Of a DNA stretch of 35,743 bases, positions 1 through 35,743 are shown piece after piece. The stretch's first letter is position 1. Each line of letters opens with the position of its first letter. The stretch covers positions 1 to 35,743 of the forward strand of contig CAJKKQ010000024.1 in NCBI GenBank assembly GCA_905200545.1. Reading direction: 5' to 3'. This DNA comes from an uncultured Oscillibacter sp. GTDB taxonomy: Bacteria > Bacillota > Clostridia > Oscillospirales > Oscillospiraceae. Made by a program: the position numbers and the translations under genes. The notes below the pieces were generated by a model. The model did not search any database, was not told the origin of the DNA, and saw only the letters and a program-made list of their open reading frames with translations.

Positions 1-233
1 GGACCTTCTCCACCAACGGCGTTTCCATCCAGGGCCGCTACGGCATCCCCTGCGTGGGCTTCGGCCCCGGCGCCGAGTCTCAGGCTCACGCCCCCAACGA
101 GATCACCTGGAAGCAGGATCTGGTGACCTGTGCCGCCATGTACGTGGCCGCCGTGAACCTCTACAAGGAAGAGAACAAGACCGCCGATGTCACCGAGTTC
201 CGCCAGAGCCTGACGGACAACGTCATCCAGTGA
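1..233 (+). CDS. ygeY: YgeY-family M20 hydrolase, C-terminal fragment
   Basis: This is the last 76 codons of a gene that begins left of the window; the frame opens at base 3 and stops with TGA at 231-233. The visible protein has the family's C-terminal pattern: [15 protein letters not shown], then GFGPG, then an AHAPNE motif (the conserved metal-site His region of M20 amidohydrolases), then [13 protein letters not shown]. YgeY proteins are zinc-type M20 peptidases/deacylases found with selenium-dependent molybdenum hydroxylases and with ygeW, ygeX and ygfK in anaerobic purine breakdown. The exact substrate is not established here. The ygeW gene follows on the same strand after about 210 bases. 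Identity rests on the tail only, but gene order supports it strongly. Confidence 0.85.
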
Positions 234-237
234 TTCC

Positions 238-410
238 TCGAGGGGGAGCAAGCTCCCCCTCGACCTCCCCCACCACCAGTGACACCGCGTCACTGGTGTG
301 TGCGCCCAAGGCGCACAAGTCATTGTATTTTCACCACGTACACGCCGCGGTGAAAATGATTGAAATTCTTTTGCCGCACCGCGGCAAAACTCTGCGAGGC
401 GACTTGCCTC
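238..410. repeat. String of six consecutive perfect hairpins in the ygeY-ygeW spacer
   Basis: Six inverted repeats lie end to end. Arms are 238-249/252-263 (12 bp, loop 2), 274-283/289-298 (10 bp, loop 5), 300-306/310-316 (7 bp, loop 3), 327-335/349-357 (9 bp, loop 13), 369-377/381-389 (9 bp, loop 3) and 396-400/406-410 (5 bp, loop 5). All arms pair perfectly and each hairpin has a different sequence. About 104 of 173 bases are in stems. None has a clear U-tract, so they are not simple terminators. A self-palindromic AT-rich 12-mer (416-427) follows, just before the ygeW ribosome site. Possible roles are mRNA stabilisation, attenuation, a protein-binding array or nested palindromic insertions. 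Confidence 0.8.
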
Positions 411-441
411 CTCCAAAATTATAATTTAAGGAGAGCTGATT

Positions 442-1632
442 ATGTCCAAGACCATCGAGCTGGCGCAGCATCTGGAAAAGCTGCACATCAACAATATGTA
501 CAAGTCCGACTTCTACTGGACCTGGGACAAGACCGACGAGGAGCTGGACGCCATCTTCACCGTGGCCGACGCCCTGCGTGACCTGCGGGAGCGCAACAAG
601 TCCACCCGGATCTTTGATTCCGGCCTGGGCATCTCCATCTTCCGGGACAACTCCACCCGTACCCGCTTCTCCTTTGCCTCCGCCTGCAACCTGCTGGGCC
701 TGAACGTCCAGGATCTGGATGAGAAGAAGAGCCAGATCGCCCACGGCGAGACCGTCCGTGAGACTGCCAACATGGTCTCCTTCATGGCCGACGTCATCGG
801 CATCCGGGACGACATGTTCATCGGCGAGGGCCACAAGTATCAGAAGACTTTCATGGACGCCGTGGCCGAGGGATACCGGGACGGCATCCTGGAGCAGCGT
901 CCCACCCTGGTGAATCTCCAGTGCGACGTGGACCATCCCACCCAGTGCATGGCCGACATGCTGCACATCATCCACCACTTCGGCGGCGTGGAGAACCTCA
1001 AGGGCAAGAAGATCGCCATGACCTGGGCCTATTCTCCCTCCTACGGCAAGCCCCTGTCCGTTCCCCAGGGCGTCATCGGATTGATGACCCGCTTCGGCAT
1101 GGACGTGGTGCTGGCCCACCCCGAGGGCTATGACGTGATGCCCGAGGTGGAGGAGATTGCCAAGAAGAACGCCGCAGCCACCGGCGGCACCTATAAGAAG
1201 GTCGCCACCATGGAAGAGGCCTTCGACGGCGCCGACATCGTCTATCCCAAGTCCTGGGCTCCCTTTGCCGCCATGGAGCAGCGCACGAAGCTCTATCAGG
1301 CCGGTGACCAGGCCGGCATCGACGCCCTGGAAAAGCAGCTGCTGGCCCAGAACGCCCAGTTCAAGAACTGGACCTGCTCTGAGGAGATGATGAAGCGCAC
1401 CAAGAACGGCAGCGCCCTGTATATGCACTGCCTGCCCGCCGACATCACGGGCCTGTCCTGCAAGGAGGGCGAGGTGGACAACTCCGTGTTCGACCGCTAC
1501 ATCGATCCTCTGTACAAGGAAGCCAGCTACAAGCCCTATGTCATCGCCGCCATGATTATGATGGCCAAGGTGAAGGATCCTGTGTCCGCCCTGATGGCCA
1601 TGGACGCCGGCAGCAAGCGCAAGCTGTACTAA
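442..1632 (+). CDS. ygeW: Knotted carbamoyltransferase YgeW
   Basis: The 396-residue protein is of the aspartate/ornithine carbamoyltransferase fold, YgeW branch. The carbamoyl-phosphate loop is S71-T72-R73-T74-R75 inside RDNSTRTRFSFAS, and the HCLP signature is at H329-P332. The family is known to have a knotted fold and a catabolic role. In purine-degrading anaerobes it is thought to act on ureido intermediates and release carbamoyl phosphate; that substrate is inferred from context here. The ATG at 442 follows an AAGGAGAG site at 428-435. It lies between ygeY and carbamate kinase, so the carbamoyl group can be passed on to make ATP. Strings of hairpins flank it on both sides. Confidence 0.95.
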   Translation: MSKTIELAQHLEKLHINNMYKSDFYWTWDKTDEELDAIFTVADALRDLRERNKSTRIFDSGLGISIFRDNSTRTRFSFASACNLLGLNVQDLDEKKSQIAHGETVRETANMVSFMADVIGIRDDMFIGEGHKYQKTFMDAVAEGYRDGILEQRPTLVNLQCDVDHPTQCMADMLHIIHHFGGVENLKGKKIAMTWAYSPSYGKPLSVPQGVIGLMTRFGMDVVLAHPEGYDVMPEVEEIAKKNAAATGGTYKKVATMEEAFDGADIVYPKSWAPFAAMEQRTKLYQAGDQAGIDALEKQLLAQNAQFKNWTCSEEMMKRTKNGSALYMHCLPADITGLSCKEGEVDNSVFDRYIDPLYKEASYKPYVIAAMIMMAKVKDPVSALMAMDAGSKRKLY

Positions 1633-1639
1633 GCACACC

Positions 1640-1752
1640 GCCCGCACCAGCGGGCCCCTATGAACGAACCAGAAACATTTGGCGGGAATGTGGCACCATG
1701 TTCCCGCCAAATCTTTACCCGCCGGGTTTTCCCCGCAGGCTGCGGAGCCTGC
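1640..1752. repeat. String of hairpins in the ygeW-carbamate kinase spacer
   Basis: Three perfect inverted repeats lie in a row: 1640-1645/1650-1655 (6 bp, loop ACCA), 1677-1688/1701-1712 (12 bp, arms atttggcgggaa and its complement, loop 12) and 1735-1741/1746-1752 (7 bp, loop GCGG). A weak 4-bp hairpin at 1717-1727 sits between the last two. There is no U-tract after the big stem (it is followed by CTTT, then ACCC), so termination is doubtful. The design resembles the longer string before ygeW, but the sequences differ. Confidence 0.75.
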
Positions 1753-1782
1753 ACATTAAATTTTAGACGAGGTGTCACCACA

Positions 1783-2718
1783 ATGGGTAAACGCATTGTC
1801 ATCGCTCTGGGCGGCAACGCTCTGGGCAAGAATCTGCCGGAACAGATGGCTGCCGTGAAGCATACCGCCCGGGCCATCGTAGATCTCATCGAAGAAGGGC
1901 ACCAGGTGGTGGTGGCCCACGGCAACGGCCCCCAGGTGGGCATGATCAATACCGCCATGACCACCCTCTCCCGGGAAGACCCCACACATCCCATGGCTCC
2001 CATGTCCGTGTGCACGGCCATGAGCCAGGGCTATATCGGCTACGATCTGCAAAACTCCCTGCGGGAGGAGCTGCTGGACCGGGGCATCAACAAACCGGTG
2101 GCCACCATCCTCACTCAGGTGGAAGTGGACCCCGACGATCCCGCTTTCCAGAATCCCACCAAGCCCATCGGCACCTTCATGACCGAAGCGGAGGCGGAGG
2201 AAATGCGCCGCCGTGGCAACGCCGTGATGGAAGATGCCGGCCGGGGCTGGCGGCGCTGCGTGGCCTCTCCCCTGCCTAAATCCATCATTGAGATCGACAC
2301 CATCCGGGCCCTGGTGGACGCCGGACAGGTGGCTGTGGCCTGCGGCGGCGGCGGCATCCCCGTCTACAAGACGGAGGGCCACCACCTCAAGGGTGCCGGT
2401 GCCGTCATCGACAAGGATTTCGCCTCCGAACTGCTGGCAGAACAGCTGGACGCGGACACCCTCATCATCCTCACCGCCGTGGAAAAGGTAGCCGTCAACT
2501 TCGGCAAGCCCGACCAGCAGTGGCTGGATCATCTGACTCCGGAAGAAGCCCGCAAGTACGAGGCGGAGGGTCAGTTTGCCCCCGGCTCCATGCTGCCCAA
2601 GGTGCAGGCTGCGGTAAAATTTGCCCAGTCCAAGCCCGGCCGCACCGCCCTGATCACCCTGTTGGAAAAGGCCAAGGACGGTATCGCCGGCCGCACCGGC
2701 ACCGCCGTTTCCCAGTAA
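1783..2718 (+). CDS. arcC: Carbamate kinase
   Basis: The 311-residue protein transfers phosphate between carbamoyl phosphate and ADP, giving ATP, CO2 and ammonia. It shows the family's N-terminal glycine motif (GGNALG from G10) and the strongly conserved HGNGPQVG block (H46-G53), and its length is typical of ArcC/YqeA. The frame is open further upstream to 1660, but that part would encode the hairpin spacer. The ATG at 1783 has a GAGG-type site at 1769-1772 and begins the conserved MGKRIVIALGGNA segment, so it is chosen. Placed directly after ygeW, it is the likely energy-yielding last step of ureido/purine catabolism (E. coli counterpart YqeA). A strong terminator follows. Confidence 0.95.
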   Translation: MGKRIVIALGGNALGKNLPEQMAAVKHTARAIVDLIEEGHQVVVAHGNGPQVGMINTAMTTLSREDPTHPMAPMSVCTAMSQGYIGYDLQNSLREELLDRGINKPVATILTQVEVDPDDPAFQNPTKPIGTFMTEAEAEEMRRRGNAVMEDAGRGWRRCVASPLPKSIIEIDTIRALVDAGQVAVACGGGGIPVYKTEGHHLKGAGAVIDKDFASELLAEQLDADTLIILTAVEKVAVNFGKPDQQWLDHLTPEEARKYEAEGQFAPGSMLPKVQAAVKFAQSKPGRTALITLLEKAKDGIAGRTGTAVSQ

Positions 2719-2761
2719 GCGGGCACGCTTGGGCGAAAAAAGGTTGAACTGTTTATTTTGT

Positions 2762-2795
2762 ACAAGGAGAGCGAGTTTTTCGCTCTCCTTGTTTG
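2762..2795 (+). terminator. Rho-independent terminator after carbamate kinase
   Basis: A perfect 13-bp stem (2762-2774/2780-2792, arm acaaggagagcga) has a 5-base GTTTT loop and is followed by a T-rich stretch. It closes the ygeY-ygeW-arcC unit before the importer genes. Confidence 0.85.
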
Positions 2796-2889
2796 CTATT
2801 ATTTGTGCTTTTCTGTCTTTTTGCACAAAGGTCAACCTATACAAGTTTATTTTTTCTGGTTCTTACAACCAACAAACGTAAAAATTTAG

Positions 2890-2918
2890 TTGAATTTTTA
2901 TGTTTTGGAATGTATGAT
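2890..2918 (+). promoter_or_regulatory. Sigma-A promoter of the BMP lipoprotein/ABC importer
   Basis: TTGAAT (2890-2895), a 17-bp spacer and TATGAT (2913-2918). Transcription would start near 2925, leaving a leader of about 65 bases. I see no purine-riboswitch core in that leader. Confidence 0.7.
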
Positions 2919-2991
2919 GAACATAAGCAGAATGTTCCAACCATCCTGCCCACTGGTAATCGTTTTACTATTTTTTAAGGAGGAATCCAGA

Positions 2992-4260
2992 ATGAAGAAG
3001 TTTCTTGCGCTTCTCCTGGCCATGGTGATGTCTCTGAGCCTGGCTGCCTGCGGCGGCTCCGACACGGAAGATACCACCACCACCACTGACGACACTGCCA
3101 CGGAAGAGTCCGCCGCTTCTGATGTGAAGATCGGCCTCATCTGCGTGCACGATGTCAACTCCGGTTACGATGCCGCCCACATCGAGGGCCTCACCGCTGC
3201 CTGTGAGGAACTGGGCATCGATGTTGACAGCCAGGTAGTCTTCAAGTACAACATCGCTGAGGATCAGAACTGCTACGATGCCGCCGTGGACCTGGCGGAG
3301 CAGGGCTGCAACATCATTTTCTCTGATTCTTACGGCCATCAGACCTACATGCTCCAGGCCGCCCGTGACTATTCCGACATCACCTTCGTCTCCTGCACCG
3401 GCGACCAGGCTGGCGTCGCGGGCCTGGACAACTTCAAGAACATTTTCCCCTATACTTATGAGTCCCGCTACGTCTCCGGCGTGGTGGCCGGCATGAAGCT
3501 CAAGGAGCTGATGGACGCCGGTACCGTCACCGATCCTTATGTGGGCTATGTGGGTGCCTTCCCCTATGCCGAGGTGGTCTGCGGCTACACCGCGTTCCTG
3601 CTGGGCATCCAGTCCATCGTTCCCGAGGCTCACATGGACGTGCAGTACACCAACTCCTGGTATGATCCTGTTGCTGAGGGCGAGGCTGCCAATACCCTGA
3701 TGGCCCGCGGCTGCGTCATCATCGGCCAGCACGCTGACTCCACCGGCGCTCCCTCCGCTGTCCAGGAGGCCCAGGACAAGGGCACTGTGGCTTACTCTGT
3801 GGGCTACAACATCGACATGCTCTCCGTGGCTCCCACCGCCGCTCTGACTTCTGCCCAGAACAACTGGTCTGTTCTGTATAAGGCCACTCTGGAGAAGTTC
3901 ATTGCCGGCGAGGAGATCCCCGCTGACTATGCTACCGGCCACGCCAACAATGCCGTTATGATCTCCGCCCTGGGCGAGAGCTGTGCTGAGGGCACCCAGG
4001 AGGCCGTGGACGCCGCTTGGGCCGGCATTGACGACGGCAGCCTGAAGGTGTTCGACACCTCCAAGTTCACCGTGGGCGGCCAGACCGTCACCGAGTATGA
4101 GGTGAACTTCTCCATCATCGACTTTGCCACCGGCGACGTGGTGTTCGAGGGTCCCACCGAGAACGTCATTGCGGACGGTGCCTTCCAGGAGTCCGTGTGC
4201 CGCAGCGCTCCTTACTTCGATCTGCGCATCGACGGCATCACCGAGCTCAACAACAACTAA
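2992..4260 (+). CDS. BMP-family lipoprotein, nucleoside/purine-type solute-binding protein
   Basis: The 422-residue protein starts with MKKFLALLLAMVMSLSLAAC, a lipoprotein signal with the modified cysteine at C20, then an acidic Thr-rich linker. The body from about residue 45 matches the Bmp/Med family (VKIGLICVHDVNSGYD, VVFKYNIAEDQNCYDAA, FVSCTGDQAG, PYTYESRYVSGVVAGMK). These proteins bind nucleosides or related ligands outside the membrane and hand them to an ABC importer; B. subtilis NupN is a known case. The ATG at 2992 is 8 bases after AAGGAGG (2977-2983). It has its own promoter and is followed by a terminator before the ATPase gene, as expected when the binding protein is made in excess. 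A purine or urate ligand is inferred from the neighbouring ygeW and carbamate kinase genes. Confidence 0.9.
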   Translation: MKKFLALLLAMVMSLSLAACGGSDTEDTTTTTDDTATEESAASDVKIGLICVHDVNSGYDAAHIEGLTAACEELGIDVDSQVVFKYNIAEDQNCYDAAVDLAEQGCNIIFSDSYGHQTYMLQAARDYSDITFVSCTGDQAGVAGLDNFKNIFPYTYESRYVSGVVAGMKLKELMDAGTVTDPYVGYVGAFPYAEVVCGYTAFLLGIQSIVPEAHMDVQYTNSWYDPVAEGEAANTLMARGCVIIGQHADSTGAPSAVQEAQDKGTVAYSVGYNIDMLSVAPTAALTSAQNNWSVLYKATLEKFIAGEEIPADYATGHANNAVMISALGESCAEGTQEAVDAAWAGIDDGSLKVFDTSKFTVGGQTVTEYEVNFSIIDFATGDVVFEGPTENVIADGAFQESVCRSAPYFDLRIDGITELNNN

Positions 4261-4270
4261 ACCCAGCCTG

Positions 4271-4303
4271 AAAAGGGGGCTGCCCTGTGGCAGCCCCTTT
4301 TTT
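4271..4303 (+). terminator. Terminator/attenuator between binding protein and ATPase
   Basis: A 9-bp stem (4276-4284/4289-4297, arm ggggctgcc, loop CTGT) is flanked by A-rich and T6 tracts. No promoter is visible between it and the ATPase gene, so it probably lets a fraction of transcripts through and sets binding protein above transporter. Confidence 0.85.
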
Positions 4304-4408
4304 CCAAATCCCCCTTCGCGGCAGGCAGGCCGCCGGGGTCTTTTCCCTTTTCTTTTCCCTCCGGAGGCACATGCCTACACGAAAGTCTTAAAAGAAAGGA
4401 AGATTCGC

Positions 4409-5986
4409 TTGGAACAAACCTATGCCATTCAGATGAAGAACATCACCAAGCGCTTCGGCAAGGTGGTCGCCAACGACAGCGTCTCGCTGGACATCAAGCG
4501 GGGCGAGATCCTGTCGCTGCTGGGTGAAAACGGCAGCGGCAAGACCACGCTGATGAACATGCTGGCCGGGATCTACTTCCCCGATGAGGGCGAGATTCTG
4601 GTCAACGGGCAGAATGTCACCATTGCATCCCCCAAGGATGCCTTTGAGTGCGGCATCGGCATGATCCACCAGCACTTCAAACTGGTGGATGTCTTTACAG
4701 CGGCAGAGAATATCATTCTGGGACTGGAGGGCCAGCAGAAGCTGGATCTGAAAACCGTAGCCGCCAAGGTCAACGAGATCTGCGACAAATATGGTTTTGT
4801 CATCGACCCCTACAAAAAAGTCTACAACATGTCCGTCTCCGAGAAGCAGACGGTAGAGATCGTCAAGGTCCTCTACCGGGGCGCGGACATTCTCATACTG
4901 GACGAGCCCACCGCCGTCCTCACCCCTCAGGAGACCGACCGGCTCTTTGAGGTCATGCGCAACATGAAGGCCGACGGCAAGGCCATGGTCATCATCACCC
5001 ATAAGCTCAATGAGGTGATGGAGGTTTCCGACCGGGTGGCGGTCCTGCGCAAGGGCCAGTACATCGGCGATGTGGCTACCGCGGATACCAACCCCCAGAA
5101 GCTCACGGACATGATGGTGGGCCACGCCGTCACGCTGAACATTGACCGCCCCCTGGTGGAAAACCGCCACCTGCGTCTGGAGGTCAAGGATCTCACCGTC
5201 CTGACGCCCGACGGCATCAAGGCCCTGGATCGGGTTTCCTTCCAGGCCTTCGGCGGAGAGATCCTGGGCATCGCAGGTATCTCCGGCAGCGGTCAGAAGG
5301 AACTGCTGGAGTCCATTGCCGGTCTTCGGAACACCCAGCCCGGTTCCCATGTCATCTATCACCCCCCCTCTCCCGACGAAGCCATCGCCGGTCAGCACAT
5401 TCCTGTGGATCGTGAGGGCGAAGAGCTTCTGGGCAAAACGCCCCGGCAGATCCATAACATCGGTGTCTCCATGGCTTTCGTGCCGGAAGACCGTCTTGGC
5501 ATGGGCCTGGTGGGCTCCATGGGCATGGCGGACAATATGATGCTCAAAACCTACCGCTCCGGCAAAGGCCCTCTTCTCAACCGCAAGCCCCCCCGTGAGC
5601 TGGCAGAAAAGGTCAAGGAGGAGCTGGACGTGCTGACGCCCAGCATCAACACTCCCGTACGGCGCCTCTCCGGCGGCAATGTCCAGAAGGTACTGGTAGG
5701 CCGTGAGATCGCACAGGATCCCTCAGTGCTGATGACGGCTTACGCCGTCCGGGGCCTGGACATCAATACCTCTTACACCATTTATAACCTGCTGACGGCT
5801 GAAAAACTCAAGGGCGTGGCCGTCATCTACGTGGGTGAGGACCTGGATGTCCTGCTGGAGCTGTGCGACCGGATCCTGGTACTGTGCGGCGGACAGGTGA
5901 GCGGCATCGTGGATGCCCGCACCACCACCAAGGAGGAAGTCGGTCTGCTGATGACCAAGTTCAGAAAGGGGGGCACGGAAGCATGA
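4409..5986 (+). CDS. ABC importer ATPase with two nucleotide-binding domains, NupO type
   Basis: The 525-residue protein has two ABC domains. Domain 1 has Walker A GENGSGKTT (G39-T47), a relaxed signature (MSVSEKQ) and Walker B LILDEP with D165. Domain 2 starts with the degenerate loop GISGSGQKE (from G290) and keeps LSGGN (L420). Its Walker B region reads MTAYAVRGLD, lacking a normal Asp-Glu pair, as is usual in the sugar/nucleoside ATPase family. The TTG at 4409 is preferred because AAAGGAAG (4395-4402) sits 6 bases upstream; the ATG at 4433 has no site. Its stop overlaps the first permease start (ATGA). It powers import with the preceding lipoprotein. Confidence 0.92.
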   Translation: MEQTYAIQMKNITKRFGKVVANDSVSLDIKRGEILSLLGENGSGKTTLMNMLAGIYFPDEGEILVNGQNVTIASPKDAFECGIGMIHQHFKLVDVFTAAENIILGLEGQQKLDLKTVAAKVNEICDKYGFVIDPYKKVYNMSVSEKQTVEIVKVLYRGADILILDEPTAVLTPQETDRLFEVMRNMKADGKAMVIITHKLNEVMEVSDRVAVLRKGQYIGDVATADTNPQKLTDMMVGHAVTLNIDRPLVENRHLRLEVKDLTVLTPDGIKALDRVSFQAFGGEILGIAGISGSGQKELLESIAGLRNTQPGSHVIYHPPSPDEAIAGQHIPVDREGEELLGKTPRQIHNIGVSMAFVPEDRLGMGLVGSMGMADNMMLKTYRSGKGPLLNRKPPRELAEKVKEELDVLTPSINTPVRRLSGGNVQKVLVGREIAQDPSVLMTAYAVRGLDINTSYTIYNLLTAEKLKGVAVIYVGEDLDVLLELCDRILVLCGGQVSGIVDARTTTKEEVGLLMTKFRKGGTEA

Positions 5987-7092
5987 GTCAGGTAAAGCAG
6001 CATAAAGAACCGCTGTTGCGTATCGCCAAACGGGATACCATCAGCCATCCAAAAGCCTGGGCCATCCGCATTGTGGCAGTGCTGTTGTCCCTGGTGGTCA
6101 GCGGCCTGTTCATCTTCGCCGTTACCAAGCTCAATCCCGTTCAGGTGTACGAGGCCATTTTTGACGGTGCTTTCGGCACTTCCCGGCGCTCCTGGGTCAC
6201 CGTTCGGGACTCCATGATGCTCCTTTGCATCGGCGTGGGCCTGGCCCCCGCCTTCAAGATGAAGTTCTGGAACATCGGCGCCGAGGGGCAGATCCTCATC
6301 GGCGGCGTCATCACCGCCGGCATCATGCGTTTTTACGGGAACGCGCTGCCCACCCCGGCCCTCCTGGTCATCATGGCAGTAGTGAGCCTGCTGTGCGGCT
6401 GCCTGTGGGGCGTGATCCCCGCCGTGTTCAAGGCGGTGTGGAACACCAATGAGACCCTCTTCACCCTGATGATGAACTATGTGGCCATCCAGATCACCAG
6501 CTATTGCGTGGCCATGTGGGAGAATCCGGTAGGCTCCAACACCGTGGGTGTCATCAACCAGATGACGGGCTACGGCTGGTTCCCCGCTGTGCTGGGCCAG
6601 AGCTACGGCCTCAATGTCATTTTGGTACTGGTGCTGACGGTGGGCATGTACATCTACCTGAAGCACTCCAAGCAGGGCTATGAGATCGCCGTGGTAGGCG
6701 ACTCGGAGAATACGGCGCGGTACGCCGGCATCAACGTCCGGAAGGTCACCATCCGCACCATGGCCATTTCCGGCGCCATCTGCGGCCTGGCCGGCTTCAT
6801 TGAGGTGGCCGGCGTCAGCCACACTATCTCCACCGCCACTGCCGGCGGCCGGGGTTTCACCGCCATCATCGTGGCGTGGCTGGCCAAGTTCAATACCTTC
6901 GTGATGATCCTGATCTCCTTCCTGCTGGTATTTTTGCAGAAAGGCGCGGTGCAGATCGCCTCGCAGTTCAACCTCAACGACTACGCGTCCAATATCATCA
7001 CCGGCATCATCCTGTTCTTCATCCTGGGCAGTGAGTTCTTCATCAATTACCGCGTGATCCTGCGCGGCAGAAAGGAGGCCGACGCCAAATGA
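5983..7092 (+). CDS. ABC importer permease 1, nucleoside/BMP type
   Basis: The 369-residue multi-spanning membrane protein is of the BPD_transp_2 family (NupP/YufP-like). It has a cytoplasmic N-terminus rich in charge (MSQVKQHKEPLLRIAKRD), then about eight to ten hydrophobic segments. The conserved cytoplasmic loop reads GDSENTARYAGINVRKVTIRT, with the permease-ATPase contact, followed by SGAICGLAGFIEV. The ATG at 5983 overlaps the ATPase stop by 4 bases and the gene ends in another 4-base overlap with the second permease, so the three are translationally coupled. It should form half of the pore. Confidence 0.92.
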   Translation: MSQVKQHKEPLLRIAKRDTISHPKAWAIRIVAVLLSLVVSGLFIFAVTKLNPVQVYEAIFDGAFGTSRRSWVTVRDSMMLLCIGVGLAPAFKMKFWNIGAEGQILIGGVITAGIMRFYGNALPTPALLVIMAVVSLLCGCLWGVIPAVFKAVWNTNETLFTLMMNYVAIQITSYCVAMWENPVGSNTVGVINQMTGYGWFPAVLGQSYGLNVILVLVLTVGMYIYLKHSKQGYEIAVVGDSENTARYAGINVRKVTIRTMAISGAICGLAGFIEVAGVSHTISTATAGGRGFTAIIVAWLAKFNTFVMILISFLLVFLQKGAVQIASQFNLNDYASNIITGIILFFILGSEFFINYRVILRGRKEADAK

Positions 7093-8075
7093 GTGAACTG
7101 GTCATCCGTCTGCTGCAATCCTCCATCTGCTTCGGCACCGTCATCATGTACGGCGCCATCGGCGAAATTCTGACGGAGAAATCCGGCAATCTGAACCTGG
7201 GCGTCCCGGGCATCATGTACCTGGGCGGCATCTCGGGTCTGGCGGCCTCGTTCTTCTATGAGTTCAATAACCCTGATCCCAACGGCCTTGTGTGCCTGCT
7301 GATCTCCTTCCTGGCGGCGTTCCTGGTCTCCGCGCTGGGCGGCCTGCTTTACAGCTTCCTGACCATCACCCTGCGGGCCAACCAGAACGTCACCGGATTG
7401 ACGCTGACCATCTTCGGCGGCGGCATCGCCAACTTCTTCGGCGGCAGCCTCAACACCATGGCCGGCGGCGTGGGCCAGATCTCCGTGGCCACCACCAGCG
7501 CCGTCTACCGGGCCACCATTCCCGGCCTCTCCGGCCTGGGCGTGGTAGGCAAGCTGATCTTCAATTACGGTTTCATGGTATACCTAGCCATCGTCCTGGC
7601 CATCGTCATGCACTGGTTCCTCAACCACACCCGGAGAGGCCTGAACCTCCGGGCCGTGGGTGAGAACCCCGCCACCGCCGATGCTGCGGGCATCAACGTC
7701 ACCCGCAACAAGTACCTGGCCACCTGCATCGGCGCGGGCATCTCCGGCCTTGGCGGCTTGTACTACACTATGGACTACATCAAGGGCACCTGGGCCAACG
7801 ACGGCACCATCGAGTCTCTGGGCTGGCTGGCCGTGGCTCTGGTGATCTTCGCCACCTGGCGCTCCGTCAACGCCATCTGGGGCTCCTACCTCTTCGGCTT
7901 TTTGTTCTGGGTGTATCTCATCATCCCGGGACTTGCCCGCAAGGATATCGAGCTGTTCAAGATGCTGCCCTACCTGGTGACCATCGCGGTGCTGATCATC
8001 ACCTCCCTGCGGAAAAAGCGGGAGAATCAGCCCCCCGCCAGTCTGGGCCTTGCCTATTTCCGGGAAGAGCGCTGA
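7089..8075 (+). CDS. ABC importer permease 2, nucleoside/BMP type
   Basis: The 328-residue membrane protein is of the same superfamily as the preceding gene (NupQ/YufQ-like). Early motif EKSGNLNLGVPGIMYLGG is typical of this subunit. The coupling loop is GENPATADAAGINVTRNKYLAT, followed by AGISGLGGLYYT. The start overlaps the upstream stop (ATGA at 7089-7092). It completes a binding protein-ATPase-two permease importer, and a strong terminator lies 14 bases after its stop. Substrate specificity cannot be read from sequence; purine nucleoside, nucleobase or urate are the best guesses from location. Confidence 0.92.
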   Translation: MSELVIRLLQSSICFGTVIMYGAIGEILTEKSGNLNLGVPGIMYLGGISGLAASFFYEFNNPDPNGLVCLLISFLAAFLVSALGGLLYSFLTITLRANQNVTGLTLTIFGGGIANFFGGSLNTMAGGVGQISVATTSAVYRATIPGLSGLGVVGKLIFNYGFMVYLAIVLAIVMHWFLNHTRRGLNLRAVGENPATADAAGINVTRNKYLATCIGAGISGLGGLYYTMDYIKGTWANDGTIESLGWLAVALVIFATWRSVNAIWGSYLFGFLFWVYLIIPGLARKDIELFKMLPYLVTIAVLIITSLRKKRENQPPASLGLAYFREER

Positions 8076-8089
8076 CCTCTGCAGACACA

Positions 8090-8126
8090 AACCCGAACCG
8101 CATTGCCTGATGCGGTTCGGGTTTTC
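8090..8126 (+). terminator. Terminator of the importer operon
   Basis: A perfect 14-bp stem (8090-8103/8110-8123, arm aacccgaaccgcat) has a 6-base loop and a short T-run. Confidence 0.85.
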
Positions 8127-8245
8127 CCATTTCTTTTGGAGATCTGGGGCCATTCACAAAATGTTTTCAAATTGTCCATTTTTTCGACAGCCCTTGTGTG
8201 CTACCGTAGTGATACTGATTTTCCAAGATCTGTGAGGTGTCCGTT

Positions 8246-8935
8246 ATGCGTCTGCCGTCCTCCTCTCCCCTGAGGGAGCTGAAGTACGCTTTGTGGTTCC
8301 CGGCCTATCTGCTGGCCTACGCCCTGGCGGAGCATCTGGTCACCACCCGCTACTGGGCCACCGAGCTGCCTGTGGACAACTGCATTCCTTTCAGCCAGTA
8401 CGCCCTGATTCCGTACAGTCTGTGGTATCCACTGCTCATCGGGCTGGGGTTGTACCTGCTGTTCCGGGACAGCGCTTCTTTCCGGCGGTACATGTGCTAT
8501 CTGGCGCTGACCTTTTTCCTCAGCGTGGCCATCTGGCTGCTGGTCCCCAACGGACAGGATCTGCGCCCTCAGATAGAGGAAGGCGATTTTCTGTCCCAGG
8601 TGGTGGTGCAGCTCTACCGGATTGACACCAACACCAATGTCTTCCCCTCCGTCCATGTAGTAGGCGCGGTGGGTGCAGCGCTGGCGGCCTGGAACTGTCC
8701 CCGACTGCGCCGCCGTCCGGCTGTCTGCTGGAGCATTGTAGTGCTGGCGGCAGCTATCTGCCTATCCACACTGTTTCTCAAGCAGCATACCGTGCTGGAC
8801 GTGGCAGGCGGTCTGGTTCTCTCCACCCTGGTGGCAGTCCCTCTCTACCGCCGGTCTCCCGCTTCGGTACCTAAGCGGGCTGCTCCCATGAGCCGCCGGC
8901 GGAACGTCTCCAAAACCTCCCCGGATGCAAACTAA
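8246..8935 (+). CDS. PAP2-superfamily membrane phosphatase
   Basis: The 229-residue protein has about six hydrophobic segments and the type 2 phosphatidic acid phosphatase motifs. PSVH (P134-H137) is the central motif with catalytic-type His137, and S174...H181...D185 (STLFLKQHTVLD) is the third motif. The usual first motif (KxxxxxxRP) is not evident, so the protein may belong to the inositol-phosphorylceramide-synthase-like branch (PAP2_3). It probably works on a lipid phosphate at the membrane. The ATG at 8246 has GAGG (8234-8237) 8 bases upstream; a GTG at 8237 overlaps that site and is rejected. It stands alone between two terminators. I could not define its promoter with confidence. Confidence 0.85.
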   Translation: MRLPSSSPLRELKYALWFPAYLLAYALAEHLVTTRYWATELPVDNCIPFSQYALIPYSLWYPLLIGLGLYLLFRDSASFRRYMCYLALTFFLSVAIWLLVPNGQDLRPQIEEGDFLSQVVVQLYRIDTNTNVFPSVHVVGAVGAALAAWNCPRLRRRPAVCWSIVVLAAAICLSTLFLKQHTVLDVAGGLVLSTLVAVPLYRRSPASVPKRAAPMSRRRNVSKTSPDAN

Positions 8936-8972
8936 AAAAGACCCCGGAACCAGATGGTTCCGGGGTCTTTTT
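8935..8972. terminator. Bidirectional terminator between PAP2 gene and folD
   Basis: A 17-bp stem (8935-8951/8956-8972) has an AGAT loop. Its A- and T-rich ends allow it to work for both convergent genes. The folD stop codon lies at its edge. Confidence 0.88.
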
Positions 8973-9816
8973 ATATGTTGCTTTGGTGGCGTTTGGCTGC
9001 CGTAAGCAGATTGGCCATCAGCATGGCCCGGGTCATGGGGCCCACACCGCCGGGAACCGGCGTGATGTAAGAAACCTTGGGCTCCACGGCATTGTAGTCC
9101 ACATCGCCGCAGAGCTTTCCCTCCGCGTTGCGGTTCATGGCTACATCGATGACCACGGCCCCCTCCTTCACCATATCCGCCGTCACCAAGCCGGTGCGGC
9201 CCACAGCGGAGACCAGGATATCCGCCTCCCGGGTGATGGCTGCCAGATCCGGCGTCCGGGAGTGGCACACCGTCACGGTGCCGTCCGCCTGGGTCAGCAG
9301 CATGGCCATGGGCTTACCCACGATGTTGCTGCGGCCCAGCACCACACACCGCTTGCCCGCCACCGGGATCTCATAGGCGCGCAGCATCTCCATGACGCCG
9401 GCAGGGGTGCAGGGCAGGAAAACCGGCGCACCGATGGACAGCCGTCCCACATTCACCGGATGGAAGCAGTCCACATCCTTCTCCGGGGAGATGGCATTGA
9501 GGATCTGTTCCTCGTTCAGGTGCTTGGGCAGAGGCAGCTGGCAGAGGATGCCGTCCACCGCCTCTTCACTGTTGAGGCGCTCCACCAGTTCCATCAGGGT
9601 CTCCTGGGTGGTGTCGGCAGGGAGCTTGTACTCAAAGCTGAGGAAGCCACACTCCGCGCAGTCCTTTTCCTTTCCGGTGACATAGACCCGGGACGCCGGG
9701 TCGTCACCCACCAGGATCACCGCCAGGCCGGGTTTGCGCCGCAGCCCCTGGGCTCCCTCCGCCGCCCGGGCCTTTACCTGGGCCGCCAATGCCTTCCCGT
9801 CAATGCGTGTCGCCAT
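8971..9816 (-). CDS. folD: Methylenetetrahydrofolate dehydrogenase/cyclohydrolase FolD
   Basis: The 281-residue protein interconverts 5,10-methylene-THF, methenyl-THF and 10-formyl-THF. The catalytic segment SRVYVTGKEKDC carries the conserved Tyr and Lys, and QLPLPKH and DVDCFHP form the folate site. GRSNIVGKP and the C-terminal PVPGGVGPMT are family signatures. The frame is open upstream, but those codons lie within lgt. The ATG at 9814-9816 starts the conserved MATRIDGKAL with GGAGG 9 bases away, and it overlaps the end of lgt by 17 bases. It is the last gene of the yfmF-yfmH-lgt-folD transcript. Confidence 0.96.
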   Translation of the reverse strand: MATRIDGKALAAQVKARAAEGAQGLRRKPGLAVILVGDDPASRVYVTGKEKDCAECGFLSFEYKLPADTTQETLMELVERLNSEEAVDGILCQLPLPKHLNEEQILNAISPEKDVDCFHPVNVGRLSIGAPVFLPCTPAGVMEMLRAYEIPVAGKRCVVLGRSNIVGKPMAMLLTQADGTVTVCHSRTPDLAAITREADILVSAVGRTGLVTADMVKEGAVVIDVAMNRNAEGKLCGDVDYNAVEPKVSYITPVPGGVGPMTRAMLMANLLTAAKRHQSNI

Positions 9817-10846
9817 GGGTCTGTTCCTCCTTTTCCGTCTCTGCTTCCTTCTTCTCCTCCTGTTGGGGTCCCTGCGGGATATTCTCTCCGGCAGCCTCCT
9901 CCGTCCGAACGGCATCCGCCGCGGCGCTCTCCGGCAGTACCTCTGCCTCCGCCGCGGCAGCCGCCCGGGCAGCCACCTGATTTACCAGCAGTTCCTCTCG
10001 ATTATGGTGCTTGATGCGAATGTTGTAAAAGAGCATTACGGCAGACACCAGCACCATCACCATGCTCAAAGCCTGGGAGACCCGGATGGGCTCGCCGAAG
10101 ATGGTCCAGTCAAACAGATACAGGCTGTCGGTCCGCAGCCCCTCGATCCAGGCCCGTCCCAGGCCGTACCACAGGAAGTAGAACCAGGTGTTCTCCCCGT
10201 CGAACCGGCGCCCCTTGGCGACAACGAACAAAATCAGCAGCAGCCCGATGAGGTTCCACATGCTCTCATAGAAGAAGGTGGGGTGCACCTCGATGGACTG
10301 ATAGGAGCTCACCCACAGTCGCATCCGCCAGGGCAGATCCGTGACGGCACCGAAGGCCTCCCGGTTGATGAAATTGGCCCAGCGTCCGATGCACTGGCCC
10401 AGCAGCAGTCCCATGACGCAAAGGTCCGTCATGGCCCCCAGCTTGATCTTCTTGTGCCGGGTGTAGAAAAACGCCACCAGGAATCCGGCGATGACGGCGC
10501 CGTAAATGGCCAGGCCGCCGTCCCACACAGCGATCATCTCTTTCCAGTTGAAGCTGCCGTCGCTGTTGCGGTACAGATCCAGATAGAAGATCACGTAGTA
10601 CAGCCGGGCGCCGATGATGCAGCTGGGCACCGCCCAAAGCACCATATCCAGGACGTTATCCTCGGTAAGTCCGTAGCGCTTGGCCTGCTTCATGCAAAGC
10701 AGCAGTCCCGCCAGCATGGCCACGGCCAGGATGATCCCGTACCAGTAAATTCCGTGGCCGATGTGGATGGCGATGGGATCGGGGTTGAATTCCCAGTCAC
10801 CGAACAGGCCGGGAAAACTGATGGGCATATCCTTCAATGCAGTCAA
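9800..10846 (-). CDS. lgt: Prolipoprotein diacylglyceryl transferase
   Basis: The 348-residue membrane enzyme attaches diacylglycerol to the lipobox cysteine of prolipoproteins; two lipoproteins in this window would be clients. Landmarks are IYWYGIILAVAML early on, WDGGLAIYGAVIAG, and the Lgt signature GQCIGRWANFINREAFG with its invariant Arg and Asn. The final 70 or so residues are a charged Ala/Glu-rich tail beyond the usual core (EEKKEAETEKEEQ). The start is TTG at 10844-10846, with AAAGGAAG 7 bases upstream; the next ATG (10826-10828) has no properly spaced site. It lies 29 bases after yfmH. Confidence 0.95.
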   Translation of the reverse strand: MTALKDMPISFPGLFGDWEFNPDPIAIHIGHGIYWYGIILAVAMLAGLLLCMKQAKRYGLTEDNVLDMVLWAVPSCIIGARLYYVIFYLDLYRNSDGSFNWKEMIAVWDGGLAIYGAVIAGFLVAFFYTRHKKIKLGAMTDLCVMGLLLGQCIGRWANFINREAFGAVTDLPWRMRLWVSSYQSIEVHPTFFYESMWNLIGLLLILFVVAKGRRFDGENTWFYFLWYGLGRAWIEGLRTDSLYLFDWTIFGEPIRVSQALSMVMVLVSAVMLFYNIRIKHHNREELLVNQVAARAAAAAEAEVLPESAAADAVRTEEAAGENIPQGPQQEEKKEAETEKEEQTHGDTH

Positions 10847-10875
10847 AGGGGCACTTCCTTTCTCTCTTTCGGGGG

Positions 10876-12147
10876 TCAGTCTTCTTTGGGCACGATCTCG
10901 CTGAGGACCGCCCGGTCCGCCGTAAGATTATCCCGCAGGAACGCCGCGATATCCTCTTTGGTGATGGAGTCAAAAGCCTGGGGGAACCGGAAGGGGTCAT
11001 AGCCGTGGAAATATCCCTCCGTCAGGGACACGGCGATATTCTCAAAGGAGTTGAGTCCCCGGAGGTTCTCACCAAAGGCCGCCCGGCGCACCCGCTGATA
11101 GAAGGCCTCGTCCACGCCCTCCGCTGCCAGGCGCTCCGCCTCCTTCTGGATCTCCGCCGCCACAGCCCGGGCGTCCTTGCTGTCGCCTCCGGCGTACAGA
11201 TAGGCGACACCGGGCATCATCTCGAAGGCCCCGCCGAAGCTGGTGTTGATAAGGCCCTGGTCATAGAGGCGCAGGTACAGCGGGCTGGAATTGCCCAGCA
11301 GGATGTCGCAGGCCATGTCGCCGATGACCGTAGCGCGCAGATAGGCCTCTCCCTCCTCCGCCGGGGCGCACTTGTAGCCGGTGAGGAACTGGGGCGTGGC
11401 CACCTCCATGGCCATCCGGGTCTCTTTTTGGGCAACTTCCGCCGGCTCCTCCCCGTAGTCCCGGGGGATCACCGGACCGCCCTCCCGGGGCAAAATGGCC
11501 TGAGCGATCTCACTGATACGGACGGGATCCACATTGCCCACCACCGTCAAAATCATGTTGGAGGGGGTGTAGAAGGCCTTGTGGCAGTCGTAAAGGGTCT
11601 GGGCAGTGATGTGGGAGATGCTCTCCACCGTGCCCGCGATGGAGGTGCGGGCGGCATGGCGGCTGTAGAGGGCCTGCATCATGCGGGTATAGAGCTGCCA
11701 GTCGGGGTTATCCTCGATCATGCGGATCTCCTGGCCGATGATGCCCTGCTCCTTGGCCACGCTTTCGTCGGCGAAATAGGGCACAGACACAAAGGAGAGC
11801 AGGATCTTCAGATTCTCCTCAAACCGCTCCGTGGAGGAGAAGTAGTAGCCGGTCATGGCGTTGGAGGTGAAGGCATTGGGCTCCGCGCCGTTTTGGGCCA
11901 ACTCCTGGAGGGCGTTGCCCTCCTTGGTGTCGAACATCTTGTGCTCCAGATAGTGGGCGATACCGGCAGGGGTGTCCAGCCACTTGCCCTCCAGCTGGAA
12001 GCGGGTATCCATGCCGCCGTAGCGGGTAGCGAAGAACGCGTAGCTCTCGGCGTGCTCCGGCTTGGGCACCACGCAAAGCTGCAAGCCGTTGGGCAGCTTT
12101 TCCCGGTAAACGGACTCCCCGATGCGCTGATAGAAGGTCTCTTTCAT
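10876..12147 (-). CDS. yfmH: M16-family zinc peptidase YfmH
   Basis: The 423-residue protein carries the inverted zinc motif HYLEH (H65, E68, H69), with the downstream acidic EQGIIGQEI segment (E133/E140) that supplies the third ligand in M16 peptidases. It is the active partner of the YfmF/YfmH pair (B. subtilis YmfF/YmfH), which resembles the paired subunits of mitochondrial processing peptidase. NCBI names the family for an association with EF-P modification; the native substrate is not settled. The start overlaps the yfmF stop in ATGA (12144-12147). lgt follows. Confidence 0.92.
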   Translation of the reverse strand: MKETFYQRIGESVYREKLPNGLQLCVVPKPEHAESYAFFATRYGGMDTRFQLEGKWLDTPAGIAHYLEHKMFDTKEGNALQELAQNGAEPNAFTSNAMTGYYFSSTERFEENLKILLSFVSVPYFADESVAKEQGIIGQEIRMIEDNPDWQLYTRMMQALYSRHAARTSIAGTVESISHITAQTLYDCHKAFYTPSNMILTVVGNVDPVRISEIAQAILPREGGPVIPRDYGEEPAEVAQKETRMAMEVATPQFLTGYKCAPAEEGEAYLRATVIGDMACDILLGNSSPLYLRLYDQGLINTSFGGAFEMMPGVAYLYAGGDSKDARAVAAEIQKEAERLAAEGVDEAFYQRVRRAAFGENLRGLNSFENIAVSLTEGYFHGYDPFRFPQAFDSITKEDIAAFLRDNLTADRAVLSEIVPKED

Positions 12148-13412
12148 TGGGCGTCCTCCTTCCCCTTGAGGAAATAGACCGTATCCAGAGAGACGGTCTC
12201 CATGGCCTGGAAGATCCGCTTGGCCGGGACTTCCCGGACGGCCCGGGCCAGGATCTCCGGGGTCTCCTCCTGTCCGGTGGCGGCCTGTCCCAGATAGAAG
12301 TTCTCCAGGCTGCCCTGAGAATCCCCCATGGCGGCGTAGGCATTGAGCAGCACGCTGCGGGCACCGGAGAGCTCCCAGTCCTCCAGACGGCCCGCCGCCA
12401 CCTCCTGCAGCTGCAAAAGGATCTCGTCGTAAGCCTTCTGGAAATTCTCGAACTCAATGCCGGAGGAAACGGTGATGATCCCCTTCTGGCGGTGATAGGT
12501 GGAGGAGGCGAAGTAGCACAATGACAGCTTTTCCCGGACGTTCAAAAACAGCCGGGAGTTGCTGGATCCGCCGAAGAGGGTGTTGCCCACCAACAGTGCG
12601 GGGGTATCGTCACTGCCGCAGGTAAAGCCCATTCCCAGCTTTCCCTGGGTCACATCCATATTCTCCACCACAGTGCGCACCTCCGCCGGCGCCTGATGGG
12701 GCCGGGCCAGGGCGATCTCCCGGATACCGTCCCGGGGCAGGGTGGAAAAGGCCGAGCGCAGGGCGTCCTCCACCCGGGCTCTGGGGGCGCTGCCGCTGTA
12801 GATGAGCTCCAGTTGGGCGGTAGAGATCAGCTCCCCATACAGGGCGTGGAGCTTTTGCAGGGAGAGGCGCTGGGCGGAGCGCTCGTCGCCCAGGCGGCTG
12901 ATGCCATAGGGCTCCCCGGCGCACATCTCCTGCAAAAGGCGCAAAGAGGCATAGTCCCGCTTGTCGTTGACGATGCTGCGGATGGCGTCGGTGAGGTTGG
13001 TTTTCTCCGTTTCAAAGTAGGAAGGAACGAACCGGCCCCGCTCCGTCACAGGATTGCACACCAGCTCTCCCAAGAGCTCCGCCACCGGCTCCAGCAGCCG
13101 CTCCCCGCCGGGGACAAAGCTGTCGTCAATAAAGCTGGCCACGAAGCCAATGCATTGATTTTCTCCCTTTTTGCGCACGGTATAGTCCACCTTGGCACCG
13201 TAGAGCAGATCCAGCTGCTGTGACAAGGCCCCCAGATCCGGCCACCGGACGGTGCCCCGCCGCAGTACGGCAGGCAGCAGGGCGAAGGCGGAAGCGGACT
13301 CCGCCTTGATGGGGGTGACGAACTGAGCGGAGAGGAGACTGGTCTTGAACTTATGGGCCGGCAGGTAGGTGAGGTATACTCCCTCGGCCAGCTTGGTTCT
13401 GGTCATTTCCAC
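12144..13412 (-). CDS. yfmF: M16-like non-catalytic partner YfmF
   Basis: The 422-residue protein has the M16 two-lobe fold pattern (SLSLQKLHALYGELI, VREKLSLCYFASSTY) but no HxxEH. Where the motif should be it reads ALLPAVLRRGTVRW, so it is probably the inactive subunit of a YfmF-YfmH heterodimer. The start is GTG at 13410-13412, with AAAGGAG 8 bases upstream; an ATG two codons later is the alternative. It is the first gene of a four-gene operon and has a near-consensus promoter about 40 bases upstream. Confidence 0.9.
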   Translation of the reverse strand: MEMTRTKLAEGVYLTYLPAHKFKTSLLSAQFVTPIKAESASAFALLPAVLRRGTVRWPDLGALSQQLDLLYGAKVDYTVRKKGENQCIGFVASFIDDSFVPGGERLLEPVAELLGELVCNPVTERGRFVPSYFETEKTNLTDAIRSIVNDKRDYASLRLLQEMCAGEPYGISRLGDERSAQRLSLQKLHALYGELISTAQLELIYSGSAPRARVEDALRSAFSTLPRDGIREIALARPHQAPAEVRTVVENMDVTQGKLGMGFTCGSDDTPALLVGNTLFGGSSNSRLFLNVREKLSLCYFASSTYHRQKGIITVSSGIEFENFQKAYDEILLQLQEVAAGRLEDWELSGARSVLLNAYAAMGDSQGSLENFYLGQAATGQEETPEILARAVREVPAKRIFQAMETVSLDTVYFLKGKEDAQ

Positions 13413-13451
13413 GCTTTCAACTCCTTTGCGGCAATTTGCACGTAGGGTATT

Positions 13452-13480
13452 ATTATACCTGATTTTACCGCATAATTCAA
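13452..13480 (-). promoter_or_regulatory. Promoter of yfmF-yfmH-lgt-folD
   Basis: Reading the minus strand: TTGAAT (13475-13480), 17-bp spacer, TATAAT (13452-13457). The -35 box overlaps the last codons and stop of the dipeptidase gene upstream. Confidence 0.85.
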
Positions 13481-14478
13481 ACTATTTTCCTGTCTGACAG
13501 TTTTGTGGGCGTTTGGGCCCTCATAAAGCGCAGGAAATTGTCCCGTGCGATGCCCTCCCGCTCCGCCTCAGACATCCCCAACTTTTCCAGGCAGCGGAGA
13601 AATACCCCCGCCTGCCCGGCATCCTCGATGCCGGCAGCGGACTCGTTTCCCGGCCCCATAAAGTGGCAGAAGTCAAAGCCGCAGATCACATGTTCCGGCC
13701 CCATCACCTCCGCCATATGGGCGGCGTGGAGCGCCAGGGTCTCCACCGTCTGCTGCCGCGCCTCCCGGTTGACGAAGCCGTGAAAGGAGTTGACTCCCAC
13801 CACACCACCGCAGTCCCGGATGGCCCGCAGCTGCTCATCCGTCAGGTTCCGGGGTACGTCGCACAGCGCCGCGCAGTTGGAATGGGATGCGATCACCGCT
13901 CCCTCCGCCGCCTCCAGGGCATCCCAGAAGCCCCGGCGGTTCAGGTGGGAGACATCCAGGATCATCCCCCGCTCCCGCATCCGCCGTACCGCCTGGTGTC
14001 CCAGATCTGTGAGCCCCCGGTCCGGGTCGCACCCGGCTCCGGCGGCCAGGGCGTTTTCCCCGTTCCAGGTAAGCATCCCCAGCCGCACGCCGAAGTCCGC
14101 GTAGCGGTCGATGCCCTCCAGGTCTATTCCGATGGCGTCCATCCCCTCCACCGCCAGAAAGGCGTACAACTTTCCTACCGTCCGGGCCGCCCGGGCCTCA
14201 CCAGCGGTGCGCACCACCGCCAGAGAGGTGCACTCCGCGAACTCCGCCCGGGCCGCCTCACACATGATTTCCGTGCGCCCTGCGGCGCTCTCCGCTCCGG
14301 GAACTCTCTCCCAGAACGTCTCCCCGTGACCTCGATCCGTCCACAATGCCAGTACCATACCTTCCACGCCGCCCCGGCGCAGCCGCGCCAGATGACAGCG
14401 CTCCAGCACCCGCTTCTCCCCCAAAAGGCGGCGGCGGGTCACATCGTAGAGAAGATCCGAATGGGCATCCAAAATCAT
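13477..14478 (-). CDS. M19 membrane-dipeptidase-family protein
   Basis: The 333-residue TIM-barrel metallohydrolase resembles renal dipeptidase. Metal ligands appear in order: H6-x-D8 (DAHSD), bridging Glu E111 (FLAVEG), H178 (LDVSH), H199 (SHSN) and D269 (GFDF). The family cleaves dipeptides, including some with a D-residue. There is no signal peptide, so it should act in the cytoplasm. The ATG at 14476-14478 follows AAGGAGG by 6 bases; upstream in-frame codons run into the terminator hairpin. The gene sits directly after that hairpin, downstream of the DUF819 membrane protein, which suggests uptake and cleavage of peptides as one unit. Confidence 0.88.
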   Translation of the reverse strand: MILDAHSDLLYDVTRRRLLGEKRVLERCHLARLRRGGVEGMVLALWTDRGHGETFWERVPGAESAAGRTEIMCEAARAEFAECTSLAVVRTAGEARAARTVGKLYAFLAVEGMDAIGIDLEGIDRYADFGVRLGMLTWNGENALAAGAGCDPDRGLTDLGHQAVRRMRERGMILDVSHLNRRGFWDALEAAEGAVIASHSNCAALCDVPRNLTDEQLRAIRDCGGVVGVNSFHGFVNREARQQTVETLALHAAHMAEVMGPEHVICGFDFCHFMGPGNESAAGIEDAGQAGVFLRCLEKLGMSEAEREGIARDNFLRFMRAQTPTKLSDRKIV

Positions 14479-14494
14479 AGTCGTCCTCCTTGCA

Positions 14495-14530
14495 AAAATC
14501 CGGCGCCCCATGCCGGGTGCGCCGGATTTT
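14495..14530 (-). terminator. Terminator between DUF819 gene and dipeptidase
   Basis: A 12-bp stem (14495-14506/14519-14530, arm aaaatccggcgc) has a 12-base loop that can pair a little further. On the minus strand it ends in ATTTTT. It lies immediately before the dipeptidase ribosome site, so dipeptidase expression may rely on readthrough. Confidence 0.75.
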
Positions 14531-14538
14531 GTTGTGGT

Positions 14539-15780
14539 TCAGGCCCCCAGCACAGTACCCACCAGGATCCCCAGATAGGTGCCGATGACATAGCCGAAGG
14601 TACCCACCAGCATCACCGGCCCCACCAGGGCACTCCACCCTTGGGAGATGGCCATGCCCGCCGCAGTGGTGGGACCGCCGATGTTGGCGTTGGAGGCCAG
14701 GATGATGTCCTCCAGGTCGAAGTGCAGGAGTTTGCCTCCCACGAAGCAAAAGAGCATGTTCACCACCACCATGATGCCGGTAAAAGCCAGCAGCAGCGGT
14801 GTCTCCGTCAAGATCTTGCTGACGGAGGCGGGCACGCCGATGACGAACAGGAACAGATAGATGAGATAGGTGCCGATCTCCTGGGAACCGTGGAGCTTTG
14901 CCACCTGCTTTTCGCCCCAGGTGGCCACCGCCATGGCCACGGTGGTGATCCACACATATTCACTGCCGAAGAAGGTGTTGAGCATATGAAGCACCACGCC
15001 GGTATCCGGAATCAGGGCACTCACCAGAGCGGAGATACACTTGGCCGCCCACACCACCGCCACGGAGTACGCGAAGTTGAACGCAATGTCCTTCAGGGAG
15101 ATATCCTTGCGGCTCCAGTAGGCCGCCGCCTGGGTCCGTGCTCCCTCCCGGTCCCCTCCGGCCTCCACGGCATCGATGTGGGGATGGGTGTAGCGGCTGC
15201 GGAAGAACTTCAGCCCCGCGAAAATCAGCAGGGCAAAGAAGTAGAGGGCCATCAGCAGATTGTCCGCCACGGTGGCAGAGGCCTTGATCTCCCCCACGTC
15301 AAATTCCAGCGCCAGAGCGGCGAAGTTGACGCCGCCGCCGATGTAGGACCCGGTCATCATGGCCGCCACGCCGGAAAGCCCCGGGATGTACCGGTTCAGA
15401 AGGCCGTAGGCCAGGAAGGCGCCCGCCACGGTCCCGGCGGAGCCGATGAGGAAAATCACCATCATCCTCCCCGTCTCCCGCCAGATCTTCTTCATGTTGC
15501 ATTGCAAAAGCAGCAAAGGGATCCCCATGGGCACCGCGAAATTCCACACGATATCATCATAGAGGACGCAGCTGTTAGGGATGATGGCCAGGTTCGAGGC
15601 AGCCAGGGCCACCAGCAGGGCGATGAGGGCCCCGGAGACCTTGGACGCCCAGGCATAGCGCTGCTCCAGCCACACGGCCAGAGCCACCGTGACGCACATG
15701 AGGGCCAGCAGTGCCCAGGTGTCGTCCTCCGCCACCAGGGTGGGCCGTCCCAGCCACCCCGTAAACAGTTCCGTCAGCAT
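14539..15780 (-). CDS. DUF819-family multi-spanning membrane protein
   Basis: The 413-residue protein has about ten to twelve hydrophobic segments. Family features are the early SNLAIIPNSCVLYDDIVWNF segment, the SYIGGGVNFAAL motif and the related NANIGGPTTAAGMA near the end, which look like an inverted repeat of two transporter halves. The family (B. subtilis YjcL) is of unknown function and is presumed to be a transporter. The ATG at 15778-15780 has AAAGGAAG upstream; earlier in-frame codons lie in the promoter region. The M19 dipeptidase follows, so a peptide or amino-acid substrate is a reasonable guess. Confidence 0.85.
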   Translation of the reverse strand: MLTELFTGWLGRPTLVAEDDTWALLALMCVTVALAVWLEQRYAWASKVSGALIALLVALAASNLAIIPNSCVLYDDIVWNFAVPMGIPLLLLQCNMKKIWRETGRMMVIFLIGSAGTVAGAFLAYGLLNRYIPGLSGVAAMMTGSYIGGGVNFAALALEFDVGEIKASATVADNLLMALYFFALLIFAGLKFFRSRYTHPHIDAVEAGGDREGARTQAAAYWSRKDISLKDIAFNFAYSVAVVWAAKCISALVSALIPDTGVVLHMLNTFFGSEYVWITTVAMAVATWGEKQVAKLHGSQEIGTYLIYLFLFVIGVPASVSKILTETPLLLAFTGIMVVVNMLFCFVGGKLLHFDLEDIILASNANIGGPTTAAGMAISQGWSALVGPVMLVGTFGYVIGTYLGILVGTVLGA

Positions 15781-15824
15781 TGTATTCCGCTTCCTTTCCG
15801 TATAACACACACAACGATAGGGCC

Positions 15825-15852
15825 AGTATACCAGATTATCCCGCACGCGCAA
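15825..15852 (-). promoter_or_regulatory. Probable promoter of the DUF819 gene
   Basis: Minus strand: TTGCGC (15847-15852), 16-bp spacer ending TGG, TATACT (15825-15830). Confidence 0.6.
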
Positions 15853-15890
15853 AGGGCGCGGGCCAAATTTTCCGAAAAAACAGGCCCGAA

Positions 15891-15911
15891 GCGGGAATTT
15901 TCCCGCATTTT
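15891..15911. other. Hairpin followed by T5 between divergent promoters
   Basis: A perfect 7-bp stem (15891-15897/15900-15906, arm gcgggaa) has a 2-base loop and ends in ATTTTT. No plus-strand gene precedes it. It may insulate the ylxM promoter from antisense reading or act as a binding site. Confidence 0.4.
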
Positions 15912-15915
15912 TCCC

Positions 15916-15944
15916 TTGACTTTTCTCCCACTTTCCTGTAAACT
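15916..15944 (+). promoter_or_regulatory. Promoter of ylxM-ffh-rpsP-khpA
   Basis: TTGACT (15916-15921), 17-bp spacer, TAAACT (15939-15944). Transcription would begin near 15951, with a short leader to the ATG at 15990. Confidence 0.75.
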
Positions 15945-15953
15945 AATTCTCGT

Positions 15954-15975
15954 TGTAAAGCGGTCGTACTTTACA
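15954..15975 (+). promoter_or_regulatory. Dyad at the 5' end of the ylxM transcript
   Basis: TGTAAAG (15954-15960), 8 bases, then CTTTACA (15969-15975). In RNA it is a hairpin within a few bases of the predicted start; in DNA it is a perfect operator-like dyad. Confidence 0.5.
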
Positions 15976-15989
15976 GAAAGGGGCGCCTC

Positions 15990-16355
15990 ATGAAAAATCA
16001 GACCTATCGCATGACCATGCTGTACGATTTTTACGGGGAACTCCTGACGGATCGGCAGAAGGAGTTCTTCGACCTCTATTATAATGAAGACCTCTCTCTT
16101 GCGGAGATCGCGGAAAACGCGGGTATCTCCCGCCAGGGCGTCCGGGACGTCATCGTCCGGGCGGAGGGCGTCATGCAGGAGATTGAGGACAAGACCGGCC
16201 TGATCCGCCGGTTCGAGCAGGTGCGGGGCCATCTGGACGCCATCGAGCAGGCCGCCGCGGAAATCAAAACCATCAACTACCGGCAGTATGAGGACGCCCG
16301 GCTCACGGAGCTGGCAGACCTCATCCGGGCGGAAGCCTCTGCGCTGAAGGAATGA
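15990..16355 (+). CDS. ylxM: SRP-associated regulator YlxM
   Basis: The 121-residue UPF0122 protein has a sigma-factor-like helix-turn-helix: LTDRQKEFFDLYYNEDLSLAEIA, then ISRQGVRDVIVRAE. YlxM is known in Bacillota as a partner or regulator of the signal recognition particle and is nearly always encoded just before ffh, as here (3-base gap). The ATG at 15990 follows AAAGGGG. The conserved N-terminal MTMLYDFYGELLTDRQ begins a few residues in, as normal. Confidence 0.93.
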   Translation: MKNQTYRMTMLYDFYGELLTDRQKEFFDLYYNEDLSLAEIAENAGISRQGVRDVIVRAEGVMQEIEDKTGLIRRFEQVRGHLDAIEQAAAEIKTINYRQYEDARLTELADLIRAEASALKE

Positions 16356-16358
16356 TCT

Positions 16359-17723
16359 ATGGCATTTGAAGGTCTCACTGAAAAACTCAACGCGGCGTTC
16401 AAGAAGCTGCGGGGCAAGGGCCGCCTGACGGAAAACGACGTCCGGGAGGCCATGCGGGAAGTGCGTCTGGCTCTTTTGGAAGCCGACGTGGGCTACAAAG
16501 TGGTCAAGGAATTCGTGGCCACCGTCACGGAGCGGGCCATCGGCTCCGACGTGCTGGAAAGCCTGACCCCCGCCCAGCAGGTCATCAAGATCGTCAACGA
16601 GGAACTCACCAATCTCATGGGCGGCGGCACCGCCAAGATCGCCATGGCCAACAACGGCCCCACGGTGGTGATGATGGTGGGCCTCCAGGGCGCCGGCAAA
16701 ACCACCACCACTGCCAAGCTGGCAGGCCTGTTTCGCCGGCAGATGGGCAAGCGTCCCCTGCTGGCCGCCTGCGACGTTTACCGTCCCGCCGCCATTGAAC
16801 AGCTCAAAGTCGTGGGCGGGCAGTTGGAGCTGCCGGTCTTTGAGCAGGGCCAGGGAGATCCCGTGGCCATCGCCCAGGCGGCTATTCGCCATGCCAGGGA
16901 TTACGGCAACGACCTGGTATTTTTGGACACCGCCGGCCGCCTCCATGTGGACGAAACGCTGATGGACGAGCTCAAGCGCATGAAAGCCGCCGTCCATCCC
17001 AACGAGATTTTGCTGGTAGTAGACGCCATGACCGGCCAGGACGCCGTCAACGCCGCCACCGCCTTTGACGAGGCGCTGGGCATCGACGGCGTTGTGCTCA
17101 CCAAGCTGGACGGCGACGCCCGGGGCGGCGCGGCCCTGACCATTCGGGCCGCCACCGGAAAGCCCATCAAATTTGTGGGCACCGGCGAAAAGCTGGACAT
17201 GATCGAACCCTTCCATCCCGACCGCATGGCTTCCCGCATCCTGGGCATGGGCGACATGCTCTCCTTCATCGAAAAGGCCCAGACCTCCTTTGATGAAAAA
17301 CAGGCAGCCAAGCTGGAGGAAAAGCTCCGCAAAAACAGCTTCACCCTCCAGGACTACTACGACCAGCTCCAGCAGATCCGCCGCATGGGCGACCTCAGCC
17401 AGATCGCCGGGATGCTTCCCGGTGGCCTGGGCAAACAGCTCTCCGGCGCCAGCATCGACGAAAAGCAGATGGCCCATACGGAGGCCATCATCCTCTCCAT
17501 GACGCCCCAGGAGCGGGAGAATCCCCAGATCCTGGGAGCCAGCCGAAAAAAGCGTATTGCCGCCGGCTGCGGACTGCAGGTGGTGGACGTGAACCGCCTT
17601 TTGAAGCAGTTTGAGATGATGCAGCAGCTCACCAAACAGATGAACAAGATGGGCCGCAGACCCGGCATGCCCGGACTGGGCGGCCGGATGCACGGCCTGG
17701 GGCGGAAAAAGCGCCTGAAGTAA
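16359..17723 (+). CDS. ffh: Signal recognition particle protein Ffh
   Basis: The 454-residue GTPase binds SRP RNA and signal sequences of membrane proteins. It has the N domain, then the G domain with P-loop [15 protein letters not shown] (from G108), [19 protein letters not shown] and GTGEK. The C-terminal M domain is methionine-rich ([14 protein letters not shown]) and ends in a basic glycine tail. Length is normal. It follows ylxM by 3 bases and is likely cotranscribed with rpsP and khpA. Confidence 0.98.
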
Positions 17724-17791
17724 ACGGTTATAAGTGCTCGCGCATTTATAGATACAGAACAAACTTTTTAAACTTTTTGGAGGTAACAAAC

Positions 17792-18031
17792 ATGGTTAAG
17801 ATCAGACTGCGCCGTATGGGCGCCAAGAAGGCTCCTTTCTATCGTGTGGTTGTGGCTGACTCCCGCTTCCCCCGCGATGGCCGTTTCATCGAGGAGATCG
17901 GCACTTACAATCCCTGCGTCTCCCCCGCCGAGATCAAGATCGACACGGACCGCGCCCAGGCCTGGATCAAGTCCGGCGCTCAGCCCACCGACACTGTCAG
18001 AGCTCTGCTGAAAAAAGTGGAAGTCCTCTGA
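17792..18031 (+). CDS. rpsP: 30S ribosomal protein S16
   Basis: The 79-residue protein opens with [20 protein letters not shown], the S16 signature. The ATG at 17792 lies 8 bases after GGAGG (17779-17783), so in-frame codons further upstream are excluded. It stands between ffh and khpA, the usual order in Bacillota. Confidence 0.97.
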
Positions 18032-18046
18032 TTTCGGAGGGCAGAC

Positions 18047-18277
18047 ATGAAGGACTTGCTGCTCTACATCGCCAGGAACCTGGTGGATGATCCCGACGCC
18101 GTCTCCGTCACGGAGATCCAGGGCGATCAGGAGCTGACGTTGGAGCTGCGCGTCGCCCCCGACGACATGGGCAAGGTGATCGGCCGCCAGGGCCGCATCG
18201 CCAAGGAGATCCGGACTGTGATCCGCGCCTATGCCCAGCGCACCGGCGTCAAGGTTTCCGTGGATATTGTAGACTAA
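18047..18277 (+). CDS. khpA: KH-domain RNA-binding protein KhpA
   Basis: The 76-residue single KH domain has the GKVIGRQGRIAKEIRTVIR motif (GxxG loop). KhpA works with KhpB/Jag in RNA binding linked to cell division and size in Gram-positive bacteria. It begins 15 bases after rpsP, with GGAGG upstream. It ends the first half of the block; a bidirectional terminator overlaps its stop. Confidence 0.95.
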   Translation: MKDLLLYIARNLVDDPDAVSVTEIQGDQELTLELRVAPDDMGKVIGRQGRIAKEIRTVIRAYAQRTGVKVSVDIVD

Positions 18278-18309
18278 AAAAGAAGCGGCGCACAGCGCCG
18301 CTTCTTTTT
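18277..18309. terminator. Bidirectional terminator after khpA
   Basis: A 15-bp stem (18277-18291/18295-18309, arm aaaaagaagcggcgc) with loop ACA overlaps both convergent stop codons. Confidence 0.88.
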
Positions 18310-18721
18310 AACGCCTGTCCAACATATCGAAGAGCTTTCCCACAGCTGAGAGCAATGTTCCGCCCGCTGCCCAAACCAGCATGGACAGCAGCCCCGCATC
18401 CATAAAAAACGCGTAGACCGCCACAAAGTAGAAAAGGCCTCCGAAGATCCAAAGAGCCGTGCTCCATTTGTTCACGCGCTTTTTCCCGGCATAGTGTTGG
18501 ATCTGGGCCCATTCCTCGTCTGTCACCGGGATGGGCACTTTTCTCCAGAGTTTGCCGCTGTCATCCGTTTCCTTGTATAGAGAGAGGTCATCCGCCTTCT
18601 CCGGCGCGTACTCCTTCTCCCACAGTCCCAGGCGGAGCAGTGTCTCCTCCCGCTCTCTCCGGTCTGCGGCAGATTGTCCCTGCCGCTCCTTCTCCAAATA
18701 CTCCCGCACCTTTTCATGCAT
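18308..18721 (-). CDS. Small two-TM membrane protein, paralogue A
   Basis: The 137-residue protein is of no family I recognise. The N-terminal half is soluble, charged and probably helical: MHEKVREYLEKERQGQSAADRREREE. A conserved-looking PVTDEEWAQI segment follows near residue 70, then two hydrophobic segments (ALWIFGGLFYFVAVYAFF and LLSMLVWAAGGTLLSAV) and a short basic end. The ATG at 18719-18721 is 7 bases after GGGGAG. It is clearly related to the next minus-strand gene upstream (same MHEKVxEYL opening and PVTDEEW motif), so the two arose by tandem duplication. They read against the surrounding ribosomal block. Confidence 0.75.
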   Translation of the reverse strand: MHEKVREYLEKERQGQSAADRREREETLLRLGLWEKEYAPEKADDLSLYKETDDSGKLWRKVPIPVTDEEWAQIQHYAGKKRVNKWSTALWIFGGLFYFVAVYAFFMDAGLLSMLVWAAGGTLLSAVGKLFDMLDRR

Positions 18722-18783
18722 GACAAAGCTCCCCTTTCTGTCTAAACGCAGCACCTGCCCTCTCTCCGGCAGATGCGATGCCT

Positions 18784-19251
18784 TTATTTCTGCCGGTCCA
18801 GTAGCCGGATAATCTCAGAGATGCCCAGCAGCAAGGTGCCCTGCACGCCGGCGGATACCCATAAGATCAGCATCTGGATCAGCGCCATGCCATAGTCTCC
18901 GCGCATTCTCAGGTACCAGAACTGCCAGATTCCCTGCCCAGCGCCCACGATACAGGCCAGGATCCCGAAAATCCACAGGGCCTGACTCACACGGTTCCGC
19001 CGCCGGACAGGTCCCCGGTCTGCGTGGGCACAAATCTCTTCCCATTCCTCATCCGTCACCGGGATGGCTACGACCTTGTACCGCCGCTCTCCCTCGGTGT
19101 AGGGATACTCCAGGACTACATCCTGGGTCTGTTTAGTCCCCTCCGGCAGGTACTCCCGCTGGCAAAGCCCCATCTCCACCAGCTTTTTCTCCCGAAACGC
19201 CGTCTCCTTTTGCCGCTGCCGTGCAAGATACTCCGCAACTTTCTCGTGCAT
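18784..19251 (-). CDS. Small two-TM membrane protein, paralogue B
   Basis: The 155-residue relative of the following gene starts MHEKVAEYLARQRQKETAF. It has a longer middle with VVLEYPYTEGERRYKVVAIPVTDEEW, then SQALWIFGILACIVGAG and a second hydrophobic segment (MALIQMLILWVSAGVQGTLLLG). It ends IIRLLDRQK, matching the MLDRR end of paralogue A. The ATG at 19249-19251 follows GGGGAGG; more upstream in-frame codons would cross its promoter. Function is unknown. The soluble N-terminus with two membrane spans could be a membrane-anchored sensor or adaptor. Confidence 0.75.
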   Translation of the reverse strand: MHEKVAEYLARQRQKETAFREKKLVEMGLCQREYLPEGTKQTQDVVLEYPYTEGERRYKVVAIPVTDEEWEEICAHADRGPVRRRNRVSQALWIFGILACIVGAGQGIWQFWYLRMRGDYGMALIQMLILWVSAGVQGTLLLGISEIIRLLDRQK

Positions 19252-19282
19252 GGTGCCGCCTCCCCGCTCTTTTATTTCTATC

Positions 19283-19311
19283 AGTGTATCATTTCCCTTT
19301 CCGCAAAGCAA
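19283..19311 (-). promoter_or_regulatory. Promoter of the small membrane-protein pair
   Basis: Minus strand: TTGCTT (19306-19311), 17-bp spacer, TACACT (19283-19288). It diverges from the rimM promoter, 10 bp away. Confidence 0.65.
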
Positions 19312-19321
19312 GGTAAGCCTC

Positions 19322-19350
19322 TTGCCCTGCCGGGGCAAACACGCTATACT
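19322..19350 (+). promoter_or_regulatory. Promoter of rimM-trmD
   Basis: TTGCCC (19322-19327), 17-bp spacer, TATACT (19345-19350). It supplies rimM-trmD, which are cut off from khpA by the inserted minus-strand pair. Confidence 0.8.
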
Positions 19351-19380
19351 GTCTTTATCACTGCAAAGGAGATTTCCTCC

Positions 19381-19887
19381 ATGAAACTGGAAACCATCAA
19401 AGTCGGCCGTATCGTCAACGCCCACGGCATCCGGGGTGAAGTCCGGGTGCAGCCTCTGGAGCGGGACGCGGCCTTTTTAAGCCGCATCAAGACCTTTTAT
19501 CTGGACGGCGCTCCGGTGGTACCCACCGCCAGCCATGTCCACAAGAACCTGCTTTTGCTGAAGCTTCCCGGGGTGGAGGATATGAACGCCGCCCTGGCCC
19601 TCAAGGGTCACGACCTGCTGGTCCGCCGGGAGGATGCCCCCCTGGCCCCCGGCGAGTGCTTCGATGCGGAGCTGGTGGGCATGGCGGTCTGCGACGCCGC
19701 CACCGGAGAATCCCTGGGGGAACTGGTGCGGGTGGACGAGTACCCTGCCCACAAGGTCTACACCGTCCGGGGCAAGCGGGAATACCTGATCCCCGCGGTG
19801 CCTGGTGCTTTCATTCAGGCCGTCCACCTGGAGGAAAACCGCATGGAAGTGAATGTATGGGAGGGCATGGCGTCTGATGAACATTGA
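19381..19887 (+). CDS. rimM: 16S rRNA processing protein RimM
   Basis: The 168-residue protein helps mature the 30S head. The N-terminal half begins with the family motif KVGRIVNAHGIRGEVRV. The PRC-barrel half contains LVRVDEYPAHKVYTV, KREYLIPAVPGAFI and a final MEVNVWEGM. The ATG at 19381 is 9 bases after AAAGGAG. The end overlaps trmD by 11 bases. Confidence 0.96.
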   Translation: MKLETIKVGRIVNAHGIRGEVRVQPLERDAAFLSRIKTFYLDGAPVVPTASHVHKNLLLLKLPGVEDMNAALALKGHDLLVRREDAPLAPGECFDAELVGMAVCDAATGESLGELVRVDEYPAHKVYTVRGKREYLIPAVPGAFIQAVHLEENRMEVNVWEGMASDEH

Positions 19888-20737
19888 CATTCTCACCCTC
19901 TTTCCCGACGCCGTGGAGGCCTATACCGGTGTCAGCATTCTGGGCCGGGCCCAGCAGCGGGGCTATATCACCATCCGGGCCCACCAGATCCGCCAGTTCA
20001 CCACCAACAAGCAGATGCAGGTGGACGACTATCCCTACGGCGGCGGCCGGGGCGCCATCATGCAGGCAGACCCCCTGTACCGCTGCTGGGAGCATGTGGT
20101 GAATACCTATGGCCCCGGCCGCACCATCTTCCTCTCCCCCTGCGGCCGCACCTTTACCCAGAGCGTCGCCCGGGAGCTGCGGGAACAGTATGACCATCTG
20201 ATCCTGGTGTGCGGCCACTATGAGGGCATTGACCAGCGCTTCATTGACGCCTGCGTGGACGAGGAGATCTCCATGGGAGACTTCGTCCTCACCGGCGGAG
20301 AACTGCCCGCCATGGCGGTGGCGGACGCCGTGTGCCGCATGGTGCCGGGCGTCCTGCCGGACGCGGAGTGCTTTGAGGAGGAGTCCCACTGGAACGGCCT
20401 GCTGGAGTACCCCCAGTACTCCCGTCCCGCCGTATGGCATGACCGGGCGGTGCCGGAGATCCTCCTCTCGGGAGACCACGGTAAAGTGGCCGCCTGGCGG
20501 AAAAAGGAGAGCTACAAGCGCACCATGACCCGCCGGCCGGATATGTTCGCAAAATTTGACGAATCCCAGCTGACCACCAAGGCTGAACGGAAGATCCTGG
20601 CGGAGGCCAAGGCGGAGCTGGCGGCAGAACAGGCGGCCCGGGAAGCTGCAATCCAGGCAGAGGCCGCTGCTGCGGACAGTGCCCAGGACACGGCCAATAT
20701 TCCGGGTCAGCCGGACGCTGCGGCCCGCGCAGAATAA
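19877..20737 (+). CDS. trmD: tRNA (guanine-37-N1)-methyltransferase TrmD, long C-terminal tail
   Basis: The 286-residue protein methylates G37 of tRNAs using SAM in a trefoil-knot site. Motifs are MNIDILTLFPDAVEAY, DYPYGGGRGAIMQADPLY, LSPCGRTFTQ, LVCGHYEGIDQRF and GDFVLTGGELPAM. The usual family length is about 240-250; here about 45 extra residues follow the normal end and are Ala/Glu/Gln-rich (KAELAAEQAAREAAIQAEAA), probably a helix with a disordered end. The ATG at 19877 is in the conserved position and overlaps rimM. rplS, the common next gene, is absent. Confidence 0.96.
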   Translation: MNIDILTLFPDAVEAYTGVSILGRAQQRGYITIRAHQIRQFTTNKQMQVDDYPYGGGRGAIMQADPLYRCWEHVVNTYGPGRTIFLSPCGRTFTQSVARELREQYDHLILVCGHYEGIDQRFIDACVDEEISMGDFVLTGGELPAMAVADAVCRMVPGVLPDAECFEEESHWNGLLEYPQYSRPAVWHDRAVPEILLSGDHGKVAAWRKKESYKRTMTRRPDMFAKFDESQLTTKAERKILAEAKAELAAEQAAREAAIQAEAAAADSAQDTANIPGQPDAAARAE

Positions 20738-20745
20738 GCCTATGG

Positions 20746-20775
20746 AGAAAGCGGACTTCGGTCCGCTTTCTTTTT
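20746..20775 (+). terminator. UUCG-type terminator after trmD
   Basis: An 11-bp stem (20746-20756/20761-20771) is closed by the extra-stable C(TTCG)G tetraloop and followed by a T-run. Confidence 0.88.
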
Positions 20776-20817
20776 GCACCCCCGGTTTGTCCTCACAAAC
20801 TTTTTGCTGGGCCCCTC

Positions 20818-20846
20818 TTGACAAATACCCCCACGGGGTATATATT
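20818..20846 (+). promoter_or_regulatory. Promoter of copA-csoR-copZ
   Basis: TTGACA (20818-20823), 17-bp spacer, TATATT (20841-20846). The spacer is almost wholly occupied by the first CsoR-type operator. Confidence 0.88.
20825..20841. promoter_or_regulatory. CsoR operator 1
   Basis: ATACCCC-N3-GGGGTAT, the G-tract dyad bound by CsoR repressors, lies between the -35 and -10 boxes. Bound CsoR would block RNA polymerase; Cu(I) would release it. Confidence 0.85.
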
Positions 20847-20860
20847 GATGGACAGATAAA

Positions 20861-20877
20861 ATACCCCCCAGGGGTAT
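20861..20877. promoter_or_regulatory. CsoR operator 2
   Basis: A second ATACCCC-N3-GGGGTAT with the same arms and spacing sits 36 bp (centre to centre) after the first, in the early transcribed region and before the copA ribosome site. Confidence 0.83.
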
Positions 20878-20899
20878 TCCCTGGAGAAGGAGGCCTTCC

Positions 20900-23152
20900 A
20901 TGCGGGAAGAAAAATACGACATCTCCGGCATGCACTGTGCCGCGTGCAGTGCTTCCGTGGAAAAAGTCACCCGGCGGCTGCCGGGGGTGGAGCGCAGCGA
21001 CGTGAACCTCACCACCGGCATCATGACCATCTGCTATGACGAAAGCCAGGTACAGCCGGAGCAGATCGTGGCCAAGGTGGAAAAGGCGGGTTTCGGCGCT
21101 GCCCTCCATCAGGACCATCCGGCTCCTGCCGCGGCGCAGAGCGCAGAGGACGCAGAGGCGGCAGCCCTGCGGCGGAAAAAGACGGAGCTGATCGTCGCTG
21201 CCGTATTCTCGGTGGCGCTGCTGTACGTCTCCATGGGCCAGATGCTGCCCTTCGGCCTGCCTGCCCTGCCCCTGCCGGACATTTTTTCCATGCATACCCA
21301 TCCGGTGAATTTCGCCATTTTGCAGCTGATCCTGGCAGTTCCCGTCCTCTACTGCGGGCGAAACTTCTTCCTGGGAGGCTTCAAATCCCTCTTCCACGGC
21401 AATCCCAACATGGATTCCCTGGTAGCCATCGGTTCCGGCTGCTCCTTTGCATACAGCCTGGTGATGACCTTTCTGATCTCCGATGCCCCTCAGACCTATG
21501 TCCACAACCTCTACTATGAGTCCTCTGCCGTGGTGCTGACCCTGGTGTCCCTGGGCAAATTTCTGGAGAGCCGGAACATGCAGAAAACCAAGGGTGCCAT
21601 CACCGCCCTGATGCAGCTTGCCCCGGACACCGCCATCCTGGCGGACACCGGCCTGGAAGTCCCCACTGCCAGCCTGAAAGTCGGCGATACCGTGCTGGTA
21701 AAGCCCGGGGCTCGGATCCCCGCCGACGGCTCCGTAACGGAGGGCGAGAGCAGCGTCAACGAGGCCATGCTCACCGGTGAGAGCATGCCGGTGGAAAAGG
21801 GCCCCGGCAGCGAGGTCATCGGCGGCAGCGTCAACCAAAACGGCGTGCTGTACGTCCGGGTGACCCGCACGGGAGACGACACGACCCTCTCCCGAATCAT
21901 CCGGTTTGTGGAGGACGCCCAGGGGAAAAAAGCCCCCATCTCCAAGACCGCCGACAAAGTGGCCGGCGTCTTTGTCCCCACCGTCATCACCATTGCCCTG
22001 CTGGCCGCTGTGGCCTGGGCCATTGCAGGTGAGCCTTTCTCCTTTGTACTGCGGGTGTTCACCTCCGTGCTGGTGATCGCCTGCCCCTGCGCCCTGGGCC
22101 TGGCCACCCCCACCGCCATCATGGTGGGCACCGGGCTGGGCGCCCGTCACGGCATTCTGATCCGCTCCGGCGAGATCCTGGAGATCACCCACAGCGTGGA
22201 CACCGTGGTGCTGGACAAGACCGGCACCGTCACCCAGGGGACCCCTGCCGTGACGGAGATCGTGCCCTGGGAGACCACCCAGGAAACGCTCCTCACCACC
22301 GCCGCCGCGGTGGAGGCTGTGTCCTCCCATCCCCTGGCAGACGCCATCACCGCCTGTACCGGAGAGCGGGGGATCCAGCTCCAAGCACGGCCGGAATCCT
22401 TTGAGAACCTCTCCGGCCGGGGTCTCAAGGCCACCCTGGAGGGAAAGACCGTGCTGGCAGGAAACCGCCGTCTCCTGCAGGAGCACGGTGTGGATCCCGC
22501 TCCCCTGCAGGATCGGGCGGAGGCCCTCTCTGCCCAAGGGCAGACCCCCATGTACTTTGCTCTGGACGGGCGCCTTCTGGGCCTCATCTCTGTGGCCGAC
22601 CCGGTGAAGGAGACCAGTGCCGACGCCATCCGGCGTATGAAGGAATCCGGTATCCACACGGTACTCCTCACCGGCGACAACCGGGCCGCCGCGGAGCACA
22701 TCGGTGCTCTGGTGGGCGTGGACGAGGTCATCGCCGAGGTGCTGCCGGAGGAGAAAGCCGGGGTGGTGGAAAAGCTCCAGGCCCAGGGGCGCACTGTGAT
22801 GATGGTGGGTGACGGCATCAACGATGCCCCTGCCCTCACCGCCGCCACCGTGGGCTGCGCCATCGGCAGCGGCAGCGACATCGCCATTGAATCCGCCGAC
22901 ATCGTGCTGATGCGCTCCGACCTTCAGGATGTGCCCAGGGCCCTGCGCCTGTCCGCTCTGACCCTGCGGGACATCAAACAAAACCTCTTCTGGGCTTTCT
23001 GCTACAACACCATCGGCATCCCCATCGCCGCAGGGCTGCTGTATCTTTTCGGCGGGCCTCTGCTCTCCCCCATGTTTGCCGGGGCAGCCATGTCCCTGAG
23101 TTCCGTGTGCGTGGTGGGCAACGCCCTGCGTCTGGGCCGGGCAAAATTATAA
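20900..23152 (+). CDS. copA: Cu(I)-exporting P1B-type ATPase CopA
   Basis: The 750-residue membrane pump exports Cu(I). A single N-terminal heavy-metal domain carries GMHCAAC (C13, C16). Eight transmembrane segments are expected; the metal channel motif is C395-P-C397 (ACPCALGLATP). The phosphorylation site is D439 in DKTGT, SSHPLADA is the nucleotide-site HP motif, and GDGINDAPAL (from G637) is the hinge. Length is normal for one metal domain. The ATG has AAGGAGG upstream. It is first in the operon, under two CsoR operators, and csoR follows after 10 bases. Confidence 0.97.
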   Translation: MREEKYDISGMHCAACSASVEKVTRRLPGVERSDVNLTTGIMTICYDESQVQPEQIVAKVEKAGFGAALHQDHPAPAAAQSAEDAEAAALRRKKTELIVAAVFSVALLYVSMGQMLPFGLPALPLPDIFSMHTHPVNFAILQLILAVPVLYCGRNFFLGGFKSLFHGNPNMDSLVAIGSGCSFAYSLVMTFLISDAPQTYVHNLYYESSAVVLTLVSLGKFLESRNMQKTKGAITALMQLAPDTAILADTGLEVPTASLKVGDTVLVKPGARIPADGSVTEGESSVNEAMLTGESMPVEKGPGSEVIGGSVNQNGVLYVRVTRTGDDTTLSRIIRFVEDAQGKKAPISKTADKVAGVFVPTVITIALLAAVAWAIAGEPFSFVLRVFTSVLVIACPCALGLATPTAIMVGTGLGARHGILIRSGEILEITHSVDTVVLDKTGTVTQGTPAVTEIVPWETTQETLLTTAAAVEAVSSHPLADAITACTGERGIQLQARPESFENLSGRGLKATLEGKTVLAGNRRLLQEHGVDPAPLQDRAEALSAQGQTPMYFALDGRLLGLISVADPVKETSADAIRRMKESGIHTVLLTGDNRAAAEHIGALVGVDEVIAEVLPEEKAGVVEKLQAQGRTVMMVGDGINDAPALTAATVGCAIGSGSDIAIESADIVLMRSDLQDVPRALRLSALTLRDIKQNLFWAFCYNTIGIPIAAGLLYLFGGPLLSPMFAGAAMSLSSVCVVGNALRLGRAKL

Positions 23153-23162
23153 AGGAGGCTAC

Positions 23163-23564
23163 ATGATGGATCAGGAAAAGCACAATGACCGCCCCCAGGG
23201 ACAGGCACTGGACCCCCAGGTCCTGACCTTGATGACGGAAAAGCTGGGGCTCTCGGAGGAAGATCTTCCTGCCGGCTGCGGCTGCACTCGCCACAAGCAC
23301 CGGGAAAAAGGCGAATATGACGCCTTGATCCGGCGGCTGAACCGCATCGAAGGCCAGGTGCGCGGCGTACGGGGCATGGTGGAAAAGGACGCCTACTGCA
23401 CCGACATCCTCACCCAGGTATCCGCTATCCAGTCCGCACTCAACGCCTTTTCCCGGGAACTGCTGGGCAACCACATCCGCACCTGCGTGGTGCGGGATAT
23501 CCAGGACGGCAAGCTGGAGGTGGTGGACGACCTGCTCTCCACCATCCAGAAGCTGATGAAATAA
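23163..23564 (+). CDS. csoR: Copper-sensing repressor CsoR
   Basis: The 133-residue all-helical DUF156 repressor has the Cu(I) ligand set C79, H104, C108 with the classic 25- and 4-residue spacing. The RLNRIEGQVRGVRGMVE helix is typical. An N-terminal extension of about 50 residues includes CGCTRHKHR, which could hold extra metal. Two ATGs lie at 23163 and 23166; AAGGAGG (23152-23158) is 4 bases from the first and 7 from the second, so the second may be the real start. It should repress its own operon through the two operators before copA. Confidence 0.95.
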   Translation: MMDQEKHNDRPQGQALDPQVLTLMTEKLGLSEEDLPAGCGCTRHKHREKGEYDALIRRLNRIEGQVRGVRGMVEKDAYCTDILTQVSAIQSALNAFSRELLGNHIRTCVVRDIQDGKLEVVDDLLSTIQKLMK

Positions 23565-23587
23565 AAAAGAAGAAACGAGGAATGAAC

Positions 23588-23782
23588 ATGACGACCATCT
23601 CTGTCCCTGATATGATGTGCGAAAACTGCGTCAAGCGCATCACCAATGCCCTCAATGAGGCAAAACTCACCTTTTCCGTAAGTTTGGCAGACAAGACCGT
23701 CTCCATTGACGGCTGCGAGAACTGCGTGAAAACCGCCATGGGTGAACTGGAGGATCTGGGTTTTACGCCTGAAATCCGCTGA
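23588..23782 (+). CDS. copZ: CopZ-like copper chaperone with two CxxC motifs
   Basis: The 64-residue heavy-metal-associated domain would carry Cu(I) to CopA. The standard site is C11-E-N-C14 in PDMMCENCVKRI. A second, almost identical CENCVK lies at C43-C46, where normal CopZ proteins have a loop without cysteines. The ATG at 23588 is 7 bases from GAGG (23577-23580); the ATG at 23582 is only 1 base from it and is rejected. It is last in the copper operon, 23 bases after csoR. Confidence 0.88.
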   Translation: MTTISVPDMMCENCVKRITNALNEAKLTFSVSLADKTVSIDGCENCVKTAMGELEDLGFTPEIR

Positions 23783-23796
23783 ATCCGTTGCCGCGC

Positions 23797-23837
23797 AAGG
23801 ATCCGGCGCTTCCGCAAGGAGCGCCGGATCCTTTTTT
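23797..23837 (+). terminator. Terminator of the copper operon
   Basis: A perfect 14-bp stem (23797-23810/23820-23833, arm aaggatccggcgct) has a 9-base loop and a T6 tract. Confidence 0.9.
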
Positions 23838-23949
23838 CTGCTGTTATCATTTTGTTACCGCTCTGTTTTAAATTTCCGAAAATTTCCAGGCCGTTCCTGT
23901 CCAAATCAGGCGAAAGTGGGAGACATAACACTTCCAAACCCACAAAAAC

Positions 23950-23978
23950 TTGACAAGAGTGGGAATCAGGTGTATACT
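23950..23978 (+). promoter_or_regulatory. Near-consensus promoter of the 3D-domain gene
   Basis: TTGACA (23950-23955), 17-bp spacer, TATACT (23973-23978). Between the copper terminator and this promoter I see only AT-rich sequence with no gene. Confidence 0.9.
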
Positions 23979-23984
23979 AGCCCC

Positions 23985-24090
23985 AGTTTTTCAAATAGTA
24001 ACAAAAGTTACAAGTTGTTTCCATCCTCTGATACAGCCTCTATGGGCCGACGGAGCGGTTGGAAACAGCACCGGGTGAAAAACGTTTTTT
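23985..24090 (+). promoter_or_regulatory. Structured 5' leader of the 3D-domain gene, class unknown
   Basis: The leader is about 118 bases from the predicted start to the ATG. It has a small hairpin GTAAC-AAAA-GTTAC (23998-24011), then a long-range helix GTTTCCA/TGGAAAC (24017-24023 with 24060-24066) enclosing a GC-rich core with CCGACGGAGCGG, then GGGTGAAAAACG before the ribosome site. c-di-AMP riboswitches often precede such cell-wall genes, but I cannot match their conserved core here. No tRNA or terminator shape is seen. Confidence 0.45.
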
Positions 24091-24102
24091 ACAGGAGGCT
24101 AT

Positions 24103-25128
24103 ATGTTATACAACCTGCAAAAAAAAGTGCATGATTTCTGGAGCCGCCGCCATCTGGTGGTGCTTTCCCTGATGGCCGTGCTCTGCGCAAGCTCTGCCGC
24201 CATGACCCAGGCCGACGCCCTCTATATTCTCACCGGGGCGGAGGACTCCGCCATCGTTCTGGACGGCAGCAAGTCTGTGGAGGACTTCTCCTCCCAGCTG
24301 GTGTATCTCTCCAGCGGCAGCAAGGGCTATGACGTGACCCTTACCGCCGGGCAGTCCGTCACCATTCTCTGCAATGGAGAAGCCCTGACCACCGAGTCCA
24401 AGCGGGAGACGGTCTCTTCCCTCCTTGAGCGTATGGATGTGACCCCCGGCCCCCTGGAAATGGTGGCTGTGGATCTCTCCGACGATGCCGTGACCCTGAC
24501 GGTCAGCGATCAGATCACCTATTACGACGAAGTGACGGAGACGGTTTCCTATGAGACCGTTCGCCGCGCCAACCCCGACCTGCCCAAGGGCACCGAAAAA
24601 GTGGTCCAGCAGGGTAAGGACGGCGTACGCACCGCCATCTATGAGGTGGTGTGGTCTGAGGGCCAGCAGGTCTCCCGCCAGTTTGTGGAGGAGCAGGACA
24701 GCACGGCTGTCAACGAGATCGTGGAGTACGGCACCGGCGCCAAGACCGTGTCCGCCACAGACCGCATCGCCAGCGTCGCCAAGAACGCCGACGGCAGCGG
24801 CACCCTGACCTTTACCTCCGGCGCCACACTGAATTTCTCCGGTGTGAAGTCCATGACTGCTACGGCTTACACTGCCGGCTACGGCGGAGCGGACTACTGC
24901 ACCGCCACCGGCACCACCGTGCGGGTGGGCACCGTGGCTGTGGATAAGAGCGTCATCCCCCTGGGCACCCGCATGTATATCGTGGCGTCTGACGGCTCCG
25001 TCATCTACGGCATGGCCGTGGCGGAGGATACCGGCGTCAAGGGCAACAAGGTGGATCTCTACTACGACACGTACCAGCAGTGCATCAACTTCGGCCGGCG
25101 CACCTGCACCGTCTATATCCTGGAGTGA
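24103..25128 (+). CDS. Secreted G5- and 3D-domain cell-wall protein
   Basis: The 341-residue protein has an N-terminal signal or anchor (RRHLVVLSLMAVLCASSAA), a DUF348-like ubiquitin-fold module (about 75-135), a G5 domain (about 140-215, with QITYYDEVTETVSYETV) and a C-terminal 3D domain. The three aspartates that name the domain are D281 (AVDKSVIPLGTRMYI), D309 (AEDTG) and D318 (KVDLYYDT), preceded by MTATAYT. Such YabE/RpfB-like proteins are lytic transglycosylase-type peptidoglycan enzymes. The ATG at 24103 follows AGGAGG. A strong promoter and long structured leader suggest regulated expression. Confidence 0.9.
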   Translation: MLYNLQKKVHDFWSRRHLVVLSLMAVLCASSAAMTQADALYILTGAEDSAIVLDGSKSVEDFSSQLVYLSSGSKGYDVTLTAGQSVTILCNGEALTTESKRETVSSLLERMDVTPGPLEMVAVDLSDDAVTLTVSDQITYYDEVTETVSYETVRRANPDLPKGTEKVVQQGKDGVRTAIYEVVWSEGQQVSRQFVEEQDSTAVNEIVEYGTGAKTVSATDRIASVAKNADGSGTLTFTSGATLNFSGVKSMTATAYTAGYGGADYCTATGTTVRVGTVAVDKSVIPLGTRMYIVASDGSVIYGMAVAEDTGVKGNKVDLYYDTYQQCINFGRRTCTVYILE

Positions 25129-25163
25129 GGACGCATCCTCTCAGGGAAATCATGTATCGCTTT

Positions 25164-25194
25164 CTCCCCGGCACCTGGGTGCCGGGGAGTTTTT
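25164..25194 (+). terminator. Terminator after the 3D-domain gene
   Basis: An 11-bp stem (25164-25174/25179-25189, arm ctccccggcac) with loop CTGG is followed by T5. Confidence 0.88.
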
Positions 25195-25227
25195 CTCTCC
25201 GCAACGCTCCGGAGAATACCTGCTCCC

Positions 25228-25256
25228 TTTTCAAACGACGTCAACTCTGGTATACT
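25228..25256 (+). promoter_or_regulatory. Promoter of rsmA
   Basis: TTTTCA (25228-25233), 17-bp spacer ending CTGG, TATACT (25251-25256); an extended -10 (TGG before it) compensates for the weak -35. Confidence 0.65.
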
Positions 25257-25287
25257 GAACGTATCTACACAGAAAGGCGGCCGCAAC

Positions 25288-26148
25288 ATGAATCTTTGCG
25301 ACTACAATACCATCCGGGAGCTGCTGGGCCGGCATGGCTTCCGCTTTTCCAAATCCATGGGTCAAAACTTCCTCATCGACCCTCAGGTTCCCTATGACAT
25401 TGCGGCGGCCTCCGGTGCCGACGAAACCTGCGGCGTGCTGGAGATCGGCCCCGGCGTGGGACCTCTCACGGCAGAGCTGGCCAGGCGGGCAGGCAAGGTG
25501 GTGGCGGTGGAGCTGGACCGTGCCCTGCTGCCGGTGCTCGCCGAGACCATGGCCCCCTACCCCAACGTGGAGATCGTGCCGGGAGACGTTTTGAAGCTGG
25601 ATCTTGCCGCCCTGGCGGCGGAGAAATTCCAGGGCCTCACCCCCATGGTCTGCGCCAACCTCCCTTACAACATCACCTCCCCGGTGCTGGAAAAGCTGGT
25701 GGAGACCCCCTGCTTCCAGTCCGTCACCGTCATGATCCAGCGGGAGGTGGCTCAGCGCCTGTGTGCCCCGGAGGGATCCTCCCAGGGCGGATCCTTTACG
25801 CTGTTCCTGCGCTATTACATGGAGCCGGAGCTGCTCTTTGACGTGCCGCCGGAGAAATTCCTGCCGCCTCCCAAGGTGACCTCCGCCGTGATCCGCTGCG
25901 TCCGGCGGCCGGAGCCTGCGGTATCTGTCCCCGATGAGGCGTTCTTTTTTAAAGTGATGCGGGGCGCTTTCCTGCTGCGGCGCAAGACCCTGCCCAACTC
26001 TCTGGCCGCCGCCCTACCCGGGTATTCCCGGGATGCCATCCAGTCCGCCATGGAGCGCTGCGGCATCCCCGCCAACGCCCGGGGAGAACAGCTGACCCTG
26101 GCCGACTTCGCCGGCCTGGCTCAGGCGCTGGCGGAGGTTAAAAAGTGA
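25288..26148 (+). CDS. rsmA: 16S rRNA adenine dimethyltransferase RsmA (KsgA)
   Basis: The 286-residue enzyme dimethylates two adjacent adenines in the 3' helix of 16S rRNA. Motifs are FSKSMGQNFLIDPQV at the N-terminus, SAM motif I LEIGPGVGPLT, VVAVELDR (acidic motif II), catalytic motif IV NLPYNITSP, and FLPPPKVTSAVI. The ATG at 25288 follows an AAAGGCGG-type site. In B. subtilis-like genomes it lies near the 3D/G5 gene yabE, as here. Confidence 0.96.
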   Translation: MNLCDYNTIRELLGRHGFRFSKSMGQNFLIDPQVPYDIAAASGADETCGVLEIGPGVGPLTAELARRAGKVVAVELDRALLPVLAETMAPYPNVEIVPGDVLKLDLAALAAEKFQGLTPMVCANLPYNITSPVLEKLVETPCFQSVTVMIQREVAQRLCAPEGSSQGGSFTLFLRYYMEPELLFDVPPEKFLPPPKVTSAVIRCVRRPEPAVSVPDEAFFFKVMRGAFLLRRKTLPNSLAAALPGYSRDAIQSAMERCGIPANARGEQLTLADFAGLAQALAEVKK

Positions 26149-26161
26149 ACGGCGTTTTCTC

Positions 26162-26190
26162 TTGTGTTTTTTTTCGTTTTTCTGTATAGT
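26162..26190 (+). promoter_or_regulatory. Promoter of pckA
   Basis: TTGTGT (26162-26167), 17-bp T-rich spacer, TATAGT (26185-26190). Confidence 0.75.
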
Positions 26191-26246
26191 ATGGATATTG
26201 AACAATCTTTGAAGTTCATGAAATTTTGACAGGAGGCGCATGCGCT

Positions 26247-27935
26247 ATGTCCACGAAAGCCTATTATCCCAGAACCGAGATCGGGCCGGGCAAAATCGGT
26301 TTTTCCAAGACCCGCTCCATCATTGAGGCGCCCTTCTACGGCAACAATGTCATCAAGGTCAATACCCTGCGGGAGGCCTATGAGCTGGCCAAGAACTCCC
26401 CCGGTACCGTCGTCACCGACATGCCCGTCTATCGGGGGGAGGAGTTCGGCCTGGAGCCCGACGCCAAGGTTCTCCTTTTCAACGACGGTTCCATCACCGG
26501 CCGCTACGCCCCCGCCCGGCGTATCACCGGCAAGGAGGGCGTCAACACCACCGCCCTGGATAAGATCCTCATGGACGCTGTGTACGACACCCGCTGGAAA
26601 ACCATGTACCACGCCGAGGTCTATATCGGCCTGGATCCGGAGTTCATGGTCAAGGCCCATCTGCTGATCCCGGAGGGGGAGGAAAACCTCCTCTACAACT
26701 GGATGCTGAACTTCCAGTACCTCTCCGACCAGTATGTGAAGATGTACAAGAACTCCAAGCCCGTGGGCGACGGCAAAGAGCCCGACGTGTATATCTTCTC
26801 CGATCCCCAGTGGACCGGCGCTCCGGGTCAGGAGGACGTGTGCGATCCCAAGTGCCTGTGCTACTTCAACACCGATCAGAACTGCGCCGCCATTCTGGGC
26901 ATGCGCTACTTCGGCGAGCATAAGAAGGGCACGCTGACCCTGGCCTGGGCCATCGCCAACCGCAACGGCTACGCCTCCTGCCACGGCGGTCAGAAGGAGT
27001 ACACCCTGGACGACGGCAGCAAGTTCGTGGCGGCGGTGTTCGGCCTGTCCGGCTCCGGCAAGTCCACCCTCACCCATGCCAAGCACGGCGGCAAGTATCC
27101 CGCCATCAAGGTCCTCCACGACGACGCCTTCATCATCAACACGGAGACCTGCGCCTCCATCGCCCTGGAGCCCACTTATTTCGACAAAACCTCTGACTAT
27201 CCCGTGGATGCGCCGGACAACAAGTACCTGCTGACGGTGCAGAACTGCTCCGCCACCATGGATGAGGACGGCAAAATCGTCTGCGTCACCGAGGACGTCC
27301 GCAACGGCAATGGCCGGGCCATCAAGTCCAAGCTGTGGTCTCCCAACCGGGTGGATAAGATCGACTCCCCTGTCAACGCCATCTTCTGGATCATGAAGGA
27401 TCCCACCATCCCGCCCATCGTACGCCTCAAGGGTGCCTCCCTGGCCTCCGTCATGGGCGCTACCCTGGCTACCAAACGCTCTTCTGCCGAGCGGCTCAAG
27501 GAAGGCGTGGATCCCAACGCCTTGGTGGTGGAGCCCTATGCCAATCCCTTCCGCACCTATCCGCTGGTGAACGACTATGAGAAGTTCAAGAAGCTGGTGG
27601 CGGAGAAAAACGTGGCCTGCTATATCATCAACACCGGCGACTTCATGGGCAAGAAGGTGCAAAAAGAGGATACGCTGGGTATCCTGGAAGCTGTTGTGGA
27701 GGGCAAGGCCCAGTTTAAGCCCTGGGGCCCCTTCGAGGATATTGAGATCCTGGAATGGGAGGGCTTTGTGCCGGATCTCACCGACAAGGACTATGTGGCC
27801 CAGCTGAAGGCCCGTATGACCGACCGGCTTAACTATGTCACCAAGCTGGATACCGCCGAGGGCGGATTCAACAAGCTCCCCGCAGACGCCGCAGACGCCA
27901 TCCGCAAGGTGGTGGACGAGGCCAACAGCCTGTAA
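26247..27935 (+). CDS. pckA: ATP-dependent phosphoenolpyruvate carboxykinase, divergent clostridial type
   Basis: The 562-residue enzyme interconverts oxaloacetate and PEP with ATP/ADP. In fermenting anaerobes it often runs toward oxaloacetate. The P-loop is GLSGSGKST (from G266), corresponding to the usual GLSGTGKTT. The next metal-binding motif reads HDDAFIIN rather than the usual DDEHGW. Later come NAIFWIMKDPTIPPIVRL and YIINTGDFMGKKV. The ATG at 26247 has AGGAGG (26231-26236) 10 bases upstream. A TTG further upstream and an out-of-frame ATG at 26240 are less likely. It is a single-gene unit. Confidence 0.9.
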   Translation: MSTKAYYPRTEIGPGKIGFSKTRSIIEAPFYGNNVIKVNTLREAYELAKNSPGTVVTDMPVYRGEEFGLEPDAKVLLFNDGSITGRYAPARRITGKEGVNTTALDKILMDAVYDTRWKTMYHAEVYIGLDPEFMVKAHLLIPEGEENLLYNWMLNFQYLSDQYVKMYKNSKPVGDGKEPDVYIFSDPQWTGAPGQEDVCDPKCLCYFNTDQNCAAILGMRYFGEHKKGTLTLAWAIANRNGYASCHGGQKEYTLDDGSKFVAAVFGLSGSGKSTLTHAKHGGKYPAIKVLHDDAFIINTETCASIALEPTYFDKTSDYPVDAPDNKYLLTVQNCSATMDEDGKIVCVTEDVRNGNGRAIKSKLWSPNRVDKIDSPVNAIFWIMKDPTIPPIVRLKGASLASVMGATLATKRSSAERLKEGVDPNALVVEPYANPFRTYPLVNDYEKFKKLVAEKNVACYIINTGDFMGKKVQKEDTLGILEAVVEGKAQFKPWGPFEDIEILEWEGFVPDLTDKDYVAQLKARMTDRLNYVTKLDTAEGGFNKLPADAADAIRKVVDEANSL

Positions 27936-27944
27936 CAAAAACAC

Positions 27945-27973
27945 CCACCTTGAAAGCGATGCTTTCAGGGTGG
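27945..27973 (+). other. Hairpin after pckA, no U-tract
   Basis: A 13-bp stem (27945-27957/27961-27973) with one G-T wobble and loop GAT. It may protect the pckA mRNA end; the true terminator follows. Confidence 0.55.
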
Positions 27974-27990
27974 TGAGCTGCCGACGGACA

Positions 27991-28028
27991 AAAAGGACGC
28001 TGTCCCCTGACGGGGACAGCGTCCTTTT
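27991..28028. terminator. Bidirectional terminator between pckA and the Crp-like gene
   Basis: A perfect 17-bp stem (27991-28007/28012-28028, arm aaaaggacgctgtcccc) has a TGAC loop and serves both convergent genes. Confidence 0.9.
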
Positions 28029-28039
28029 GATACCGTTCC

Positions 28040-28432
28040 TTATTCTTCCCGCTCCCGGGCGTCCAGCATGCGATCCAGCTCCTGGATGAGACGGGCATGG
28101 AACCAGCAGGCGTTGTAGCAGACGGCGGTCACCACATCAAAGCGGAACCATGCCACCGTACAATCCGTCCGGGCCCGGAAGGTCTCCTCCGCAGGGATCT
28201 TTTCCCGCCAGGGGCCGCTGCGGCAGACCCCAAACACGGTACCGGGGCCGGCGCTCTCCCGGTCATTGAGGGTGCCATCCCCCTCCAGCAGAATACCGAT
28301 GCGGCCTTGTGTCTCACAGCTCTCCCCAGGAGCCATGGTGCCCCGCTCCAGATCGAAGCAGGCGCCCAGCATCTCCTCTCCCCGCTCCGGCAGCCAGGGA
28401 AAACAGGCACTGCCCGCAAGAATCAAACTCAC
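28040..28432 (-). CDS. Crp/Fnr-type sensor domain lacking the DNA-binding domain
   Basis: The 130-residue protein resembles the effector half of clostridial Crp/Fnr regulators. It has FDLERGTMAPGES, GRIGILLEGDGTLN (cupin-like roll), GPGTVFGV, then the diagnostic ARTDCTVAWFRFDVVTAVCYNACWFHARLIQELDRML dimer helix, given here in pieces: DCTVAW, VCYNAC, FHARLI. In full regulators a winged helix follows; here the gene ends at once with DAREREE and a terminator. The start is GTG at 28430-28432, 8 bases after AGGGGG. It could be a decayed regulator, or a ligand-binding partner or dominant-negative dimer subunit. Confidence 0.6.
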   Translation of the reverse strand: MSLILAGSACFPWLPERGEEMLGACFDLERGTMAPGESCETQGRIGILLEGDGTLNDRESAGPGTVFGVCRSGPWREKIPAEETFRARTDCTVAWFRFDVVTAVCYNACWFHARLIQELDRMLDAREREE

Positions 28433-28449
28433 AGTACGAGCCCCCTGCT

Positions 28450-28887
28450 TTACGTCCGGTCCGGATACTTCTGGCAGAGCTTGTCCAGCTCGTCGATCAG
28501 GGCAGTCAGCTCCGCCTTGGTCATCCGGGCCTCCACCTCGGCGGTGTCGTTGCCGTCCATGGTATTGGGCAGGTAGAAGGACACATCCACCAGGAAGTCC
28601 TCCCCATCCGCCTGGGCGGAGAGGGCAAAGTAGGACTCCACAAAGGAAGAGTCATAGCGGTCCTTGATTCCGGCATTGAGCACCTTCAGCCCGGCAGTCA
28701 TCTCCCGGAGCTCATAGGTCAAAAGGCAGCTGTTGGAGTCCTTGCGGATGTCGCCCTCCTCGTCCGTCCAGGCACAGCGCAGCACCAGCCAGTTGCGGTC
28801 GTCGGTGTCCGGCTCTCCCCCGTCGGCGGGAAACTCATAGTTCACAATATCCAGCTTCAAACTGGCCTCGTCATTTTTAAAAAGCAT
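28450..28887 (-). CDS. Small acidic hypothetical protein, possibly WapI-like
   Basis: The 145-residue soluble acidic protein has no signal peptide. It begins MLFKNDEASLKLDIVNYEFP, then DDRNWLVLRCAWTDEEG, SCLLTYELREM and a C-terminal helix TKAELTALIDELDKL. This outline (short strands, NWL, CLLT-x-EL) recalls the WapI-type immunity and related stand-alone proteins, but I cannot assign it firmly and no toxin gene is nearby. It lies 14 bases after the aldo/keto reductase gene and just before the Crp-like gene on the same strand, so they probably share a transcript. Confidence 0.7.
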   Translation of the reverse strand: MLFKNDEASLKLDIVNYEFPADGGEPDTDDRNWLVLRCAWTDEEGDIRKDSNSCLLTYELREMTAGLKVLNAGIKDRYDSSFVESYFALSAQADGEDFLVDVSFYLPNTMDGNDTAEVEARMTKAELTALIDELDKLCQKYPDRT

Positions 28888-28901
28888 GTTGGGTTCTCTC
28901 C

Positions 28902-29930
28902 TTACTGATCGTTATGGTGCTGGGCGTAAAACGCGTTATAGTCCAGCAGCTGCTTCTGCAGCAGGGCCGGGGTGTCCAAGCCGTAGGGGCAGCGGGACTT
29001 GCAGGCGTTGCAGTGGATGCACTCCCGGATCTTTTGCATTTTGGCGTACCACTCATCACTCATATAGGGCTGGTAGGGCGACCGGCGCAGCAGGGCGCTC
29101 ATACGGGCCGCCTGGGGGATATCGATGCCGGCGGCGCAGGGCAGGCAGTACCCGCAGCTGCGGCAAAACTCCCCGGCCAGATCCTTGCGGTCCTTCTCAA
29201 TGACCGCCTGGAGCTCCGGCGTCAGCTGAGGGTTGCGGCGCGTGAGCTCCAGCCACTCGTCCAGCTCCTCCTCCCGCTGGATGCCCCAGATGGGCACCAC
29301 ATTGTCGTATGCCTGCATGTAAGCATAGCAGGCCTCGGCATTGTTCAAAAGGCCGCCGGAGAGACCTTTCATGGCGATAAAGCCCATGTCCGCCTCCCGG
29401 CAACCGCGCACCAGCTCCAGATCCTGCTGCGAGGCCAGGTAGCAGAAGGGGAATTGCAGGGTCTCGAAATAGCCGGAATCAATGGCAGCCTGGGCTACCT
29501 TCAGGCGGTGATTGGTGATGCCGATGTGGCGGATGTAGCCCTTTTGCTTAGCCTCCAACGCTGCGGCAAAGGGGCCGTCCGGATCCTCGGGATCCGGCAG
29601 CACCGCCGGGTTATGGAACTGGAAGAGATCGATGTAATCCGTTTGCAGGCTCCGCAAACTCTGCTCGATGTGGGCCTGGACGGTCTTTTTATCTCCGCCG
29701 CCGCTTTTGGTGGAGATCACTACATGCTCCCGCACATCGTGGAGGGCTGCTCCCAGCTTCTCTTCACTGTCTGTATACATATTGGCGGTATCGAAATAGT
29801 TGATGCCCGCCTCATAAGCCCGGCGCACCAGCTTCACAGCCGCCTCCTTGGAGATCCGCTGGATGGGCAGGGCGCCGAAAGACGTCTTGGTCACCATCAG
29901 CTCTGTACGGCCCAGTCTTACCTTTTCCAT
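28902..29930 (-). CDS. Aldo/keto reductase with C-terminal 4Fe-4S domain
   Basis: The 342-residue NADPH-type barrel has the catalytic tetrad D47, Y52, K75 and H106, followed by a ferredoxin-like domain. Two cysteine groups are C256, C259, C262, C265 and C304, C307, C310, C314 (ending CP), enough for two 4Fe-4S clusters. Such fusions are common in strict anaerobes and probably pass electrons between NAD(P)H and an Fe-S partner; the substrate is unknown. The ATG at 29928-29930 follows GGAGGAG. It is the first gene of a minus-strand unit whose promoter shares its -35 box with the divergent lipoprotein gene. Confidence 0.93.
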   Translation of the reverse strand: MEKVRLGRTELMVTKTSFGALPIQRISKEAAVKLVRRAYEAGINYFDTANMYTDSEEKLGAALHDVREHVVISTKSGGGDKKTVQAHIEQSLRSLQTDYIDLFQFHNPAVLPDPEDPDGPFAAALEAKQKGYIRHIGITNHRLKVAQAAIDSGYFETLQFPFCYLASQQDLELVRGCREADMGFIAMKGLSGGLLNNAEACYAYMQAYDNVVPIWGIQREEELDEWLELTRRNPQLTPELQAVIEKDRKDLAGEFCRSCGYCLPCAAGIDIPQAARMSALLRRSPYQPYMSDEWYAKMQKIRECIHCNACKSRCPYGLDTPALLQKQLLDYNAFYAQHHNDQ

Positions 29931-29975
29931 ATCGTCTCCTCCTTGTTCCCCTGTCCGGGTGATGGGTTCCCGTTT

Positions 29976-30003
29976 ATTCTACCACAGCCCCCGGCATTTG
30001 CAA
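29976..30003 (-). promoter_or_regulatory. Promoter of the aldo/keto reductase unit
   Basis: Minus strand: TTGCAA (29998-30003), 16-bp spacer ending TGTGG, TAGAAT (29976-29981). The -35 box is the same six base pairs used by the divergent promoter. Confidence 0.65.
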
Positions 30004-30026
30004 AGACAGGATGGACATGATATAAT
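29998..30026 (+). promoter_or_regulatory. Promoter of the lipoprotein/ModE-like unit
   Basis: TTGCAA (29998-30003), 17-bp spacer, consensus TATAAT (30021-30026). Confidence 0.82.
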
Positions 30027-30071
30027 CGGCCTGCAAACATTTTCCCATGGTGAAAAAGGAGGGATCGGCCT

Positions 30072-30836
30072 GTGAAACGAAACCTGACAGCACTGGCCCT
30101 GGCAACAGTCCTGCTGCTGTCCGGATGCGGCGGGAACGATTCCGGAAAGACGGAGACAGCTTCCCAGCCGACACAGGAAGCCGCCCCGGAAAACACTGCG
30201 CCGTCCGACACCCCCGTTCAGGTGCCGGAAGAGAGCGGGGAACCGGACAAAACGGAAGATCACGTTCTCTCCACCCTGGAGGCCAGTGTGGACGGCGGAC
30301 GGGTGCTGACACTGTGCGCCATAGGCAAGCAGCGGGCCGACATGGATCAGTGGGGCGTCCGGGAGGTCCGGGTATATGAGGGGGACACCCTGCTCCAGAC
30401 GATTTCCGTCCAGGAAGCCATTGATGCGGACGGCGTGGACGGCATCGACACCGGCTACACCCAGTGCTGGTCTGCGGAAGAGGCGATGTCCGTGGAGGAT
30501 CTGAACTTTGACGGCAGCGGCGATCTGGATCTCTTCGGCTGGATCCCTGCCAGCAACACCGTCCCCCACTACTACTGGCTCTGGGACAGCGGCAGCAACT
30601 CTTACCGTTACGCACTGTGCCTCCAGGGTGCCTCCGTGGATGCCCAGGCACAGGAGGTCGTATCCCAATACCATTACGAAAACGGTGTGGATTACACCGA
30701 CTATTACGCGCCGGACGACAGCGGAAATCTGGTGCTGGTGCGCCGGGAAATCGCCGACTGGACCCAGGGCGATGGCCAAGCGCCGCTGGTGACGGTCTAC
30801 ACCGTGAAAAACGGCCAGCTGACGCTGGCCCAGTAA
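30072..30836 (+). CDS. Lipoprotein of unknown function
   Basis: The 254-residue protein opens MKRNLTALALATVLLLSGC, a lipoprotein signal with Cys at 19. A Pro/Glu/Thr-rich linker runs to about residue 60. The body has SVEDLNFDGSGDLDLFGW, an Asp-rich calcium-loop-like motif of the FG-GAP/VCBS kind, and YYWLWDSGSNSYRY. This matches a group of surface lipoproteins of unknown role common in gut Clostridia. The start is GTG at 30072 with AAAGGAGG upstream. The ModE-like gene follows after 13 bases, probably on the same transcript. Confidence 0.8.
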   Translation: MKRNLTALALATVLLLSGCGGNDSGKTETASQPTQEAAPENTAPSDTPVQVPEESGEPDKTEDHVLSTLEASVDGGRVLTLCAIGKQRADMDQWGVREVRVYEGDTLLQTISVQEAIDADGVDGIDTGYTQCWSAEEAMSVEDLNFDGSGDLDLFGWIPASNTVPHYYWLWDSGSNSYRYALCLQGASVDAQAQEVVSQYHYENGVDYTDYYAPDDSGNLVLVRREIADWTQGDGQAPLVTVYTVKNGQLTLAQ

Positions 30837-30849
30837 AGGAGGAGCAGGC

Positions 30850-31218
30850 ATGGACAAGGATCTGCATTTGAAGCTGACGGTACGGCTCTACACCGACGAC
30901 AATCAGCGCTGCTTCGGCCCGGGTATCGCCACGCTTCTCCACCGGGTGGAGGAGCACCACTCCCTGCGGGCGGCGGCGGCCTCCATGGGGATGGCCTACT
31001 CCAAGGCCTGGCGGATCATCCGCACCGCTGAGGGTGTCTTCGGCTGCAAGCTTCTCGCCTCCACCATCGGCGGCCAGCACGGGGGCGGCGCCGTGCTGAC
31101 CGGGCAGGCCCAGCGGCTGCTGGGAGCCTACGACGCGTACTGTGCAGACGTACAATCCTACAGCCAGAGCCGCTTTGAAGCGGCCTTCGGGTTTTACCGG
31201 AACCTGGAAAAGGAATAA
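30850..31218 (+). CDS. ModE-like winged-helix regulator without molybdate-binding domain
   Basis: The 122-residue protein matches the N-terminal DNA-binding domain of ModE. It reads LTVRLYTDDNQRCFGPGIATLL, then the helix-turn-helix SLRAAAASMGMAYSKAWRIIRTAE, then GGQHGGGAVLTGQAQRLL. Full ModE adds TOBE/MOP domains that bind molybdate; here the chain stops at about the end of the dimer helix, so it senses no molybdate by itself as far as can be seen. Such short forms are common near molybdenum genes; xdhABC lies about 1 kb downstream on the other strand. The ATG follows AAAGGAGG. Confidence 0.85.
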   Translation: MDKDLHLKLTVRLYTDDNQRCFGPGIATLLHRVEEHHSLRAAAASMGMAYSKAWRIIRTAEGVFGCKLLASTIGGQHGGGAVLTGQAQRLLGAYDAYCADVQSYSQSRFEAAFGFYRNLEKE

Positions 31219-31257
31219 AAAAAGGAAGCGGATCGCGATGCGATCCGCTTCCTTTTT
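31219..31257. terminator. Bidirectional terminator after the ModE-like gene
   Basis: A perfect 18-bp stem (31219-31236/31240-31257) with loop GAT lies between convergent genes; the stop codon of the ModE-like gene abuts it. Confidence 0.9.
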
Positions 31258-31263
31258 CATGCG

Positions 31264-31920
31264 TTACTTGCCGGACTGGGTGGGATCTTCCTCGGTGGGG
31301 CTGGGCACAGGATGCTCCTTGTGCTCCACCATAGCACGGATCAGCTCCACCGTGCCGCCCAGGCCCAGATAGCTGGAGTCCATGCAGAAATCATAGCTCT
31401 CCACGGCGCCCCACTTCTGGGAGGAGTAATACTCATAGTAAGACGCGCGGCGCTTGTCGGTCTTGATGATGATTTGACGGGCCTTTTCCGGCGTGACGTT
31501 CTGCCGCTTGGCTACCCGGGCGATGCGCACGTCCATAGGGGCGTGGATGAAAATGCTCAGATGGTTGGGGTTATCCGCCAGGGCATAGTCCGCACAGCGG
31601 CCGATGATGACGCAGGGGCCCTGATCGGCAATGTGGCGGATGGTATCAAAGGTAGCCAGGTACACCTGCTGCTCCAGGGAGTCCCCGGCGCCGGTGCCCG
31701 GCAGAGCAAACATATAGGAATCCATGGCGATGGAGTACAGCAGGCTCTTGGGACGCTCGTCAAAATTTTCAAAAATCTTCTCGCACAGGCCGCTCTTCTT
31801 CGCTGCTTCCTGGAGAAGTTCTTTATCATAAAACGGGATGCCCAGCTCCTTGGCCACGCGGATGCCGACTTCCTTGCCGCCGCTGCCAAACTGCCGACCG
31901 ATGGTAATGATGGTCTTCAT
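31264..31920 (-). CDS. Cytidylate-kinase-like family protein
   Basis: The 218-residue P-loop kinase-like protein starts MKTIITIGRQFGSGGKEVG, a nucleotide-binding loop of the cytidylate-kinase-like family (PF13189), then VIIGRCADYAL and IFIHAPMDVRIARVAKR (lid region). The true substrate of the family is not known to me. The C-terminus is a short polar tail. The ATG at 31918-31920 has AAAGGAGGG upstream; in-frame codons beyond it overlap the promoter. It is a single-gene unit. Confidence 0.88.
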   Translation of the reverse strand: MKTIITIGRQFGSGGKEVGIRVAKELGIPFYDKELLQEAAKKSGLCEKIFENFDERPKSLLYSIAMDSYMFALPGTGAGDSLEQQVYLATFDTIRHIADQGPCVIIGRCADYALADNPNHLSIFIHAPMDVRIARVAKRQNVTPEKARQIIIKTDKRRASYYEYYSSQKWGAVESYDFCMDSSYLGLGGTVELIRAMVEHKEHPVPSPTEEDPTQSGK

Positions 31921-31944
31921 AGAAATCCCTCCTTTGGTATTTTT

Positions 31945-31973
31945 ATTATACCTCGTTTTTTCATCAGCGTCAA
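31945..31973 (-). promoter_or_regulatory. Promoter of the cytidylate-kinase-like gene
   Basis: Minus strand: TTGACG (31968-31973), 17-bp spacer, TATAAT (31945-31950). Confidence 0.85.
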
Positions 31974-32031
31974 ATAAAACCACGCCTCCCGGTATCGGAA
32001 ATCGGGTTTGTTATGCACCTATTTTCTGGTA

Positions 32032-32066
32032 AAAAACACGGGCCCGCGCCGTTTGGCGCAGGCCCG
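32032..32066 (-). terminator. Terminator of the xdh operon
   Basis: On the minus strand a GC-rich stem (32055-32066 with 32039-32050, one mismatched pair, loop AAAC) is followed by TGTTTTTT. Confidence 0.8.
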
Positions 32067-32079
32067 CAGGGTGCCGGTC

Positions 32080-32583
32080 TTATTCCGCCCAGGTCTTGCC
32101 CAGACGGCGGTACATGGTCTTTTTCACAGCCCGCAGGATATTTTCATACCCGGTGCAGCGGCAAAGGTGGCCGGAGAGGAGCTTGCGAAGCTCCGCATCG
32201 GTGTACTCCTTCCCGCTCTCCAGGATCTCCCAGGCGGTGAGGATGAAGCCCGGCGTGCAGAAGCCGCACTGGATGGCCGCCTCCTCCACAAAAGCCTGCT
32301 GGATATCGCTGAGCTCGCCGTTGGGGCCCAGGAGCCCCTCCAGGGTGGTGATGTGCTTGCCCTCCGCCCAGACGGCCAGGTAAATGCAGGAGTTGAAGGA
32401 CTCCCCATCGATGATGACGGTACAGGCGCCGCACTCGCCTACCTCACAGCCCTTTTTCACGCTGGTCATGCGGTAGTCGTTGCGCAGCATATCCGTCAGG
32501 CTGGCCCGGACATCCACCGTCCGCTCCGTGGCCTTGCCGTTGAGGGTGAAATGGACCGTCTGATACTGCATCTCATGTGCCAT
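32080..32583 (-). CDS. xdhC: Xanthine dehydrogenase 2Fe-2S subunit
   Basis: The 167-residue small subunit carries two 2Fe-2S clusters. The plant-ferredoxin cluster uses C46, C51, C54 and C66 (KKGCEVGECGAC). The second, four-helix cluster uses C106, C109, C141 and C143 (QCGFCTPG and CRCTGY). It moves electrons from the molybdenum site to the FAD subunit. The ATG at 32581-32583 overlaps the xdhB stop (TAATG). The naming follows E. coli xdhABC, where C is the Fe-S subunit. It is last in the operon, and a terminator follows. Confidence 0.96.
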   Translation of the reverse strand: MAHEMQYQTVHFTLNGKATERTVDVRASLTDMLRNDYRMTSVKKGCEVGECGACTVIIDGESFNSCIYLAVWAEGKHITTLEGLLGPNGELSDIQQAFVEEAAIQCGFCTPGFILTAWEILESGKEYTDAELRKLLSGHLCRCTGYENILRAVKKTMYRRLGKTWAE

Positions 32584-33464
32584 TAGAGCTCACCTCCCGC
32601 CAGTTTCACCGCTTCGATAAAGGCCCGCTTGGCGCTCTCCACCGCGATGTGCATCCGGAAATCCTTTGCAGCACGCCAAGAGTCCCGGGGATTGATGTCT
32701 TCTTTCACTGCCTGGGCAAAACGCTCCGCCAGGTCCATGGAGACGATCTGGCCGGCTGCCAGCGCCTCTGCCGTGGCTGCCCGCAGGGGCACGGGGCCCG
32801 CTACGCCAAAGGCCACTCTGGCCCGCTCCACCGTCTTTTTATCGGCGGAGAGGCGGACGTTGACGGACGTGCCCAGGGTGGCGATGTCCATGGCATTGCG
32901 CATGGCATATTTAATATAGTGGCCAAAAGTATCAAGATAGCTGTCTTTTGGAATGAGAATGGCGGTCTGGATCTCTCCGTCCCGGATATCCACCTTGCCG
33001 GCCTTGATGTAGAAGTCGTGGATGGGCTGGCGGCGGATGCCCTCAGGGCCCGTCAGCTCCACAATGGCGTCATAGGCGTGGAGAGTGGATGCGGAGTCGG
33101 CGGAGGTGACACCGTTGCAGGTATTGCCGCCGATGGTGCCGATGTTGCGGATCTGGGGACCGCCCACCTGGTCCACCGCTTCTCCCAGAACATTGATGTA
33201 CTGCTGAATCAGAGGATCCCGGGTGATGTGGGAGAAGCTGGTGAGGGAGCCGATACGAAGGGTGCCGTCCTCCTCCATCTTCACGCCCCGGAGCTCATCC
33301 AGACCGTAAATGGAGATCAGCTCCTTGCCGGCCCGTTTGCCCTCCCGCATCTGCACCAGCACGTCGGACCCGCCAGCGATGATCTGGGCCTCGGGATGGG
33401 CCAGGCGGAGGGCCACGGCGTCGGCCACACTGGCAGCCTGATACAATGCTTTCATATCATACAT
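32583..33464 (-). CDS. xdhB: Xanthine dehydrogenase FAD-binding subunit
   Basis: The 293-residue medium subunit of the molybdenum hydroxylase family has the FAD-loop IAGGSDVLVQMREG and the second FAD motif GGPQIRNIGTIGGNTCNG, then a CO-dehydrogenase-flavoprotein-type C-terminal domain. Length matches E. coli XdhB. It passes electrons from the Fe-S clusters to NAD or another carrier. The ATG at 33462-33464 is 8 bases after GGAGGG. It is between xdhA (15-base gap) and xdhC (1-base overlap). Confidence 0.96.
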   Translation of the reverse strand: MYDMKALYQAASVADAVALRLAHPEAQIIAGGSDVLVQMREGKRAGKELISIYGLDELRGVKMEEDGTLRIGSLTSFSHITRDPLIQQYINVLGEAVDQVGGPQIRNIGTIGGNTCNGVTSADSASTLHAYDAIVELTGPEGIRRQPIHDFYIKAGKVDIRDGEIQTAILIPKDSYLDTFGHYIKYAMRNAMDIATLGTSVNVRLSADKKTVERARVAFGVAGPVPLRAATAEALAAGQIVSMDLAERFAQAVKEDINPRDSWRAAKDFRMHIAVESAKRAFIEAVKLAGGEL

Positions 33465-33479
33465 AGGTGGTTCCCTCCT

Positions 33480-35729
33480 TTATTCCTCGATGAGCCCCGC
33501 CTCTTTGAACTTGCGGTAGAGGACGTGAGGCGTGATGGGACAGGCGTCAAAGGCGACGCCGGTGGCGTTCAAAATGGCGTTGCGGATGGCAGGGGCAGGA
33601 GAACAGGCCGGGGGCTCGCCCAGGGCTTTGGTGCCGTAAGGCGAAGTGGGCTCCGCATTCTCCACAAAAGCCGCCTGCAGCGTGGGATGGTCCATAAAGG
33701 TGGAGAGCTTGTAGTCCAGGAGGTTGTTGTTCAGGGGCTTGCCGGTCTTTTCGTCGAACTTCAGCTCCTCGGAAAGGCCATAGCCGATGCCCATGGACAT
33801 GCCGCCGTGTACCTGGGCCTCCGCCAGAGCGGGGTTGATGAGGGTGCCGCAGTCGTGGACGTTGACGATGTTCAAAAGCGTTACCTTGCACATGGGGATA
33901 TCCACTTCCACCTCGGCAAAGGAGCAGCCGAAGGAGTAGGCGTTGGACTTGATCTGGGCCGTGGTCTCGGCGGTGATGTGCTGGCTGTGCTCCAGGGAGT
34001 AGAGGCTCTCGGTGGCCAGATCCCCCAGGGACTTGAGCACCCGGCCGTCGCTCTTGCGGATGATCTGGCCATCCACCAGGTCCAGGTTGGAAACCGGCAT
34101 CCGGGTCTGCTCGTGGGCAATGTCCAGGATCCGCTCCCGCAGGGCCTTGGCAGTCTGGATGATGGAGAAGCCGCCGATGTAGGTCTGGCGGGAGGCGTAG
34201 GCACCGGTGCCGTAGGGCGTCACGTCGGTATCCTGGGAGGAGACCACGTGGACATCGGAGAGGGGCACGCCCACCGCATCCGCCACCATCTGGGAATAGG
34301 CAGTGTCGCAGCCTTGGCCGATCTCCGTCTCACCGGTCTGGAACTGGAGGGAGCCGTCCTGATTGACCACCATGCGGCAGGAGGAGGACTCCAGAGAGAT
34401 GGGCCACACGGCGGTATTGTACCAGAACACCGCCATACCCACACCACGGCGGATGGGACCGGTCTGGTTCTTGTAGAGCTCGTACTTGCGGCGGTAGTCC
34501 AGCAGTTCCATGCCCTTGTCCAGGCACTGGTTGAAGGTGTCGCTGTAAAGCTCGTTCTTGGAGAAGGGATCCGTATACCCCACAGGCATCAGATTCTTAC
34601 GGCGGAAGGCCTCCGGCTCCATGCCGATTGCCTTGCAGATATCATCGATGTGGCACTCTCCGGCAAACATGGCCTGAGGGATGCCGTAGCCCCGCATGGC
34701 GCCCGCGGAGGGCCGGTTGGTGAATACCGTCCAGCAGTCACACTCCAGATTGTCGCAGGGGTAGAGCTGGGGGAAGGCGCCCATGCCCTTGGCCACGATG
34801 CCGTGGCCGTGGGAGGCGTAGGCTCCCTGGTTGGAGAAAGCCTCGAACTTCCGGGCAACCAATGTGCCGTCCTTGCGGACATAGGAGATGATATGGGTGC
34901 GGATGGCGTGGCGGACGCGGTTGGAGACAAAGGTCTCTTCCCGGGTGCACTCCAGCTTCACCAGACGGCCGCCCACCTGGGTGGAAAGCCAGGCGCACAG
35001 CGGCTCGTACAGCGCGTCCTGCTTGTTGCCGAAGCCGCCGCCGATGTAGGGCTTGATGATGCGGACCTTGCCCCAGGGGATCCCCAGCGCCTGGCCCACC
35101 ACCCGGCGGACGATGTGGGGGATCTGGGTGGAGGTCACCACCACCACCCGGCCGGCCTCCATATAGGCAAAGCAGCCGTGGTTTTCAATGTGGCAGTGCT
35201 GCACCGTGGGGGTGTCGTACCAGCCCTCCACCTTGATGAGGCCCGGCTCCTGGCGGGCGGCCTCGTAGTTGCCCCTGCGGATATCCGTATGAGCCAGGAT
35301 GTTGTTTTGGTACTTCTCGTGGAGCTGGGGAGCGCCGTCGGCCATGGCCTCCTGCACGTCCAGCACAAAGGGCAGCTCCTCGTACTCCACTTTCAGGGCC
35401 CGTACGCCCTGCATGGCGGCCACCTCATCCTCAGCAATGACCGCCGCCACCTCGTCGCCATAGTAGCGGACATGGCGGTTCATCAGCAGGCGGTCCGCCA
35501 CATCCTGATGGGCGGGATCTGTGGACCAGGGATGGCCTGCCGTGGGGAAGGGGATATCCGGCACATCGAAGCAGGTGAGGACTTTCACCACGCCGGGAAT
35601 GGCCTCCGCCGCGGAAGTGTCGATGGACTTGACATAGCCGTGGGCGATGGTGGAATGGCAGATCTTGGCCACCAGGGCGCTGCGGTCACAAAGGTCGTCC
35701 GTATAATTTGCACGGACTGTGGAATTCTC
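33480..35729 (-). CDS. xdhA: Xanthine dehydrogenase molybdenum-binding subunit, N-terminus interrupted at window edge
   Basis: The open frame of about 750 codons matches the XdhA type of large subunit, which holds the molybdenum cofactor and hydroxylates purines. Motifs are TAGHPWSTDPAHQDVADR, QHCHIENHGCFAYME, PYIGGGFGNKQD, SAGAMRGYGIPQ, EIGQGCDT and GEPP near the C-terminus, containing the catalytic-type glutamate. Clear similarity starts before the first usable start codon (GTG, 35670-35672): the frame reads ANYTDDLCDRSAL just upstream, and further out VDA, then TAG (35730-35732), then ENSTVRANYTDD, against a family pattern VDAxxKVTGRAxYTDD. So the coding region continues past the right edge, with a stop inside it that is either real or an assembly error. 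Confidence 0.9.
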   Translation of the reverse strand, partial: ENSTVRANYTDDLCDRSALVAKICHSTIAHGYVKSIDTSAAEAIPGVVKVLTCFDVPDIPFPTAGHPWSTDPAHQDVADRLLMNRHVRYYGDEVAAVIAEDEVAAMQGVRALKVEYEELPFVLDVQEAMADGAPQLHEKYQNNILAHTDIRRGNYEAARQEPGLIKVEGWYDTPTVQHCHIENHGCFAYMEAGRVVVVTSTQIPHIVRRVVGQALGIPWGKVRIIKPYIGGGFGNKQDALYEPLCAWLSTQVGGRLVKLECTREETFVSNRVRHAIRTHIISYVRKDGTLVARKFEAFSNQGAYASHGHGIVAKGMGAFPQLYPCDNLECDCWTVFTNRPSAGAMRGYGIPQAMFAGECHIDDICKAIGMEPEAFRRKNLMPVGYTDPFSKNELYSDTFNQCLDKGMELLDYRRKYELYKNQTGPIRRGVGMAVFWYNTAVWPISLESSSCRMVVNQDGSLQFQTGETEIGQGCDTAYSQMVADAVGVPLSDVHVVSSQDTDVTPYGTGAYASRQTYIGGFSIIQTAKALRERILDIAHEQTRMPVSNLDLVDGQIIRKSDGRVLKSLGDLATESLYSLEHSQHITAETTAQIKSNAYSFGCSFAEVEVDIPMCKVTLLNIVNVHDCGTLINPALAEAQVHGGMSMGIGYGLSEELKFDEKTGKPLNNNLLDYKLSTFMDHPTLQAAFVENAEPTSPYGTKALGEPPACSPAPAIRNAILNATGVAFDACPITPHVLYRKFKEAGLIEE

Positions 35730-35743
35730 CTAGGCATCTACCC

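Follow-up and report, generated by a model that had tools for sequence, protein, structure and literature searches.

The spacer between a putative ygeY and ygeW in an uncultured Oscillibacter sp. is filled with perfect hairpins, and raises three questions: (i) whether this structure is a metabolite-controlled switch with a purine-specific role, as the original prediction proposed; (ii) whether it is peculiar to this operon; and (iii) if it is not, how it came to be dispersed. We analyzed the whole 35,743-nt stretch of DNA (hereafter the window), together with ygeW loci and genomes of related bacteria (loci are designated L and genomes G).

A chain of six hairpins between putative ygeY and ygeW

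All coordinates are those of the window, and the features on which the argument depends are as follows.

3–233, plus strand: 3' end of the upstream gene, putative ygeY (by position and C-terminal similarity), with the stop codon TGA at 231–233
238–263, plus strand: hairpin H1, arms 238–249 and 252–263, stem of 11–12 bp (inverted-repeat search and RNA fold)
274–298, plus strand: hairpin H2, 10-nt arms 274–283 and 289–298 (CACCAGTGAC / GTCACTGGTG), homologous in other type A copies (see below)
299–317, plus strand: hairpin H3, arms 299–306 and 310–317, stem of 8 bp, homologous in type A copies
327–357, plus strand: hairpin H4, the hallmark of the family described below, arms 327–338 and 346–357, 7-nt loop TACACGC at 339–345
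369–389, plus strand: hairpin H5, arms 369–377 and 381–389, stem of 9 bp
390–410, plus strand: conserved tail CTCTGCGAGGC (390–400) and hairpin H6 (396–410), arms 396–400 and 406–410, stem of 5 bp
428–433, plus strand: ribosome-binding site AAGGAG of ygeW
442–1632, plus strand: ygeW, knotted carbamoyltransferase (TIGR03316, 766.8 bits), ATG at 442

The C-terminus encoded by the open frame at 3–230 matches that of the gene found upstream of ygeW in relatives, and H1 starts 4 nt past its stop codon, the same place that it occupies in type A copies. The arms of H4 are complementary at 11 of 12 positions, the outer nine pairs being perfect. Folding of 233–445 as RNA recovered all six hairpins at −94.3 kcal/mol, compared with a mean of −55.9 kcal/mol for shuffled sequences (z = −9.0; none of 200 shuffles was equally good), and the reverse strand of the spacer folds as well (z = −8.5). 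The string of six hairpins that had been described from the letters alone is thus real and extends over 238–410; most stem lengths are as first reported, but the third stem has 8 bp rather than 7. Likewise, the arms are mostly unrelated to one another, as had been claimed, but not entirely, since 344–352 in H4 is also complementary to 377–385 in H5.

Counting perfect stems of at least 7 bp with loops of 3–8 nt, four fall within one 190-nt stretch at this spacer, which is the maximum for the window, and no other stretch of the window holds four. Another spacer, at 20731–20930, has three perfect hairpins in 190 nt, to which our model of H4 (below) has no match. Long perfect stems (15–18 bp) whose arms contain runs of A and of T lie at 8935–8972, 18277–18309, 27991–28028 and 31219–31257, and these four resemble bidirectional terminators.

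Stable hairpins in a 3' position might form an array of transcription terminators or RNA-processing sites that has nothing to do with mobility, and some versions of H1 in other copies do have A-runs and T-runs within their arms. A terminator scan of 1–3000, however, listed no stem with a T-run at 238–417, in agreement with the earlier observation that U-tracts are lacking, so that nothing there qualifies as an intrinsic terminator; moreover, in one genome (G075, below), the terminator-like hairpins are locus-specific and adjoin the element rather than lying inside it. We consider a terminator or processing array quite unlikely.

A dispersed repeat behind unrelated genes

The design of H4 made the element recognizable elsewhere: a variable stem, with a T-run before it and an A-run after it, encloses a 7-nt loop that has two versions, CGCATGT and, as in the window, TACACGC. 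A pattern with the CGCATGT loop was found in nine of 12 genomes, in both contig orientations (three of 12 for a backward control), and it also matched 62 among 200 genomes from the bacterial family, where some matches are chance by eye; the TACACGC pattern was found in 11 of 15 genomes (control, two of 15). A covariance model of H4, R1, was built from 54 rows, the window among them, and its sole match in the window listed at E ≤ 0.1 is at 325–359 (46.3 bits, E = 2.1e-7). R1 matched all of 20 genomes, most of which were chosen as known or likely carriers, with from two to at least 147 matches each (147 among 150 candidates scored). Among evenly drawn genomes, it matched at least 73 of 200 from the family and at least two of 196 from the class, both of the latter being family members and one the centre genome itself; the large searches used stricter filters and limited the number of candidates, and their counts are lower bounds. 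The element is thus multi-copy and dispersed, as are MITEs, and is restricted to this family of bacteria.

Two types of copy were distinguished. Type A, to which the window belongs, has H1 with arms GGGGGAG/CTCCCCC, H2 with CCAGTGAC/GTCACTGG, H3, H4 and H5, and the outer pairs of H3 covary among its copies. In type B, an H1 with arms such as CAAAAAAGTGC/GCACTTTTTTG is accompanied by a compound stem, by H4 and H5 and, in many copies, by the tail CTCTGCGAGGC. H5 with this tail was found again in other copies, and the tail of the window is common to L002 and several type B copies. We conclude that window 238–410 very probably belongs to a family of non-coding repeats of about 150–260 bp, dispersed but limited to one lineage, with about five hairpins in fixed order.

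For closer study, 140 copies were fetched, largely top-scoring or pattern-matching ones rather than a random draw, and genes around them were called by means of a codon model that had ygeW, ygeY and arcC frames as its training set and that underlies every orientation count given here. None of the 140 lies inside a called gene. The upstream gene is co-oriented with the element in 130 of 135 called cases (19 of 19 in G032, 14 of 14 in G075 and 97 of 102 elsewhere), and the element is anchored to the stop codon: outside G032 and G075, the H4 loop lies 93–108 nt past it in 57 of 97 co-oriented copies, and the first stem begins at a median of 5 nt past it, and at no more than 10 nt in 66 of 85 copies (those co-oriented, outside these two genomes and with the loop at most 215 nt from the stop). 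On the other side, a convergent gene follows the element in 37 of the 130 cases in which a downstream gene was called.

The upstream genes are of many unrelated kinds. Ten that were chosen from G001, G003, G004 and G005 include, by their Pfam domains, gyrB, purA, nrdD and proS, a KH-S1 protein (pnp-like) and an HU-type protein. In three genomes (L113, L123 and L157), the element is just ahead of an Rfam L10 leader, apparently in the rplA–rplJ spacer (names inferred), which makes a good locus for orthologous covariation comparison.

We collected 80 ygeW relatives from named genomes, of which 76 had scorable spacers; L019 (cut before the spacer) and L005, L049 and L067 (no upstream gene) were left out, and the window spacer was set by hand (234–441) because its upstream gene was miscalled. 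The gene caller is crude, and the long spacers of L007, L009, L014 and L022 may include coding sequence. In 53 of the 76, no perfect stem of at least 7 bp was present, many of these spacers being just 12–50 nt long. The same or a related chain occupies the ygeW spacer of the Oscillibacter relatives L001, L002, L004, L005, L006, L010 and L052; in L066 and L055, H4 is in the next spacer, behind ygeW, and in L046 it has the reversed orientation. The window and L001 have YgeW proteins that are 99% identical, yet they carry different element subtypes in the same spacer. L063 has a 571-nt ygeY–ygeW spacer with eight perfect stems and no match to the H4 model, possibly another repeat family.

These results bear directly on the proposal that the hairpins are a metabolite-sensing switch of a purine/urate operon, for which the position ahead of ygeW and the strong fold would speak. 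Rfam gave no match in the window at gathering score and none at the spacer at E ≤ 10, the same element is found behind gyrB, purA, proS, nrdD and other genes, and most ygeW relatives are without it. Strings of stems regardless of gene type had themselves been named in the original prediction as evidence against a purine-specific function, and that is what we observe. The operon-specific form of the switch is already contradicted, and we regard a purine riboswitch in general as extremely improbable.

On a YgeW tree of 70 rows (the window and 69 of the 80 loci, with L019, L049, L060, L061, L067, L069, L073 and L077–L080 omitted as cut or unclear, and L002, which has a degraded chain, scored as a non-carrier), the 10 carriers require eight changes, seven of them forced by well-supported branches, and presence is therefore patchy. 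The spacers of carriers and their close relatives differ accordingly in length: 191 nt in L010 versus 34 in L018 and 32 in L021, 200 in L032 versus 44 in L041, and 176 in L046 versus 35 in L037. The distribution of carriers differs from random just weakly, however (eight changes versus 9.5 with shuffled labels; 42 of 500 shuffles were as low), which is a point against reading the pattern as mobility.

Paired changes and strand bias in the stems

The H4 alignment contains 54 picked rows; those omitted were mostly repeats and included L120, which has a shorter stem. In its 52 distinct rows, 95.3% of the cells pair, versus 46–69% with slid partners, and there are 128 two-sided changes versus two one-sided ones. 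Pairing is thus kept by paired changes, and the claim that unrelated arms conserve their pairing is borne out. Two of five covariation measures did not exceed shuffled alignments: the number of pairs with two-sided changes was matched by 221 of 500 shuffles and the number of pair types by 407 of 500.

Stem pairing may be maintained either by selection or by strand-switching during replication, which perfects imperfect inverted repeats. The latter, taken as neutral palindrome growth with neither selection nor movement, would account for a ratio of 128 to two that is more extreme than expected of ordinary RNA evolution, and for the palindromes nested in H1: in L276, L278, L279 and L280, four of nine aligned G075 copies, an extra perfect hairpin sits inside the H1 loop. 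These fit the idea of repeated nesting of small palindromes that had been put forward for the window, and indicate how palindrome chains can grow. Strand-switching does not, however, produce a constant succession of hairpins, the two invariant loop sequences or a strand bias of mismatches, nor does it disperse multiple copies with conserved cores. We think it unlikely as the whole explanation, but it may well act on the stems beside movement.

The strand bias is as follows. One H4 pair is unpaired (A·C) on the gene strand in 21 of the 52 rows. Over 141 copies with 90 distinct H4 sequences, 990 cells comprise 946 Watson–Crick pairs, 36 A·C, one G·T and seven others, and 226 distinct other stems have 46 A·C versus 16 G·T on the gene strand (p = 0.0002, uncorrected for relatedness). 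Terminator-like stems, used as a control, have 38 G·T and 27 A·C (p = 0.21), which is in the expected direction, if weakly. As A·C exceeds G·T on the gene strand, the tolerated wobbles sit on the strand opposite the upstream gene; this is suggestive, at most, of that strand being the folded molecule under selection.

Both the placement and the bias are relevant to the view that the host maintains the element as a REP-type 3'-UTR structure, which would shield the 3' end of the upstream transcript or delay ribosomes at termination. The strict co-orientation, which exceeds the expectation for random insertion and could reflect a host function, and the median distance of 5 nt from the stop codon are both what this view would require; copies that are followed by a convergent gene have the upstream gene as their natural client. 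In Escherichia coli, according to PMC12306157, REPs no more than 15 nt from a stop codon stall ribosomes and lower translation. The patchy presence among close relatives, the flanking repeats that indicate movement (below) and the excess of A·C over G·T in H4 and in the other stems, which is contrary to a folded gene-strand RNA, argue against it. We consider host maintenance possible, if somewhat doubtful, as the main explanation. It is compatible with a mobile repeat, and both can be true together; among possible effects on ygeY and ygeW expression, REP-like action at the 3' end of the upstream transcript would be the likeliest side effect.

Marks of mobility and known mobile repeats

Direct repeats of at least 14 nt flank 21 of 140 copies, compared with one of 140 when flanks are swapped. 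In G075, all of the first 14 copies are flanked by a direct repeat of 14–40 nt that differs by locus; of ten more copies, seven have one (17–37 nt) and three do not, giving 21 of 24 examined. Outside G075, a flanking repeat was found in seven of 126 copies, and that of L266 is a hairpin common to G032 copies and may be no duplication. The flanking repeat lies on a perfect stem of at least 6 bp in 17 of 21 cases, versus 22 of 420 control segments; these were taken from the same loci and were unmatched for intergenic place. In G075 it is typically the local terminator-like hairpin, present on both sides of the element.

The ends of the element are inverted repeats, CAGNNTGTCRAAAAA, in both G075 and G032. 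In G075, the start CAGCGTGTCGAA and the typical end TTTTTTGACAGACTG form an imperfect inverted repeat, and inverted ends pair 234–261 bp apart (six pairs); in G032 they pair 205–206 bp apart (seven pairs, and one more at 112 bp). An alignment of nine of the 14 G075 copies has a conserved core and unrelated flanks. The window copy has a flanking repeat of only 10 nt, which is at chance level, and no recognizable inverted ends. Given the lack of these marks in the window copy and the presence of flanking repeats in only seven of the 126 copies outside G075, mobility is therefore documented for relatives of the window copy, not for its subtype.

Searches for a mobilizing gene were confined to the Y1 transposase family (PF01797) in 35 genomes, and none was found: members occur in 14 genomes, none of them the copy-rich G075 or G006–G010, and do not track copy number. 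Mobilization by a RAYT, as for REPs, was rejected on the grounds that several copy-rich genomes lack PF01797. Among the end matches followed up in G075, there were short elements only and no longer autonomous element sharing the same ends; two of the matches, L307 and L308, lie beside or within genes and look like chance. In phage and plasmid collections, there were only partial matches to a G075 element, covering 14–36% of the query, in the unannotated human-faecal phage records MT836333.1, MT838656.1, MT838885.1 and MT839839.1 and in one Vescimonas replicon; the G075 element may ride on phages.

Taken together, we consider it highly probable that the family is a mobile, non-autonomous, hairpin-targeting repeat, similar in kind to YPAL, and that the window holds an old copy that has no visible ends. 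The family would have spread by insertion into intergenic DNA at or beside palindromic, terminator-like hairpins; it would have moved by transposition, with hairpin DNA being targeted by an enzyme acting in trans. Insertion would leave the target hairpin on both sides, as is seen, with terminal inverted repeats, in one genome, G075. The copies that remain lie for the most part immediately after stop codons and run in the same direction as the upstream gene, and once settled they would become part of its 3' UTR or of an operon spacer; the window copy would descend from such an insertion. A bolder version of the mobile-repeat hypothesis, which we hold to be rather unlikely, is that the element recognizes a folded hairpin and not a sequence, cleaves terminator hairpins, extruded or transcribed, at their base such that the whole hairpin is copied on both sides, and travels as a strand-specific folded nucleic acid from the strand opposite the host gene. 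On this view, it would be understandable that the loops are fixed, that the two arms of a stem change together and that A·C exceeds G·T.

The family is a probable example of insertion directed by the shape of DNA. As a structured repeat that is common behind housekeeping genes in over a third of the genomes sampled from a family of gut bacteria (73 of 200), it also provides a natural experiment for the influence on gene expression of hairpins that follow stop codons, and it carries a warning: strong covariation in an operon spacer can stem from a mobile repeat, with no dedicated regulator.

That no named element has this design, as was originally stated, is true for Rfam, in which nine copies searched with their flanks gave only the neighboring L10 leader above gathering score, and no repeat of this sort was described for Oscillospiraceae in the literature searched. 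Small mobile repeats with palindromes as their insertion sites are nevertheless a known kind. The Enterococcus faecalis repeats (EFAR) are modular, length-variable palindromic miniature insertion sequences that target unrelated short stem-loops, and their insertion deletes much of the target stem-loop. Here, in contrast, whole hairpins stand on both sides of the insert. BOX elements of Streptococcus pneumoniae have the composition boxA–boxB–boxC. PMC3733652 lists EFAR among bacterial MITEs and describes REPs as short palindromes of 20–40 bp, and PMC10969869 presents BOX, RUP and SPRITE as small intergenic structured repeats of S. pneumoniae, a likeness by description to our element in another Gram-positive bacterium.

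REP/BIME elements, according to PMC12306157, are multi-copy extragenic palindromes, some of them just behind stop codons. The element described here is not a 20–40-bp palindrome accompanied by a RAYT but a multi-hairpin chain of about 150–260 bp, with no tie to Y1 (RAYT-type) transposases found in the 35 genomes. A close likeness, by description and not by sequence, is to YPAL (RU-2) of Yersinia, which PMC2229807 describes as a small intergenic mobile repeat with internal inverted repeats, whose target duplications vary from 3 to 26 bp, whose targets span or adjoin dyad symmetry and which may affect the stability of upstream transcripts. Hairpin targets of the YPAL or EFAR type are seen for G075-type copies, not for the window copy. 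Our element differs from YPAL in its host, in the terminal inverted repeats of G075 and G032, in duplications of up to 40 nt and in being a chain of several separate hairpins, the stems of which turn over while pairing and loops stay. As far as the literature searched shows, its new features are the lineage, the fixed hairpin chain and its two fixed loops, the scarcity of stem changes on one side only, the strictness of its orientation and the whole hairpins on both sides of the insert.
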